This document shows positions 1 to 51,023 of a stretch of DNA of 51,023 bases, piece after piece. This DNA comes from an uncultured Eubacteriales bacterium (GTDB taxonomy: Bacteria > Bacillota > Clostridia > Christensenellales > Aristaeellaceae). Positions within the stretch are counted from its first letter, which is position 1. Each line of letters begins with the position of its first letter. The notes beneath the pieces were generated by a model. The model worked only from the letters and a program-made list of their open reading frames with translations. It was not told the DNA's origin and ran no database searches. Location of the stretch: NCBI GenBank assembly GCA_902801765.1, contig CADCJO010000023.1, positions 1 through 51,023 of the forward strand, read 5' to 3'. Made by a program: the position numbers and the translations under genes.

Positions 1-215
1 GATTATTCCCTGGCTTTCCCCGGATGCTTTGCATCCGGGTTGGCGGCTTCGCCGCCGGGCCAGAAGCGCAACGGCGTCAAGCCAGACTTCCACGTTCCTC
101 CAAGCATCAGCGGGAACCAGGCTGATTTTCCAATCCAAGCCATACCCGCTATTGAGGTCCAGGAGATGAAATCTCCTGGTGCAGGTGCATGAGGGCCACA
201 CAAGCCCTCGCCCCG
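1..215 (-). repeat. Family 2 composite hairpin-array repeat, copy a (cut by window edge)
   Basis: Non-coding. Read on the minus strand it is a row of short hairpins: GAGGGC/GCCCTC (191-209), CCAGGAGAT/ATCTCCTGG (159-179), GGCGGC/GCCGCC (42-56) and CCCGGATGC/GCATCCGGG (19-39). The same sequence in the same order occurs on the plus strand at 23661-24032; in 138 bases aligned by hand there are 22 mismatches. The differences show no codon-position bias (about 4, 9 and 6 single changes at positions 1, 2 and 3 of the longest open frame), so the open frames through it look spurious. Its head would lie near 215-260, where similarity fades. Confidence 0.75.
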
Positions 216-262
216 TAGTGTATTAAAGCGCCCATTCAGTCATCGTGTATACAGTTATGTTC

Positions 263-295
263 AAAAAAGAGCCGCTTTTCTTCGCGGCTCTTTTT
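263..295 (-). terminator. Rho-independent terminator after the CHAP gene
   Basis: Stem AGAGCCGC/GCGGCTCT (268-275 with 284-291), 8-base loop, with a T run beyond the stem on both strands, so it can work in either direction. It lies just past the stop of the minus-strand CHAP gene. Confidence 0.85.
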
Positions 296-300
296 GATGT

Positions 301-1287
301 TTAATACCAGGTTCTGCAGAATTCAGTCACATACCAGGTGTCCTGGTGGGGCTCATACTGAATATCCGGCTCCCGGGGAACACTGTCCGGCGCGGGAGAC
401 ATATTCAGATTAGCCTTGAGGTCCGGCTTGGCTTTGTTCGCGGGGGAGTTGGAATCATAAACATAAGTGAAACGTTTGATGCGGTTGGACAGATTGCCTT
501 CCACAGTGGAAATCAGGAATTTGCCGCCGCCCAGATCCTCCACCGCCGTCACGATGCCCACATGCACAAAGGCGTAGGCGGATACCCGGCTGCCGCTGCT
601 GCTCTTGCTGTCACGGCGGCCGTAGATCACCAGATAACCGGGGCGCGGATCGTCCTGGGTCACCCGGTCCATGTTGGAAAAGCCGGTATCCAGCTTGGGT
701 ACGGCGGCTTCCCGCACGCCGTGGGGATCGCCGTTGCCCAGGGGTTTTAATTTCTTGTAGGTGTCCGAGGGCTCCAGCGGCACGCCCGCGGTGTCCATGC
801 AGTAGTTGGCGAAGGCGCCGCACCAGCCGCAGTCATAGCCCCACCACACGCAATACTTGTTGCCCTTGGCGGGCTTGTTGTTATTGCTGCGGGGCAGAGC
901 GCTGCCCAGGTTTTCCTGCCATTCCTGAATGCCGATGTCGATAGCTTTGCGGATGAGGGCGGGCACGGAATCGTCGATTTCATTCGCTTCCTGGACGGGC
1001 TGCGCCAAAGCGCTCTCCCCCGCGGTCACTTCCACTTCCATCTGGAATTCCTCGCCGTCCGGACTGACCAGAGAAAGCACGGTAAAGCCTTCCTCATACG
1101 CGGTGACAACGTTTCCTTCGGCGGATGCCACGTCCGGGTCTTCGCTATCCCAGTACCCTTTGAAGGGCAGCTTAAAACGCATACTGTCGCCGGGAGCAAG
1201 GGTCAATTGCTCAGGCAGCGGGCTGTCCGCCAGCGCGGAAACGGGCAGCATGGCCAACAGCAGCAGCATACAGATGAACCGTTTCAT
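301..1287 (-). CDS. Secreted CHAP/NlpC-type amidase or peptidase with N-terminal Ig-like domain
   Basis: Probable extracellular cell-wall hydrolase, 328 aa. A signal peptide (MKRFICMLLLLAMLPVSALA) is followed by a Big_2-like segment (about residues 22-90) and a CHAP-type cysteine peptidase domain: GWCGAFANYC puts the catalytic Cys at about 156, FVHVGIV the His at about 242, and STVEGN resembles the third polar position. Start chosen at 1287 because AAGGTG lies 9 bases upstream; the ATG at 1296 would directly touch that site and the one at 1326 lacks one. It follows msrA closely on the same strand and ends at the terminator at 263-295, so it is the last gene of the msrC-msrA operon. The peptide bond cut is not known; amidase and endopeptidase are both possible. 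Confidence 0.8.
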   Translation of the reverse strand: MKRFICMLLLLAMLPVSALADSPLPEQLTLAPGDSMRFKLPFKGYWDSEDPDVASAEGNVVTAYEEGFTVLSLVSPDGEEFQMEVEVTAGESALAQPVQEANEIDDSVPALIRKAIDIGIQEWQENLGSALPRSNNNKPAKGNKYCVWWGYDCGWCGAFANYCMDTAGVPLEPSDTYKKLKPLGNGDPHGVREAAVPKLDTGFSNMDRVTQDDPRPGYLVIYGRRDSKSSSGSRVSAYAFVHVGIVTAVEDLGGGKFLISTVEGNLSNRIKRFTYVYDSNSPANKAKPDLKANLNMSPAPDSVPREPDIQYEPHQDTWYVTEFCRTWY

Positions 1288-1318
1288 CGTTTTCATCACC
1301 TTTTCTGTTTTGTGTGCT

Positions 1319-1789
1319 TCAGTCAAAATGGATATGGCAGTAGCCGTCCGGATGCTTTTCCAGATATTTCTGGTGATACTCCTCGGCGGAATAGAAGTTT
1401 TCCAACGCCTTGTTTTCTACCGCCAGGGGCTTGTCATACTGCTTCGACAGTTCGTTCAGGGCTTCGGTGATGACCGGCGCGTCTTCTTCGTTCACATAAT
1501 AAATCCCGGTGCGGTACTGAATGCCGAAGTCCTCGCCCTGGTGGTTCACCGCCGTGGGGTCAATCACCTGGAAATACCGGCGCAGCAGTTCCCTCAGCGG
1601 CAGCACGGCGGGGTCATACACCACCCGCACGGTTTCCGCGTGGCCCGCATGATGCTTCACCTGTTCATAGGTGGGGTTTTCCGTGGGACCGTTGGCGTAG
1701 CCGACCTCGGTTTCCTGCACGCCGTCCATCAGGTCAAAATACTTTTGGCAGCCCCAAAAGCAGCCGCCCGCCAGATACATGGTTTTCAT
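1319..1789 (-). CDS. msrA: Peptide methionine-(S)-S-oxide reductase MsrA
   Basis: Reduces methionine-S-sulfoxide in proteins, a cytoplasmic oxidative-damage repair step. 156 aa, usual length. The hallmark GGCFWG lies at residues 8-13 with the nucleophile Cys10; GYANG and the conserved YHQKYLEKHP segment near the C-terminus fit MsrA. The start overlaps the upstream msrC stop by four bases (ATGA), so the two are translationally coupled. No MsrB domain is fused and none is nearby; the partner here is the free-methionine-R-sulfoxide reductase. Family assignment is firm. Confidence 0.97.
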   Translation of the reverse strand: MKTMYLAGGCFWGCQKYFDLMDGVQETEVGYANGPTENPTYEQVKHHAGHAETVRVVYDPAVLPLRELLRRYFQVIDPTAVNHQGEDFGIQYRTGIYYVNEEDAPVITEALNELSKQYDKPLAVENKALENFYSAEEYHQKYLEKHPDGYCHIHFD

Positions 1790-2247
1790 GCTTCCAATCC
1801 TTTCATGGCCCGTTCGATTTCGTGGGCAAACGCTTCCAGGCCCTGCCTGTCCGCTTCCGAAAAGCGGTTCGGGGTGGGACTGTCGATGTCCAACACCGCC
1901 TTAACTTCGCCTGCCGCATCCCGCAAAGGAATCACGATTTCCGCGTTGGAGGCGCTGTCGCAGGCGATATGGCCGGGGAACGCGTGCACATCCGGCACCA
2001 GCATCGTCTTGTTTTCCCGCCATGCCGCGCCGCACACGCCCTTGTCCCGGGGAATATGAATGCAGGCGGTTTTGCCCTGGAACGGCCCCAGCGTCAGCGC
2101 GCCGTCCCGGACGATATAGAAACCCGCCCAGTTAATGTCCGGCAGGGTTTCCCACAGCAGCGCCGAAGCGTTCGCCATCAGCGCCACATACCAGCCCTCC
2201 GCCTCCGCTAAGGAACGGGCCTGGGCGCACAGCATGCCGTAATCCAC
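1786..2247 (-). CDS. msrC: Free methionine-(R)-sulfoxide reductase (GAF-domain fRMsr)
   Basis: Reduces free L-methionine-R-sulfoxide. 153 aa, a single GAF domain. All three cysteines of the family are present: Cys62 (GKTAC), Cys72 (GVCG) and Cys96 (PGHIACD), with DVHAFPGHIACDS intact. Start is a GTG at 2247 with GGAGGTG 7 bases upstream; the ATG at 2235 has no such site. First gene of the operon, preceded by a good sigma-A promoter (2274-2302), and overlapping msrA by four bases. Together MsrC and MsrA cover free R- and peptide S-sulfoxides. Confidence 0.95.
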   Translation of the reverse strand: MDYGMLCAQARSLAEAEGWYVALMANASALLWETLPDINWAGFYIVRDGALTLGPFQGKTACIHIPRDKGVCGAAWRENKTMLVPDVHAFPGHIACDSASNAEIVIPLRDAAGEVKAVLDIDSPTPNRFSEADRQGLEAFAHEIERAMKGLEA

Positions 2248-2273
2248 CGCGCCTCACCTCCGTTTTCCGGTAT

Positions 2274-2302
2274 AGTATATCACAACATCGGCAGATTATC
2301 AA
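2274..2302 (-). promoter_or_regulatory. Sigma-A-type promoter of msrC-msrA-CHAP
   Basis: Minus strand: -35 TTGATA (2302-2297), 17-base spacer, -10 TATACT (2279-2274). Transcription would begin near 2267, just ahead of the msrC ribosome binding site. Confidence 0.75.
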
Positions 2303-2367
2303 TTTCCGCTGACAGGTTCGCTGGAATAATTTACATGCCTTTGCTGTCAGATGGCGGATTTTCTTTC

Positions 2368-2396
2368 TTGTGGTTCTTTCCTGCCTGTGTTACAAT
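2368..2396 (+). promoter_or_regulatory. Sigma-A-type promoter of rarA
   Basis: Plus strand: -35 TTGTGG (2368-2373), 17-base spacer, -10 TACAAT (2391-2396). It stands back to back with the msrC promoter in the 199-base gap between the divergent genes; nothing else was seen in that gap. Confidence 0.65.
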
Positions 2397-2446
2397 AGCA
2401 TCGTTATTTCATATGCAGCCATCATGAACGGCCAAAGGATGATGAT

Positions 2447-3772
2447 ATGAAGGATCAGGTATCATTATTGGAACAGCCCGTGGCCCAGCCCCTGGCCGCG
2501 CGGCTGCGGCCCCAGACGCTGGACGAGATCGTGGGACAGAAGCATTTATTGGGGCCGGGACGCATCCTGCGCCGCATCATTGAGCAGGACGCGGTGACCT
2601 CCATGATTTTCTGGGGCCCGCCGGGCGTGGGCAAAACCACGCTGGCCAACGTGATCGCCCGGCAGACCCAGGCGAAATTCATTGAGTTTTCCGCCGTCAC
2701 CAGCGGCATCAAGGAGATCCGCGAGGTGATGCAGGAGGCCGACCGCAACCGCGTCTACGGCGACAAGACCATCGTGTTCGTGGACGAAATCCACCGCTTC
2801 AACAAGGCCCAGCAGGACGCTTTCCTGCCCTTCGTGGAAAAGGGCAGCATCATCCTCATCGGCGCTACGACGGAGAATCCCTCCTTTGAGGTCAACGGCG
2901 CACTGCTTTCCCGGTGCAAGGTGTTCGTGCTGAAAGGATTAACGGAGGATGATATTCTTTCTTTATTGAAACGCGCGCTTTCCGACCAGCGTGGCTTTGG
3001 CTATCAGAAGATCGAAACGAACGACGATACGCTGCGCCTCATCGCCGCTTTCGCCAACGGCGACGCGCGGATGGCGCTGTCCACCCTGGAGATGGCGGTG
3101 CTGAACGGTGACGAGGAAAACGGCGTCACCCGGGTGACCCGTGAAACCGTGGAGCAGTGCACCGCGCGGAAGTCTTTATTATACGACAAGAACGGCGAGG
3201 AGCACTACAACCTGATTTCCGCCCTGCACAAATCCATGCGCAATTCCGATCCCGACGCGGCGGTGTACTGGCTGGCGCGGATGCTGGAAGCGGGTGAGGA
3301 CCCCATTTACGTTGCCCGCCGGGTGACCCGCTTCGCCAGCGAAGACGTGGGCCTGGCTGACCCCCGGGCGCTGGAATTGGCGGTGGCGGCTTACCAGGCG
3401 TGCCACCTGATCGGGATGCCGGAATGCACTGTGCACCTGACCCAGGCGGTGATTTACCTGAGCCTCGCCCCCAAGAGCAACGCCATGGAGGTGGCTTACA
3501 ACACGGCCAAGGAAGACGCCCTCAAGCAACTGGACGAGCCCGTCCCCCTCCACATCCGCAACGGCGTCACCGGCCTCATGCGGGATTTGGGCTACGGCAA
3601 GGGCTATCAGTACGCTCACGACCTGAAAGACAAAATCGCCGACATGCGCTGCCTGCCCGATTCGCTGATCGGCCGGGAATACTACCAGCCCACCGACCAG
3701 GGCCTGGAATATAAATTCCGCGACCGGCTGGAGCAGATCAAGGCATGGCGGAGGGAACACGAAAAGAAATAG
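2447..3772 (+). CDS. rarA: Replication-associated recombination ATPase RarA (MgsA)
   Basis: AAA+ ATPase acting at stalled replication forks, related to clamp loaders and RuvB. 441 aa, normal length. Walker [10 protein letters not shown] at residues 57-65, Walker B VFVDEIH at 109-115, then [11 protein letters not shown] (sensor 1 region) and LLSRC (arginine-finger region). The C-terminal half has the helical oligomerisation region typical of RarA ([12 protein letters not shown], with GREYYQPT at the end). Start ATG follows AAAGGA. An ArsC/Spx-like gene begins 13 bases after the stop and is probably co-transcribed. Confidence 0.96.
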
Positions 3773-3784
3773 GAGGAATGCGCA

Positions 3785-4144
3785 ATGAAGCCCGTATTCA
3801 TCTGCTACGCCAAATGCACCACCTGCCAGAAAGCTCGGAAGTGGCTGGACGAAAACCAGATTGCCTATGACGAGCGCCCCATTAAGGAGCAGAACCCCAC
3901 CGCCGACGAACTGCGCCTTTGGCAGCGGCAAAGCGGCCTGCCCCTGCGCAAGTTCTTCAATACCAGCGGGATGCTCTATCGGGAACTCAACCTGAAAGAC
4001 AAGCTGCCCGCCATGACCGATGAGGAAATGCTTTCCCTTCTGGCCACCGACGGAATGCTGGTCAAGCGTCCCCTGCTGGTGACAGATAAGGCCGTCGTGC
4101 CCGGCTTCAAGGCCGACGCCTGGGAAGCGGCGTTGAACCAATAA
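3785..4144 (+). CDS. ArsC/Spx-family thioredoxin-fold protein
   Basis: Small cytoplasmic thioredoxin-fold protein, 119 aa. A redox-type CTTC motif lies at residues 11-14, followed by the family segments PIKEQNPTADEL, FFNTSGMLYRE and LVKRPLLVTD. This matches the arsenate-reductase-like family that includes Spx/MgsR and YffB; which biochemical role it has cannot be told. The Spx-specific RNA polymerase contact is not evident, so reductase or redox-sensor are both open. AGGAGG stands 8 bases before the ATG, and it sits 13 bases after rarA. No arsenic-resistance genes are nearby. Confidence 0.88.
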   Translation: MKPVFICYAKCTTCQKARKWLDENQIAYDERPIKEQNPTADELRLWQRQSGLPLRKFFNTSGMLYRELNLKDKLPAMTDEEMLSLLATDGMLVKRPLLVTDKAVVPGFKADAWEAALNQ

Positions 4145-4221
4145 GCGTACAGGGAGCTTTGAGTTATTGCTTCACCCAATTGTTTCCTCTGGCTTGGCAG
4201 GGCAACGGATGAGAAAATGTC

Positions 4222-4956
4222 TTACTTTTTTGCATTCCGCCGTTTATAAATTTCAGAAACGATCAAAACAATGCCAACGATGACCCCGACGGTGAACAAG
4301 AGCGTTCCCAGTGTCATTCTGCCATGGGAAGAAATCATGCTCATCATGGTCATGAACAGGGCCAGGTCAATTCCGGCCAGAATCACCCAAGGTTCTCTGT
4401 CCCCAATGAGTTTTTTCATCGGCCGCGCTTTGACGGCAAAGGGAAGGCCCACCCCCGCCAGGCCAAAAAGCGAAGCGCTGGCAGCGATCCAGAACCAATG
4501 CCCATGGCCGTGAATACACACTACCGCCAGAAGCAGCATCAGGCTGGCCGTGAAGGCGCAGAGCGTCCAAAAGTACTTGTCTTCCTGCACCATAATGGGA
4601 ACAACGCTCACGGACGCAGCGACACAGAGGGCTGCCAGCACAATATCGATCCAGCCCAAAGGAGAGCCAAAGAGATACAGGCAAACCAAAATCGGAATCA
4701 GCACCGCGCCGGAAACTGCCGACCCCACCGCCGCGGTACGTTTTCTGAATTTTTTCAGCCCATACTGGATTACAGAATCCTTTTCGTTTTTCAGGTTATT
4801 TTCAAGCTCCGTTTCCTTGAGCCGCTGAAGTACAGCCCGGCATTCGGCGCAGTCCAACAAATGCCCGTTCACCAGGGAGCGGCTCTTTTCACTGCAGGCG
4901 TCATCCGCGTACAGCGGCAGCAAATCGCGAATCACATCGCATTCCATATGTTCCAT
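4222..4956 (-). CDS. Membrane anti-sigma factor with N-terminal zinc-finger
   Basis: Predicted anti-sigma factor for the adjoining ECF sigma factor, 244 aa. The N-terminal region has the zf-HC2/anti-sigma pattern (CDVIRDLLPLYADD, then HLLDCAECR, giving the His-x3-Cys-x2-Cys arrangement). From about residue 70 there are roughly six hydrophobic segments, for example VLIPILVCLYLFG and LLLAVVCIHG, so it is a polytopic membrane protein. Start chosen at ATG 4956, which overlaps the sigma stop by one base (TAATG), the usual coupling for such pairs; a second ATG is at 4947. Signal sensed unknown. Confidence 0.88.
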   Translation of the reverse strand: MEHMECDVIRDLLPLYADDACSEKSRSLVNGHLLDCAECRAVLQRLKETELENNLKNEKDSVIQYGLKKFRKRTAAVGSAVSGAVLIPILVCLYLFGSPLGWIDIVLAALCVAASVSVVPIMVQEDKYFWTLCAFTASLMLLLAVVCIHGHGHWFWIAASASLFGLAGVGLPFAVKARPMKKLIGDREPWVILAGIDLALFMTMMSMISSHGRMTLGTLLFTVGVIVGIVLIVSEIYKRRNAKK

Positions 4957-5441
4957 TATGTTTCTTCCATCCTTTCCTGTAACTTGAGCCGCGCCCGGTG
5001 ATATGTGACCCGTGCCCAATTCTCCGTTTTCCCGAAGATCAGCCCGACTTCCCGAAAGCTCAATTCTCCGAAGATACGCAATTCAAACACTTCTCTGTAC
5101 GGTTCTTCCAGCGCGTGAAGCGCCATATGGATACGGAACGACGCGTCACGATCCACAGCGGCCTGCTCAACGCCTTTTCTGGCATCCGGCAATTCCTCTG
5201 GGATCGGCGCGGTTTTTCCCTGCCGCCGCCTTTCATCCAGAAACAGATTTTTCGCGATGGCGCAAAGCCAAGTCGTTTCGTCCGCCTCTCCACGGAAACT
5301 TGCCTTCTTGGAAAAAGCGCGGAAAAAAGTTTCCTGGGTGATTTCCTCCGCCTGAGAGCGATCTTTGGCGAGCGTCATCGCATAAGAAAAAACGCGCATA
5401 TAATAAGCTTCATAGAGCTTCCCGTTTCGATCCTGGATCAC
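4956..5441 (-). CDS. ECF-type RNA polymerase sigma factor
   Basis: Extracytoplasmic-function sigma-70 factor, 161 aa. Region 2 includes YYMRVFSYAMTL and AEEITQETFFRAF (residues about 14-44); region 4 includes the helix-turn-helix with LSFREVGLIFGKTENWARV (about 126-146). Start is a GTG at 5441 with AAGGAGG 7 bases upstream; an overlapping ATG at 5443 is out of frame. Coupled to its anti-sigma gene. The regulon cannot be read from here; autoregulation is plausible (see 5472-5500). Confidence 0.94.
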   Translation of the reverse strand: MIQDRNGKLYEAYYMRVFSYAMTLAKDRSQAEEITQETFFRAFSKKASFRGEADETTWLCAIAKNLFLDERRRQGKTAPIPEELPDARKGVEQAAVDRDASFRIHMALHALEEPYREVFELRIFGELSFREVGLIFGKTENWARVTYHRARLKLQERMEET

Positions 5442-5471
5442 ATTCTCACCTCCTTCCTGCGCTCTCGTCAG

Positions 5472-5500
5472 TTAGACTGAGAAACCGTATATTCGTTACA
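5472..5500 (-). promoter_or_regulatory. Candidate ECF-type autoregulatory promoter
   Basis: Minus strand TGTAAC (5500-5495), 17-base spacer, GTCTAA (5477-5472), ahead of the sigma gene. TGTAAC resembles -35 elements of some ECF sigma factors; the -10 is less convincing. Offered as a weak candidate only. Confidence 0.3.
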
Positions 5501-5550
5501 AAAGAAATGCAAAAAAGTGAATGCACAATTCTTCCCGCATAGTATGAACG

Positions 5551-5583
5551 AAAAACAGGCCGTGAAATCACAGCCTGTTTTTT
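5551..5583. terminator. Bidirectional terminator at the end of the ribosomal operon
   Basis: Inverted repeat with arms ACAGGC and GCCTGT plus an inner GTGA/TCAC, and runs of A before and T after on the plus strand, hence U runs on both strands. It follows the stop of rplQ by 17 bases in the minus direction. Confidence 0.85.
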
Positions 5584-5600
5584 ACAAGGAAAAGGTGAGC

Positions 5601-6113
5601 TTACACCAATTCGATAATCACCATTTCGGCAGCGTCGCCGCGGCGGGGGCCCAGCTTATAGATGCGGGTATAGCCGCCGGCGCAGCCCTTTTCCGCGTTG
5701 CGGGCGCGGTACTTGGGGCCGTATTCACGGAACAGCTTTTCCACCACGGGATGCTTGTTGTCCTTGGTGCGTTCCTTGTATTCAGCCTTGCTTTCGTCGT
5801 CCTTCTTGGCTTCCTGAATATCATACAGATAAGCCATCATCAGGCGGCGGGCATGCAGCTTGGAAGGCAGGTCGTTGGTGAAGGTCTGCTTCACGATCTG
5901 CTTCTTGTCGTTATAGAATTCCTTCTCCACATCCACAGTTTTGTCATATTCGCGGATGGCGAGGGTGATCATTTTATCCACGATGCTGCGCACTTCCTTG
6001 GCCTTGGCCTCGGTGGTTTCGATGCGGCCGTACCACAGAAGATTGGTGGTCAGGTTCCGCAGCATCGCCTTGCGCTGGCTCGCAGTACGGCCCAGCTTGC
6101 GCTCTGTTGCCAT
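5601..6113 (-). CDS. rplQ: 50S ribosomal protein bL17, long form
   Basis: Last gene of the ribosomal cluster. The N-terminus ([16 protein letters not shown], then [11 protein letters not shown]) and C-terminus ([19 protein letters not shown]) are typical bL17. At 170 aa it is longer than the usual 115-130: an extra Lys/Glu-rich stretch occupies about residues 62-120 (around [15 protein letters not shown] and [17 protein letters not shown]). Such inserts are known in some Clostridia. AGGAGG lies 8 bases before the ATG. Confidence 0.97.
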
Positions 6114-6128
6114 GGGGGTTTCCTCCTA

Positions 6129-7076
6129 TCACTCTTCGGTCGGGCGCAGACCCAGGCCCAGCGCCTGCAGCTTCTGCTCGACTTCTTCCAGACTCTTTTT
6201 GCCCAGGTTGCGCACCTTCATCATGTCCTCCTGGTTCCGCTGAACCAGCTCGGCCACAGTGTTGATCCCGGCGCGCTTGAGGCAATTGTATGCGCGGACG
6301 GAGAGATCGAGGTCTTCGATCGTCATCTCCATCACTTTCTCCATCTTGTCGTCCTCGGGCTCAGAGGTGCTGATGGGCATCGTCTGATCGGTCAGGCCGA
6401 CGAAGAGGGAGAGCTGTTCGGTCAGGATATGGGCGGAAATGGCGATGGCTTCATCGGGAGCCACGGAGCCGTCCGTCCACACTTCCAACGTCAATTTATC
6501 GTAGTCCGTGATCTGGCCCACGCGGGTGTCTTCCACCACGTAGTTGACCTTGCGGATGGGGGTGTAGATGGAATCGATGGGAATGACGCCGATGGGCATC
6601 TGGGCCGTCTTGTTCTTGTCGGAACTCACATAGCCCCTCCCCCGGTCCAAGCTCAGCCACATATGCAGCTTCGCGCCGTCGCCCAGCGTGGCGATATGCA
6701 GATCGGGGTTCACAATTTCCACTTCATCATCCACCCGTATGTCCGCCGCGGTCAATTCGCAGGGACCCTGGGCGCTGATCTCCACCATCTTGACCTGGTC
6801 CGTGTAAAGCTTCAGGGCCAGCTCTTTCAGGTTCAGGATCAGCTCGGTCACGTCTTCCTTCACACCCGGAACGGTGGAAAACTCGTGCTGCACGCCGTCG
6901 ATGCTCACGCTGGTCACGGCGGCGCCGGGCAGGGAATTGATCAGCACCCGTCTCAGCGCGTTGCCCAGCGTGTGGCCGAAGCCGCGCTCAAGCGGCTCGA
7001 TCACGAATTTGCCGTAGGTGTTGTTGGCCGCCATCTCGATACAATCGATATGCGCTTTTTCGATTTCGATAATCAC
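6129..7076 (-). CDS. rpoA: DNA-directed RNA polymerase alpha subunit
   Basis: Alpha subunit of RNA polymerase, 315 aa. The N-terminal domain has the dimer/assembly segments [20 protein letters not shown] and [14 protein letters not shown]; the C-terminal domain (from about 250) has [19 protein letters not shown] and [13 protein letters not shown], the helix-hairpin-helix that contacts DNA and activators. Start chosen at GTG 7076, 10 bases after AGGAGG; the upstream TTG at 7085 is only one base from that site. It sits between rpsD and rplQ as in other bacteria. Confidence 0.98.
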
Positions 7077-7137
7077 TGAGTCCAACCCTCCTATTCGATA
7101 CGGTCGTTGTGGACTGCATCATACGGTCAGAACAGGA

Positions 7138-7734
7138 TCAGCGGCTATAGAATTCAACGATCATGTTCTCCTGCACTTCGTAGTCGATGTCAGCGCGGGT
7201 GGGCAGCTCGTTCACGGTGCCGGTCAGGTTCTGGGCATCGAAGGTGAGCCACTTGGGGGTCAGCACGGTGGTGCCTTCCCGCAGCGCCTTGAACATTTCC
7301 ATCTGAGTGGAGCGTTCACGCAGGGTGATCACGTCGCCCTTCTTCACCTGGTAAGAAGGAATATCCACCTTCTGTCCGTTCACGCGGATGTGGCCGTGGC
7401 CCACGATCTGCCGCGCCATGCGGCGGGTCTTGGCCAGGCCCAGGCGGTACACCACGTTGTCCAGCCGGAGTTCCAGCAGGGACAGCATGTTTTCACCGGT
7501 AACGCCCTTCATGTTGGAGGCCTTGTCGAAGTAATGACGGAACTGCTTTTCCAGCACGCCATAGATGAACTTGACCTTCTGCTTTTCTTTCAGCTGGCCG
7601 CCGTATTCAGAAACCTTCTTGCGGCGGTTGCCACCGGGATTGCGGGTGGACTTTTTCTTCGCATAGCCCATGGTAGCCGGAGTAATGTCAAGAGCACGGC
7701 ATTTCCGGGCAATAGGCTGCTTATTGTTAGCCAT
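7138..7734 (-). CDS. rpsD: 30S ribosomal protein uS4
   Basis: Primary 16S rRNA-binding protein, 198 aa. The S4 RNA-binding domain is clear (LELRLDNVVYRLGLAKTRRM, then ARQIVGHGHIRVNG). The N-terminal part carries only one cysteine (ARKCRAL), so the zinc-binding version of S4 is not present. In many bacteria S4 represses the alpha operon by binding a leader; here a 323-base structured spacer stands upstream of rpsM (8644-8966). AAGGAGG lies 9 bases before the ATG. Confidence 0.97.
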   Translation of the reverse strand: MANNKQPIARKCRALDITPATMGYAKKKSTRNPGGNRRKKVSEYGGQLKEKQKVKFIYGVLEKQFRHYFDKASNMKGVTGENMLSLLELRLDNVVYRLGLAKTRRMARQIVGHGHIRVNGQKVDIPSYQVKKGDVITLRERSTQMEMFKALREGTTVLTPKWLTFDAQNLTGTVNELPTRADIDYEVQENMIVEFYSR

Positions 7735-7753
7735 TCTTGTCTTCCTCCTTCAA

Positions 7754-8155
7754 TTACACGCGGCGGCGCTTGGGCGGACGGCAGCCATTGTGAGGAATGG
7801 GCGTCACGTCCTTGATCATGGTCACGTCCAGACCGGCGGTCTGCAGGGCGCGGATCGCGGCTTCACGGCCGGAGCCGGGGCCTTTCACCAGCACGTCCAC
7901 AGACTTGAGGCCGAACTCGGCGCTGGCCTTGGCGGCCGTTTCGGCGGCCATCTGAGCGGCGAAGGGGGTGGACTTCTTGTTGCCGCGGAAACCCATGCCG
8001 CCGGCGGAAGCCCAGGACAGGGCGTTGCCCTGCACGTCAGTGATGGTGACGATGGTATTATTGAAGGAAGAACGGATGTGCGCCACGCCGCGCTCCACGA
8101 GCTTCTTTTCACGGCGCTTGCGCGATACCTTCTTCAGCGCTTTCTTAGGAGCCAT
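7754..8155 (-). CDS. rpsK: 30S ribosomal protein uS11
   Basis: Platform protein of the small subunit, 133 aa, standard length. Recognised by [34 protein letters not shown] and the basic C-terminus ([15 protein letters not shown]). It has a short lysine/arginine-rich N-terminal tail. Lies between rpsM and rpsD as expected, with a GGAGGG ribosome binding site; the 116-base spacer toward rpsM holds small hairpins. Confidence 0.98.
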
Positions 8156-8246
8156 TCTATATCCCTCCGAACCCCTTTCGGGGCGTCCTTTTGGATGTTT
8201 GTTGCGTCAGGCGGAATGAATCATATATTCGTTCAGCCGCCGTCTT

Positions 8247-8269
8247 TTCGCTGATGGATGATCAGCGAA
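8247..8269 (-). other. Hairpin between rpsM and rpsK
   Basis: Perfect 9-bp stem TTCGCTGAT/ATCAGCGAA with a 5-base loop, two bases past the rpsM stop. It has no U run on the minus strand, so it is more likely an mRNA processing or stability structure than a terminator. A second small hairpin (CCCC..GGGG) lies near 8172-8188. Confidence 0.5.
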
Positions 8270-8271
8270 GG

Positions 8272-8643
8272 TTAAGACTTTTTCTTGCCGCCAACAGTGC
8301 GCTTCGGGCCCTTGCGGGTACGGGCGTTCTGCTTGGTGTTCTGTCCGCGGACGGGCAGGTTGCGGCGATGGCGGACGCCGCGGTAGCAGCCGATTTCCAC
8401 CAGGCGCTTGATATTCAGGGAGACTTCGCGGCGCAGATCGCCTTCCACCTTCAGGTGATGTTCGATATATTCGCGCAGCTTGCTCACGTCGTTTTCACTC
8501 AGGTCCTTGACCCGGGTGTCGGGATTCACTTCGGTCACTTCAAGGATCTGCTTGCTCACGGTCGGGCCGATGCCGTAAATGTAAGTCAAGCCAACCTCGA
8601 CGCGCTTTTCTCGGGGCAGGTCAACACCCGCAATACGTGCCAT
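8272..8643 (-). CDS. rpsM: 30S ribosomal protein uS13
   Basis: Head protein of the small subunit contacting the P-site tRNA and the large subunit, 123 aa. [27 protein letters not shown] and the C-terminal [20 protein letters not shown] segment are diagnostic. First gene of the alpha-operon block (S13-S11-S4-RpoA-L17). GGAGGTG stands about 10 bases before the ATG, immediately after the long structured spacer 8644-8966. Confidence 0.98.
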
Positions 8644-8966
8644 GTGTTGGTTACACCTCCAAATGATTCTGTGGGAAATGAGGGGTTGGGGCCGCTTTCT
8701 TCCTAATGAAAGACAAGGCGTAGATAACTTGTCCTCTTAGGCGCGCGGCCCGCGATGCGCTCCGCCCGCAACCCAGGCGGATTTTATGTGACAGCCGCAT
8801 GGTCCCCGCCGCTTTTCGTCGGGGCAGCCGCCCACACAGGCTTGTCTGCTTGGTAAGATGGGGTATCCGGTGCTGCGAATCGTTGGATTCGCGCGGGGAA
8901 CGCCGTCCCCGGCGTCTGTTGTTGCCAGGCGCTCGGGACGGCGCTCCCATTGTAGCGCAGGGTGGG
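8644..8966 (-). promoter_or_regulatory. 323-base structured spacer upstream of rpsM (candidate alpha-operon leader)
   Basis: No gene. Several clean hairpins on the minus strand: GCGAATC/GATTCGC (8875-8892), TCCGCC/GGCGGA, CCCCG/CGGGG and GACAAG/CTTGTC. Two pairings exclude each other: GGGGA/TCCCC (8895-8899 with 8906-8910) and the 9-bp CGCCGTCCC/GGGACGGCG (8901-8909 with 8935-8943). In E. coli the S4 repressor binds a pseudoknot just before rpsM; this spacer is at the same place. No convincing internal promoter was seen. Function as a leader is inference. Confidence 0.5.
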
Positions 8967-9080
8967 TTAGCCCTGACGCTGCTTATGCTTGGGGTTTTCG
9001 CAAATCACCATCACGCGGCCCTTGCGCTTGATGATCTTGCACTTTTCGCAGATGGGCTTCACAGAAGGACGGACTTTCAT
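8967..9080 (-). CDS. rpmJ: 50S ribosomal protein bL36
   Basis: 37-residue zinc-ribbon protein of the large subunit, too short for most ORF cut-offs. It begins [15 protein letters not shown] and ends [11 protein letters not shown]; the ligands C-x2-C, C and H of the zinc-binding form are all present. It follows infA by 27 bases, the usual order. The stop is followed by the long spacer before rpsM. Confidence 0.97.
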
Positions 9081-9107
9081 TGGGGTTCTACCTCCTTAAG
9101 GTACGAA

Positions 9108-9329
9108 TCAATTCTTGCTGCGCCACGTAATGCGGCCGCGGGTCAAGTCGTAGGGGGAGAGCTCGATCGTGACCTTATCCCCCGGGTAAATGCGGATGAA
9201 GTTCATGCGCATTTTGCCGGAAATATGGGCCATGATGCGATGGCCGTTCGGCAGTTCAACCTGGAACATGGCATTGGGCAGCGCCTCAATGACCTTGCCT
9301 TCCATTTCGATGACATCGTCCTTGGACAA
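9108..9329 (-). CDS. infA: Translation initiation factor IF-1
   Basis: OB-fold factor binding the ribosomal A site during initiation, 73 aa. [20 protein letters not shown] and the [12 protein letters not shown] and [18 protein letters not shown] segments are diagnostic. The start codon is TTG (9329), with GGGAGG about 9 bases upstream; no in-frame ATG precedes the conserved region. Five bases after the KOW-type gene. Confidence 0.97.
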
Positions 9330-9334
9330 TCGGA

Positions 9335-9643
9335 TTAACCCTCCCTGTTCTCGTTCGGCGATTCTTCGCCATGGGCATTGCGTCGGAGCGGAGAAAGCGC
9401 CTTGCGGATGTCGCTGTCCTTGAGCTGTCCCTTCTCCTGCAGCATCAGAAGTTCGGGAAATTCATGGGGACATGCCGCCAGATGCTTGCGCCGTTTTTTC
9501 TTCATGTGATCCAGCTTCCGGGTATCCCCGTCCGCCATCATCACAAATTCGGCGTCCAACGTATATAATACCACAAAGTACCTGCCTTTGTCACGCCCTT
9601 TTTTTGAAAAAACTGCGTAACCGGGCAAAATTGGCGGTTTCAC
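9335..9643 (-). CDS. KOW-type RNA-binding protein between map and infA (L14E/L6E/L27E-like)
   Basis: Small basic protein, about 102 aa. The segment [20 protein letters not shown], followed by [21 protein letters not shown], matches the small KOW-domain proteins that many Firmicutes encode at this place and that are annotated as L14E/L6E/L27E-like. The C-terminal 40 residues are hydrophilic. The start is uncertain: GTG 9643 gives the usual family N-terminus, with GAGGGAG about 13 bases upstream; the frame stays open to a TTG at 9712. Probably ribosome- or RNA-associated; exact role unknown. Confidence 0.75.
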
Positions 9644-9721
9644 TGTATTCTTTGAGCTCCCTCTCGGTAAATTAACTGAATAGCAGGACCGATCCTTGTG
9701 AATTTTTCCCAACTCATCGGT

Positions 9722-10492
9722 TCAGTCTTTCCAGACGAAGCCGGGCAACGTCAGGATTTCCGGCAGGCCCTTGGGCGTAATTGCCAACGTATGTTCGTAA
9801 TGGGCAGCGGGCGAGTGGTCGTTGGTCACGATCGTCCAGCCGTCGCTGAGCTGATGCACCTGCCAGCGTCCCATGGCGATCATGGGTTCGACGCAGAAGG
9901 TCATGCCGGGACGGATGCGGGAGCCGTGGCCCGCCAGGCCGAAGTTGGGCACCGCGGGGTCCTCGTGCATTTCCTTGCCGATGCCGTGACCGGTCAGGTC
10001 GCGCACGACGCCATAGCCGTGGGCTTCGGCGTGGCTCTGCACCGCGTGGCTCACGTCGCCGATGCGGTTGCCGTTGACGGCCTGCCGCGCGCCCAGCCAG
10101 AAGCATTCCTCTGTAACCTGGATCAGCTTTTGCTTTTCTGCGCTGATCTTGCCGATGGGGGCGGTAAAGCAGCTGTCCGCTTGCCACCCGTCCAGGGCCA
10201 GCGTCACATCGATGGAAATGATGCTGCCTTCTCTGAGCTCCACGTTCTTGGAGGGGATGCCATGCACCACCTCGTCGTCGATGGACGCGCAGATGGACGC
10301 GGGATAACCGCAGTAGCCAAGCTCCGTGGGGATACCGCCGCCCTTGCGGATGTGTTCATCCACAAAGGCGTTGATATCCATCGTCGTCATACCGGGCTGA
10401 ATGATCTCCCGGGTCGCTGCCAGCACGTCGTGGAGCAGATGCCCCGCGCTGCGCATCTTGGCCAGCTGAATGGGATTTTTAATACTGATCAT
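9722..10492 (-). CDS. map: Methionine aminopeptidase, type I
   Basis: Removes the N-terminal methionine from nascent proteins. 256 aa, type Ia length. Metal ligands are in their usual places: SIDVTLALDGWQADSCF (two Asp), LTGHGIGKEMHE (His), CVEPMIA (Glu) and AHYEHTLAIT (Glu). The start overlaps the adk stop by four bases (ATGA), so translation is coupled. Order adk-map-infA is standard for Firmicutes. Confidence 0.98.
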   Translation of the reverse strand: MISIKNPIQLAKMRSAGHLLHDVLAATREIIQPGMTTMDINAFVDEHIRKGGGIPTELGYCGYPASICASIDDEVVHGIPSKNVELREGSIISIDVTLALDGWQADSCFTAPIGKISAEKQKLIQVTEECFWLGARQAVNGNRIGDVSHAVQSHAEAHGYGVVRDLTGHGIGKEMHEDPAVPNFGLAGHGSRIRPGMTFCVEPMIAMGRWQVHQLSDGWTIVTNDHSPAAHYEHTLAITPKGLPEILTLPGFVWKD

Positions 10493-11121
10493 TTGAGTCC
10501 CAGCGTTTCACGCACTTTGGCGTAGTTTTCCTGCACCGTCGCCTTGGGAGCGCATTCCACGGTTTTGAGCAGGCCCTTCTTGGCATAGTAGTCAATCAGG
10601 GGCGCGGTCTGGGCGGCATACACCGCCAGGCGGTTCTTCACCGTTTCCGGCGCGTCGTCCTTGCGCTGCACAAGCTTTTCGCCGCAGTTGGCGCAGGTGT
10701 CCTTGCCGTTCAGGGTGCTGGTGTGATACGTCGCGCCGCACTTTAAGCACACGCGCCGTCCGCCCAGCCGGTTGATGATCACTTCGTCATCCAGGGCGAT
10801 ATTGAGCGCTACGTCGATCTTAGCGAACTTCGCTAGCGCTTCCGCCTGGGGAACCGTGCGGGGGAACCCGTCCAGGATGTAACCGTTCTTGCAGTCCTCC
10901 GCCTGGAGCCGGTCCTTCACGATGCCGATGACCACTTCGTCCGGCACCAGCTCGCCCGCTTCGATATACCGCTTGGCGCTCAGGCCCATTTCGGTGCCCG
11001 CTTTCATCGCCTGGCGGAGCATATCGCCGGTGGAAATCTGGGGGATGCCCGCGTCAGCCATCAGCAGCTGCGCCATCGTGCCTTTTCCCGCGCCGGGAGG
11101 GCCCAGAAAAATCAAATTCAT
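10489..11121 (-). CDS. adk: Adenylate kinase with zinc-binding lid
   Basis: Interconverts ATP+AMP and 2 ADP. 210 aa. P-loop GPPGAGKGT at residues 7-15, DGFPRT in the core, and a lid with two CxxC pairs (CLKCGATYH, then CANCGEKL), the structural zinc site common in Gram-positive enzymes. Start ATG 11121 is fixed by AGGAGGTG 6-8 bases upstream; the open frame extends further but runs through a palindrome. Overlaps map by four bases. Its own promoter is likely (11269-11297). Confidence 0.98.
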   Translation of the reverse strand: MNLIFLGPPGAGKGTMAQLLMADAGIPQISTGDMLRQAMKAGTEMGLSAKRYIEAGELVPDEVVIGIVKDRLQAEDCKNGYILDGFPRTVPQAEALAKFAKIDVALNIALDDEVIINRLGGRRVCLKCGATYHTSTLNGKDTCANCGEKLVQRKDDAPETVKNRLAVYAAQTAPLIDYYAKKGLLKTVECAPKATVQENYAKVRETLGLK

Positions 11122-11146
11122 ACCAGCACCTCCTATATTTTTTTTT

Positions 11147-11189
11147 CGGGGGAAACCACTCTTTGGAGGCCAAAGAGTGGTTTCCCCCG
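11147..11189. repeat. Perfect 20-bp hairpin ahead of adk
   Basis: Arms 11147-11166 and 11170-11189 are exactly complementary with a 3-base loop; the stem begins CGGGGGAAACC. The flank ACCCCCTTCC follows on the plus strand, as in the similar palindromes at 30072-30120 and in the family 2 repeats. On the adk mRNA it is followed by an A run and the ribosome binding site, so it is not a terminator for the operon. Confidence 0.7.
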
Positions 11190-11268
11190 AACCCCCTTCC
11201 GAGAAAGCCGAATAGGGTTCAGGTTTTATCTTACTCTTTAATCTCCAATTTGGCAAATTATCCCACAT

Positions 11269-11297
11269 ATAGTATCTATGAACAGGAATGAACACAA
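11269..11297 (-). promoter_or_regulatory. Candidate promoter of adk-map-infA
   Basis: Minus strand: TTGTGT (11297-11292), 17-base spacer, TACTAT (11274-11269). It lies in the 278-base gap between secY and adk, the place where the spc and alpha operons separate in other bacteria. Confidence 0.45.
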
Positions 11298-11322
11298 TTT
11301 AATATTCCTATACATAGAACGT

Positions 11323-11372
11323 GGAATGCCACCCCTGGGAGGGAACCATCGCTCCCGCCAGGGGTGCATTCC
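11323..11372 (-). other. Long hairpin after secY
   Basis: Arms 11323-11338 and 11358-11372 pair over 15 bp with one bulged base; an inner GGGAG/CTCCC extends it. No U run follows on the minus strand, so it may be a processing or stability element between secY and adk rather than an intrinsic terminator. Confidence 0.55.
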
Positions 11373-11399
11373 ATTGTGTTCCGTGGATTTTTCTTTCGA

Positions 11400-12671
11400 T
11401 TAACCCAGGAAGCCTTTGTAGTTGCGCATCACCAGCTGGCTCTCCACCTGGCGCACCGTCTCGATGGCCACGCTCACAGCAATCAGGATGGAAGAAGCGC
11501 CGAAAGGAATCTGCACTTGCTGCCAAACCGTCAGCAGGGAGGGAATGGTGGACAGGATGGCCAGGAACAGAGCGGCGAACAGGGTCAGGCGGTTTGAAGT
11601 CCGCTTGAGGAATTCCACGGTCTTGCTGCCGGTACGGATACCGGGGATGTGACCGCCCTGCTGCTGGATATTCTTGGCGATATCCTCAGGATTGAAGGTG
11701 ATGGAAGTGTAGAAGTAGCTGAACGCGATGATCAGCAGGGCGCACACGATCATGTACCAGGGAGAAGCCTGGTTCATGTTGGCGCTCCACCACTTGTACG
11801 CGCCGCTGTTGGTGCCGAACATAGCGAAGATCGTGCCCGGGAACGCCATGAAGGAGTAGGCGAAGATCAGGGGCAGCACGCCGACGCTCAGCAGTTTCAG
11901 CGGAATGTGGGTGCTCTGGCCGCCGTACATCTTCCTGCCCACCACGCGCTTGGCGTACTGGACGGGGATGCGGCGCTCGGCCATATCCACGAAAGTAACC
12001 ACAACCAGAATGAGCAGGGTGGAGATCAGGATCACAGCCAGCTGTCCCACAGCCGCCATGCCGCCGCCGTTGAAGATGCGGGCGGTCGCGGTGACGATGC
12101 CGTTGAACAGGTTGGAGATAATACCGGCAAAGATCAGCAGGGAGATGCCGTTGCCGATGCCGTTCTTGGTGATGCGCTCACCGATCCACATGGCCAGGGC
12201 AGTACCGCCGGCCATGATGATACCGATGGTCATATAACCGAAGAAGTTGGCATAGGCGGGCTTGATGGCGCGCAGACCGGCGATGATGCCGATGGCCTGC
12301 AGCGCGGCCAGGCCGACCGTGACATACCGGGTGATCCGGTTGATCTTTTTCTTGCCCTCTTCGCCGCCGTCCTTCTGCAGCCGCTCCAGCGCCGGAATGG
12401 CGATGGTGAGCAGCTGCATGATGATGGACGCGTTGATGTAGGGAGAAATACCCATGGCCATGATGGTCATTTGTCCGAAGGAATTACCGGTCATCATGTT
12501 CACCAGGCCCAGCATATCATACTGGCCCATGGCTTCCTGAACGGCCTTCACATCGACACCGGGTGCGGGAATGACGCTGACCAAACGGAAGATCAGCAGC
12601 ATGAAGAACGTGTAGAGCACCTTCTTGCGGAGCTCTGGAACCCGCCAGACGTTACGCAGGGTTTCCCACAT
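11400..12671 (-). CDS. secY: Preprotein translocase subunit SecY
   Basis: Channel subunit of the Sec translocon in the cytoplasmic membrane. 423 aa with about ten membrane segments. Diagnostic stretches: MGISPYINASIIMQLL, ITKNGIGNGISLLIFAGI and, near the C-terminus, GGHIPGIRTGSKT. The gene begins two bases after the rplO stop and ends the spc block; a 278-base gap with hairpins and a promoter candidate separates it from adk. Confidence 0.98.
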   Translation of the reverse strand: MWETLRNVWRVPELRKKVLYTFFMLLIFRLVSVIPAPGVDVKAVQEAMGQYDMLGLVNMMTGNSFGQMTIMAMGISPYINASIIMQLLTIAIPALERLQKDGGEEGKKKINRITRYVTVGLAALQAIGIIAGLRAIKPAYANFFGYMTIGIIMAGGTALAMWIGERITKNGIGNGISLLIFAGIISNLFNGIVTATARIFNGGGMAAVGQLAVILISTLLILVVVTFVDMAERRIPVQYAKRVVGRKMYGGQSTHIPLKLLSVGVLPLIFAYSFMAFPGTIFAMFGTNSGAYKWWSANMNQASPWYMIVCALLIIAFSYFYTSITFNPEDIAKNIQQQGGHIPGIRTGSKTVEFLKRTSNRLTLFAALFLAILSTIPSLLTVWQQVQIPFGASSILIAVSVAIETVRQVESQLVMRNYKGFLG

Positions 12672-12673
12672 CG

Positions 12674-13114
12674 TTACTTCACCTCGACTTTCCCGCCAAT
12701 CGCTTCGATCTTCTGCTTCGCGGACTCGGTGACCTTATCCACGTTCACAGTCAGCTTCTTGGTCAATTCGCCGCCGCCGAGCACCTTCACGCCATCCATG
12801 GGCTTCTTGATCAGGCCCGCTTCGATCAGCGCTTCGTTGGTGATCACGGTGCCGTCCTCGAAGCAATTGAGGGCGGACACGTTCACGATGGCGTATTCCT
12901 TGCCAAAGATGTTGGTAAAGCCGCGCTTGGGGATGCGGCGGGTCAGAGGCATCTGGCCGCCTTCGAAGCCGGGGCGCTTGCCGCCGCCGGAGCGCGCCTT
13001 GGCGCCCTTGTGGCCTTTACCGGAGGTTTTGCCCAACTGAGAGCCTACGCCTCGGCCGAGGCGCTTCGGGGCAGTCGTCGAACCGATAGCCGGTTGCAAC
13101 TCATGCAATTTCAT
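12674..13114 (-). CDS. rplO: 50S ribosomal protein uL15
   Basis: Large-subunit protein, 146 aa. [20 protein letters not shown], the glycine-rich [13 protein letters not shown] tail that reaches into the rRNA, and [17 protein letters not shown] are characteristic. Lies between rpmD and secY as usual, only two bases from secY, so the two are tightly linked. GGGAGG before the ATG. Confidence 0.98.
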
Positions 13115-13134
13115 AGGGGTTATCCTCCCTTATC

Positions 13135-13317
13135 TTATTCGTTGACTTCCTCGACCTTGACCATGTGCTTCACCCGGAAGATCTGGCCGCGGACGCAGGG
13201 GTTGTCCTCCTTGATGACCGTCTGGCCGACCTTGCGCAGGCCCAGCGCAGCCACGGTGTCCTTATGCACCTGGAGGGAGGCGATGGGGGACTTGGTCAGG
13301 GTGATCTTCAGTTTCAT
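13135..13317 (-). CDS. rpmD: 50S ribosomal protein uL30
   Basis: 60-residue large-subunit protein. MKLKITLTKSPIASLQVHKD, then AALGLRKVGQTVIKEDNP and VKHMVKVEEV fit uL30 exactly. AAGGAGG before the ATG. Spacing of 14 bases to rpsE and 20 to rplO places it in the same transcript. Confidence 0.97.
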   Translation of the reverse strand: MKLKITLTKSPIASLQVHKDTVAALGLRKVGQTVIKEDNPCVRGQIFRVKHMVKVEEVNE

Positions 13318-13331
13318 CTTTCCAATCCTCC

Positions 13332-13916
13332 TTAGCCCACGATTTCTTCCACCGTCTTGCCGCGCATCTTGGCAACGGTTTCGGCGTTGCGCAGGCCCTT
13401 GAGGCCTTCGAGGGTGGCTTTCACGGTGTTGATGCGGTTGTTGGTGCCGAAGGTCTTGGTGCGGATGTCCTTCACGCCGGCCAGCTCCAGCACGGCGCGG
13501 GCGCCGCCGCCGGCGATAACGCCAGCGCCTTCTTCAGCGGGCAGCAGCACCACTTTGGCGGTGCCGAACAGGCCGTCGATGGCATGGGGGATGGTGGTGC
13601 CGGACATGGGCACGGTGACCAGATGCTTCATAGCGGCTTCCTTGGCCTTGCGGATGGCTTCGGGCACTTCCTTGGCCTTGCCGATGGCAGCGCCGACCTG
13701 GCCCTTTTCGTTGCCGACAACGACCAGCGCGGCGAAGCGGAAGTTCTTACCGCCCTTGACAACCTTGGTAACCCTGTTCAGGGCGACCAGGCGTTCTTTC
13801 CATTCGCTTTCGGGCTGTTCGCGGTCCCGACGGTCCCGGCGGTCCCGACGCTCGAAGGGGCGATCCTGCCGATCGTTTTTACGGTCGTTCTGACGATCGT
13901 TTTCGTTCATAGGCAT
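13332..13916 (-). CDS. rpsE: 30S ribosomal protein uS5 with charged N-terminal extension
   Basis: Small-subunit protein important for decoding accuracy. The core ([53 protein letters not shown]) is standard. At 194 aa it is about 25-30 longer than common because of an N-terminal tail rich in Asn, Asp and Arg (residues about 1-40, with [10 protein letters not shown]); the DNA there is a short imperfect tandem repeat of CGGTCCCGA-like units (plus strand, about 13820-13857). GGAGG is 10 bases before the first ATG, which supports the long form. Confidence 0.97.
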
Positions 13917-13933
13917 GTTACGTTTTCCTCCCC

Positions 13934-14302
13934 TTAGAAGTTCAGCCCGGCTTCGCGGGCGGCGGCGGCCAGGGCGGCCACACGGCCGGTGTACAGGTAA
14001 CCGCCGCGGTCGAACACGACGTCCTTGATTCCGGCGGCGATGGCGCGTTCGGCCACCAGCTTGCCCACCAGCTCAGAAGCGCCGGTCTTGCTCTTGTCGT
14101 CCAGCTGGCCGCGGATGGCGGGATCCAGCGTGGAGGCGGACACCAGGGTCACGCCCTTGGTGTCGTCGATGACCTGCGCATAAATGCTCTTGTTGCTGCG
14201 GTACACGCACAGGCGCGGCATTTCGGGGGTGCCGCTGATCTTTTTGCGGACGCGGGCGTGACGGATCACGCGCACTTCATTACGGTCGCGCTTATTGAAC
14301 AT
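13934..14302 (-). CDS. rplR: 50S ribosomal protein uL18
   Basis: 5S rRNA-binding protein, 122 aa. [20 protein letters not shown], the [14 protein letters not shown] stretch and the C-terminal [20 protein letters not shown] are diagnostic. Position between rplF and rpsE is standard; GGGAG before the ATG. Confidence 0.98.
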
Positions 14303-14320
14303 TTGCGTTCACTCCCTTTC

Positions 14321-14869
14321 TTACTTCTTACCGGCCTTGCCTTCCTTGCGGCGGATATGCTCGCCTTCGTACTTGATGCCCTTGCCCAGGTAGGGTTCGG
14401 GTTTCCGAATGGCGCGGATATCAGCGGCAATCCTGCCGACCTGCTGCTTGTCGATGCCCTTGACCACGATCTTGGTCTGCACGGGGGTCTCGTAAGAAAT
14501 ATTTTCTTCAGCCTGCAGGATCACAGGATGGGAGAAGCCGATGGCGATGTTCAAAGTTTTGCCGTTGTTTTCGGCGGCGGCACGATAACCGGTGCCGACC
14601 ATTTCCAGCGTCTTGGAGAAGCCTTCGGTCACGCCGACCACCATGTTGTGGATCAGGGCGCGATACAGGCCGTGCCAGGCGCGGTGCTGCTTATCGTCGC
14701 TGGGACGGGCAACCTTAATTTCGTTGTTTTCCAGCTTCACGCTGATATCGGGATTGATCTGCTGGGACAGCGTGCCCTTGGGGCCTTTCACGGTAACCAG
14801 ATTGTTATCATCAATGGTAACCGTCACGCCCGCGGGAACGGCAATCGGGAGCCTTCCGATACGAGACAT
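14321..14869 (-). CDS. rplF: 50S ribosomal protein uL6
   Basis: Large-subunit protein near the factor-binding site, 182 aa with two related domains. [25 protein letters not shown] and the C-terminal [20 protein letters not shown] are diagnostic. Follows rpsH and precedes rplR as usual, with a ribosome binding site of the AGGAGG type. Confidence 0.98.
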
Positions 14870-14894
14870 AGTCTTTTACCTCCTGACGATCAGA

Positions 14895-15293
14895 TTACCA
14901 GATGTAGCAAAGCACTTCGCCGCCCATGTTTTCCTTCCGGGCAGCCTTGTCGGTCATCAGGCCCTTGGAAGTGGAAACGATGGCGATGCCCAGGCCGCCC
15001 AGAACCTTGGGCAGCTCTTCGCAGGTGGCGTACACCCGCAGGCCGGGCTTGGAGATGCGCTTGAGGCCAACGATGACGGGCTGTTTCTTTTCCAGATACT
15101 TGAGCCCGATCTTAATGCTGCCCTGCAGGCCATCCTGAATATTTTCAACCGATTTGATATACCCCTCATCAAGCAGGATCTTGGCGATGGACTTCTTGAT
15201 GTTGCTGGCGGGGATCACCACGCTGTCATGACGGGCGATCTGCGCGTTGCGAATACGGGTGAGCATATCGGCAATGGGATCATTGACAACCAT
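14895..15293 (-). CDS. rpsH: 30S ribosomal protein uS8
   Basis: 16S rRNA-binding protein, 132 aa. [30 protein letters not shown] and the C-terminal [18 protein letters not shown] are diagnostic. In E. coli S8 is the repressor of the spc operon; whether it acts here is unknown, but the spc block starts after a structured spacer (16797-17078). AAGGAGG before the ATG. Confidence 0.98.
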
Positions 15294-15311
15294 TTTATTA
15301 CCTCCTTATAC

Positions 15312-15497
15312 TTACCAGCTCGCTTTGCGCACGCCGGGGATCTGGCCTTTGTAGGCCAATTCGCGGAAGCAGATACGGCAGATGCCATACCGGCGGAGCA
15401 CGGAATGAGGCCGGCCGCACAGACGGCAGCGGGTGTAAGCGCGGGTAGAGAACTTGGCAGGCCGCGCCTGACGGATCTTCATGCTGGTTTTTGCCAT
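15312..15497 (-). CDS. rpsN: 30S ribosomal protein uS14, zinc-binding type Z
   Basis: 61-residue protein with the two CxxC pairs of the zinc-containing version (CRLCGRPHS, then CRICFREL), the form carried in the spc operon of most Gram-positive bacteria. C-terminus [11 protein letters not shown] is typical. Sits between rplE and rpsH. Confidence 0.97.
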
Positions 15498-15513
15498 TGT
15501 TGTTTCTCCTCCC

Positions 15514-16059
15514 TTACTGCTGAGCGAAGGGCATGCCCAGCAGCCGCAGCAGCTCCTTGGCCTCTTCGTCGGTCTTGGCGGTGGTCACGAAAATCATTTC
15601 CATGCCACGGATCTTTTCCACCTTATCGTATTCGATTTCGGGGAAGATCAGCTGTTCCTTGATGCCCAGGGCGTAATTGCCGCGGCCGTCGAAGGCCTTG
15701 GTGCTCACGCCGCGGAAGTCGCGGACGCGGGGCAGGGCGATGTTGACCAGCTTATCCATGAACTCTTCCATGCGGGAACCGCGGAGAGTCACCTTCGCGC
15801 CGACGTTCATGCCCTGACGGAGCTTGAAGTTGGCGACGCTCTTCTTGGCCTTGGTCACCAGGGGCTTCTGGCCCGCGATCTGGGTCAGTTCCGCCACGGC
15901 GGCTTCCAGCGCCTTGGCGTTGTCTTTGCAGTCGCCCAGGCCCATGTTGATGATGACCTTTTCCAGCCGGGGAATTTCCATCACGTTCTTATAGCCGAAC
16001 TTTTGCTGCAAGGCAGGCACAGCTTCGGCCAAATACTTTTCCTTAATACGGGTAGCCAT
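15514..16059 (-). CDS. rplE: 50S ribosomal protein uL5
   Basis: 5S rRNA-binding protein of the central protuberance, 181 aa. [39 protein letters not shown] and [18 protein letters not shown] are diagnostic, as is the C-terminal [20 protein letters not shown]. Order rplX-rplE-rpsN is standard. Confidence 0.98.
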
Positions 16060-16077
16060 TTGCTTGTTGCCTCCTTA

Positions 16078-16413
16078 TCAGTCGATCTGCGCGCCGCACT
16101 TGGGGCACACGCGCACGTTCTTCTTGCTGGCTTTGCCATCCTTGCCGGTGACTTCCACAACCTTGTGGCCGACGCGGATCGCTTTGCCGCATTTGGGGCA
16201 GATGACCATCACGTTGCTGGCATCAATGAAGGCTTCCTTCTTGATGATGCCGCCGGGCTGGCCCTGCTGCTTGGATTTCTGGTGCTTGGTGACCATGGCC
16301 ACGCCTTCCACCACGACCTTGCCGGTCTTGGGAGCGGCGGCGACCACCTTGCCCTTGGCGCCCTTGTCCTTGCCGGAGATGACAACGACCTGATCCTTGG
16401 CTTTTACAAACAT
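16078..16413 (-). CDS. rplX: 50S ribosomal protein uL24
   Basis: Assembly-initiating large-subunit protein, 111 aa. The KOW motif VVVISGKDKGAKGKVVAAAP is near the N-terminus; the C-terminal half carries CPKCGKAIRVGHK and CPKCGAQID, two CxxC pairs that probably bind zinc. Start chosen at ATG 16413, 9 bases after AAGGAGG; an ATG at 16419 is only 3 bases from that site. Confidence 0.96.
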   Translation of the reverse strand: MFVKAKDQVVVISGKDKGAKGKVVAAAPKTGKVVVEGVAMVTKHQKSKQQGQPGGIIKKEAFIDASNVMVICPKCGKAIRVGHKVVEVTGKDGKASKKNVRVCPKCGAQID

Positions 16414-16427
16414 CTTCATTGTCCTCC

Positions 16428-16796
16428 TTACAGCACTTCGGGAGCGAGGGACACGATCTTCATGTAGTCCTTCTCACGCAGTTCGCGGGCAACCGGCCCA
16501 AAGATGCGGGTGCCGCGGGGCATTTTGTCGTTGCCGATGATGACGGCGGCGTTATCGTCGAAACGAATGTAGCTGCCATCGGGGCGGCGCTGGGGCTGAT
16601 GCAGACGAACGACCACGGCCTTGACCACGTCGCCCTTCTTCACCTGGCCACCGGGCGTTGCGGACTTCACAGAGGCGACGATAACATCGCCGATGGAAGC
16701 GTAACGCACATGGGACCCACCCAGCACGCGAATGCACATGATTTCCTTGGCGCCGGAGTTATCGGCGACCTTGAGTCGCGTTTGCGGCTGAATCAT
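16428..16796 (-). CDS. rplN: 50S ribosomal protein uL14
   Basis: Large-subunit protein at the subunit interface, 122 aa. [35 protein letters not shown] and the C-terminal [17 protein letters not shown] are diagnostic. It is the first gene of the spc operon in E. coli; here too it is separated from rpsQ by a long spacer (282 bases), while all neighbouring gaps are short. Confidence 0.98.
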
Positions 16797-17078
16797 AGGG
16801 GGTTTCCTCCTTTATAGGTTCCTCATTCATGGTGGGTACGCAATGCCCCCATGAGAGGTCGGATGCTGTGTCACACTCTCTCGTTTCTCCGTTCGTTCTT
16901 GAGAACGAAGCCAGGCGGAGAGAGGGCGATGAACGTTTGGGGATGTGCCTTAGATTCGGGATGGGATTTCCCTGATAAGGGCCGCAGCTGTAGCAGCGCT
17001 ACCGCAAGGCCCGCAGAAGGGAAAGACCGCCCGAAGATGAGGCACAGCGCCGAACGGGCATCGCACGAACGACGCCAA
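16797..17078 (-). promoter_or_regulatory. Structured 282-base spacer at the S10/spc boundary
   Basis: No gene. Besides the family 1 element at 16944-17046 it holds a hairpin with arms TTCGTTCT/AACGAA enclosed by CTCTC..TCTCCG / CGGAGAGAG (about 16876-16924) and a smaller CATGG..CCATG hairpin close to rplN. No convincing promoter was found. The place corresponds to the S10/spc operon junction of E. coli, so a regulatory, processing or attenuation role for rplN and followers is plausible but unproven. Confidence 0.5.
16944..17046 (+). repeat. Family 1 nested-hairpin element, copy A
   Basis: Five stems nest exactly: TGTGCCT/AGGCACA (16944-16950, 17040-17046); TTCGGG/CCCGAA (16955-16960, 17030-17035); TTTCCCT/AGGGAAA (16967-16973, 17018-17024); GGGCC/GGCCC (16979-16983, 17008-17012); GTAGC/GCTAC (16990-16994, 16998-17002). 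It shares the GTAGC-AGC-GCTAC hairpin and the AAAGAC..CCC.AAGAT block with copies B and C. In the orientation of copies B and C it is antisense to the ribosomal transcript. Confidence 0.65.
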
Positions 17079-17339
17079 TTACTTGGCTTTTTCGATGATT
17101 TCCACCAGCCGCCAATGCTTATCCTTGGACAGGGGACGGCATTCCATGATCTTCACGGTGTCGCCGATGCCGCAGGCGTTTTCTTCATCGTGCACCTTGA
17201 TTTTGCTGGTGCGGGTGATGAACTTGCCATACAGGGGATGACGCACGCGGGTGGACAGGCTGACCACGCAGGTCTTGTCCATCTTATCGCTGACGACCAC
17301 GCCAACGCGGGTCTTGCGGATGCCTCTTACTTCAGACAT
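17079..17339 (-). CDS. rpsQ: 30S ribosomal protein uS17
   Basis: 16S rRNA-binding OB-fold protein, 86 aa. [38 protein letters not shown] and the C-terminal [20 protein letters not shown] are diagnostic. Start ATG 17339 is 8 bases after AAGGAG; a GTG at 17357 would include that site in the coding sequence. Last gene of the S10 block. Confidence 0.97.
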
Positions 17340-17367
17340 GGTATTGACTCCTTTCACGGCTTATCGG

Positions 17368-17559
17368 TCACGCCTTGCTCTGCTGGGTCTGCACGGTCAT
17401 CGCACGGGCGATGTCACGTTTGACGGCAGTGATCTGCATGGTGTTTTCGAGCTGACCGGTGGCAAGCCGGAAACGAAGGTTGAAGAGCTCTTCCTTGAGC
17501 TCGGCGATCTTCGCGGTCAATTCCTCAGGCTTCATGGCTGCGAATTCCTTGGCCTTCAT
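17368..17559 (-). CDS. rpmC: 50S ribosomal protein uL29
   Basis: 63-residue coiled-coil protein at the peptide exit, docking site for trigger factor. [40 protein letters not shown] and [11 protein letters not shown] are typical. Start overlaps the rplP stop by four bases (ATGA), so it is translationally coupled and has only a weak site of its own. Confidence 0.96.
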
Positions 17560-18008
17560 TTACTTTCACCACCCGCTACATTTTCGTTGGGATTGGGAGC
17601 GTCTTCCCGCTTCACAATCTTGGTTTTCAGAGGGAGCTTACCGGAGGCCAGACGCAGGGCTTCGCGAGCGACGCTCTCGTCAATGCCGCCGATTTCGAAC
17701 AGCACGCGGCCGGGCTTGACCACGGCCACCCAGTATTCGGGCGTACCTTTACCGGAACCCATGCGGGTTTCGGCGGGCTTTTCGGTCACGGGCTTATCGG
17801 GGAAAATCTTGATCCAGACCTGGCCGCCGCGCTTGGTATAACGGGTCAGCGCGATACGGGCGGCTTCGATCTGCTGGGAGGTGACCCAGCAGGGTTCCAT
17901 GGCCATCAGGCCGATATCGCCATTGGAGACGAAATTACCGCGATGGGCGGTACCCTTCATGCGACCGCGGAACTGCTTGCGGTGCTTTACTCTTTTCGGC
18001 ATCAGCAT
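17556..18008 (-). CDS. rplP: 50S ribosomal protein uL16
   Basis: Large-subunit protein near the A-site tRNA, 150 aa. [19 protein letters not shown], then [39 protein letters not shown] and [16 protein letters not shown] are diagnostic. A short tail ([15 protein letters not shown]) extends past the usual end. Overlaps rpmC by four bases. Confidence 0.98.
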
Positions 18009-18012
18009 AGGA

Positions 18013-18690
18013 TTACTTGCCTCCTTCGATCGCGGCAGCGGGCTGCGCGGCCTTCTTGGGCTTGGGGAGAACCTCTCCCTTGTATACCCACACCTTCACG
18101 CCCAGACGGCCGTAGGAAGTTTTCGCTTCGCAGAAGCCGTAGTCGATGTTGGCGCGCAGGGTCTGCAGAGGGATGGAACCCTCATGGTATTTTTCGGTAC
18201 GGGCGATTTCAGCGCCGCCGACGCGGCCGCCGATGGCGATCTTGACGCCCTTGACGCCCAGCTTCATGGCGCGCTGAATGCTCTGCTTCATGGCGCGGCG
18301 GAAGCCGATGCGCTTTTCCAGCTGCTGCGCGATGTTCTCGGCGATCAGCTGCGCGTCAGCGTCGGGGTTCTTCACGTCCAGCACGCGGATGTTCACGGCA
18401 TGGCCGCAGAACTTTTCCACGTCGGCGCGAATTTCGTCAATGCCCTTGCCGCTGCGGCCGATCACCATGCCGGGCTTGCCGGCGAACAGGGTGACGGTCA
18501 TGCGGGAAGCGCTGCGTTCGATGTCGATGCGGCTGATCCCGGCGGCGTTGTACTTTTCTTTCAGCATTTTGCGAAGACGGAAGTCTTCGTTCAGGTTGTT
18601 CGCGAAATCTTTCTTCCCGGCATACCAGCGGGTGCTCCAGTCAAAGATGACACCAACGCGAGCGCCATGGGGATTTACTTTGTGACCCAT
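18013..18690 (-). CDS. rpsC: 30S ribosomal protein uS3
   Basis: mRNA-entry protein with KH domain, 225 aa. [14 protein letters not shown], the KH-loop region [39 protein letters not shown] and [15 protein letters not shown] are diagnostic. Four bases separate its stop from the rplP start. Standard position between rplV and rplP. Confidence 0.98.
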
Positions 18691-18702
18691 AATATCCTCC
18701 CT

Positions 18703-19089
18703 TTACTTCTTCTGGTCGAGCACCACGCTGATGTGGCAGGTGCGCTTGAGCATGGGGGAAGCGCTGCCGCGGCTGCGGGCTACGTAGCGCTTGAGGGTCG
18801 GGCCGGGATTGGCGTAGCATTCGGCGACATACAGAGTGCTGCGGTCCAGATCCTGGTTATTCACCGCGTTGGCGATGGCGGAAGAAAGCACCTTCGCGAT
18901 CACGGGGGAAGCAGCCTTGGGGGTAAACTGCAGGATGGCGAGCGCCTGGTCCACATTCTTGCCGCGGATCAGATCGAGCACGATCTTGGCCTTGCGGGAA
19001 GACAGGCGGATGTGCTTGGCGTGCGCCTGGGGACGCTTATCCCGGTTTTCAGCGCGGGCCGCGCCCTTTTCACGGGTACGAGTTGCCAT
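18703..19089 (-). CDS. rplV: 50S ribosomal protein uL22
   Basis: Exit-tunnel protein, 128 aa. AHAKHIRLSSRKAKIVLDLI, GKNVDQALAILQFTPKAA and the C-terminal ARSRGSASPMLKRTCHISVV, which carries the tunnel loop, are diagnostic. It has a short basic N-terminal addition (TRTREKGAARAENRDKR). Confidence 0.97.
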   Translation of the reverse strand: MATRTREKGAARAENRDKRPQAHAKHIRLSSRKAKIVLDLIRGKNVDQALAILQFTPKAASPVIAKVLSSAIANAVNNQDLDRSTLYVAECYANPGPTLKRYVARSRGSASPMLKRTCHISVVLDQKK

Positions 19090-19107
19090 TTGTTTTCTCT
19101 CCTTCCC

Positions 19108-19386
19108 TTATTTACGGCCTGTGGCCTTTTCACCCGCGTGCCCGCGGAACGTGCGGGTGGGGGCGAATTCGCCCAGCTTGTGGCCAACCATGTCCTCGGT
19201 GATGTAAACCGGCACATGCTTGCGGCCGTCATGGACGGCGATGGTGTGGCCGACAAATTCGGGGAAGATGGTGGAGGCGCGGCTCCAGGTCTTGAGCACC
19301 TGCTTGGCGCCGGTTTTGTTCATATCGACGATGCGCTTAAACAGCGCTTCCTGTACAAACGGGCCTTTCTTTACGGAACGGCTCAT
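19108..19386 (-). CDS. rpsS: 30S ribosomal protein uS19
   Basis: Small-subunit head protein, 92 aa. [19 protein letters not shown], then [20 protein letters not shown] and the C-terminal [17 protein letters not shown] are diagnostic. Lies between rplB and rplV in the standard order. Confidence 0.98.
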
Positions 19387-19415
19387 GCGGTTTCCTCCTT
19401 CCTGTCCGCGCCTTA

Positions 19416-20246
19416 TTACTTGCTGGCACGCTTAACGATGAGGTTATTGGAATATTTCTTGTGCTTGCGGGTCTTGAGGCCCAGAGCGGGCTTGCCCCAC
19501 GGAGTCACAGGAGCGGGCATACCAACGGGGCTCTTGCCCTCGCCGCCGCCATGGGGATGGTCGCAGGGGTTCATGACCACGCCGCGGACGCTGGGACGGA
19601 TGCCCATGTGGCGGGTGCGGCCGGCCTTGCCGATGCGCACGTTGCTGTGGTCGGTGTTGCCCACGGTGCCGATGGTGGCCATGGCGTTCATGGGGAACTT
19701 GCGGAATTCGCCGGAGGGCATACGCACCTGAGCGTAAGCGCCTTCCTTACCCATCAGCTGAGCATAGGCGCCAGCGGAGCGAACCAGCTGACCGCCCTTG
19801 CCGGGCTTGATTTCCAGGTTGTGGATCAGGGTACCGACGGGGATGTTGGCCAGGGGCAGGGCGTTGCCGGGCTTGATGTCGGCGGTTTCGCCGGCCATCA
19901 CGGTGTCGCCCACCTTCAGATCCAGAGGAGCCAGGATATAGCGCTTTTCGCCGTCTACATAGTGCAGCAGGGCGATGAAGGCGCTGCGGTTGGGATCGTA
20001 CTCGATGGCGGCCACTTTGGCGGGCACATCTTTCTTATCGCGCTTGAAATCGATGATGCGGTACTTTACCTTGTTGCCGCCGCCCTGGTGACGGACGGTG
20101 ATTTTGCCCTGCTTATTGCGGCCCGCGTTCTTTTTCTTATATTCGATCAGGCTCTTTTCAGGGGTCTTCTTGGTGATTTCCTCAAACGTCAGCACCGACA
20201 TAAAGCGGCGGGCGGACGAAGTCGGCTTATAAACTCGAATGGCCAT
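19416..20246 (-). CDS. rplB: 50S ribosomal protein uL2
   Basis: Conserved peptidyl-transferase-region protein, 276 aa. [19 protein letters not shown], then [20 protein letters not shown] and the C-terminal [18 protein letters not shown], which includes the essential His region, are diagnostic. Standard position and length. Confidence 0.99.
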
Positions 20247-20262
20247 TGCTTCTTTTCCTCCC

Positions 20263-20559
20263 TTACACCATGCCCTCGAAGAACTCGATGGGCTTGGAAT
20301 CTTCCGTCAGGATCACATAGGCCTTTTTGACTTCGGGGGTGCGGCCGGTGTGGACGCCCTGGCGCTTCATTTTTCCCAGGGTGCGCAGGGTGTTGACCCG
20401 GGCAACCTTGATTTCAGGGAAAACCTTCTCCAGCGCGGTCTTGATTTCGATCTTGTTGGCGTCGATGGCCACTTCAAAGACGTAGCGCTTGTCGGCGATG
20501 CCGTCGTAGCCTTTTTCAGTCAGGACGGGGCGCAGAATGATGTCATGCGGGTTCTTCAT
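20263..20559 (-). CDS. rplW: 50S ribosomal protein uL23
   Basis: Exit-site protein, docking point for trigger factor and SRP, 98 aa. [20 protein letters not shown], then [20 protein letters not shown] and [18 protein letters not shown] are diagnostic. Overlaps the rplD stop by four bases; its site AGGAGG lies inside rplD. Confidence 0.98.
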
Positions 20560-21182
20560 GCGTACACCTCCTGGAGGTCCTGCATGGCCCCTTTGAGCAC
20601 GATGATCTTATCGGCGTTCAGCAGGTCATACACATTGATGGTGTTTACATAAGCGTCTTTCAGGGTGGGGATGTTCTTGCCGGCGCGGATGACGGATTCG
20701 TCCCGGTCGGCCAGCACCAGCAGGGCCTTCTGTTCGCTGACGTTCAGGGCCTTGAGCACCTGGGCCATCAGCTTGGTCTTGCTTTCCTGGAGCTTGATTT
20801 CGTCCACCACGATGATGGAGCCTTCATTATATTTGCTGGTCAGGGCGCTCTTCATCGCCAGGCGGCGAACCTTCTTGGGCACCTTGATCACATAATCCCG
20901 GGGCTGGGGAGCGAACACCACGCCGCCGTGACGGAACTGGGGAGCCCGGTTGCCATGGTGGCGAGCGTTACCAGTGCCCTTCTGGCGGTAGATTTTCCGA
21001 CCGCCGCCGCGAACCATGCCGCGGGAGAGGGCGCTCTGGGTGCCCTGGCGCTGATTAGCTAAAATGGAGCGAACGACCAGATGCATGGCGGGGACATTGA
21101 TGGGAGAGGCGAAGATTTCTTCGCTCAGCTCCATGCTGCCCACTTTCTTGCCCTGCATGTCGAGCACATCGATGTTAGGCAT
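20556..21182 (-). CDS. rplD: 50S ribosomal protein uL4
   Basis: Exit-tunnel protein, 208 aa. MPNIDVLDMQGKKVGSMEL, the tunnel-loop stretch GGGRKIYRQKGTGNARHHGN and VVDEIKLQESKTKLM are diagnostic. In E. coli L4 represses the S10 operon by acting on its leader; here the S10 leader is about 235 bases and strongly folded (22167-22401), but binding by this L4 is untested. Confidence 0.98.
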   Translation of the reverse strand: MPNIDVLDMQGKKVGSMELSEEIFASPINVPAMHLVVRSILANQRQGTQSALSRGMVRGGGRKIYRQKGTGNARHHGNRAPQFRHGGVVFAPQPRDYVIKVPKKVRRLAMKSALTSKYNEGSIIVVDEIKLQESKTKLMAQVLKALNVSEQKALLVLADRDESVIRAGKNIPTLKDAYVNTINVYDLLNADKIIVLKGAMQDLQEVYA

Positions 21183-21200
21183 TGTTTGTTTCCTCCTTCA

Positions 21201-21842
21201 TCAGGCCTTGCAGGAATTGCGGATGAGCAGCAGGCCTTCCTTGGGGCCGGGAACCGCGCCGTGCACCAGCAGCAGGCTGCGCTCGGCGTCCACCTTCACG
21301 ATGGACAGGTTCTGAACCGTGACCCGCTCCACGCCGTAATGACCGGCCATGTGCTTGTTCTTGAACACGCGGGAAGGATCGGAGTTGGCGCTCATGGAGC
21401 CGACACCGCGGTGATACTTGGAGCCGTGGGCCATGGGGCCGGTGTGCTGGTTCCAGCGGTAGATGGGACCGGTGTAGCCGCGGCCCTTGGTGATGCCGGT
21501 GATATCCACGGCTTCGCCTTCTTCGAACACGTCAGCCTTGATTTCCTGGCCGATTTCGTAAGCGGAGCAGTCGTCAAACCGGAATTCGCGCAGCGCGCGG
21601 GTGGGAGCCACGCCAGCCTTGTTGAAGTGGCCGGCATCGGGCTTGTTGACCAGCTTGGCCACGCGGTTTTCGGGGATCTTGTCGAAGCCGAACTGAACAG
21701 CTTCATAACCGTCTTTTTCGAGGGTTTTCTTCTGCACCACGGTGCAGGGGCCCGCCTGAATGACCGTCACGGGAACCAGACGGCCGTCGGGCAGGAAAAT
21801 CTGGGTCATGCCCAGCTTTTTGCCAACGATCGCTTTCTTCAT
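21201..21842 (-). CDS. rplC: 50S ribosomal protein uL3
   Basis: Assembly-initiating large-subunit protein, 213 aa. [20 protein letters not shown], then [20 protein letters not shown] and [20 protein letters not shown] are diagnostic. Second gene of the cluster after rpsJ, with AGGAGGGC before the ATG. Confidence 0.99.
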
Positions 21843-21857
21843 AATTGCCCTCCTGCC

Positions 21858-22166
21858 TTACAGCTTGATTTCGATTTCGACGCCGGCCGGCAAATCGAGC
21901 TTCATCATGGCGTCCACAGTGGTGCGGTTGGGATTGAGCACGTCGATCAGGCGCTTATGGGTGCGGCGCTCGAACTGCTCGCGGCTATCCTTGTCCTTGT
22001 GCGGGGAACGGAGGATCGTAACGATCTCCTTTTCGGTGGGAAGCGGGATGGGGCCGGACACCCGGGCGCCCGTACGCTTCGCGGTTTCCACAATACGCTC
22101 GGCGGACTGGTCGATCAGGTTGTGCTCGTACGCCTTGAGCTTGATGCGGATCTTCTGGTTGGCCAT
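21858..22166 (-). CDS. rpsJ: 30S ribosomal protein uS10 (also NusE)
   Basis: First gene of the cluster, 102 aa. Small-subunit protein that also joins the Nus antitermination complex. [19 protein letters not shown], then [38 protein letters not shown] and the C-terminal [11 protein letters not shown] are diagnostic. AAGGAGG precedes the ATG. Upstream lie a structured leader and a near-consensus promoter. Confidence 0.99.
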
Positions 22167-22401
22167 GGTTTTTCCTCCTTAATTCGTACTCACGGCTTGA
22201 ACGGGGGGAGTCTTTCCCTCACGGTTCTGGCGCTTCGCAGGCGGCGCCACCTTTTGAGGGGAAGCCCGTCGCCTTCCGTGCCTTCGCTTATCGCTTGCAC
22301 GGCTCGAGTCCGTTCGTCGGGGTCGCGCCCCGGCTGGTCGGCGCTAATTACCTGCTCTGGCCTGAGCAGCAACTTAGCGCTTCATCCCTTAAACAGACAG
22401 C
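22167..22401 (-). promoter_or_regulatory. Structured leader of the S10 operon
   Basis: About 235 bases between the predicted start of transcription and rpsJ. Hairpins: GCGCTAA/TTAGCGC (22341-22347 with 22374-22380) enclosing CTGCTC/GAGCAG; a GGGG/CCCC hairpin near 22320-22333; CCGTG/CACGG near 22277-22303; and nested stems ACGGG/CCCGT, TTTCCCTCA/TGAGGGGAA and TGGCGC/GCGCCA (about 22201-22272). This is the place of the L4-controlled leader in E. coli; the folds are different and control by L4 is inference. No terminator U run was seen. Confidence 0.55.
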
Positions 22402-22407
22402 TTTACA

Positions 22408-22436
22408 ATTATATATCATGTCCAGACAAATTGCAA
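22408..22436 (-). promoter_or_regulatory. Promoter of the ribosomal protein operon
   Basis: Minus strand: -35 TTGCAA (22436-22431), 17-base spacer, consensus -10 TATAAT (22413-22408). It is the only strong promoter seen upstream of rpsJ and probably drives most of the 17-kb cluster. Confidence 0.85.
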
Positions 22437-22606
22437 GGGTTTTTCAACCCCTTTTTAAAATTTTTTTCGTCTTTTTTTCGTAACACATCCCCGCAAACGC
22501 CTATATCATACGCTTTTTCCGAATAAAGTGTGTCAACCCTTCCGGGCGTGTCCTCATTTCAGAACCGGTACCGTTCCAGACATTTTCCAGTTGAAGTGTT
22601 GTGATC

Positions 22607-22634
22607 TTGTACAATGGTCAATGCATTATACAAT
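22607..22634 (+). promoter_or_regulatory. Candidate promoter reading into family 1 copy B
   Basis: Plus strand: TTGTAC (22607-22612), 16-base spacer, TACAAT (22629-22634). No gene lies downstream on this strand; a transcript would run through the nested-hairpin element 22696-22870 and then antisense into the metallophosphoesterase gene. May be chance. Confidence 0.35.
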
Positions 22635-22695
22635 ACTTAGTGAATGGGACGATTCTTCCCCCGCGAATTGCTCATGGTGGAGCTGGTGAGAGGTT

Positions 22696-22870
22696 ATACT
22701 AAACTCAAGCTAAAAATGTATCAGATTTGGGATGGATTTTACGCCGTGGCTAAGCTGAATGGAGGGAGGCGTAGCAGCGCTACGTTGACCGGCTACGTTG
22801 ACCGGAATGAAGCAACGCCATGGCGTAAAAGACACCCAAAGATGATATAGTTTTAAATTGAGTTTAGTAT
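22696..22870 (+). repeat. Family 1 nested-hairpin element, copy B, with 13-bp terminal inverted repeats
   Basis: Terminal inverted repeat ATACTAAACTCAA / TTGAGTTTAGTAT (22696-22708, 22858-22870) encloses TTTGGG/CCCAAA, then TTTTACGCC/GGCGTAAAA extended by TGGC/GCCA, then the CGTAGC/GCTACG hairpin. A 13-base unit (GCTACGTTGACCG) is duplicated just after the hairpin. The right end abuts the stop codon of the metallophosphoesterase gene. Size, inverted ends and lack of coding potential resemble a MITE or REP-like element. A 66-codon frame running through it is judged spurious. Confidence 0.7.
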
Positions 22871-23613
22871 TAAATCACCTTCATCGGCGTCCATTCCAGA
22901 TAATCGCCGGAAACGAGACTGTACCGGATGCCATTTTTCACGCCCAGGATGCTGTCATGGAAGCGGGACTGGCCGTGGCAGTGGGCGTAGATCACCTGCT
23001 GCGCGCCGTATTCCTCGGCCATGCGGGTAAACGCGCTGTCCTTTTCCAGGATGTTGGTGGGCGGATAATGCAGAAACATGATCAACTTTTTGTAGCCGTC
23101 CCGCTTCGCCGCTTCAAAGGACACCCGCAGCCGTTCCGCTTCCCGCTCCACCAGCTTTGCCGCGCGGGCGGCTTCCTCCTCGTCCCAGCCCACCACACGC
23201 CTTTTCCGGTCAAGGTAAAAGGGCCCCTCGAACGTGAAGCCCTTCGTGCCCACCAGCGCGAAGTCCTGATAGGCGGCGTAATTGTTTTGCAGGAAGAACA
23301 GCTTGCCCGCGAACCGCTCGTTCAGCGCGGCTGTCTTTTTCGCGTCCCAAAACATATCGTGGTTGCCCCGCAGCAGAATCTTCCGCCCCGGCAGGGAGAG
23401 AATATATTCAAAGTCTTTTTCGCACTCCGCCATGTTCCGGCCCCAGCTGTGGTCGCCCGCCAGCAGCAGCGTGTCCTCCGGGCCGATCATGCGGCGGCAG
23501 TTCTTCAGGAACCGTTCCTCATGGTTTTTCCACACCGACGCGGTCAGCTGGCCGTGAGCTTTCAATTCGGATTGAAAGTGCAAATGAAGATCGCCGATCG
23601 CAAATAAACTCAA
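22870..23613 (-). CDS. Calcineurin-like metallophosphoesterase
   Basis: Predicted metal-dependent phosphohydrolase, 247 aa. The motifs of the fold are present in order: GDLHLH (residues 7-12), LAGDHSWG, LLRGNHDMFW, MFLHYPP and AHCHGQSRFH. The substrate is unknown; related Firmicutes proteins are annotated only as metallophosphoesterases. Start chosen at TTG 23613, 9 bases after AGGAGG, which yields the typical N-terminus before IGDLHLH; a longer frame begins at 23652 without a better site. A single gene flanked by repeats on both sides. Confidence 0.88.
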   Translation of the reverse strand: MSLFAIGDLHLHFQSELKAHGQLTASVWKNHEERFLKNCRRMIGPEDTLLLAGDHSWGRNMAECEKDFEYILSLPGRKILLRGNHDMFWDAKKTAALNERFAGKLFFLQNNYAAYQDFALVGTKGFTFEGPFYLDRKRRVVGWDEEEAARAAKLVEREAERLRVSFEAAKRDGYKKLIMFLHYPPTNILEKDSAFTRMAEEYGAQQVIYAHCHGQSRFHDSILGVKNGIRYSLVSGDYLEWTPMKVI

Positions 23614-23660
23614 GGGAACGTTCCTCCTATATATTTTCTGGGGGAATATCAAAAAAATGT

Positions 23661-24032
23661 ATCAGTCATGGTATGAAGGATGATAATAAAAACGAGGCAG
23701 GGGGCTTCTTCATCCCCCTGTACCCCTGAACCAGGAGATTTCTCACGGGGCTGCCGCCCGGCCTACGCTGACAATGATCCACTGGATCATTGTCCGGGCG
23801 CTTCGGCCCTCCTGGACCTCAACAGCGGATATGGCTTGAATTGGACAATTAACTTGGTTTCCGCTATTGCATGGAAGAATGTGGAAGCCTGGCGTGGCGC
23901 CGTGGTGCTTCTGGCCCGGCGGCGAAGCCACCAACCCGGATGCTTTGCATCCGGGGAAAGCCAGGGAATCATCCGTAGGGGAAAGTTTACTTTCCCCCTC
24001 GGATGTTCCCGGGCTTTCTTGGGCCAGAAGCC
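23661..24032 (+). repeat. Family 2 composite hairpin-array repeat, copy b (fullest copy)
   Basis: Order of parts: head CAGTCATGGTATGAAGGATG; GGGGGC..CCCCC hairpin with the flank TACCCCTGAACC; a CCAGGAG/CTCCTGG stem (23730-23736, 23808-23814) whose loop holds an inserted arm with CAATGATCC/GGATCATTG (23771-23791); a 120-base conserved body; GGCGGCTTC-type hairpin; CCGGATGC/GCATCCGG; GGGGAAAGT/ACTTTCCCC (about 23979-23998). Copy a (1-215) has the same body with a simple hairpin instead of the inserted arm. No coding potential. Confidence 0.75.
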
Positions 24033-24089
24033 TTCAAACTTTTCGTAACCCCAGCGCGGCAGGCGGAGTTTGCCTGATTATCTCAGCTA

Positions 24090-24306
24090 TGTTATTTCGC
24101 CAGTTGCGGGTCCAGGGCGGTCACCGCCCTGGCGCAGGACAAACCGCCGATGACCGCCAGTGGCGGGAATTTCATCGGCGGTGAGATCAGCCGAAACAAG
24201 CAATGTCCGTAGGACTTGCGCCGATTGAGGCTGCGGAACTGGGGGCGCGCAGCCCCCAGCGTTCCCTCCAGTTTGTTTTGAAATTTGTCCTTTAGAACAT
24301 GACTGT
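24090..24306. other. Intergenic hairpin cluster before the DUF1015 gene
   Basis: No gene. Hairpins CCAGGGCGG/CCGCCCTGG (about 24113-24133), CCGCCGATGA/TCATCGGCGG enclosing CCGCCA/TGGCGG (about 24146-24182) and CTGGGGGC/GCCCCCAG (about 24238-24260). The sequence AACAGTCATGTT, the head of the family 2 repeats, occurs on the minus strand at about 24295-24306, so this is probably a diverged relative. Confidence 0.5.
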
Positions 24307-24389
24307 TCGCAGTATTATTTGTATAAAATGAATCGCGCCTCTTGCGAAAAGCATCACATGTTGTTATCATGGAGAAGGAGGTGGAGAAA

Positions 24390-25622
24390 TTGAATTTGTT
24401 TGAGGATATGTGTATTCGTCCGGGAACATTTTATTTACCGGCCGATGAAAAAACGATGGAAGCATGGCCTGTGGTCGCGTGCGACCAGTATACCGCGCAG
24501 AAGGATGTATGGCAGGCCGCGTATGATTTTGTGGGCGGCCGCCCTTCCGCGCTGCGGCTGATCATTCCGGAGGCTTATCTGGACGAAAGCGACGTTCGGG
24601 TGCCGCAGGTGCATGCCGCCATGGAGCGGTACTTATCTGAAGGCATTCTGCGCGAAATGGTCAACGGAATGGTGCTGGTGCGGCGGGTCACGCAGTCCGG
24701 GGCCCGGCTGGGCCTGGTGCTGACGGTGGACCTGGAGGCATACGACTATCGGCCCGGCAGCGCGTCCGACATCCGGCCCACCGAGGGCACCATTGTGTCC
24801 CGCATTCCGCCGCGCCAGAAGGTGCGCCGGGGCGCCCAGCTGGAGCTGAGCCACGTGCTGCTGCTCTGCGACGACGCCCGCCGCACGATCATCGAGCCTG
24901 TATATGCAAAACGCGCCGCGCTGCGCAAGCTGTATGATACCCCGCTTATGCTGAACGGCGGCAGTATCGAGGGCTGGGCGGTGGAGGACGAAGAAACGCT
25001 TGGCCAAATTGCCGAAGCGGTTCGGGCGCTAAAAACCGGCCTGACCGAAAACGGCATCCTGTTTGCCGTGGGCGACGGCAACCATTCACTGGCTACCGCC
25101 AAGACGCACTGGGAAGAAATCAAGCAAACCCTGCCCGAATCGGAACGGAGCCATCATCCCGCGCGCTTTGCCATGGTGGAGCTGAATAACATCTATGACA
25201 GCGCTTTGATTTTTGAGCCCATTCACCGCGTTGTTTTCGGCGTGGGGGAAGAAGATGTTTTGACCATGCTGAACGACGCCGGGCTGGTGGAAACCGCGGG
25301 AACCCCCGATCTGACCCTGATCACAAAGCAGGGGGAACGCGCCTTCCGCATCACATGTCCGCTGCATTCCCTGCCCGTGGGCACGGTGCAGCAGTTGCTG
25401 GATCGGCAGAGCGGACTGCGTCTGGATTATGTGCACGGGGAAGACGCCGTGCGTGGGATCGTGGCCAAAGAAAACGCCGTGGGAATTCTGCTGCCGCCCA
25501 TGGATAAATCCCTGCTTTTCCCCGCTGTGGCGAAGAACGGGCCCCTGCCGCGAAAAACCTTCTCCATGGGGGAAGCCAATGAAAAACGATATTATATGGA
25601 GGCCAGAAAAATTACAGAATAA
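24390..25622 (+). CDS. DUF1015 family protein
   Basis: Uncharacterised but widespread cytoplasmic protein, 410 aa, full family length. Recognised by WPVVACDQYTAQ near the N-terminus, FAVGDGNHSLATAK in the middle and the C-terminal half around GIVAKENAVGILLPPM. The GDGNHSLATAK block is the best conserved part of the family and may form an active site; no function is established. Start chosen at TTG 24390, 8 bases after AAGGAGG; ATG codons at 24369 and 24342 would place that site inside the coding region. Single gene between the repeat region and a new promoter. Confidence 0.9.
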   Translation: MNLFEDMCIRPGTFYLPADEKTMEAWPVVACDQYTAQKDVWQAAYDFVGGRPSALRLIIPEAYLDESDVRVPQVHAAMERYLSEGILREMVNGMVLVRRVTQSGARLGLVLTVDLEAYDYRPGSASDIRPTEGTIVSRIPPRQKVRRGAQLELSHVLLLCDDARRTIIEPVYAKRAALRKLYDTPLMLNGGSIEGWAVEDEETLGQIAEAVRALKTGLTENGILFAVGDGNHSLATAKTHWEEIKQTLPESERSHHPARFAMVELNNIYDSALIFEPIHRVVFGVGEEDVLTMLNDAGLVETAGTPDLTLITKQGERAFRITCPLHSLPVGTVQQLLDRQSGLRLDYVHGEDAVRGIVAKENAVGILLPPMDKSLLFPAVAKNGPLPRKTFSMGEANEKRYYMEARKITE

Positions 25623-25659
25623 TCTCCGCGCGCAATTTCTCTTTGTGAGCAAAACCCGC

Positions 25660-25688
25660 TTGCCAATCCGCCTGATTCAGGATATAAT
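25660..25688 (+). promoter_or_regulatory. Sigma-A-type promoter of the SH3-protein/HAD/nagA group
   Basis: Plus strand: -35 TTGCCA (25660-25665), 17-base spacer, consensus -10 TATAAT (25683-25688). It starts a run of closely spaced genes (SH3 protein, HAD phosphatase, nagA, MazG-like). Confidence 0.8.
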
Positions 25689-25739
25689 AAACACGAAATC
25701 ATGAAATGTATACATTATGACACAGCAAAGGAGCAAACC

Positions 25740-26597
25740 ATGAAAAGAGCAATTGCCGTTCTTTGCGCCGCCGCCCTGCTGATGGCCTTTTTTCCCGCTG
25801 TGAAAGCGGAAAAGCAGGCTTCCACCGGGATGCGGGTCTATGGGGCGGGAAGCTATGCTGTGGGTGAAAACTTTCAAGCGGGCGAATATATTCTTTTCAA
25901 CGCCGGGGTTCGGGAGGCCCGGTATCTTGTCAGCATTGACGAGGACGGCCTGGACGTGATTACGGAAGGCGGCTTTATCACAAACGCGATGCTGACGGTG
26001 GAGGACGGCGATTATCTGAAACTGACAGACTGCACGGCGGTGCTGGCCGAAGATTACTACAGCATCGCCCGAATCGAACCAGACCAGAACGGCGGAACGC
26101 TCAAGGTGGGTTATGACATTGAACCCGGCAGCTATGAACTGATCGGCCAACCTGGCGAAGCCTGCTTCTATCGTCTCTATGATGATACCCGGTTCCATCT
26201 CGTCGCGGCGGAAGAAGAATTCCGGCTCGTATGCAAGGTTCACCTGGAGCGGGGTCAGTATCTGGAATTGGTCAGCTGCGCCGTCGGCAGCAGGATATCC
26301 GATCAATCCACGCCCGCGCCGCCGAGCCAACTCCTGGGCGATTCCGGCAGAGGGGATCAGGCGGCGCTGGCTCCCGAAGCGGAAGCGGCGCAGGAAGCGG
26401 TTCGGAAAGTTCGGATCGGCGGCTCCCGCGCGCTCACCGTCCGATCAATTCCCTCAACGAAAGGCGAAAAAATCGGAACAGCAGAAGCCGGAGTGGAATA
26501 TGAGATGCTTGAAGCCGAGGAAAAATGGTACAAAATCCGTCTGGACAGCGGCGAAGAAGGATGGATCACCAGCGGGATGGCGGAGATCATGGAATGA
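25740..26597 (+). CDS. Secreted protein with C-terminal bacterial SH3 domain
   Basis: Exported protein, 285 aa. Signal peptide MKRAIAVLCAAALLMAFF followed by a likely signal peptidase I site (VKAEKQ). The middle (residues about 30-195) has two or three similar beta-rich segments of the type GxYxVGxxFxAGEYILF, as in surface proteins that wrap such repeats. The last 65 residues are an SH3b domain (RALTVRSIPSTKGEKIGTAE, EYEMLEAEEKWYKIRL, GWITSGM), usually binding cell-wall peptides. AAAGGAG precedes the ATG. The stop overlaps the next gene (ATGA). Ligand unknown. Confidence 0.82.
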   Translation: MKRAIAVLCAAALLMAFFPAVKAEKQASTGMRVYGAGSYAVGENFQAGEYILFNAGVREARYLVSIDEDGLDVITEGGFITNAMLTVEDGDYLKLTDCTAVLAEDYYSIARIEPDQNGGTLKVGYDIEPGSYELIGQPGEACFYRLYDDTRFHLVAAEEEFRLVCKVHLERGQYLELVSCAVGSRISDQSTPAPPSQLLGDSGRGDQAALAPEAEAAQEAVRKVRIGGSRALTVRSIPSTKGEKIGTAEAGVEYEMLEAEEKWYKIRLDSGEEGWITSGMAEIME

Positions 26598-27430
26598 TGC
26601 GCGATGGAATGAATCCCTGCCGTTTGATTGCGCTGGACATTGACGGAACGCTTCTCAACAGCGCCAAAGAAGTGACGCCCGCCTGCGCGCAGGCCATTCG
26701 TGAGGCTGCGAACGCAGGCAGGATCATCGCTTTCAATACGGGGCGCGCCGTGTCCGAGCTGGAGGAATTCTTTCCCCTGCTGCCGGACATCCGCTGGGCG
26801 GTGTATGCAAGCGGAGCGGGGCTGTATGATATTCAAAACAGAAAGACCTTCGCCCTGCGCGGTTTGCCCCGGGCGGACGCGGACGCGATCCTGGCCCTGG
26901 CCCGGACAAAGGACGCCATGCCCCAGCTGGTGATCGGCGACAGGGACGTGATTCAGGCGTCCCATATGGCGCATCTGGAACGCTACCATATGGAAATATA
27001 CCGTCCACTGTACGAACGGGCCATGACGCTGGTTCCGGACATCTTCGCCTATGCGGCGGCATGCCGGGAGGAATTCCTGAAGATCAACCTTTATCACGCC
27101 GATCCCGGGGAGCGGGTACGCACTCGGACGCAGCTGGCGCATCTGCAAATCGAAAAAGCTTATTCGGAAGTTTCCTCGCTGGAATGCTCCGCCGAAGGTG
27201 TGGATAAAGGTTCGGGCCTGAAGCGCCTGTGCGCCGAGCTGGGCGTAGCCCTGCCCGAAAGCGCCGCGGTCGGCGACGCGGACAACGATATGCCCATGCT
27301 GCGCGCCGCAGGGCTGGGTATTGCCATGGGCAACGCGGCCCGGCACGTGAAACAGGCCGCGGACGCTGTCGTGGCGGATAACGACCACGACGGCTGCGCC
27401 GAGGCCCTGCGGCTGGCGCTCATGCTGTGA
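26594..27430 (+). CDS. HAD-superfamily phosphatase, Cof type
   Basis: Cytoplasmic sugar-phosphate or cofactor phosphatase of the Cof/YidA type, 278 aa. Motif I LIALDIDGTLLNS (nucleophile and acid Asp), FNTGR (motif II region), and motif IV GDADNDMPML are intact, with a C2-type cap between. Start at ATG 26594 overlaps the SH3-protein stop by four bases; GGAG lies 8 bases upstream. Another ATG is at 26609. nagA follows after 26 bases, so an amino-sugar phosphate substrate is conceivable but not shown. Confidence 0.93.
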   Translation: MMRDGMNPCRLIALDIDGTLLNSAKEVTPACAQAIREAANAGRIIAFNTGRAVSELEEFFPLLPDIRWAVYASGAGLYDIQNRKTFALRGLPRADADAILALARTKDAMPQLVIGDRDVIQASHMAHLERYHMEIYRPLYERAMTLVPDIFAYAAACREEFLKINLYHADPGERVRTRTQLAHLQIEKAYSEVSSLECSAEGVDKGSGLKRLCAELGVALPESAAVGDADNDMPMLRAAGLGIAMGNAARHVKQAADAVVADNDHDGCAEALRLALML

Positions 27431-27456
27431 TGAAAAAGAGGGGGGAGCTGAACGGT

Positions 27457-28605
27457 ATGAAAGCAATTGTGAACGGAAGAATCCTGCTGCCCGACGCGGA
27501 AGTAAGGAACAAGGCGCTGCTGTATGACGAAACAATCATCGGCATGGTGGACGAAGCCAATGCCCGGCACGAGGCGGAGGAGATCATCGACGCGCAGGGA
27601 GCGTATGTGGCTCCCGGTCTGATGGACGTGCACATTCACGGCTACGGCGGGGACGACGTATCCGACGACGACCCGCAGGGCGTGCGCCGCATGTCCGCAA
27701 AGCTGCTGGAAAACGGCGTCACCTCCTTTTTACCCACCACGCTGACCGTCGCCTGGGACACGCTGAAAAGCGTCTGCTGCCACATGCGGCCGCTTTCGCA
27801 GGAGAGCAGGAAGCCGGATTATCCCGGCGCGGAAATTCTGGGCGTGCATCTGGAAGGGCCGTTCATCAATCCGGAACGCAAAGGGGCGCAGAACCCGGCC
27901 TTCATCCTGCCGCCCGACGCGAAGCGGGTACTGCCCTTTGCGGACATTGTGCGCCTGATTACCCTGGCCCCGGAAATGACGGGCGGGTACGACTGTATCC
28001 GCCAGCTGAAGCAGCAATCGGAAATCGCCATTTCGATGGGCCACAGCAGCGCGACCTTTGACCAGGCGATGACCGGCGTTGGTCTGGGCGTTACCCGGGT
28101 GACCCATCTGTTCAACGCCATGACCCCGCTGCATCACCGCGACCCCGGCGTGGTTGGCGCGGCGCTGAACAGCAGCGTATATACCGAGCTGATTGCCGAT
28201 ACCTTCCACGTGAACAAAGGCATTTATCCCATGCTGGCAAAGGCCAAGGGGGATAAGCTGGTGCTCATCACCGACGCGCTGCGTTCCGCCGGAATGCCGG
28301 ACGGGGAATATGAAAACGGCGGACAAACCTTCGTGCTCAAAGGCATCGAATGCCGCCTGAAGGACGGCACCATCGCCGGCAGTGTGCTGCGCATGAATCA
28401 AGCCGTGCGCAACTTCCGGGACTTTGGCGGCGTCACCATGGCCCAGGCCGTCCGCGCCGCGTCGCTCGCCCCGGCCGAGTCCATCGGCATCGCCGACGAA
28501 AAAGGCTCTCTCACCCCCGGCAAGGACGCCGATATCGTCCTGCTGGACGACAGCTGCCGGGTGCTGAAAACCATCGTGCGCGGCGTGTGCAAGTATTCAA
28601 AATAA
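27457..28605 (+). CDS. nagA: N-acetylglucosamine-6-phosphate deacetylase
   Basis: Converts GlcNAc-6-phosphate to glucosamine-6-phosphate and acetate, the first committed step in amino-sugar recycling. 382 aa. Amidohydrolase features: metal motif DVHIHGYGG (residues about 57-65), the Glu ligand in GVHLEGPF, His residues in MGHSSAT and THLFNAM, and the catalytic Asp in LITDALR. Start ATG 27457 is 9 bases after GGGGGAG; upstream in-frame starts have no site. No nagB or NagE gene is in the window. Confidence 0.97.
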   Translation: MKAIVNGRILLPDAEVRNKALLYDETIIGMVDEANARHEAEEIIDAQGAYVAPGLMDVHIHGYGGDDVSDDDPQGVRRMSAKLLENGVTSFLPTTLTVAWDTLKSVCCHMRPLSQESRKPDYPGAEILGVHLEGPFINPERKGAQNPAFILPPDAKRVLPFADIVRLITLAPEMTGGYDCIRQLKQQSEIAISMGHSSATFDQAMTGVGLGVTRVTHLFNAMTPLHHRDPGVVGAALNSSVYTELIADTFHVNKGIYPMLAKAKGDKLVLITDALRSAGMPDGEYENGGQTFVLKGIECRLKDGTIAGSVLRMNQAVRNFRDFGGVTMAQAVRAASLAPAESIGIADEKGSLTPGKDADIVLLDDSCRVLKTIVRGVCKYSK

Positions 28606-28641
28606 ACGAATCTCAAATTATTTTGTCAAGGGCAGGATCAA

Positions 28642-29025
28642 ATGGAGAAAAAAACTGAAGCAAGCCTGAGCGTTCAGGAAATGATGGACTACCAGCTGCG
28701 CTTGCAGGAAAAGTACGCCGGCGTTTGGGAGGGGGACAATCCCGGCACCGCCAAGCATCACCTGCTGTACGCCGTCGAGGAAATCGGCGAGGTATCCGCC
28801 ATTCTGAAAAAGCGCGGGGCCCTGGAAGTGACCCGCGACGCCGCGCTTCGGGCCCACCTGTGCGAGGAAATGGCGGATGTGTTCATGTATTTGAACGACG
28901 TGCTGCTGTGCTGCGGGGTGACAGCGGAGGAGTTTGCTTCCGCTTACCATGAAAAGATGGAACGCAACCTGCAGCGGGATTTTCCGAAAGAACACCAGGC
29001 GTATTTAAAATCTGAGGGAAACTGA
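28642..29025 (+). CDS. MazG-like nucleotide pyrophosphohydrolase
   Basis: All-alpha NTP pyrophosphatase family protein, 127 aa. The metal-binding pattern is visible: AVEEIGEVSAIL (ExxE) followed by EEMADVFMYLND (ExxD). Single-domain members hydrolyse (d)NTPs, often damaged ones; the substrate here is unknown. It follows nagA by 36 bases and ends before a strong hairpin at 29051-29081. Confidence 0.88.
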   Translation: MEKKTEASLSVQEMMDYQLRLQEKYAGVWEGDNPGTAKHHLLYAVEEIGEVSAILKKRGALEVTRDAALRAHLCEEMADVFMYLNDVLLCCGVTAEEFASAYHEKMERNLQRDFPKEHQAYLKSEGN

Positions 29026-29050
29026 CTTGCGACGCGCGGTCTGCGGGAAT

Positions 29051-29081
29051 CACGGGCACGGTAGTTTCGACCGTGCCCGTG
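29051..29081 (+). terminator. Strong hairpin after the MazG-like gene
   Basis: 12-bp stem CACGGGCACGGT/ACCGTGCCCGTG with a 7-base loop, 25 bases past the stop. Only a weak T content follows, so it may be a partial terminator or a 3-prime stabilising hairpin. Confidence 0.55.
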
Positions 29082-29218
29082 AACGTTCTCCTGCCGAGAA
29101 AGAGAAGAAACAAGCGACGTGATTATCCTGCCCGCTGGAATTACAATTCATTCTTGAGAAAATGGCTGTTAAGCATTTAGAAAATGGGCAGAAGGATTCA
29201 TTGATTGGAGGAAGCAAA

Positions 29219-30064
29219 ATGCGTGAAATCCCCGTATCACAAATCACGGAAAAAGTGAAGGCGCTTTTTTTGACCGCAGCGTATCATATCGGCCCGGATG
29301 TGGTAACAGCGATGAAGGCCGCCGCTGATACAGAGCCTTCACCCATCGGGAAGTCGGTGCTGTGCCAGCTGTGCGAAAATTACCAAATCGCAAGGGACGA
29401 GCAGGTGGCCATCTGTCAGGATACCGGCATGGCGGTGCTGTTCATCGACGTGGGCCAGGACGTGCACTTCGTGGGCGGGGACTTTGAGCAGGCCGTTCAG
29501 GAGGGCGTACGCCAGGCCTATGCCGAAGGATACCTGCGCAAGTCCATTGTGGACGACCCGCTCTTTGACCGGAAAAATACCCGGGACAATACCCCCGCTA
29601 TCCTGCACCTGCGCATCGTGCCGGGAGATAAGGTGCATTTTCTCGTCACCGCCAAGGGCTTCGGCAGCGAAAACATGAGCGCGGTGAAAATGTGCGTGGC
29701 CGCCGACGGGGAAGAAGGCGTACGGAACTTCATCATCGACACCGCCCGGAAAGCTGGGCCGAACCCCTGCCCGCCCATGATCATCGGCGTCGGCGTCGGC
29801 GGCACCTTTGAGCAGGCGGCGCTCATCGCCAAACGCATGACCGCCCGGCCTGTGGGCAGCCACAACTCCGACCCGCGCTATGCCAAGCTGGAGGCGGACG
29901 CTCTTGCCGCCATCAACCGCCTGGGCATCGGTCCCGCGGGCGTCGGCGGCAAGACCACCTGTCTGGCTGTGAACATAGATTATTTCCCCACCCACATCGC
30001 GGGCATGCCCGTGGCCGTCAACATCTGCTGCCACGCCGCCCGCCACGCGGAGGGGGAGGTGTAA
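29219..30064 (+). CDS. Fumarate hydratase class I, alpha subunit
   Basis: Iron-sulfur fumarase half carrying the cluster, 281 aa; with the beta subunit it interconverts fumarate and malate. The three cluster cysteines are in place: VAICQDTG, GPNPCPPM and GGKTTCLAVN. The conserved GVGVGGTFEQA and VGSHNSDPRYAKLE stretches follow the family. Start ATG 29219 has GGAGG 7 bases upstream; an ATG at 29162 lacks one. The related L(+)-tartrate dehydratase cannot be fully excluded, but fumarase is more likely in an anaerobe. Confidence 0.92.
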   Translation: MREIPVSQITEKVKALFLTAAYHIGPDVVTAMKAAADTEPSPIGKSVLCQLCENYQIARDEQVAICQDTGMAVLFIDVGQDVHFVGGDFEQAVQEGVRQAYAEGYLRKSIVDDPLFDRKNTRDNTPAILHLRIVPGDKVHFLVTAKGFGSENMSAVKMCVAADGEEGVRNFIIDTARKAGPNPCPPMIIGVGVGGTFEQAALIAKRMTARPVGSHNSDPRYAKLEADALAAINRLGIGPAGVGGKTTCLAVNIDYFPTHIAGMPVAVNICCHAARHAEGEV

Positions 30065-30071
30065 GTTGTTT

Positions 30072-30120
30072 TGCAGGGGGAAGGGAACTTTTCTGGAGAA
30101 AAGCTTCCCTTCCCCCTGCA
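30072..30120 (+). repeat. 22-bp hairpin between the fumarase subunits
   Basis: Arms 30072-30087 and 30105-30120 pair perfectly over 16 bp (TGCAGGGGGAAGGGAA and its complement), continued by CTTTTC/GAAAAG around a TGGA loop. Followed by ACCCCCATCC, the same type of flank as the palindrome at 11147-11189. No T run, so probably not a terminator; it separates two genes whose products must be made in equal amounts. Confidence 0.7.
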
Positions 30121-30162
30121 CCCCCATCCTTCAAAAGACTTTTTATAAAGGGGAGTAGATTT

Positions 30163-30717
30163 ATGCGGGAGTATCATCTCCATCTGCCATTAAGCAAAGA
30201 GGATGTACAGCAGCTCCGCGCCGGGGACATGGTGTATCTCACCGGCCCGATGCTGACCGGGCGGGACGCGGCCCACAAGCGGCTGATTCAATTACTGAAC
30301 GAAGGCAAGCCCCTGCCCGTGGACATAGCGGGCCAGGCGATTTATTATGTCGGCCCGGCCCCCGCGTCGCCGGGGCACGCGGTGGGTTCGGCCGGCCCCA
30401 CCACCAGCTACCGCATGGACGCCTACACCCCGCAGCTGTTAAGGCTGGGCCTCAACTGCATGATCGGCAAGGGAAGGCGCTCGGACGCCGTGCGCCAGGC
30501 CATGCAGGAATACGGCGCGGTGTACCTGGGCGCGGTAGGCGGCGCGGCGGCGCTCATTGCCCGCAGCATCAAAAGCGCGGAGGTGCTGGCCTACGAGGAT
30601 TTGGGCACTGAGGCCATTCACCGCTTCACCGTGGAAAACTTTCCCGCTATTGTGCTCATGGACGCCCACGGCGGCAATATTTATGAATCCGGCCCGGCCC
30701 AGTACCGGGAAGAATAA
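30163..30717 (+). CDS. Fumarate hydratase class I, beta subunit
   Basis: C-terminal-type half of the class I fumarase, 184 aa. DMVYLTGPMLTGRDAAHKRL, the YVGPAPA stretch, VGSAGPTTSYRMD and MIGKGRRSD are typical. Subunits are separate, as in many anaerobes and archaea, whereas E. coli FumA is fused. AAGGGGAG precedes the ATG. A hairpin lies in the 98-base gap after the alpha gene. Confidence 0.94.
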   Translation: MREYHLHLPLSKEDVQQLRAGDMVYLTGPMLTGRDAAHKRLIQLLNEGKPLPVDIAGQAIYYVGPAPASPGHAVGSAGPTTSYRMDAYTPQLLRLGLNCMIGKGRRSDAVRQAMQEYGAVYLGAVGGAAALIARSIKSAEVLAYEDLGTEAIHRFTVENFPAIVLMDAHGGNIYESGPAQYREE

Positions 30718-30732
30718 AAGGGAGGAAACACC

Positions 30733-31302
30733 ATGGAGCTGCTGCGCGGTTCGCCGTCCGACCTGACCGGGCGGAGCGATCGGGAGAAAAGGACATATGC
30801 CTTTCTGGACAGCCTGGGCGTGGAATTTGACCGCACCGACCACCCGGAGCGGCCCGCCACGTCCATGGAGGTCTGCGCGGAGGTGGACGCCATTTTGGGC
30901 GTGCACATCTGCAAGAACCTCTTTCTGTGCAACCGGCAGAAAACGAATTTTTATCTGCTCGTCATGCCCGGCGATAAGCCCTTCAAGACCAAGGAGCTGT
31001 CGGGTCAGATGGGCGTGAGCCGCCTGTCCTTCGGGGAGGAGGGATTTATGGCGCGGTTCCTGGATGTGCATCCCGGCAGCGTATCGGTGCTGGGGCTGAT
31101 GAATGATCAGGAGCGCCGCGTCCAATTGGTGATTGACGAGGATGTGCTGAAGGAAGAAATGTTCGGCTGCCACCCCTGCGAAAACACCAGCTCCATCCGT
31201 TTCCGCACCCGCGACCTGACGGACAAAATTCTGCCCGCGCTGGGCATTCAGCCGATCATTGTGAAATTGGTCGGTCATGACGCGCCGCCCGCCGCGGATT
31301 GA
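30733..31302 (+). CDS. YbaK/ProX-type aminoacyl-tRNA deacylase
   Basis: Free-standing editing-domain protein, 189 aa, of the family annotated as prolyl-tRNA synthetase-associated or PrdX. It would hydrolyse mischarged tRNA, most likely Ala-tRNA(Pro). Features: DRTDHPERPATSMEV, the catalytic-lysine region HICKNLFLCNRQKTNFYLLV, then LSFGEEGFMARFLDVHPGSV and GCHPCENTSSIRF. Length fits the family. GGGAGG precedes the ATG; it follows fumarase beta by 15 bases. Substrate specificity is inferred from family membership. Confidence 0.9.
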   Translation: MELLRGSPSDLTGRSDREKRTYAFLDSLGVEFDRTDHPERPATSMEVCAEVDAILGVHICKNLFLCNRQKTNFYLLVMPGDKPFKTKELSGQMGVSRLSFGEEGFMARFLDVHPGSVSVLGLMNDQERRVQLVIDEDVLKEEMFGCHPCENTSSIRFRTRDLTDKILPALGIQPIIVKLVGHDAPPAAD

Positions 31303-31311
31303 AAATCTCTG

Positions 31312-31353
31312 TGGACAAGAACCGCTCAGTTATGGTAATATGATCATAACCAT
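31312..31353 (+). promoter_or_regulatory. Promoter and palindrome ahead of the ROK gene
   Basis: TGGACA (31312-31317), 18-base spacer, TAATAT (31336-31341). The -10 overlaps an imperfect palindrome with arms ATGGT and ACCAT (31332-31353), a possible operator. No regulator for it is identified. Confidence 0.45.
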
Positions 31354-31408
31354 TTCATCGTTTGGTTTATGTCCGGAATTCCGGTGATAACGAAAAGGAG
31401 GCAGCCAC

Positions 31409-32368
31409 ATGGCAAAGGAGTACAGTATCTGTCTGGACATCGGCGGCACGAAGGTGCTCGGCGCGATTTTTGACAGCAAGGAAAAGCCCATTTACCGGCT
31501 CAAGAAAAAGACCAAATCCGGGGGTGAATCCTCTGAGAACATCGAGCAGGTGATCATCAGCGTCGTGCGCGAGATGATCAAGGAGTCCGGCATCAAGAAG
31601 GGCGATATCCGGGCGATTGCAGCGGGAGCGCCGGGCGTCATCAATCAGGAGGAAGGCGTGGTGCTCTTTTCTCCCAACCTGCCCTGGCGGGACTACAACA
31701 TCCGCCAGCCCATCGAAAAGGAATTCGACGTGCCCTTCCACATCGGCAACGACGTGAACGTGGGCGTGCTGGGCGAATATAAGTACGGCGCGGTGAAGGG
31801 CTACAAAAACGTGGTCGGCTTCTTCGTCGGCACCGGCATGGGCGGCGGCCTGATTCTGGACGGCCGGCTGTTCACAGGCCATCTGTTCAAGGGCGCGGAG
31901 TTCGGCCACATGACTCTGGACCCCGAAGGCCCGCTGTGCAACTGCGGTCAGCGTGGATGCCTGGAAGCCTTCTCCAGCAAGCAGGGCATGTCCGCCTACA
32001 TCCGCCAGCAGGTGTCCCGCGGAAGGAAGTGCCTCATGTCCGACGCGCTGGACGGCTCCGCCTTCAAGAGCAAGGCCCTCAAACGCGCCTTGCAGGAGCA
32101 GGACGCGGTCGCCATGGAAGCCGTTGACCGCGCGTGCCATTACCTGGCCATCGCGACCGGCAACATGATCAACACCATCAGCCCCGACGCCGTGGTGTAC
32201 GGCGGCGGCGTCATCGAAGCCGTGGGCGATATTTTCCTGGAAAAAATCCTGGCTGAGGTTGACCGCTACTGCATGACCTCCATCCGCCCCACCGTGGAAC
32301 TGAAAAAAGCCGCCCTGGGCGACGACTCTGTGCTCTATGGCGCGCTGTCCATGATTTTGGACGCCTGA
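31409..32368 (+). CDS. ROK-family sugar kinase (glucokinase-like)
   Basis: ATP-dependent hexose kinase, 319 aa. Phosphate-binding motif DIGGTK at residues 10-15; catalytic Asp in HIGNDVN; GTGMGGGLI; and the ROK zinc site with His167, Cys177, Cys179 and Cys184 (GHMTL, CNCGQRGCLEAF). There is no N-terminal helix-turn-helix, so it is an enzyme and not a ROK repressor. Glucose is the usual substrate, but N-acetylmannosamine, allose and fructose kinases are in the same family. AAAGGAGG precedes the ATG. Confidence 0.93.
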   Translation: MAKEYSICLDIGGTKVLGAIFDSKEKPIYRLKKKTKSGGESSENIEQVIISVVREMIKESGIKKGDIRAIAAGAPGVINQEEGVVLFSPNLPWRDYNIRQPIEKEFDVPFHIGNDVNVGVLGEYKYGAVKGYKNVVGFFVGTGMGGGLILDGRLFTGHLFKGAEFGHMTLDPEGPLCNCGQRGCLEAFSSKQGMSAYIRQQVSRGRKCLMSDALDGSAFKSKALKRALQEQDAVAMEAVDRACHYLAIATGNMINTISPDAVVYGGGVIEAVGDIFLEKILAEVDRYCMTSIRPTVELKKAALGDDSVLYGALSMILDA

Positions 32369-32389
32369 TCCCATTCCTATTCCACATTC

Positions 32390-32406
32390 TTAGCTTGAGT
32401 TTAGTA
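32390..32406 (-). repeat. 17-base match to the end of family 1 copy B
   Basis: On the minus strand TACTAAACTCAAGCTAA, identical over 17 bases to 22697-22713, the left terminal inverted repeat of copy B. Here it stands alone in the AT-rich gap between the ROK and LacI genes. It could be a solo end or footprint of the element. Confidence 0.55.
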
Positions 32407-32490
32407 AAAAATGTTTTTCCGAAAATTTCGCGCGAATCGGTAAATATTTCGGAATTGCACAAAAACATCCGAAAAAAATTGAAAAACATA

Positions 32491-32520
32491 TTGACACACG
32501 GGGAAGATTTGTGTTATACT
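32491..32520 (+). promoter_or_regulatory. Promoter of the LacI-type regulator gene
   Basis: Consensus -35 TTGACA (32491-32496), 18-base spacer, -10 TATACT (32515-32520). Stands 63 bases before the ATG. Confidence 0.8.
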
Positions 32521-32523
32521 CGC

Positions 32524-32535
32524 ATCGAAAACGAT
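32524..32535 (+). promoter_or_regulatory. Candidate LacI-family operator
   Basis: ATCGAAAACGAT, inverted ATCG/CGAT arms separated by four bases, 3 bases downstream of the -10. Position fits autorepression by the LacI-type protein. A looser match with inverted CGAAA..TTTCG parts lies near 33682-33711, ahead of the transporter genes. Confidence 0.4.
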
Positions 32536-32582
32536 TTAGCGCTATAATGAACGATCGAGGCTGAAAAAAAGGGGGAGCGCCC

Positions 32583-33608
32583 ATGGGTGTTACCATTCGG
32601 GATTTGGCTGAACACTGTGGGCTTTCCGTATCGGCTGTCAGCAAAGCGCTGAATGGTTACAGCGATATCAGCGAGACCACGCGCCAGACGGTGATGGCGG
32701 CTGTGCGGGAACTGGACTATCATCCCAACGCCCACGCCCGGGCCTTGAAGGGCGGGCGAAGCTACAATTTGGGCGTGCTGTTTTCCGATGATTCCCAAAG
32801 CGGCCTGACCCACCCCTTCTTCTCCGTTGTTCTGGAGCACTTCAAGCGGGAGGCCGAGCAGGAGGGCTACGATATCACCTTCATCGGCCACCGCATGGGC
32901 AATGGCCGCGTCACCTACCTGGACCACTGCCGCTACCGGGAAGTGGACGGAGTGTGCATGGCTTGCCTGGACTTTGATGACGCTGAAGTGCAGGAGGTGA
33001 CGGAAAGCGAGCTTCCCGTCGTCACCATAGACCGCAGATTCCAAGGCGTTCCCAGCGTGATATCCGACAACGAAGGGGGCATGCGTGCGCTGATGGACTA
33101 TGTGTACAGCTTAGGCCATCGCCGCGTCGCCTATGTGCACGGCCCTTCCAGCGCCGTTTCCGACGCCCGTCTGACTGCGTTTCAGGAATCTGCAGCCCGT
33201 TTGGGTCTAACCGTTCCGCCAGAATACCTGCTGCCCTGCCGGTACACTGATCCTGAAAACGCCAGGGCTATCGTGCGGGTGCTGCTTTCTCTGCCCCAGC
33301 GGCCCACCTGCATCCTCATGTGCGACGACTACAACATCACCGGCGCGAAGCAGGCTGCTGTGGAATCCGGGGTCAATATTCCCGGGGATGTTTCCCTGGC
33401 GGGGTTTGACGGACTTTCGCAGATGCAGAGTTTTTCTCCCCGGCTGACCACCGTGTACCAGGACGCGCCCCGAATGGGCCGGGAAGCGGCACGGCTGCTG
33501 ATTGCCCAGATCGAAAACCGGCCTTTCCTCGAATCCATCATCGTGCCGGTGCGGCTCCTGCGGGGTGAAACGGTTGTGCCCGTTTCCTTGGAATCAAAAA
33601 CGATATAG
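32583..33608 (+). CDS. LacI-family transcriptional regulator
   Basis: DNA-binding regulator, 341 aa. Helix-turn-helix at residues 3-25 (VTIRDLAEHCGLSVSAVSKA) with the hinge LNGYSDISETTR and NAHARALKGG. The effector domain is of the periplasmic-binding type, ending with the conserved SLAGFDGLSQ and LTTVYQDAPRMGREAARLL. GGGGGAG precedes the ATG. It is encoded directly upstream of, and on the same strand as, a sugar ABC transporter, which it probably controls. The ligand is unknown. Confidence 0.94.
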   Translation: MGVTIRDLAEHCGLSVSAVSKALNGYSDISETTRQTVMAAVRELDYHPNAHARALKGGRSYNLGVLFSDDSQSGLTHPFFSVVLEHFKREAEQEGYDITFIGHRMGNGRVTYLDHCRYREVDGVCMACLDFDDAEVQEVTESELPVVTIDRRFQGVPSVISDNEGGMRALMDYVYSLGHRRVAYVHGPSSAVSDARLTAFQESAARLGLTVPPEYLLPCRYTDPENARAIVRVLLSLPQRPTCILMCDDYNITGAKQAAVESGVNIPGDVSLAGFDGLSQMQSFSPRLTTVYQDAPRMGREAARLLIAQIENRPFLESIIVPVRLLRGETVVPVSLESKTI

Positions 33609-33748
33609 CTCGGGTTTTATGCAATAAAAGTTTTCTATTTTGCCGGTTCTTACAGTTTTTTCAAGAAGAATCCGGCAGATCGAAAAAATCAGCTAAAATG
33701 ATTTCGCTGTTTGACCGGATGCCAAAGATCAGCAAAGGAGTTGGTATT

Positions 33749-34654
33749 GTGAAAGGATTCTTTCATAACACATGGAAACACAGGGCGCATGTGGTGATGG
33801 CGCTGCCCGCTTTCCTGGTGCTGCTGTTCATCATGTACGTGCCCATGAGCGGCCTTGTGCTGGCGTTTGAAAAATTCGACTACTCCAAAGGCATTTTCGG
33901 CAGCGAATGGGTGGGCCTGGCCAACTTTGAATTCCTGATCAAATCCAAAAACACGTTCCTGACCATGACGAGAAACACCGTGCTGTACTATCTGCTGTTT
34001 ACAGCGGTGGGCACGTTCCTCAACATCGTGGTGGCCATCTCCATCGACCAGCTGGCCTTCAAACGCATGGCCAAAACCATGCAGACCCTGATGATCATTC
34101 CCGTGTTCATTTCCTACGCGGCGGTGCAGTTCATTGTGTTCGCGTTCATCGATTCCCGTACGGGCCTGATCAACAACACCCTGGGCACCAACATCCGCTT
34201 TTATTCCAAGGCGGATTACTGGCCCTGGATATTGCTGATCGTGAAGGTATGGAAGGATACGGGCTATGGTTCCGTGCTGTATATGTCCGTGCTTGCCGGT
34301 ATCGATACCTCCCTTTATGAGGCGGCGGATATTGACGGCGCCAACAAATGGCAGCAGATCCGGCATATCACGGTGCCGTCCCTGATTCCCATGGTCACGG
34401 TGATGCTGCTTCTGTCCGTGGGCAATGTGATGCGTTCGGATACAGGCCTGTTCTACCAGGTCACGCGGAACAACGGCGCGCTGTACAATACCACACAGGT
34501 TATCGACTCCTACATCCTCAACCAGATTCTGAAATCCTCCAACTTCGGCTACACCGCCGCCGCGTCCTTCTTCCAGTCGGTGGTGGGTCTGCTGCTGATG
34601 CTCTTCGCCAATTTCACGGTTCGCAAGATCGAGCCTGAAAACGCGCTGTTCTGA
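33749..34654 (+). CDS. Sugar ABC transporter permease, LplB type
   Basis: Membrane subunit of a carbohydrate importer, 301 aa with six membrane segments (for example VVMALPAFLVLLFIMYVPM). The coupling loop EAADIDGANKWQQIRHI, the EAA motif that contacts the ATPase, lies in the last third. Start chosen at GTG 33749 because AAAGGAG is 8 bases upstream; the ATG at 33698 has no site, and the shorter form begins like other LplB proteins. First gene of the three-gene transporter set. Confidence 0.9.
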   Translation: MKGFFHNTWKHRAHVVMALPAFLVLLFIMYVPMSGLVLAFEKFDYSKGIFGSEWVGLANFEFLIKSKNTFLTMTRNTVLYYLLFTAVGTFLNIVVAISIDQLAFKRMAKTMQTLMIIPVFISYAAVQFIVFAFIDSRTGLINNTLGTNIRFYSKADYWPWILLIVKVWKDTGYGSVLYMSVLAGIDTSLYEAADIDGANKWQQIRHITVPSLIPMVTVMLLLSVGNVMRSDTGLFYQVTRNNGALYNTTQVIDSYILNQILKSSNFGYTAAASFFQSVVGLLLMLFANFTVRKIEPENALF

Positions 34655-34676
34655 TTGCGGGGAGGAGGAAACGAAT

Positions 34677-35606
34677 ATGACGGTCAATGCGAAACAAGCC
34701 AAAGTCAGATTCAACAGCGGAAAAAAGATCGGCTTAGGGCAGATCATCCTGTTGCTGTGCGTGCTTTTGTTCACGGTATTCTGCGCGGCCCCGGTGCTGC
34801 TGGTGTTCATATCGGCGTTCGCGGATGAAATGTATATCAATCAGCATGGCTTCTCCTTCTTCCCCCAGGTGTGGAGCATGAACGGCATGGATTCCGTGCT
34901 GCGTTACGGCAACCAGCTGGTGCAGTCCTATCTGGTCACCATTTTTGTGACGGTTGTGGGCACGCTGCTGGGTCTGCTGATCATGAGCATGTACGCTTAT
35001 TCCATCAGCCGCCACGGCTTCATGCTGTCCAAATTCCTGTCTGTTTTCCTGCTGATCCCCATGCTGTTCAACGGCGGCCAGTTGGCGGGCTATATCGTGT
35101 TTACCAGCTGGTACGGCCTGAAAGACAATCTGCTGCTGCTGATCCTGCCCCTGTGCGTGACCACGATGAACGTGATCATCCTGCGCACGTATATTGCCAA
35201 CAGTATTCCGGGCGAGCTGATGGAGGCCGCCACCATCGACGGCGCGGGCAACTACCGCACGTTCTTCCAGATCACCCTGCCGCTGCTCAAGCCTTCCCTG
35301 GCTGCCGTAGGCTTCATGATGGCCACAGCCTACTGGAACGACTGGCAGAACGCCCTGCTGTATATCACCAGCAACAACAAAAAGCCCCTGCAGCTGCTGC
35401 TGATCAATATCCAAAAGAGCATCGAATTCCTGCTGAACAACAACAACGTTCCCGCCGCAGCCCGCGCCGCCATGGGCAACACCATCCCCCAGTATTCCTC
35501 CACCATGGCTACGGTGATCGTGGTTATCGCGCCTATCATGGTGATCTATCCCTTCTTCCAGAAGTACTTCGTCAAGGGTCTCACCGTGGGTTCCGTAAAA
35601 GGATAA
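34677..35606 (+). CDS. Sugar ABC transporter permease, YtcP/LplC type
   Basis: Second membrane subunit, 309 aa, MalG-like, six membrane segments. The EAA loop reads EAATIDGAGNYRTFFQITLP. The C-terminus (YPFFQKYFVKGLTVGSVKG) is the family signature. GGAGGAGG precedes the ATG, 22 bases after the first permease. Pairs with the LplB-type protein. Confidence 0.95.
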   Translation: MTVNAKQAKVRFNSGKKIGLGQIILLLCVLLFTVFCAAPVLLVFISAFADEMYINQHGFSFFPQVWSMNGMDSVLRYGNQLVQSYLVTIFVTVVGTLLGLLIMSMYAYSISRHGFMLSKFLSVFLLIPMLFNGGQLAGYIVFTSWYGLKDNLLLLILPLCVTTMNVIILRTYIANSIPGELMEAATIDGAGNYRTFFQITLPLLKPSLAAVGFMMATAYWNDWQNALLYITSNNKKPLQLLLINIQKSIEFLLNNNNVPAAARAAMGNTIPQYSSTMATVIVVIAPIMVIYPFFQKYFVKGLTVGSVKG

Positions 35607-35751
35607 AAAGCCCACCGCATGAGGGCCCCCGGAAGGTTCTCTCGCGCTGCGGGCGGCCTGAAATCATTTCCGTCCGGTATTGGACACTGGTACGATTTCA
35701 AATGCTCCTGATTTGGGGCGTATGAAATAAAAAAGTTTTAGGAGGCAAATC
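35607..35751 (+). other. 145-base spacer before the solute-binding gene
   Basis: Holds an imperfect hairpin with arms AGGGCCCCC and GGGCGGCCT (about 35621-35660). Hairpins at this place often stabilise the separately abundant binding-protein mRNA; no promoter is obvious. Confidence 0.35.
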
Positions 35752-37221
35752 ATGAAGAAGCTCGTATCCCTGATGCTGGTTCTGTGCATGATGGTGTCTG
35801 TTCTGGCCGTTGCGACCGCCGAAGACAAAATCATCATCAACCTGACCCGCTGCACCTTCAACCTGGCCACCCCCGATTCTGAGCAGGTGAAAAAGGTCGA
35901 AGACGCGATCAACGCCTATCTGGCCGAAAACGGCAAGAACTACGAAATCCGCCTGACCGACATTGGCTCCGGTGAATACACCGACAAGGCCAACCTGGCT
36001 CTGGCCAACAACGAGATCAACCTGCTGTGGACCGCTTCCTGGGAAGCTGTCATCGGCACCAATGATCTGGTTCCCAAGAATGCCGTCTATGATATCACCG
36101 ACCTGCTGCCCGGCACCGCGCTGTACGGCTCCATGGCGGAAGGCCAGTGGGAAGCCACCAAGTACAATGGCCGCAACTATTTCGTGCCCGTGTACAAGGA
36201 CAACGTGGAAGGCTACGATGTGATGTTCCGCAAGGACCTGGTTGACAAGTTTGGCTGGGATATCACCAGCATCACCAAGCTGGCTGACCTGGAGCCCATG
36301 CTGGCTGACGCCGCCGGCGAAGGCCTGAAGTATCCCTTCCTCACCCAGAAGACCGCCATGTTCTATCGCTGGTACATCGGCTCCTTCGATTTCTTCACCG
36401 CGGATGCCAACACCAACTTCTTCGCTGTGGACCGCAAGACCGGCGAAGTGGTGGACACCATCCTGACCCCCGAATACGCTGAATTCTGCAAGCTGATGGG
36501 CGACTGGGCCGAAAAGGGCTACATCTCCGAAGACGAAGCCAACAAAGTCACCACCGACACCACCACCCAGAGCAAGGATTGGGCCATCTCCTGGTGGACC
36601 GATATCCCCGTGAACGCCGAAGCCAACAGCCGCTATGGCCAGGAAGTGGTCATGCAGCCCATCGCTCCCCGCTACGCTCACAGCACTTCCGCTCTGGGCT
36701 CCTGCTACTGCATCACCGCCAACAGCACCGAAGAACAGGCCAAGGCTGCCATCGACTTCCTGGGCCTGCTGTACACCGACGCGACCCTGGCTGACATCTA
36801 CACCTTCGGTATTGAAGGCGAAGACTTTGAATACACCCAGGCTGAAGGCCAGACCATCAAGCACGTGACCCAGCACAGCGACAAGTACAACCACAGCATG
36901 TGGGAGTCTGCCAACGCCACCATCGTGACGCCTCTGGACAACGAGCCCGACAACAAGGCTGACCTGTACGATGCCTTCAACGGCAGCGCTGAAACCTCCG
37001 TGGCCGCTGGCTTCCGTTTCGACAAGACCCCTGTGGAAGCTGCTTACACCGCTTGCTCCGCTTTGTTTGAACAGTATGGCTTCCAGCTCGAAAACGGCGC
37101 CATCGCTCCCGACGCTGTAGACGCTTACATCGAACAGTATCAGGCTGAACTGGATGCCGCCGGCTATCAGGAAGTGCTGGCTGAATTCCAGAATCAGTTC
37201 AACACCTGGAAAGCTCAATAA
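35752..37221 (+). CDS. Extracellular solute-binding protein of the LplA type
   Basis: Carbohydrate-binding component of the transporter, 489 aa. The N-terminus (MKKLVSLMLVLCMMVSVLAV) is a signal peptide ending at a signal-peptidase-I-like ATAED site; no lipobox cysteine follows the hydrophobic core, unlike most monoderm binding proteins. The mature part is a type 1 family bilobal binding protein with the C-terminal DUF3502-like region (KTPVEAAYTACSALFEQYG). AGGAGG precedes the ATG. Closely related proteins bind oligosaccharides, often plant-derived; the sugar here is unknown. A strong terminator follows. Confidence 0.9.
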   Translation: MKKLVSLMLVLCMMVSVLAVATAEDKIIINLTRCTFNLATPDSEQVKKVEDAINAYLAENGKNYEIRLTDIGSGEYTDKANLALANNEINLLWTASWEAVIGTNDLVPKNAVYDITDLLPGTALYGSMAEGQWEATKYNGRNYFVPVYKDNVEGYDVMFRKDLVDKFGWDITSITKLADLEPMLADAAGEGLKYPFLTQKTAMFYRWYIGSFDFFTADANTNFFAVDRKTGEVVDTILTPEYAEFCKLMGDWAEKGYISEDEANKVTTDTTTQSKDWAISWWTDIPVNAEANSRYGQEVVMQPIAPRYAHSTSALGSCYCITANSTEEQAKAAIDFLGLLYTDATLADIYTFGIEGEDFEYTQAEGQTIKHVTQHSDKYNHSMWESANATIVTPLDNEPDNKADLYDAFNGSAETSVAAGFRFDKTPVEAAYTACSALFEQYGFQLENGAIAPDAVDAYIEQYQAELDAAGYQEVLAEFQNQFNTWKAQ

Positions 37222-37243
37222 GCCTTTTAACGAAAACTATCCC

Positions 37244-37279
37244 CAAGGGGCCGTTGCAGAAAACTGCAACGGCCCCTTG
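37244..37279 (+). terminator. Terminator after the sugar transporter operon
   Basis: 16-bp perfect stem (CAAGGGGCCGTTGCAG and its complement) around an AAAA loop, 22 bases past the stop, followed by a T-rich stretch. Confidence 0.85.
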
Positions 37280-37457
37280 AGTTTATGTGGTTTTCTGTAT
37301 GGAGATGGGGATTTTTGTTTTTTGCCCTTGACAAACAGTTCTCGCTGTTTCAGCCAATATTAAGAAACAGCATGGAACGCCATCATGACCAAGATAGGAT
37401 GGGAGGGAAGCCATGCTGGCCAATAGCAAGAATATTGGTTCCAATTCCTGCAGATAA

Positions 37458-37506
37458 ACAAGCCCTCTGCCTCGTCTTTGTTTTCACCCTTCACAACATG
37501 ACTGTT
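37458..37506 (-). repeat. Family 2 repeat, head segment (copy c)
   Basis: On the minus strand it begins AACAGTCATGTTGTGAAGG and matches 50929-50978 with one single-base gap and one substitution over about 50 bases. It is followed (lower coordinates) by unrelated sequence, so only the head is present here. Confidence 0.75.
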
Positions 37507-37554
37507 AATACTGTTCTCTCTCTAAATCATTGAATAAGAATACCGACCAAAGGC

Positions 37555-37620
37555 ATCCGGGGCTGCCACCCGGCCTTCGCTGGAAACAGTCCACTGGACT
37601 GTTTCCCAGGCGCTGCGATC
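37555..37620 (+). repeat. Family 2 repeat, solitary inserted arm
   Basis: Matches the arm inserted in copy b (23741-23807): GGGGCTGCC.CCCGGCCT.CGCTG is shared, and the following stem keeps the ACT loop but has changed arms, GAAACAGTCC/GGACTGTTTC (37583-37605) instead of CAATGATCC/GGATCATTG. The arm therefore occurs on its own, outside the composite repeat. Confidence 0.65.
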
Positions 37621-37706
37621 CCCCCAAGGGGGAAATCTTTGGGGTTACCCGTTGATTCAACGACTTAGAAGATGAACAGTATTATACTATTTCTCGTCTA
37701 AACCAT

Positions 37707-37778
37707 TGAATCTTCGGGCGTCTTTTCCGTCCTGGCTGTGCTTCATTCCGGTCAACGTAGCGCTGCTACGCCTCCCTT
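37707..37778 (-). repeat. Family 1 element, copy C (partial)
   Basis: On the minus strand it contains GGAGGCGTAGCAGCGCTACG, then TTGACCGGAATGAAGCA, then AAAAGACGCCCGAAGAT, all shared with copy B (22766-22843). The left outer arms found in copies A and B are not recognisable; a terminator hairpin stands there instead. Confidence 0.65.
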
Positions 37779-37781
37779 CAT

Positions 37782-37818
37782 AAAACGGCGTGAAACCCGC
37801 CGTTGGGATTTCACGCCG
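37782..37818 (-). terminator. Terminator after the NMT1-like binding-protein gene
   Basis: 10-bp stem CGGCGTGAAA/TTTCACGCCG (37786-37795, 37809-37818) with a T run on the minus strand, 13 bases past the stop codon. Confidence 0.8.
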
Positions 37819-37831
37819 TACCGGGAAAACC

Positions 37832-38791
37832 TTATTTGAAGTAGTATTCGTCCGCGGGCACCTTGCCGCCGACAGAGGCGGGGTTGGCGGCGAACAGAAT
37901 GTCATACAGTGGGGCGGCCTGGGCCTGCATGTCCGCGCCGGAGACGAAGACCAGACGGCAGGAGGGCAGCGCTTTTTCGGCCACAGGCGCGGCGGGGATG
38001 ATTTCCAGCGCGGCGATTTCCTTCGCGGCGTCGGCCACATTTTCATTGGCGAAAGTGATGGAGGATTCCAGATCCTTCATGAACTGCGCCACCTGCTCGG
38101 GGTGCGCTTCCACGAATTCCGTCCGGGCGATGACCACGCTCATGGACAGCTGAGCGTCCGCAAAGCCGTTCTTCCGGGCGGCAGCGGCAAATTCTTCGGT
38201 AATGTCCAACGCCTTGCGGAAGCTGGGGTTCTTCATCAGCACCTGGGTTACCAGGGGTTCGGGCAGCATCACCACGTCGGCCAAGCCCTCGATGGCCTTG
38301 GAGGCCACAGCGGCGTGCTCCGCTTCATACTCCATGTTGGCCTTGACGCCGTTGGTGTCCAAAATGTAGTTCATCACGTATTCCGGGGTTGCGCCCTGGC
38401 CGGCGTTCAGGATGGTTTTGCCTTCCAGGTCGGAAACGGACTGGATGCTGTCGCCGTTTTCCAGCACGTACAGCATGCCGCGGGTGATGAGGGACAGGGC
38501 GCGCACGCCGCTCTCGGTCTTGTTGAAGAGCACAGAGCCTGCGTTGATGGGCACTGCGGCGATGTCCACCTGGCCGGAAATGACCAGCGCGTTTACTTCG
38601 GCAGGCGCGGCCACCAGATTCAGTTCATAGTTTTTGCCTTCGTCCACAGTGATCATGTGAGCCAGCGCCATGCCGGTGGGGCCCTTCAGGCCCGCTACCC
38701 GCACGGGTGCGGCGGTGTTTTCCGCCGTGCAAACGAAGGGGATGCTCACGGCCAATACCAGCACGGCCAGGATTTTAAAGAAATTTTTCAT
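37832..38791 (-). CDS. NMT1/SsuA-type ABC substrate-binding protein
   Basis: Exported binding protein, 319 aa. Signal peptide MKNFFKILAVLVLAVSIPFV with probable cleavage CTA-EN; the only nearby Cys is not in a lipobox context. The mature sequence (PVRVAGLKGPTGMALAHM, VDIAAVPINAGSVLF, LEGKTILNAGQGATPEYV) is the type II binding fold of the NMT1/SsuA/TauA class, which serves importers for thiamine precursors, sulfonates, nitrate or aromatic acids. No permease or ATPase gene follows; a terminator and repeats do. It starts two bases after a TM1266-family gene. Confidence 0.85.
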   Translation of the reverse strand: MKNFFKILAVLVLAVSIPFVCTAENTAAPVRVAGLKGPTGMALAHMITVDEGKNYELNLVAAPAEVNALVISGQVDIAAVPINAGSVLFNKTESGVRALSLITRGMLYVLENGDSIQSVSDLEGKTILNAGQGATPEYVMNYILDTNGVKANMEYEAEHAAVASKAIEGLADVVMLPEPLVTQVLMKNPSFRKALDITEEFAAAARKNGFADAQLSMSVVIARTEFVEAHPEQVAQFMKDLESSITFANENVADAAKEIAALEIIPAAPVAEKALPSCRLVFVSGADMQAQAAPLYDILFAANPASVGGKVPADEYYFK

Positions 38792-38793
38792 GC

Positions 38794-39060
38794 TCAGTTA
38801 CCTTCTTTCTCTTTGCTTTTTGTCATGGCGCTTTTCACCTGTACGCCGGGCACGTTGCCCAGCTTTCCGGTGAAGCTGCCTACCCGGATATTGTCCCCGC
38901 GAACCAGCAAACCAATCACCGCCATGTTCCGTTCATGGTCGGGCACGCCGATGCGTCCCGTCACCATGTCCTGAAACTGGGAAATTACCTGGTTCACCTT
39001 CGCGGCCTGGGTCAGATCCTCGATCACGATCCCGATAAAACCGATGCGTTCTTCTTCCAT
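38794..39060 (-). CDS. TM1266-family (iron-only hydrogenase system) regulator-like protein
   Basis: Small ACT-like ferredoxin-fold protein, 88 aa. IGFIGIVIEDLTQAAKVNQV, then DMVTGRIGVPDHERNMAVIG and SGKL-like GKLGNVPGVQVKSA match the TM1266 family, often encoded near [FeFe]-hydrogenase maturation genes and thought to sense a small ligand. No hydrogenase gene is in the window. Start chosen at ATG 39060 (MEEERIG), 9 bases after AGAGGA. The frame is open upstream through a terminator hairpin to 39126, and AAAGGAGG lies near 39139-39146, so an attenuated longer form or leader peptide is possible. Confidence 0.83.
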   Translation of the reverse strand: MEEERIGFIGIVIEDLTQAAKVNQVISQFQDMVTGRIGVPDHERNMAVIGLLVRGDNIRVGSFTGKLGNVPGVQVKSAMTKSKEKEGN

Positions 39061-39061
39061 G

Positions 39062-39261
39062 GAACTTTTTCCTCTTCTTCCTTTCCAAAAAGAAAAGCAT
39101 GACGATTCTGTCATGCGCCCCAACAAAGCCCTTTGATGCCTCCTTTCGCTCTCGGGCCCGGACGCATCCCTGCCCTCAAGGGAAACAATTTTTGTATTTG
39201 CGCGTGCCGCTGGCCTTCATGCATCTGCATTCGGGTTTGCCGCATGCGCAAAAATATTATA
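39062..39261 (-). promoter_or_regulatory. Leader with terminator ahead of the TM1266/binding-protein operon
   Basis: A consensus -10 TATAAT lies at 39261-39256 (its -35 is poor). The transcript would begin near 39249 with a TTTGCGC/GCGCAAA stem (39252-39246 with 39203-39197) and end in an intrinsic terminator: stem GCATGAC/GTCATGC (39116-39110, 39103-39097) followed by TTTTCTTTTT, placed before the gene. A leader of about 150 bases closed by a terminator is the arrangement of a riboswitch or attenuator. No known riboswitch class was recognised. Confidence 0.5.
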
Positions 39262-39302
39262 CACGGTTTGCCTGAAAAAGAAAAGAGTTTTTTTCCGGAA
39301 AC

Positions 39303-39338
39303 AAAAAACGGCTGCCGCGGTTTCCCGTTTGACAGCCG
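39303..39338 (-). terminator. Terminator after the CxxC-repeat protein gene
   Basis: Minus strand: stem CGGCTG/CAGCCG (39338-39333, 39314-39309) followed by TTTTTT, 17 bases past the stop codon. Confidence 0.75.
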
Positions 39339-39354
39339 ATTCTGGGAGAATGAA

Positions 39355-41121
39355 TTACTTGATCATCGCCATCATCTGGTCGATCCAGTTTTGGTCGGCG
39401 GAGAAGCGGCGGACGCCCGTGCTGTTGGCGTCATAATCCGCTTTCAGGGTAATGGCGACGATCACATGCGCGTCCTGGCCGAAACAGGCTTTCAGATCGA
39501 TGGGCTTGTTGAAATCAAAGGAGACGGCGTGATCGCCGGTTTTCAGCGCCTCCAGGCTGGGATACACCACCAGGGATTCGGAGTGAACGTTGATCTTGGA
39601 CGAATTGAGTTTGTACTGTATTTCCTGGCTGTCCTGGCCGTTGACCAGGGTCGCCGTTCCTACGGTATACTGGTTGCTTGCCACGAGCGGATAGGTAAAT
39701 ACGCCTTCCTGAGACAGATCCACCGGGGTGACGCGGTTCCACACGCTGCCGCCGATGAGCTCGCGGGTGGTGGGGCCAAAGGAAGTGACGGTGTTGTTAT
39801 AATACATATGGGTCTGCGTGGTTTGGCCCTGGCTGGGTTCTTTGGTTTTGCCGCAGATCGCGCACACGTACTGATCGGAGGCGTCGCCGTCCAGGAGCAC
39901 ATAGGTATGGCCATAGGCGGGAAGCGGAATTGTTTCTTCCAGGCCGCAGACCATGCAGCGGCGCACAGCTTCGCCATCCTCGTCGCAGGTCGCTTCTGTA
40001 TAGCTGATGGCCTGCCATTGATGGCCGGGAGCCTCTGAAACGCTGATTTCTTCCAGGCCGCAGACCGCGCAGCGGCGGACGAGGGTATGCACCCGCGTAC
40101 AGAGGGGTTCCTCTGACGGGGCGGAGAAATCCACCCATTCGCCCCATTCATGCTCCTTGAGCGGCCGATCCAACACGTAATCATCGCCGCACAACGGGCA
40201 GTGCACCGCTTCCTGGCCCGCCTGGGTACAGGTGGAAGCGGTGCCACTTACCACCTGAAAAGGATGCGCCTCCACAGTTTCTTCGGTGCGGTATGCTTCC
40301 TGGATCACTTGATTGCAGTCCAGGCAAACCAGATCATACTGACGGATCACCTTGTGCCCGTCAGGGCTGCCCAAAGACTGATAGATGGGCTGGTCATGCA
40401 GCAATTCCCGGGTTTCATGGGCGTCGGTATGCTGGGGGAGCGGGAAATCATCCTGGGGTGGGTTTTCCGTCGGCTCGGCGGCAGGCTCCTCCGGGGCGGA
40501 GGAATCGTTCCGGCTTTCTTCCTTGCCGCATACCGCGCAGGTGCGCGTTCCGGACGCCTCATCCCAGGGGCTCCAGTCATGCTCCGTCATGGGTTCTGTT
40601 TCCGTGACGAAATCTCCACACTGAACGCAGTGATACGTGATTTCACCGGCAGCTGTGCAGGTCGCAGCCGTGCGGCTCTGGATTTCAAATGCGTGGGGTT
40701 CGTTCACTTCCTCCGTGCGGCAATTGGCCGTAATCACCCGCTGACAATCATCACAGTAAAGGTCGTAGACCCGTTTCACATAATGCGCGTCCGGACTGCC
40801 AATCGAGATGCAGTCCGACTCGCTTTGCAGAACTTCCCGGGTTTGATGCTGCGCGGTATGTTCGGCGTCTGGCGGAGTTTCCGCCTCGTCCTCGTCCGTA
40901 TCCTCGCCGGACGCGGCAGGTTCCTCTTCCGATGGGGAGGGAATCTCCTGCCCTGCTTCGGAGGCGGACGGCGCGTTCTCATCGGAAGCAGACGAAGCAT
41001 CTTCCCAGAAAATGATTCCGGGATCTGTTTCCTGTCCGGCTTCCTCTGCCCATGCCGGCAGGCAAACGCACAGCAGCACGGCCAGAATCAAAATCAATCG
41101 TTTCGTAATAGTTACCTCCAT
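39355..41121 (-). CDS. Secreted protein with repeated CxxC modules
   Basis: Exported protein of unknown function, about 588 aa. Signal peptide TKRLILILAVLLCVCLPAWA; then an acidic Glu/Ser/Pro-rich linker (about residues 25-90). Two similar copies of a 100-residue unit follow (HQTREVLQ.. and HETRELLH.., each with GSPD, YC/VC-x2-C, RTEE and an HxC-x2-CGD block), then shorter units with a CTEDG-like stretch, CxxCGLEE and GHxW. Eight CxxC pairs in all, possibly zinc ribbons. The last 150 residues lack Cys and look like a separate beta-rich domain. Start uncertain (41121, 41124, 41133 or 41157); a good promoter is upstream. Confidence 0.75.
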   Translation of the reverse strand: MEVTITKRLILILAVLLCVCLPAWAEEAGQETDPGIIFWEDASSASDENAPSASEAGQEIPSPSEEEPAASGEDTDEDEAETPPDAEHTAQHQTREVLQSESDCISIGSPDAHYVKRVYDLYCDDCQRVITANCRTEEVNEPHAFEIQSRTAATCTAAGEITYHCVQCGDFVTETEPMTEHDWSPWDEASGTRTCAVCGKEESRNDSSAPEEPAAEPTENPPQDDFPLPQHTDAHETRELLHDQPIYQSLGSPDGHKVIRQYDLVCLDCNQVIQEAYRTEETVEAHPFQVVSGTASTCTQAGQEAVHCPLCGDDYVLDRPLKEHEWGEWVDFSAPSEEPLCTRVHTLVRRCAVCGLEEISVSEAPGHQWQAISYTEATCDEDGEAVRRCMVCGLEETIPLPAYGHTYVLLDGDASDQYVCAICGKTKEPSQGQTTQTHMYYNNTVTSFGPTTRELIGGSVWNRVTPVDLSQEGVFTYPLVASNQYTVGTATLVNGQDSQEIQYKLNSSKINVHSESLVVYPSLEALKTGDHAVSFDFNKPIDLKACFGQDAHVIVAITLKADYDANSTGVRRFSADQNWIDQMMAMIK

Positions 41122-41189
41122 CATATCGGTCATCCGGCGAACAAAGCGCCGGGTCACGGCATTGCTTGGGCAAACAGCTTGCCACAGTT

Positions 41190-41218
41190 ATCATATCACA
41201 TCCCTTTTTTTCTGTCAA
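41190..41218 (-). promoter_or_regulatory. Promoter of the CxxC-repeat protein gene
   Basis: Minus strand: consensus -35 TTGACA (41218-41213), 17-base spacer, -10 TATGAT (41195-41190). Confidence 0.8.
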
Positions 41219-41290
41219 CGCAAGATGTATAATACGGCCTGATTGCGTACATTGTTTACAATTACGGAGCCTGCGCTCCTGAAAAGAGCA

Positions 41291-41320
41291 AAACGCCGCT
41301 GTCCCCAATGGGGCAGCGGC
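41291..41320 (-). terminator. Terminator after htrA
   Basis: Minus strand: stem GCCGCTGCCCC/GGGACAGCGGC with one mismatch around a 4-base loop, followed by GTTTTG, 15 bases past the stop codon. Confidence 0.8.
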
Positions 41321-41334
41321 GAAGCGTGCTTTGA

Positions 41335-42636
41335 TCAGAAATTCATGTTATCGACTACGCGCAGGGTGATGGTGAGGTCCACATATTCGCCCTGGCCCAG
41401 TTTGTTCACGTCGATGTTGTTCAGGTTGGTCTTTTCGCTCAGTTCAGGGTCGCGGTACACTTTCAATTGCACCTGATCGCCTTCATGATAACCGTTCAGC
41501 TTGGTGATCAGCGCGTTCTGGGAATCCAGCACGGTGCCGTCCATTTCCACCACGATGTCGCCGACCTTCACGCCGCCGTCATCAGCGGGGGAACCGGCTT
41601 CCACAGCGCGGACGAACGCGCCGGCAGGCAGGCCGTAGCGGGAACTGTTGGACAGGGTGGTGATGGTGACGCCCAGGCGGGGTTTGCCGTACAGAGGAGA
41701 GTCGATGTGTTCTTCTTCGCTGTCGCCGCTCTGGCTGCGGGTATCAGCGCTCTTGCCGGTGTTGTTGTAATCCTTCAGCACTTCGGTGATGAGGGGTTTG
41801 GCCACGTTGATCGGGATGCACAGGCCGATGTTGTCCGCCTGTTCGCCGGTGGAGAAGAAGAAGCTGCCGCCGCTGGAGCTCAGCGCGTACATGGAGGGAA
41901 TGCCCTGCAGCTGGCCCAGGATGTTGAACATGCCGCCGCCGGAGTTGCCGGAGTTGATGGCAGCGTCGGTCTGGATCATGGTGTTGGTCACGGTGGAAAT
42001 GCGGCCGTATTTATCCATGCTGCGGTCGGTCACCTCACGGCCCAGGCCGGAAACAACGCCGATGGACACGGAACGGGAGAAGCGCTCGCCCAGGGGGTTG
42101 CCGATGACGATGGCCCACTCGCCCACCTGCATGGCGTCGCTGTCGCCCAGCTGCACGGGCTCAAGGTTCAGATTCTTGACTTCCAGCACGGCGATATCCA
42201 GATCGGCATCGTAGCCCACCACGGTGGCTTCATGTTCTTCTTCATCGGTGCCGGTGGTCACGGTCACGCGGGACGCGCCATCCACTACATGGTAGTTGGT
42301 CAGCACATGGCCATATTCCGTGATGACCACGCCGGAGCCGGTGCCCCGCAGGCTTTCGCGGGTTTCAGGCTGGCCGTAGCCATAGCCGAAGCCGTAGCCG
42401 TAATAAGAAGTGGAGGTGGCGTAGTTGTTCACGCCCACCACGCTGTTGCGCACATGGTTGACCACGCTCAGGAACGGGCTGTCGATTTTGCTCTGGTCGG
42501 TGGTGGTATTCACGATGGCGTCAATTTGACTTTCCGTCAAACCATTGGTGGCGGCGTTGGCGGAAATCACCGTCGCGCCGATCATGGTCACCGCCAGCAG
42601 CACGGATACGATAACCAGGTACATACGCTTTTTCAT
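41335..42636 (-). CDS. htrA: HtrA/DegP-type serine protease with PDZ domain
   Basis: Membrane-anchored or exported quality-control protease, 433 aa. One N-terminal hydrophobic segment (residues 6-26) serves as signal anchor. Trypsin-like triad: His116 (TNYHVVD), Asp147 (DADLDIAVL), Ser232 (NSGNSGGG). A Tyr/Gly-rich linker (YYGYGFGYGYGQ) precedes the protease domain. The PDZ domain (about 325-410) includes FVRAVEAGSPADDGGVKVGD. Start ATG 42636 is 7 bases after AAAGGAAG; the upstream TTG at 42654 overlaps that site. The operon is monocistronic: own promoter and terminator. Confidence 0.95.
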   Translation of the reverse strand: MKKRMYLVIVSVLLAVTMIGATVISANAATNGLTESQIDAIVNTTTDQSKIDSPFLSVVNHVRNSVVGVNNYATSTSYYGYGFGYGYGQPETRESLRGTGSGVVITEYGHVLTNYHVVDGASRVTVTTGTDEEEHEATVVGYDADLDIAVLEVKNLNLEPVQLGDSDAMQVGEWAIVIGNPLGERFSRSVSIGVVSGLGREVTDRSMDKYGRISTVTNTMIQTDAAINSGNSGGGMFNILGQLQGIPSMYALSSSGGSFFFSTGEQADNIGLCIPINVAKPLITEVLKDYNNTGKSADTRSQSGDSEEEHIDSPLYGKPRLGVTITTLSNSSRYGLPAGAFVRAVEAGSPADDGGVKVGDIVVEMDGTVLDSQNALITKLNGYHEGDQVQLKVYRDPELSEKTNLNNIDVNKLGQGEYVDLTITLRVVDNMNF

Positions 42637-42673
42637 ATCATTACTTCCTTTCAAAAAATATCATTCAATTGCA

Positions 42674-42725
42674 AAGCCGCACTCTCCGGGAGGCGTCCCT
42701 CTCTTCTGAGTACGGCTTTATTATA
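42674..42725 (-). promoter_or_regulatory. -10 element and leader hairpin of htrA
   Basis: Minus strand -10 TATAAT at 42725-42720 with no good -35. The first transcribed bases form an 11-bp stem AAGCCGTACTC / GAGTGCGGCTT (42718-42708, 42684-42674, one G-U pair) with a large loop, some 40 bases before the start codon. Confidence 0.5.
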
Positions 42726-42767
42726 GAAACCTATTTTTACAGAATTTTGATACAATCGTGACAAAAA

Positions 42768-43637
42768 TTAGACACCCGTTCCGTCAAAATTGGGGGTAAA
42801 CGCTCCGTCCGCCGCTTCCTTTTCCTGGGTGTAGCCGGGCAGACCCAGCATTTCAAAATGTGTCAGCACCCGCTCATATTCCGTGTCGGTGACGCGCCGG
42901 TCCAGACCGGGCACGGTACACCAGGGTTCGGGGGTGTACTGGCGCATGAGGGAAACGGGCGTGCCCTTGGGCAGGTGTTCCGCGATGAAATCCAGCGCCC
43001 GGATGCTGTCCCCCGTGCAGCCGGGCAGGATCAAATGCCGTACAATCACGCCTCTTTGCATCATGCCGTCGGCATCGTACACCGGTTCGCCGGTCTGGCG
43101 GCACATTTCCAGCAAAGCGGCGGAAGCTACCTCAAAGTAATCCGGCGCGCCGGCGCAGAGCTTCGCCAGCCGGGGGGAGACGTGCTTCAAATCAGGCAGA
43201 TAAATATCCACAACACCTTCCAGCCGTTTCAGCGTTTCCACCGTTTCATAGCCGCCGGTGTTCCATACGATGGGTATGCTCGGATGGTACAAATCCAGCG
43301 CGTCCAGGATGGCGGGCACGAAGGGCGTGCCGGTCACCAGGTTGATGTTATGCGCGCCCTGATCCTCCAGGTCCTGGAAAATCTCGGCCAGGCGCTGAAC
43401 GGAAATATCCTGCCCCTGCCCCTGGTGGCTGATGGAATAATTCTGGCAGTAGGCGCAGCGCAGGGTGCACCCCGAAAAGAACACCGTGCCGCTGCCGCGC
43501 GTGCCGGAAATGCAGGGCTCCTCCCAGAAATGCAGCGCTGCCCGGGCGACCCGGGGTATTTCGCCCATGCCGCAGAAGCCCGCTTTCACGCTGCGGTCCA
43601 CCCCGCATTGGCGGGGGCATAGTGTACAGACGGACAT
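42768..43637 (-). CDS. Radical SAM protein of the PflX type
   Basis: Predicted radical S-adenosylmethionine enzyme, 289 aa, of the group annotated as pyruvate formate-lyase activating enzyme-like (COG1313). The cluster motif CxxxCxxC lies at residues 57-64 (GCTLRCAYCQ); an N-terminal Cys set (CTLCPRQCGVDR, then GFCGMG) may hold a second cluster. No glycyl-radical enzyme is nearby, so the partner is unknown. Start ATG 43637 follows GAAGGA; it begins 17 bases after the GH78 stop and is the last gene of the four-gene operon. Confidence 0.88.
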   Translation of the reverse strand: MSVCTLCPRQCGVDRSVKAGFCGMGEIPRVARAALHFWEEPCISGTRGSGTVFFSGCTLRCAYCQNYSISHQGQGQDISVQRLAEIFQDLEDQGAHNINLVTGTPFVPAILDALDLYHPSIPIVWNTGGYETVETLKRLEGVVDIYLPDLKHVSPRLAKLCAGAPDYFEVASAALLEMCRQTGEPVYDADGMMQRGVIVRHLILPGCTGDSIRALDFIAEHLPKGTPVSLMRQYTPEPWCTVPGLDRRVTDTEYERVLTHFEMLGLPGYTQEKEAADGAFTPNFDGTGV

Positions 43638-43653
43638 ATCATCCTTCCCCTCT

Positions 43654-45543
43654 TTATGGAACCAGTTTGATTTCGGTTTTCCCATCCCGCGCGATGACTT
43701 GCACCGTCGTTTCTCCCAGCTGCAAGGTGCAGTCGAGAGAATCGAAGAAGCCCGGCGCTGGGGTTGCGGCAAACCCGCTCGCGGAATCCTGATCCGGGCG
43801 CAGCCCCACGAAATACCGGGCCAGCAGATAAATCGGGCTGGCGGCCCAGGCGTGGCACAGGCTCTTGCCGAAGGGGTCGCCGTACATGGCGTATTGTTTT
43901 TCCAGGGGCAGCTTCGGGTCGTATTCCTCCCAGAAGGTGACCGCGCCCAATTTCAGCATCCCGCCCCAATAGCTTTTGATTTCGGAAAGAACTTCTTTTA
44001 AGTACCCCAGCCTGCACAGCGCGTCCAGCTCAAAGAACCGGAAATAAGGCGTGGTGATGGCGGGCACGGCGGCATTGAACAGCACGCTTTGGGTGATTTG
44101 CCGCTTCCGCTCCTCGCTGACCAAATCAAACACGATGGCCAGGATGTTGGCGTGGCGGGTCACATGGCGTTTCCCGGAGGTGAAGGAATCCACGTAAGCG
44201 CTTTTTTCTTCGTCCCAGAAATACGTTTCGATGGCGGAAAGCAGCGCCGCTTTCTCCGCTTCATACCGCGTTTTCTCTTCCGCGTTTCCATACCGCACCA
44301 TCACGTCATATGCCGCGGCCAGCAGCATCTGTTCCGCGCATAGCGGGCCGTCGCGGTCAAAGTCCGCCCAATCAATGAATACCCAGTCCTGTTTCCGGCC
44401 GATCACGAAGCCGTGTTCGTCCCGCTGGCTTCTCACCAGTTCCATCAGGCTTATCATCTGGGGCCACATGCGGCTCAGGAACGCTTCATCGTGATAGGTT
44501 TCCTCATGCTCGCCCATGGACAGAATCCACAGCAGGGAATAATCCAGGATGGTGTTGATGTGGGTGGTCACGGGGTCGTTGCCCCGCAGGGCGATCAGGG
44601 TGCGCTGCTCGATGTCCTTATCCCCGGTGAGATACCGATTCACGAACAGGGATTGGTAAGCGTCGCCGCCCCAAATCCACTTGTCCCGTTTCACGCCGTC
44701 CAGAAAAAACACGTCACAGCACAGGGAAAAGGTGTGGGCCGCCACAGCAAAAATGCGGTTCAGCTCCTCGTCGTCGCAGGTAAACTTCGCCCGGACGGGC
44801 ACATCCACATACCGATGGAAAGCCCGGACGGATAATTGTTCTGGCTGATAGCCCGGAATGAACGCATACCGTAAAGCCTGGCGGGGGCAGCGGTGGGTTT
44901 CCGGGTCAGGGGTGCAGGAATAATAGCAGTTCGCCGTGTCCAGTGCTTCCGCGCGGGATTCGCCCAGGTATACCGTGGTCATGTTCGTCAGGCCGACAAT
45001 CTCCAGCTCGGCGGTCAGTTCCGTTTCAAAGGTGAACAGCGCGCCGCCGTTCACCGCTTCGATTGAAATGGGATCAAAACGTTTTTCCAGCAGCGGCCAG
45101 TCGGCGACGTTCTGTTCAGGGGCCGTAAAATATCGGTTGCTGGCGGCGGGCACGGTCGGTTCGCAGTAATCCTCCACCGTCCAGCCATCGTCAGAGCAAA
45201 TCACGTCCCCCTGCACATAGACCGCAGGCACGCAGCCGATGCAGCCGATATGAAGGGAAATTTTGATTTCTCCCGGTTCGCAGAAAATCTCCTGCCCAAA
45301 AGGGTACTTACGGCCGTTTAAATCCACGTATCCCGCACCGCCGGGCGTGCCGAACACGGCAAAGGATGTGGGTTTTTCCAGATGATACGTCCTGCGGAAC
45401 GCCACGCGCTGGCGGAAGCCGTCGCTTTTCCAGAACGCGGGCCAGGGGCAGCCGCGCTCTACCCGGGAAAAGTTTTGCTTTAAAGCGTGATATTTTTCCA
45501 AATCACCGGGATACCACAGCCATCGGGCCTGAGCGTTTTCCAT
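43654..45543 (-). CDS. GH78-like alpha-L-rhamnosidase
   Basis: Predicted cytoplasmic glycosidase, 629 aa, no signal peptide. N-terminal beta domains (about 1-250) precede an (alpha/alpha)6 barrel. The region DGVKRDKWIWGGDAY (residues 282-296) corresponds to the GH78 motif usually written D-x-x-x-RDE-x-x-x-W-x-GD; here the Glu after RD is Lys. A later WEEYDP fits the second carboxylate region. Enzyme class is therefore likely but the exact activity is open. AAGGAG is 9 bases before the ATG; it begins 6 bases after the GH2 stop. Confidence 0.82.
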   Translation of the reverse strand: MENAQARWLWYPGDLEKYHALKQNFSRVERGCPWPAFWKSDGFRQRVAFRRTYHLEKPTSFAVFGTPGGAGYVDLNGRKYPFGQEIFCEPGEIKISLHIGCIGCVPAVYVQGDVICSDDGWTVEDYCEPTVPAASNRYFTAPEQNVADWPLLEKRFDPISIEAVNGGALFTFETELTAELEIVGLTNMTTVYLGESRAEALDTANCYYSCTPDPETHRCPRQALRYAFIPGYQPEQLSVRAFHRYVDVPVRAKFTCDDEELNRIFAVAAHTFSLCCDVFFLDGVKRDKWIWGGDAYQSLFVNRYLTGDKDIEQRTLIALRGNDPVTTHINTILDYSLLWILSMGEHEETYHDEAFLSRMWPQMISLMELVRSQRDEHGFVIGRKQDWVFIDWADFDRDGPLCAEQMLLAAAYDVMVRYGNAEEKTRYEAEKAALLSAIETYFWDEEKSAYVDSFTSGKRHVTRHANILAIVFDLVSEERKRQITQSVLFNAAVPAITTPYFRFFELDALCRLGYLKEVLSEIKSYWGGMLKLGAVTFWEEYDPKLPLEKQYAMYGDPFGKSLCHAWAASPIYLLARYFVGLRPDQDSASGFAATPAPGFFDSLDCTLQLGETTVQVIARDGKTEIKLVP

Positions 45544-45549
45544 ACTGCT

Positions 45550-47952
45550 TCACTCCTTGCAGAGGATTTCGTCGGTCGCAGTTTGCTTTCCGTCAGTGAC
45601 AGTGACGCGCACCGGGCCGGGGTTATCCGCCCGAATCACGGCCTGGGCTTCGCCAAAGTAGGTTTCCACTTTGCTCTGCGCGTAGTTGCCCCGGAAGAAG
45701 GTGCAGCCGTTGGCCGTGCCTATCACGGAAGCATTCTCCGCGCGAACACTGATTTCCTGCCGCTCCAGAGGCTTGATTTCGCCGCGCCCGTCGGTGTAGC
45801 GCATCCGCAGATACACCATTTCCCCGGGGCGGCATACCGTGGTTTCCGGTTCCAGCCGCAGCAGGGTTTCTTCTCCCGCTGTGTTCAGCGTGTCGCTGCC
45901 CGTTTCCTGCCCTGCTTCATCCAGCGCCACGGCTTTCAGTTCCCCCGGCTGATAAGGCAGGGAGAACAGAACTCGGCAGTTCCTGGGCGTTTTCTTTTCG
46001 CCCACAAGCTGGCCGTTCAGGATCAGGCGCACGCGATAAGCGGTTGAATAGACTTCCACCTGGGCCTGTTTTCCTTCGCAGCCGGGATAGGTCCAGGAGC
46101 GGATGGCCCGGGTCAGCTGCCAGCCAGTGAGGGTGGGGCGTTCCGGTTCGCTGGGCGGCACCACCGCCAGCCGGGGGCTGGACTCCAGGTCGAAGCACAC
46201 CCGGGTGTAGTCCGCTTCGGAGGTCAGCTTGCCGGTCACGTCGATGCGGCAGGTGCCGCCGCGGATGCGGTCCTCGGGCCGGTCCGTACGGTAGGAGCCG
46301 TATTCCGGGCTGTCGCCGCCGCACTCGCCGATGTAGTCCCAGCCTGCCCACACGAAATCGCCGATCACCTGGGGATGGGTCTTGGCAATCTGCCAGAAGG
46401 GCCGGGCGTCGCCGATCAGGGTTTCGGAGCCCAGAATCAGCCGGTCGGGATACTTGCGGCAGTCCTTGCGGTAGCGCCAGTTGCCGTAGTTGTAGCCCGC
46501 CACGTCCATGGCGGCGAACACCTCCCGGGTCTTCCAGTCGCAGGGCGGCAGCCACGCGCCGAACTTCATGAAGTCCGTGCCCAGCCTGGCGGCCATATTA
46601 TTAAAGAATTCAGATCCGACAGATTTCTTTTTCTTCTTCGGGGTTCCGGCCTGCTTTTTCGCGCTGGCCTCGGCAGCTTCCGCCTGCTTCTTCGCTTTTT
46701 CGTCGCTGTATACACCCAGGCCGATACTGCTGAGGAAGTTAAAGAAAATGTTGATGCCGCAGGTCACGGGCCGGGTAGGGTCGATTTCGTGCAGGTACGC
46801 GGTGAAGTCCCGCTGCAATTGGATGCCCTTGGGCTGCGCGCTTTCCGCCACCTCGTTGCCGGTGGAATACAGAATCACGCAGGGATGGTTGTAATCCTTG
46901 TCCACCAGGCTTTTCAGGTCGCGCCGCCACCAGGTGAGCACGTAGGAAGCGTAGTCGTGCTCCGTCTTGTGCATATACCAGCAGTCCACGTACTCGTCCA
47001 TCATCAGCATCCCCTGCCGGTCACAGGCGTCCAACAGGTATTTGGATGCGGGATTGTGGGCAGAACGTACGGCGTTGTAGCCCGCCGCTTTCAGGATGCG
47101 GATGCGACGCTCCTCCGCTTCAGGATAGGTGCAGGCCCCCAATAATCCGTTGTCGTGATGGATACACGCCCCCCGCAGGACGACGCGCTGACCGTTCAGG
47201 GCCAAACCCTGCTTCGGGTTCCAGCTTAGCGTGCGCAGGCCGAACGCCGTTTCCGCCGTATCCTCTCCAAAGGCCGCGCGAAGGGTATACAGCTTCGGAT
47301 GCTCCGGGCTCCACAGCTCCGCGTTTTGTAACGTGATTTCACATTCCGCTTTTCCGTTCCCGGCGACGGTGGACGTATGGGCCAAATTTTTGTCTTTATC
47401 CCAAACGCCTATATCTACCGTTCCTTCGCCACATACGCTGACTTCCACGCGAATCCGCTTTGGCGCGATGGACAGGGTGGTGACGCGGATGCCGTCCCGG
47501 AGAATACGGTTTTCGCCGCCCGTCCACAGCCATACGGGGCGGTAAATGCCCGTGCCGGAATACCAGCGGGAATTGGGCTGGTCGGCGTTATGAGCGATGA
47601 CGGTGATTTCGTTTTCCCCGTCCCGGACGAGATCGGTCAGGTTGATGGCAAAATCCGTGTAGCCATAGGGCGGCGCGTCCACCGCCTGCCCGTTCACGGT
47701 GATTTCCGGGTCGTGGTAGACTCCTTCAAATTCCAGCTCCAGGCGCTTTCCCTTCGCTTCCTCCGCCAGGGTAAACACCTTGCGGTATTCATAATCCCCG
47801 CCTTCAAAGAAGCCGATGTTCCCTTCCCCGATGCTGTCGGGTATGCGCTTTTCCGTCCGCATGGCGTCGTGGGGCAGTGCCACGGCCACCGCATCGCCGG
47901 GACGGCTGAGGGGACGGCAAGTCCAGCCGGAATTAAAATCCCATTTCTTCAT
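45550..47952 (-). CDS. GH2 family glycosidase (beta-galactosidase-like)
   Basis: Predicted intracellular glycosidase, 800 aa. A sugar-binding domain (about 1-150), an immunoglobulin-like domain and a TIM barrel from about 250: RSAHNPASKYLLDACDRQG, acid/base Glu367 in STGNEVAE and nucleophile Glu510 in ILGSETLIG. A lysine- and alanine-rich insert occupies about residues 410-458. C-terminal beta domains follow. Start ATG 47952 overlaps the upstream gene by 20 bases and has AAAGGAG 9 bases upstream. Beta-galactosidase, beta-glucuronidase and related activities share these motifs, so the substrate is open. Confidence 0.92.
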   Translation of the reverse strand: MKKWDFNSGWTCRPLSRPGDAVAVALPHDAMRTEKRIPDSIGEGNIGFFEGGDYEYRKVFTLAEEAKGKRLELEFEGVYHDPEITVNGQAVDAPPYGYTDFAINLTDLVRDGENEITVIAHNADQPNSRWYSGTGIYRPVWLWTGGENRILRDGIRVTTLSIAPKRIRVEVSVCGEGTVDIGVWDKDKNLAHTSTVAGNGKAECEITLQNAELWSPEHPKLYTLRAAFGEDTAETAFGLRTLSWNPKQGLALNGQRVVLRGACIHHDNGLLGACTYPEAEERRIRILKAAGYNAVRSAHNPASKYLLDACDRQGMLMMDEYVDCWYMHKTEHDYASYVLTWWRRDLKSLVDKDYNHPCVILYSTGNEVAESAQPKGIQLQRDFTAYLHEIDPTRPVTCGINIFFNFLSSIGLGVYSDEKAKKQAEAAEASAKKQAGTPKKKKKSVGSEFFNNMAARLGTDFMKFGAWLPPCDWKTREVFAAMDVAGYNYGNWRYRKDCRKYPDRLILGSETLIGDARPFWQIAKTHPQVIGDFVWAGWDYIGECGGDSPEYGSYRTDRPEDRIRGGTCRIDVTGKLTSEADYTRVCFDLESSPRLAVVPPSEPERPTLTGWQLTRAIRSWTYPGCEGKQAQVEVYSTAYRVRLILNGQLVGEKKTPRNCRVLFSLPYQPGELKAVALDEAGQETGSDTLNTAGEETLLRLEPETTVCRPGEMVYLRMRYTDGRGEIKPLERQEISVRAENASVIGTANGCTFFRGNYAQSKVETYFGEAQAVIRADNPGPVRVTVTDGKQTATDEILCKE

Positions 47953-50878
47953 CGCTTCGGACTCCTTTCAAAATCTGTCTCAGATCCTCAATCACCCGCT
48001 CCGTGCGGATGCACGCGCCGTCGTTCCCGGTGTGGCTGTCGATCAGCCAGAAATATCGTCCGGGCAAGAGTGAATCTTCGATCTTGGAAATCACCGGAAC
48101 ATCCAGGCTTTCTTTCAGCCATTCGTGCAGTTTCTGCCGCGCTTCCGGTGTGCTTGCTTCCGTCAGGGAATTGACGTTCCGGGGAGTGTAAGTAAAGTAT
48201 ACAGACACATCTTTTTCCGCGAAGGGGGCCAGCGCCGCGTTCAGGCTTAGAACGGTTTCAAGCGGGAAGCTGTTCACCGTGTAATCGGCGATGTTGTGCC
48301 GCAGGCGTTCGTCGGTGTCGCCAAGGGGACGGGGCAGAATGAAGTCCCCGTATAGATTGTAGGTGGTGAACGGATAAAAGTTTCCGTCGTTGTCATAATG
48401 GGCGGGACTGACGGCGTAGTCCTTCCCGGGCATCCGGGAACGGATGGTCAGGTATTCCCCTAAGCTGTCAAATACCCCTGTAAACGAACGCATATCCAGC
48501 AGCGCCGCCGCGTCATAATTGCTTTCCATCATGGCCCAGAAGCCGGTGTCCAGGCGGTTGGCGACGCAGAACTGTTCGGCTACCGCGTCAAATTCCGGGG
48601 CATAGAGCAGAATATCCTCCGCTTCCATCTGCGGCAAAATCAATTGCAGCTGGGGCAAAGCATTGGTGAAAGCATACACCCCCATGTTCACGGGCTCCAA
48701 ATCGGGAAACGCTTTTTTCAGCATCTCCGAATCATACCCGTACCGCCCGGAGGAACCGGAAGCCAGCACCAGCTTTTTCTTCCCCCGCAGCGACAAAAGA
48801 TAATCATACTTATCCGGAAAAGTGTCGAAATAGCTGCCGCTGTACACGGGGGACGTGGCCGCGTTCACGCGCAGGACAGACGGCCCGGAGCAGGAAACGA
48901 AGCAGTCATCCGAAATACTTTTCAGGTTATCGTACAGGTAAACTTCTTCAATCTCACAGTCCTTGAACGCGCCTTCTTCCACCAAACGAAGAGAAGGAGA
49001 CAGCACCAGCAAAGAAAGTTGTTTCTCCTGAAATGCCCCCGTCCGGATGGTTCTAACGGGCAGCCCGGCATGGGTTTGGGGCAGGACGCAGATCGCATCC
49101 TCTCCATGCCAGCCAATCACGGCTGCGCCGCTTTCCTCCGTTACCCAGTCAAAATCATCGTCTGGAGAGCAGGGCAGCCATTGGGCATACAGCGTTTCCA
49201 TCGGTTCCGTGCGGCTTCCCAGGCCAACGGAAAGGCCGCTGCCGTCGGGCCGGGTGTTCCAGCCCGTCAGCACATACCCCGCCCGCTCAAACCATACCGT
49301 GCCCTGCAGGGTGTTTTCCCGCAGATGGGCGTAGGTGATTTCCCGGGTCAGGCTGGTTTGATTTGAACCCCGCAGCGTGCCGCCGTTTCCCTCATACCGG
49401 ATGCGGGTCACGCTTTTTTTAGCTGGCGCGGCGGTTGGCGTGGGCGTCGTCATGGGCTGTTTTTCTGTTTCGATAGGCCGCAGCCGCGCGGCATGCACTG
49501 ACCAGAAGTAGTTCGTGCAATAGCTTCCGTACCGCTCCGCAGGCACCGCCACCACCGCGTCCGTACCGTTCAGCAGACCGTTGCCGACGGTGCATTGTCC
49601 GGGATCATCCTGCAATAAAATGATAGTTTCCAGCGACGAGCAGCCCGCGAACGCATCGTCGGGAATCACGCGGAGACTGCTTTGAAGCGTCAGTTCCCGC
49701 AGAACCGCATTGCCTGAAAACACTGTCTTTTCAAAAGACATGACCGGCAATCCATCATAGCTCACAGGCACCGTGATGATTTTCCGCTGTTTTCCCGATT
49801 CCGTCAAGCCTGTAATGATATAACCGTTCTGCTGTTTCTGATAGATAAAGCAATCCGCGTCGGTGTTATCGCCCTCGATGCGGGTCATATTCCCGTTTCC
49901 GGGCATCGTTGGCATCGCAATCGTCCCCGGCGTAGCGTCGCCAAGCGCCTGTTTGATCTCCTCCGCCAGCAGCGCTGTGTTCAGGATGGTTCCCGCTCCG
50001 TTCAAATGAAAGTTGGTGTCGAAGAACCAGCTGGGCTCCATCAGCGCCCGCGCCGCCGAACCGATGATTTCACAGCGCAGCGCTTTCTGCAATTGCGCTT
50101 CAAACGCTTCCATCCGTTCCGTTTCGCCCTCTGCCAGCGCGGCGGCGTTCATGGGGCAGAAACGGAACCAGACCCGCACGCCCCTGCGTTCGCAGGCAGC
50201 GGTGAACGTATTCACCCGATCTATAAAATCTTTCGTCGGCAGGGCCGGATCAAAGCGCAGGGGCATGTTTTCATCCCAGCCTCCGGGCATCTGGTTCGCG
50301 GGACGGAGCTCCTTTTGCAGATCGCCCTTGCCTGTAAACGCGGTGCGGGCATAGACGCCGCTGCCCTCCGGTGCGCTGTCCAGCAGCCAGAAGCGGGCTT
50401 TCTGGGCGGCGTATCGCGGAAAGGCGGCCAGCAGCTTTTCCCAGCGGGAAGCATGCAGCCGCAGCAGCAGGCCGGGGTTTTCCTCCGCCGCCTGCCACAT
50501 GCTGTCCGCGCTGAACCAGTCCGATAAAGTCTGTTCGCTGAGTTCGGGAGAGAAGATCACCAGATCGCCTTCCCGTAAGGAAGGCAAGGCCAATTCCAGC
50601 ATCACCGTGGTTCCCAGCCCGGCATACAAGCCGAAGTTCACCGCCCGGTATCCCGGCAGCTGACTGTCCAGCAATTCGCAGTCCACGTCAAACGCCGCGC
50701 CGCTGCCGCCGATGATGACAATTTTTGGGGAAGATGTTTTCTCCAGGGTCGCCGTTTTGTCGTTCAGCGCGGCGAGATAGGTATTTCCATACTGAGAAGG
50801 AAGCGCAAAAGCGAACGCCGAAAGCAGCGCGGGCAGAAATAGCGCCAGGAAAATGACCCGGCCAGCGCGCTTTTTCAT
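47933..50878 (-). CDS. Exported twin-SGNH protein with leucine-rich and InlB-type repeats
   Basis: 981 aa. Order: signal anchor (VIFLALFLPALLSAFAFAL); SGNH/DltD-like half 1 (about 50-310) with GGSGAAF (Ser59) and DTNFH; a BspA-type leucine-rich block (about 345-465, e.g. LRVIPDDAFAGCSSLETIIL); a Thr/Pro/Ala linker (TPTPTAAPAKK); an InlB/Flg_new-type repeat (IRYEGNGGTL, YVLTGWNTRPDGSG); a second leucine-rich block; SGNH-like half 2 (about 701-960) with ASGSSGRYG and LIDSHTGNDG. The halves align (NFGLYA / NMGVYA; FSPEL / YAPEF), so this is an internal duplication. An O-acyl transferase or esterase role is possible. First gene of the glycosidase operon; GAGGAGG before the ATG. Confidence 0.78.
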   Translation of the reverse strand: MKKRAGRVIFLALFLPALLSAFAFALPSQYGNTYLAALNDKTATLEKTSSPKIVIIGGSGAAFDVDCELLDSQLPGYRAVNFGLYAGLGTTVMLELALPSLREGDLVIFSPELSEQTLSDWFSADSMWQAAEENPGLLLRLHASRWEKLLAAFPRYAAQKARFWLLDSAPEGSGVYARTAFTGKGDLQKELRPANQMPGGWDENMPLRFDPALPTKDFIDRVNTFTAACERRGVRVWFRFCPMNAAALAEGETERMEAFEAQLQKALRCEIIGSAARALMEPSWFFDTNFHLNGAGTILNTALLAEEIKQALGDATPGTIAMPTMPGNGNMTRIEGDNTDADCFIYQKQQNGYIITGLTESGKQRKIITVPVSYDGLPVMSFEKTVFSGNAVLRELTLQSSLRVIPDDAFAGCSSLETIILLQDDPGQCTVGNGLLNGTDAVVAVPAERYGSYCTNYFWSVHAARLRPIETEKQPMTTPTPTAAPAKKSVTRIRYEGNGGTLRGSNQTSLTREITYAHLRENTLQGTVWFERAGYVLTGWNTRPDGSGLSVGLGSRTEPMETLYAQWLPCSPDDDFDWVTEESGAAVIGWHGEDAICVLPQTHAGLPVRTIRTGAFQEKQLSLLVLSPSLRLVEEGAFKDCEIEEVYLYDNLKSISDDCFVSCSGPSVLRVNAATSPVYSGSYFDTFPDKYDYLLSLRGKKKLVLASGSSGRYGYDSEMLKKAFPDLEPVNMGVYAFTNALPQLQLILPQMEAEDILLYAPEFDAVAEQFCVANRLDTGFWAMMESNYDAAALLDMRSFTGVFDSLGEYLTIRSRMPGKDYAVSPAHYDNDGNFYPFTTYNLYGDFILPRPLGDTDERLRHNIADYTVNSFPLETVLSLNAALAPFAEKDVSVYFTYTPRNVNSLTEASTPEARQKLHEWLKESLDVPVISKIEDSLLPGRYFWLIDSHTGNDGACIRTERVIEDLRQILKGVRSDEEMGF

Positions 50879-50928
50879 CCGCTTCGCCTCCTCTCACGGC
50901 ATTAATGCTTTAATACTATTCGCGTTCT

Positions 50929-51023
50929 AACAGTCATGTTGTGAAGGGTGAAAAACAAAGACGAGGCAGGGGGCTTGTTCAGCCCCCTGTACCCCTGAAC
51001 CAGGAGATGAAATCTCCTGGACC
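50929..51023 (+). repeat. Family 2 repeat, copy d (cut by window end)
   Basis: Begins AACAGTCATGTTGTGAAGG, continues with the GGGGGC..GCCCCC hairpin and TACCCCTGAACC flank, and ends in a CCAGGAGAT/ATCTCCTGG hairpin at the edge. Same order as copy b, and the simple hairpin of copy a. It starts 51 bases upstream of the twin-SGNH gene. Confidence 0.75.

Follow-up and report, generated by a model that had tools for sequence, protein, structure and literature searches.

A widespread family of probably mobile hairpin repeats with one strand proposed to be selected for folding and a putative role at bacterial gene boundaries

We propose, with moderate confidence, that the nested-hairpin repeats found in the window (the whole stretch of 51,023 nucleotides analyzed here) belong to an old mobile family in which one strand is selected to fold and whose long-lived copies are kept for a putative role at gene boundaries. 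The window copies would be members of a single, very widespread family of roughly 110–175-nt elements. The strand reading GTAGCAGCGCTAC would be selected to fold into one long hairpin whose apical stem is constant, whose internal loops are tandem G⋅A, and whose arms change fast and still pair.

Three copies in the window

The core 13-mer (GTAGC-AGC-GCTAC) has three exact matches in the window, and in a shuffle control 2 of 100 shuffles reached three core matches with two mismatches allowed. Copy A lies on the plus strand in the spacer between the genes for ribosomal proteins S17 and L14, with its core hairpin at 16990–17002 (pattern match). The earlier note had placed it at 16944–17046; the position stands, and the extent is longer, the whole nested hairpin reaching from about 16926 to 17064 when delimited by hand. 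A covariance model built from Desulfosarcina-type copies only matches it at 16931–17060 (44.7 bits). Copy A is without TACT ends (see below). The rpsQ gene (S17; 17079–17357, minus strand, Pfam) has its stop codon (TTA on the plus strand at 17079–17081) 14 nt past copy A, and the next gene after the copy, in the same direction, is rplN (L14; 16428–16796, minus strand, Pfam).

Copy B is a full element on the plus strand (22697–22869) bounded by the terminal inverted repeats TACTAAACTCAAGC.../...GAGTTTAGTA and by a target-site duplication, TTA, at 22694–22696 on the left and 22870–22872 on the right. The right TTA is also the stop codon of a calcineurin-like phosphoesterase gene (22870–23652, minus strand). 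The core hairpin of copy B (22771–22783, plus strand, pattern match) is directly followed by a 13-bp tandem duplication, CTACGTTGACCGG, and the Desulfosarcina-only model matches the copy with 41.6 bits. Copy C, on the minus strand, consists of the right half and the core only (37685–37781; core hairpin at 37757–37769 by pattern match), its left (5′) half being missing. The motifs and stems that the earlier note had quoted for copies A and B are found where it placed them, and the double changes between their enclosing stems are real; double changes are also borne out in the larger, controlled sets described below.

Directly adjoining copy C, at 37509–37681, is an element of another type, which has TACTG... 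ends (TACTGTTCTCTCTCTAAATC / GAACAGTA) and an interior of its own, one portion of which shares 75% identity with 23746–23812. Other repeat families occupy 1–185, 23660–23973, 37453–37507 and 50928–51023 and are common to both contig ends and internal spacers, so that the contig ends in repeats. Positions 1–165 and 23809–23973 form inverted arms with 86% identity.

Distribution across genomes

Further copies are present both in the same genome and in related ones. The 2.40-Mb genome of the window contains 51 exact matches to the core and none to the reversed pattern, and the core occurs in 21 of 29 same-genus genomes, compared with one for the reversed control (counted by eye). It was also detected in 50 of 300 sampled genomes of the family (16 of 50 genera). 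Three or more core matches were found in 21 family genomes and three or more control matches, at most seven, in 14 (by eye). Low core counts per genome prove little. Ten or more matches occur in seven genomes, namely the window's genome (G000; 51), G056 (216), G107 (29), G094 (15), G276 (14), G162 (11) and G141 (10), and no control reaches 10.

A 21-base extended core was found in at least 115 stretches, when ∼0.5 would be expected in the whole collection by our estimate. The hosts include Clostridia, Desulfosarcina, Geobacter and relatives, Nitrospira, Myxococcales, Bradymonadales, Verrucomicrobia, Gemmatimonadota and others. Nine genomes reached through these loci have 11 to 83 exact cores each, the maximum being that of Acanthopleuribacter. 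Most loci were found via the core, and this sampling favors copies that keep it. Among 63 loci chosen for holding the core, the Desulfosarcina-only covariance model matches 59, three of the remaining four being from Acanthopleuribacter; moreover, 9 of 75 model matches lack the exact 13-mer. Taken together, the 59 matched loci and the matches without the 13-mer argue for homology that extends beyond the core.

Element ends and mobility

With all 51 copies of the window's genome lined up, complete elements measure ∼159 bp. Their ends are inverted repeats that start with TACT and fall into several types (TACTAAACTCAAGC, TACTATTTCTCGTC, TACTGTTTGAATTC and TACTAAATCCCGTC). A script detected both end patterns in 19 of the 51 copies, the other 32 being without one pattern, and all 19 are flanked by equal TNA triplets (TTA, TAA, TCA or TGA). 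In other family genomes 23 of 40 loci are without one end pattern; among the 17 copies with both, the triplets are equal in 12 and unequal in five, one of which is probably a chance match on the left. By eye, no clear target-site duplication was seen outside Clostridia.

The combination of terminal inverted repeats with 3-bp TNA duplications indicates that copies in the window's genome spread as non-autonomous transposons; these are the two features by which miniature elements of the MITE kind are recognized. A DDE-type transposase may have moved them in trans. The palindrome-dependent mobility that the earlier note had offered as an alternative is weakly supported, the copies of this genome resembling ordinary elements with terminal repeats and target duplications.

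Three copies (L027, L033 and L058, from G000 and G056) have an additional hairpin-forming insert (CGCCGAACGCA...) in their right half; the two from G000 retain both ends and the TTA duplication. Another copy (L009, G000:C6:74838) is a hybrid whose left and right halves come from two subfamilies, with TTA on both sides, and is either a recombination product or an assembly chimera.

Many of the copies L011–L050 and of the G056 loci have deletions or are half copies with break points at the core edges. That so many copies in these two metagenome assemblies break there could mean that the halves are the biological product of a cut-and-join reaction on the element, which we regard as improbable. 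These points coincide with the ends of several contigs and, in one scaffold, with Ns, and in the complete D. alkanivorans genome all 19 exact cores lie inside full-length model matches, although the model would not readily find half copies without the core. The half copies are possibly a short-read artefact, and since several contigs end at their break points we do not rely on them.

Search for a mobilizer and for known classes

REP sequences with their RAYT (Y1) transposases are, like the present elements, multicopy palindromes between genes; the difference is that a Y1 transposase match was obtained in only 6 of 20 genomes, leaving 14 without one, including G000, G056, G107, G162 and G302. 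Reverse transcriptases, which a retroelement would point to, were found in 4 of 16 genomes and in none of G000, G056, G162, G302 and G304. A TnpB over the cut-off, as for a TnpB/omega RNA system, was present in 2 of 18 genomes (G115 and G164), both without core matches, and three weak matches below the cut-off came from other genomes. RAYT, reverse transcriptase and TnpB thus have no consistent association with the element; the element-rich G056, which has none of the three, is 86% complete.

An IS5-like transposase (P0001) is full length only in the window's genome among the 29 same-genus genomes. Partial matches occur in six genomes, as an identical 22-residue fragment in G284 and with 28–35% identity in the others, and P0001 is probably not a genus-wide mobilizer. 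At L051 (G000:C49:266–1288) there is an IS5-like transposase gene without stops, and just upstream of it TACCATTTCTCGACT, which resembles one element end type. No longer element with the same ends was found among the end matches listed in these fragmented genomes, which were those of G000 and G094 and, for G056, the first 100 of 280.

Integron attC boxes (RYYYAAC/GTTRRRY) were found on neither strand in the first and last 20 nt of any of 37 copies. At the gathering score, Rfam 15 gave no match in the window, and for 20 element loci it returned only a tRNA; in permissive mode six loci gave nine matches below the gathering score. The earlier note knew no named RNA or REP class with this pattern. 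This holds for Rfam 15, although the palindrome had been noted in 2009 in a Geobacter family that was given no name (PMC2700814).

Covariation of the fold

The fold was examined in 37 Desulfosarcina-type copies, which align almost gap-free. With a 50-pair structure, 94.4% of the cells are paired and double changes affect 30 of the 50 pairs. Doubly changed cells number 168, compared with 47.6 ± 5.8 after shuffling, and the covariation score is 0.332, compared with 0.148 ± 0.007 for shuffled alignments and at most 0.087 for slid partners, the scored folds having been predicted from largely the same sequences. Sixteen of the 50 structure pairs exceed the 99.9th percentile of non-structure pairs, and when 10,440 column pairs are ranked by covariation, 17 of the top 40 fall on the fold. 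The apical stem is conserved, as are the tandem G⋅A loops beside a majority U⋅G wobble; on the left AAGGCCGCA is conserved too, and on the right GAGAAC. Covariation therefore lies far above the shuffled null against which the earlier note had proposed to measure it, and far above the slid controls. This covariation supports its suggestion of selection for the fold, which can be narrowed to one strand.

Which strand folds

Stem wobbles were counted in 71 representatives of 210 copies, with arms aligned by a strand-symmetric score. On the core strand G⋅T outnumbers A⋅C by 241 to 114 (p about 1e-11), and the same strand is predicted to be the stabler one in 66 of the 71. A second count, made on a structure that favors G⋅U, gave 258 G⋅T and 35 A⋅C. 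In the wobble columns of the 37 Desulfosarcina-type copies, G⋅U is found in 36 of 37 at one position and U⋅G in 32, 30 and 28 of 37 at others. The G⋅T excess and the greater stability of the core strand suggest that selection keeps one strand folded, as RNA or as single-stranded DNA. We lean modestly towards RNA, since several G⋅U wobbles are fixed or are the majority state in their columns.

Pairing could instead be kept by mutation, if quasi-palindrome correction (strand switching) copied a change in one arm into the other. Eight pairs of copies that share a similar right flank bear on this. Two of them, between Desulfosarcina species, have 13 double changes against 3 and 2 single ones, which speaks both for selection on the fold and for such correction, whereas in several other pairs single changes are as many as or more than double ones. 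Summed over the eight pairs, 41 cells are doubly changed, 35 singly changed and 95 unpaired; most of the unpaired cells come from pairs poorly described by the fixed structure. A correction mechanism should treat the two strands alike, in contrast with both wobble counts (241 vs. 114 and 258 vs. 35), and the tandem G⋅A loops and majority wobbles have been preserved rather than corrected. We therefore find this account hard to credit, and selection on one folded strand remains the preferred reading.

Position at gene boundaries

The neighbors of 143 copies from mixed sources were scored as left and right gene, S for the strand of the core and A for antisense. Orientation was taken from a home-made ORF/hexamer caller rather than from annotation, and five copies inside called genes were left out. 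The contexts are AA in 65 copies, SA in 50, SS in 20 and AS in 8. The right gene is usually antisense, so that in the commonest context the folded strand is the template strand of the adjoining gene.

The complete D. alkanivorans genome has at least 122 model matches (150 candidates scored), and 42 of its copies were placed relative to genes with the same caller (AA 29, SS 7, SA 6, AS 0). The right end of the element lies between −10 and +6 nt from the gene end of the antisense neighbor in 34 of 35 cases. If copies were placed uniformly in the free space available, 4.9 such cases would be expected, and none of 200,000 simulations gave more than 13. The left end abuts a gene in 3 of the 42 copies. 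Pfam domains run to the last or next-to-last residue of the neighboring proteins (SecA and thiolase in D. alkanivorans, FabH and TrmU in D. widdelii, an FAD oxidase in Pelotalea), which suggests that the stops of these neighbors are natural; two of 20 scanned D. alkanivorans neighbors had no Pfam match. In the window's genome the stop codon coincides exactly with the duplication in 5 of 34 copies, which would be expected if copies inserted recently sit more loosely than those that have survived for long.

An element is found behind secA in D. alkanivorans (L385), Geobacter AOG1 (L102) and Geomobilimonas (L126), the gene being identified by Pfam in the first two and by its C-terminal sequence in the third. 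Such elements in distant hosts reflect either shared ancestry or repeated settlement. No consistent promoter, terminator or flank motif was seen in the places examined.

A position flush against stop codons would also suit a hairpin acting at the 3′ end of the upstream gene's mRNA, on the minus strand, as a terminator, stabilizer or processing site, like the transcripts of ERIC and NEMIS. The minus strand still folds stably, some elements lie within operons (between rpsQ and rplN in the case of copy A, and at dapAB-dapL in Geobacter, PMC2700814), and stem-loops in general are in excess on the 3′ side of genes (PMC1590033), a report in whose accessible part the flushness and polarity described here were not found. 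The better fold and the wobbles are nevertheless on the other strand, the minus strand has no intrinsic terminator (a GC-rich stem followed by a T-run) at or near copies A and B, and 7 of the 42 placed copies have both neighbors on the strand of the core. An mRNA 3′-end role thus appears unlikely, and we continue with a role of the folded core strand.

Orientation relative to replication

In D. alkanivorans the sign of the GC skew switches at about 1.0 and 4.7 Mb, and 75 of the 89 copies used share one orientation to replication; for comparison, 162 of 278 sampled genes are on the leading strand. The split applied (1.0–4.66 Mb) is also the best-fitting one, and the GC skew of 20 regions agrees with it except for one region at 5.14 Mb. 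The majority orientation is kept by all seven SS, all six SA and 24 of 29 AA copies. Replication, and not gene direction alone, thus appears to set the orientation. Agreement is weaker in D. widdelii, where 43 of 60 copies share one orientation with the split taken from GC skew and 45 of 60 with a fitted split.

The folded strand is on the leading-strand template. It is hairpins on the opposite, lagging-strand template that are said to be more prone to loss, and on this ground we prefer survivorship as the source of the bias: copies whose stabler strand is on the lagging-strand template would be deleted more often.

Orientation bias is also in line with the reading in which the folded strand acts as single-stranded DNA and a recombinase or relaxase-like enzyme recognizes the hairpin, with an attC-like geometry. 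In gene cassettes attC stands at the gene end, and it is the folded template strand near stop codons that is at work there; the present element resembles attC in both respects, its right end being at a gene end and its folded strand usually the template of the abutting gene. Against this, attC boxes are absent near the ends of all 37 copies on both strands, the neighbors that were looked at are ordinary chromosomal genes, no consistent association with RAYT, reverse transcriptase or TnpB was found, the folded strand is on the leading-strand template and not on the exposed lagging one, and the conserved wobbles fit RNA better. We hold this reading to be possible and doubtful, and prefer selection on a folded strand combined with survivorship. 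The attC-like motif OTH-22-1 also occurs in many phyla (PMC8632094) and is set beside our element by description only.

Copy A through time

An element is present in the S17/L14 spacer of the window's genome and of G094 and G069, of the same genus, and absent from 9 of the 12 loci read, including those of G030 and G115 of that genus. Copy A is an old, vertically kept copy. The three orthologs have a predicted fold of 51 pairs, of which 27 never change and 14 are changed on both sides, a count that has no null and concerns a fold predicted from the same sequences. Pairing is kept in all three species at 40 of the 51 pairs, and most of the 11 broken pairs belong to the G069 outer stem. In each of the three orthologs the core strand is the stabler one. 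A role for the host, played by the folded strand at gene boundaries, may be why long-lived copies such as copy A have been kept.

Discussion

In its lifestyle the element is a small palindromic mobile sequence, a known kind. The clearest precedent found is the unnamed repeat family reported in 2009 from Geobacter species and Desulfotalea, which has the same central palindrome (GRCGTAGCGCTGCTACGCC, holding the core on the other strand), is likewise intergenic and multicopy, and has a copy between the co-transcribed dapAB and dapL in two species (PMC2700814). In contrast with the present work, no structure test, strand assignment, mobility, boundary or replication rule was found in the accessible part of that report. 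In G. bemidjiensis palindromic multicopy families have been described, with multicopy sequences in 12% of intergenic regions (PMC2996986). ERIC/RU-1, YPAL/RU-2, NEMIS/Correia and RUP are similar in being 100–200 bp with long stem-loops, in having target duplications in most of those tabulated and in affecting mRNA in some cases, but each is tied to one or a few related bacterial groups (PMC2229807), whereas the present element has one fold across several phyla, compensatory change and a strand preference. No later treatment of the family was found in a search outside which most subscription papers lay. What sets the element apart is the breadth, the strand-specific structural selection and the boundary rule, of which no earlier description was found.

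Small palindromic repeats are usually treated as the debris of one lineage. Here one fold is common to Clostridia, Desulfosarcina, Geobacter, Nitrospira and Myxococcales, and compensatory change is seen at single orthologous loci. As a tentative and rather speculative extension, the family may represent a pan-bacterial class of mobile element in which the folded single strand is functional and which inserts at, or is moved up flush to, gene boundaries with a polarity that depends on replication, the route requiring neither RAYT nor reverse transcriptase, TnpB or integron integrase. If the shared fold, its compensatory changes, the strand preference and the boundary position in D. alkanivorans hold up, the family would be a testable example of how a mobile element can become a boundary structure, and would provide natural material for asking whether RNA, single-stranded DNA or replication shapes such elements.

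What the first reader, a model, noticed from the sequence alone, without database searches (positions are those of the whole stretch)
16944..17046. Nested-hairpin repeat family 1: stems change sequence but keep pairing
Seen directly: copies A (16944-17046) and B (22696-22870) share GGGATGG.ATTT on the left, AAAGAC..CCC.AAGAT on the right and a GTAGC-AGC-GCTAC hairpin in the middle. The enclosing stems differ yet pair in each copy: TTCGGG/CCCGAA versus TTTGGG/CCCAAA, and TTTCCCT/AGGGAAA versus TTTTACGCC/GGCGTAAAA. Such double changes suggest that the fold is kept by selection, or by a palindrome-dependent mobility mechanism. I know no named RNA or REP class with this pattern.
Basis: partly seen in the sequence, partly recalled or inferred. 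Interest (0 to 1): 0.72.

Follow-up and report, generated by a model that had tools for sequence, protein, structure and literature searches.

The report
Mobile folded-RNA repeat across bacterial phyla
The window holds three copies of a short DNA repeat that folds, as a single strand, into one long hairpin; relatives with the same fold occur in many copies in unrelated bacteria, and one copy has kept its fold in a ribosomal gene cluster of nine related species, so the fold matters although its job is unknown.

Summary
Copies A (16946-17046), B (22697-22869) and a half-broken C (37685-37781, minus strand) belong to one family: 56 model matches in this 2.4-Mb genome, matches in 22 of 29 genus genomes. 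Copies such as B are MITE-like: TAC...GTA inverted ends inside a T-N-A target whose middle base agrees on both sides in 39 of 44 copies. The interior is a rod-like hairpin: stems change in pairs, while G.U pairs, unpaired G.A-type sites and the CGTAGCAGCGCTACG apex largely stay. Copy A is no recent insertion: it lies between the S17 and L14 genes in 9 of 16 genomes, with 16 of 38 pairs doubly changed and 94.7% of cells paired. A covariance model built only from Desulfosarcina-type copies finds A, B and C in the window and nothing else, so the fold is shared between phyla. G.U pairs favour one strand, pointing to a single-stranded, probably RNA, form. It is not in Rfam; an unnamed Geobacter "short RNA element" (2009) has the same central palindrome. 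Neither mobilising enzyme nor function was found. One-sided breaks at the hairpin tip may be real deletions or sequencing artefacts.

The parts
16946..17046 (+). Copy A: nested-hairpin rod without TAC ends, between S17 (17079-17357, -) and L14 (16428-16796, -); the favoured strand is antisense to the operon; present at the same place in 9 of 16 genomes
16990..17002 (+). Apical hairpin GTAGC-AGC-GCTAC of copy A
22697..22869 (+). Copy B: full MITE-like element of the TACTAAACTC subtype (T2) with inverted ends
22694..22696 (.). Left target-site duplication TTA of B
22870..22872 (.). Right target-site duplication TTA of B
22780..22805 (+). 13-nt tandem duplication CTACGTTGACCGG inside B
   Evidence: read directly
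37685..37781 (-). Copy C: apex plus right half of the T1 subtype; left half missing, break a few bases from the apex
32388..32404 (-). Isolated end fragment of a T2 element (1 mismatch); no core seen beside it

Best explanation
Shown: a family of about 100-120-nt rod-like folds (called GA-rod here) with a conserved apex (GGCGUAGC-AGC-GCUACGUY in most copies), internal G.A-type loops and stems that change but keep pairing. In the host genus most copies are the inside of non-autonomous transposons with TAC...GTA inverted ends that duplicate a TNA target. Copy A is an old, vertically inherited copy whose fold is held by purifying selection. Inferred: the working form is RNA (or, less likely, single-stranded DNA) of the strand that carries the G.U and G.A pairs; it probably works as a protein-binding rod, and transposon ends that differ between lineages have repeatedly picked it up and spread it. 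A transposase supplied in trans is assumed; none was identified.
For: Copies: 51 exact hairpins, 56 model matches. TNA middle base equal in 39 of 44 copies; T and A were required by the extraction, so only the middle base is tested. Covariation: A1, 24 genus copies, 97.5% of cells paired, 13 of 37 pairs changed on both sides (shuffle mean 4.2, 0/500); A2, 9 orthologues of A, 94.7%, 16 of 38 (mean 7.5, 0/500); A3, 26 Desulfosarcina-type copies, 92.1%, 28 of 45 (mean 14.2, 0/500). Strand: G.U versus A.C cells 104:6 in A1 and 24:4 in A2, 141:17 in A3. The G.A-type sites form a standard pair in only 4 of 192, 4 of 36 and 6 of 52 cells. Element A mean pairwise identity 0.78 against 0.48 and 0.63 in the spacer on either side. 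Between phyla: the Desulfosarcina-type model finds A 40.3, B 33.8, C 20.4 bits and nothing else up to E 10 in the window, and 9 of 9 A orthologues with 0 of 7 A-less loci. Eight genomes chosen for holding the 19-mer carry 10-128 copies, reversed controls 0-1.
Against: No transcript data. Beside A no promoter-like site; one terminator-like site 27 nt downstream on the same strand (shuffle mean 0.3). A is antisense to its operon, and copies show no sense bias to neighbouring genes: convergent 37, antisense 34, divergent 19, sense 18 of 108, from rough ORF calls. No neighbour protein recurred convincingly; the largest cluster, 12 ORFs in 9 loci, was not identified. About 20 bits of the cross-phylum scores come from the apex alone, and 3 of 33 loci (all Acanthopleuribacter) show no rod beyond it at E 0.001. 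The exact 19-mer is in only 1 of 398 genomes of the host phylum, so this is no general cellular RNA. In A2 one measure, further pair types, does not exceed shuffles (26 against 25.2, 225/500). The exact GA/GA motif is not fixed: 5 of 9 and 6 of 9 in A2, 14 of 26 in A3. Shuffles ignore relatedness; cells are not independent.
Confidence: 0.6

Rival explanations
1. The fold works as single-stranded DNA in mobility: a recombinase or replication enzyme recognises the hairpin exposed on one strand, as for attC sites or IS200/IS605 ends.
For: The palindrome runs to the element ends; the apex is the most conserved part across lineages whose arms differ; breaks in half-elements lie beside the apex: 14 of 17 right breaks within 5-11 nt, 11 of 12 left breaks within 6-13 nt.
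Against: TNA duplications are unlike attC or IS200/IS605 chemistry as I recall it; Y1_Tnp has no match in the own genome, which has 56 rod matches; A kept its fold although it has no mobile ends; DNA folding energies of the two strands hardly differ (-25.5 and -24.1) where RNA energies differ much (-59.7 and -46.3).
Confidence: 0.22
2. No function: palindromes look covarying because replication template switching copies changes from one arm to the other (quasipalindrome correction).
For: Young copies have near-perfect arms. The mechanism itself is recalled.
Against: It would turn mismatches into pairs, yet the G.A-type sites are standard pairs in only 4 of 192, 4 of 36 and 6 of 52 cells, fixed U.G pairs stay (9 of 9 at A2 21/88; 25 of 26 G.U at A3 52/68), and the element is more conserved than its flanks.
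Confidence: 0.08
3. A cis-acting mRNA element, for example a ribosomal-protein leader, terminator or mRNA-end protector.
For: A lies in a ribosomal operon spacer; convergent neighbours are the commonest setting in the own genome, 14 of 29.
Against: The favoured strand of A is antisense to the operon; orientation to neighbours is mixed and neighbours differ from copy to copy.
Confidence: 0.08

Closest known systems
[quoted passage not shown]
   Same: Its central palindrome GRCGTAGCGCTGCTACGCC is the reverse complement of the apex of Geobacter loci found here (L121, L148); intergenic, multicopy; one copy lies between dapAB and dapL in both G. metallireducens and G. sulfurreducens.
   Different: No fold, mobility or range beyond Geobacter and Desulfotalea is described in the passages seen; the alignment itself could not be read.
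Bacterial MITEs (Nezha, Chunjie, Correia; names recalled)
   Same: Short, no transposase gene, inverted ends, target duplication, many copies.
   Different: The interior is shared between phyla and covaries; ends differ between lineages while the core is kept.
REP/BIME palindromes with RAYT transposase (recalled)
   Same: Dispersed intergenic palindromes with a conserved hairpin.
   Different: No Y1 transposase match in the own genome; much longer rod; target duplication.
Desulfotalea-1 candidate motif (PMC2864571, table row: RNA '?', Proteobacteria, no Rfam accession)
   Same: Name and host group suggest it could be the same.
   Different: Its sequence is not in the passages seen; identity untested.
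IStrons and HEARO-type mobile structured RNAs (recalled; one IStron paper seen in a listing only)
   Same: Structured RNA carried by a transposon.
   Different: The short elements have no ORF; no intron or HEARO match in Rfam.

Membership tests
MITE | Terminal inverted repeats | tested here: met
   50 distinct elements with TAC...GTA ends and equal TNA in fetched loci, most of them chosen for the apex; 0 in the same sequences reversed
MITE | Target-site duplication | tested here: met
   middle base of TNA equal in 39 of 44; copy A has no TAC ends and is not counted as a MITE
MITE | No transposase gene inside | tested here: met
   19 full short copies of 159-161 nt
MITE | Autonomous partner with the same ends | tested here: inconclusive
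   DDE_Tnp_1 in 12 of 29 genomes but in neither G012 nor G014, which have 52 and 33 copies; Y1_Tnp 0 in own genome; other families not searched, genomes incomplete
REP/RAYT | RAYT (Y1) transposase in the genome | tested here: not met
   PF01797: 0 matches in G000, 19 of 60 relatives match; assembly 81% complete
Any Rfam family | Match at gathering score | tested here: not met
   none in the window; in 17 other loci only an FMN riboswitch and a tRNA elsewhere; best sub-threshold E for A 0.86, for B 0.42
Geobacter short RNA element (2009) | Central palindrome GRCGTAGCGCTGCTACGCC | tested here: met
   met by Geobacter-group loci L121, L148; window copies B and C differ in the first base, A in several
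Geobacter short RNA element (2009) | Full alignment of the 24 copies | not testable with these tools
   supplementary files could not be read
Integron attC | RYYYAAC/GTTRRRY boxes and an integrase | not tested
   considered only

The most novel reading that the evidence does not exclude
A new cross-phylum class of structured RNA, the GA-rod, that lives a double life: kept by the host at some loci for a cellular job, and again and again carried as the core of transposable elements with unrelated ends, an RNA-DNA partnership comparable in kind to IStrons or SINEs but without splicing or reverse transcription.
Probability: 0.35. Interest if true: 0.82.

Novelty: new variant of a known kind. Interest (0 to 1): 0.64.

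Why it matters
Dispersed palindromic repeats are often taken as inert. Here one fold is traced between phyla by covariance models, its favoured strand is known, and one orthologous copy has been held in a ribosomal operon spacer through the divergence of nine species. That gives a testable case of a repeat whose single-stranded product is under selection, and an RNA family not filed in Rfam that occurs in cultivable hosts (Geobacter group, Desulfosarcina).

Tried and rejected
Rfam at both thresholds: no family. RAYT/Y1 transposase: no link. DDE_Tnp_1: in 12 of 29 genomes, absent from two high-copy genomes; the IS beside copy L021 has other ends (GAGTCTGTTTC). Recurrent neighbour protein: none convincing. 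Viruses: 0 matches for two exact patterns in viral contigs; no BLAST match of B in phages or of B and one D. alkanivorans copy in plasmids. Coding in the long forms: read by eye only, changes looked structural, not coding. Likeness of the 3' half to signal-recognition RNA: by eye only, not shared by other lineages, dropped. Ribosomal leader: wrong strand. L188 (Solirubrobacteraceae) holds the 19-mer but matches the model only at the apex and its two strands fold alike, so it is probably a chance match. Print searches; only PMC2700814 holds one of the four hairpin strings searched.

Rows dropped before counts: A1 used 24 of 30 gathered copies: L104 was removed first, then L086, L098, L109, L107, L091. 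A3 used 26 of 32: L180, the first L222 copy, L363, L371, L372, L379 left out. The break count covers 48 copies close to types T1 and T2 with the exact apex; 10 of them, cut by contig ends or mixed, fall in no class.

Full report
What was checked. The central hairpin occurs 51 times exactly in the host genome (G000, 2.4 Mb, 93 contigs, 81% complete), against 8 in the reversed control that allows one mismatch. The host genus is unnamed; contig lengths tie members to gut or rumen Clostridia MAGs (G007 to RUG14052, G005 to SRR873609_bin.24).

Anatomy in the host genus. The copies fall into subtypes with different arms. The 19 full short copies gathered are 159-161 nt: TAC...GTA ends, then the base motif AGAU, a stem of about 14 pairs, internal loops with tandem G.A, and the apex. 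Of 44 oriented copies with both ends, 39 have the same middle base of TNA on both sides, 5 do not; T and A were required by the extraction. B carries TTA on both sides. Longer forms carry a second hairpin domain whose stem also changes in pairs (CGTCGATG/CATCGACG and CATCCGATG/CATCGGATG).

Fold. A1 (24 copies) has 37 pairs, 97.5% of 887 cells paired and 13 pairs changed on both sides against a shuffle mean of 4.2; slid versions reach at most 4 pairs and 46.9%. Cells with G.U outnumber A.C 104 to 6, so the window + strand of A and B is the favoured one. Model R1, built without A, finds A at 37.3 bits, E 1.6e-8, B at 125.8 and C at 54.6; B read on the other strand scores 38.2. In the genus R1 matches 22 of 29 genomes: G000 56, G012 52, G014 33; seven have none.

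Copy A is old and kept. Pfam confirms L14 and S17 on either side. Of 29 genus genomes, 16 gave an L14 match. In 9 of the 16, the own genome included, an A-like element lies between S17 and L14; in 7 it is absent (both models agree, 9 of 9 and 0 of 7). The nine have L14 identities of 94-100% to the window, the seven 92-93%, as expected for one gain or loss. Among the nine, 16 of 38 pairs are changed on both sides and 94.7% of 341 cells paired; one measure, further pair types, does not exceed shuffles. Mean pairwise identity is 0.78 in the element against 0.48 and 0.63 in the spacer around it. A has no TAC ends. Genomes with A have 3-56 model matches, those without 0-7; p is 0.005 by rank test after one match is taken off each A-bearing genome, but this is confounded with descent.

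G.A-type sites. In A1 the exact tandem GA/GA stands in 24, 23, 23 and 16 of 24 copies at four sites; in A2 in 5 and 6 of 9, in A3 in 14 of 26 at the base. These sites seldom form a standard pair: 4 of 192, 4 of 36, 6 of 52 cells. The apex loop is GA/GA in A1 (24 of 24), GNA/GA in 24 of 26 of A3, and GCA, GCC or GAA with AA or GA in A2.

Other phyla. Titles include Desulfosarcina, Geobacter and kin, Myxococcales, Bradymonadales, Acanthopleuribacter pedis, Nitrospira, Elusimicrobium, Syntrophus, Schwartzia and Clostridia. Copy numbers with up to 2 mismatches in eight genomes chosen for holding it: D. widdelii 21, D. alkanivorans 49, A. pedis 128, Pelotalea chapellei 34, Geobacter sp. AOG1 24, Geomobilimonas luticola 10, Oryzomonas japonica 73, Ca. 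Alloclostridium 22; controls 0-1. In an even sample of 398 genomes of the host phylum only the own genome has the exact 19-mer: the distribution is patchy. Desulfosarcina-type copies (A3, 26 of 32 gathered; 24 from records titled Desulfosarcina, Desulfobacterales, Desulfobacteraceae or Deltaproteobacteria, 2 titled Proteobacteria) form the same kind of rod: 28 of 45 pairs changed on both sides, 92.1% paired. Their model R2 finds A, B and C in the window and nothing else up to E 10. In 33 loci of other groups, all chosen for the 19-mer, 30 have a near full-length match at E 0.001 or better; the 3 Acanthopleuribacter loci match at the apex only at that level. The apex alone gives about 20 bits. 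A orthologues L348, L349 and L352 carry GGCG(U/C)AGC...GCU(A/G)CGUC at the apex, like the Desulfosarcina type.

Mechanism. Shown: transposition-like insertion in the genus, selection on the fold at one locus, one favoured strand, a fold shared between phyla. Inferred: an RNA-level job and mobilisation in trans. Orientation does not favour a cis-acting mRNA element: of 108 copies with rough gene lie between convergent genes, 34 antisense, 18 sense, 19 between divergent genes. By A no promoter-like site was found and one terminator-like site (17074-17087, +).

One-sided breaks. Of 48 T1/T2 copies 9 are full, 17 keep the left half only, 12 the right half only; 14 of 17 and 11 of 12 breaks lie within 5-13 nt of the apex, and several contigs end at the same place. 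These copies were found by the apex. Seen from the left arm instead, 33 of 44 exact arm motifs have the apex 48 nt on; the other 11 are seven long forms, two copies with a left-half deletion (L067, L070), L047 with a variant apex, and A. All 21 internally shortened or altered copies with both ends keep equal TNA. Centre breaks in vivo and dropout of near-perfect palindromes in libraries or assembly both fit; I cannot tell them apart.

Cargo. In G014 two elements of 1260 and 1380 nt with TAC ends and matching TNA carry the rod at one end, a different single reading frame each, and a common 3' hairpin. The L269 frame is a methyltransferase by Pfam; the L105 frame has no Pfam match and looked GNAT-like to me by eye only.

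Prior work. PMC2700814 (passages) reports 24 predicted short RNA elements with the central palindrome GRCGTAGCGCTGCTACGCC in G. metallireducens, similar ones in G. sulfurreducens, G. uraniireducens and Desulfotalea psychrophila, and one between dapAB and dapL in two species. PMC2864571 (passages) lists a candidate Desulfotalea-1 without Rfam accession. PMC2996986 and PMC2267715 (passages) were of no direct help. Other papers were seen in search listings only.

Noticed in passing
L105:1433-2698, L269:1480-2865 (genome G014): Composite TAC/TNA elements that carry one reading frame each (different ones) between the nested hairpin and a shared 3' hairpin, like mobile gene cassettes.
   Followed up: partly
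L316-L320, L336-L338 (genus genomes): A module TTCCAGTTTGTCAAA...GGCGCACTTACTCACCACC..GGTG..AGTGCGCC seems to follow the ends of different genes in several genus genomes, like a cassette end (read by eye).
   Followed up: partly
window 16797-16864, minus strand: 68-nt leader just upstream of the L14 gene has 0.96 mean identity among the nine A-bearing genomes and looks alike in A-less ones; no Rfam match in the window; possible ribosomal leader.
   Followed up: partly
window 1-165, 23685-23973, 37457-37526, 50928-51023: A second dispersed repeat family (AACAAAGACGAGGCAGGGGGCTTGTTC...CCTGAACCAGGAGATGAAATCTCCTGG); related stretches lie inside TAC/TNA ends in L071 and L010.
   Followed up: no
   Followed up: no
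L220:2333-2875: A 537-nt element with TAC ends and matching TGA duplication but no nested hairpin, so the ends may move other content.
   Followed up: no
window 16875-16926: A second palindrome (CTCTCTCGTTTCTCCG..CGGAGAGAG) between copy A and the L14 leader, very variable between species.
   Followed up: no
L121:4772-7748 and L148:890-3704: Two Geobacter-group genera have a copy beside the same neighbouring gene at the same distance (56 nt), a possible second long-kept copy; gene not identified.
   Followed up: no
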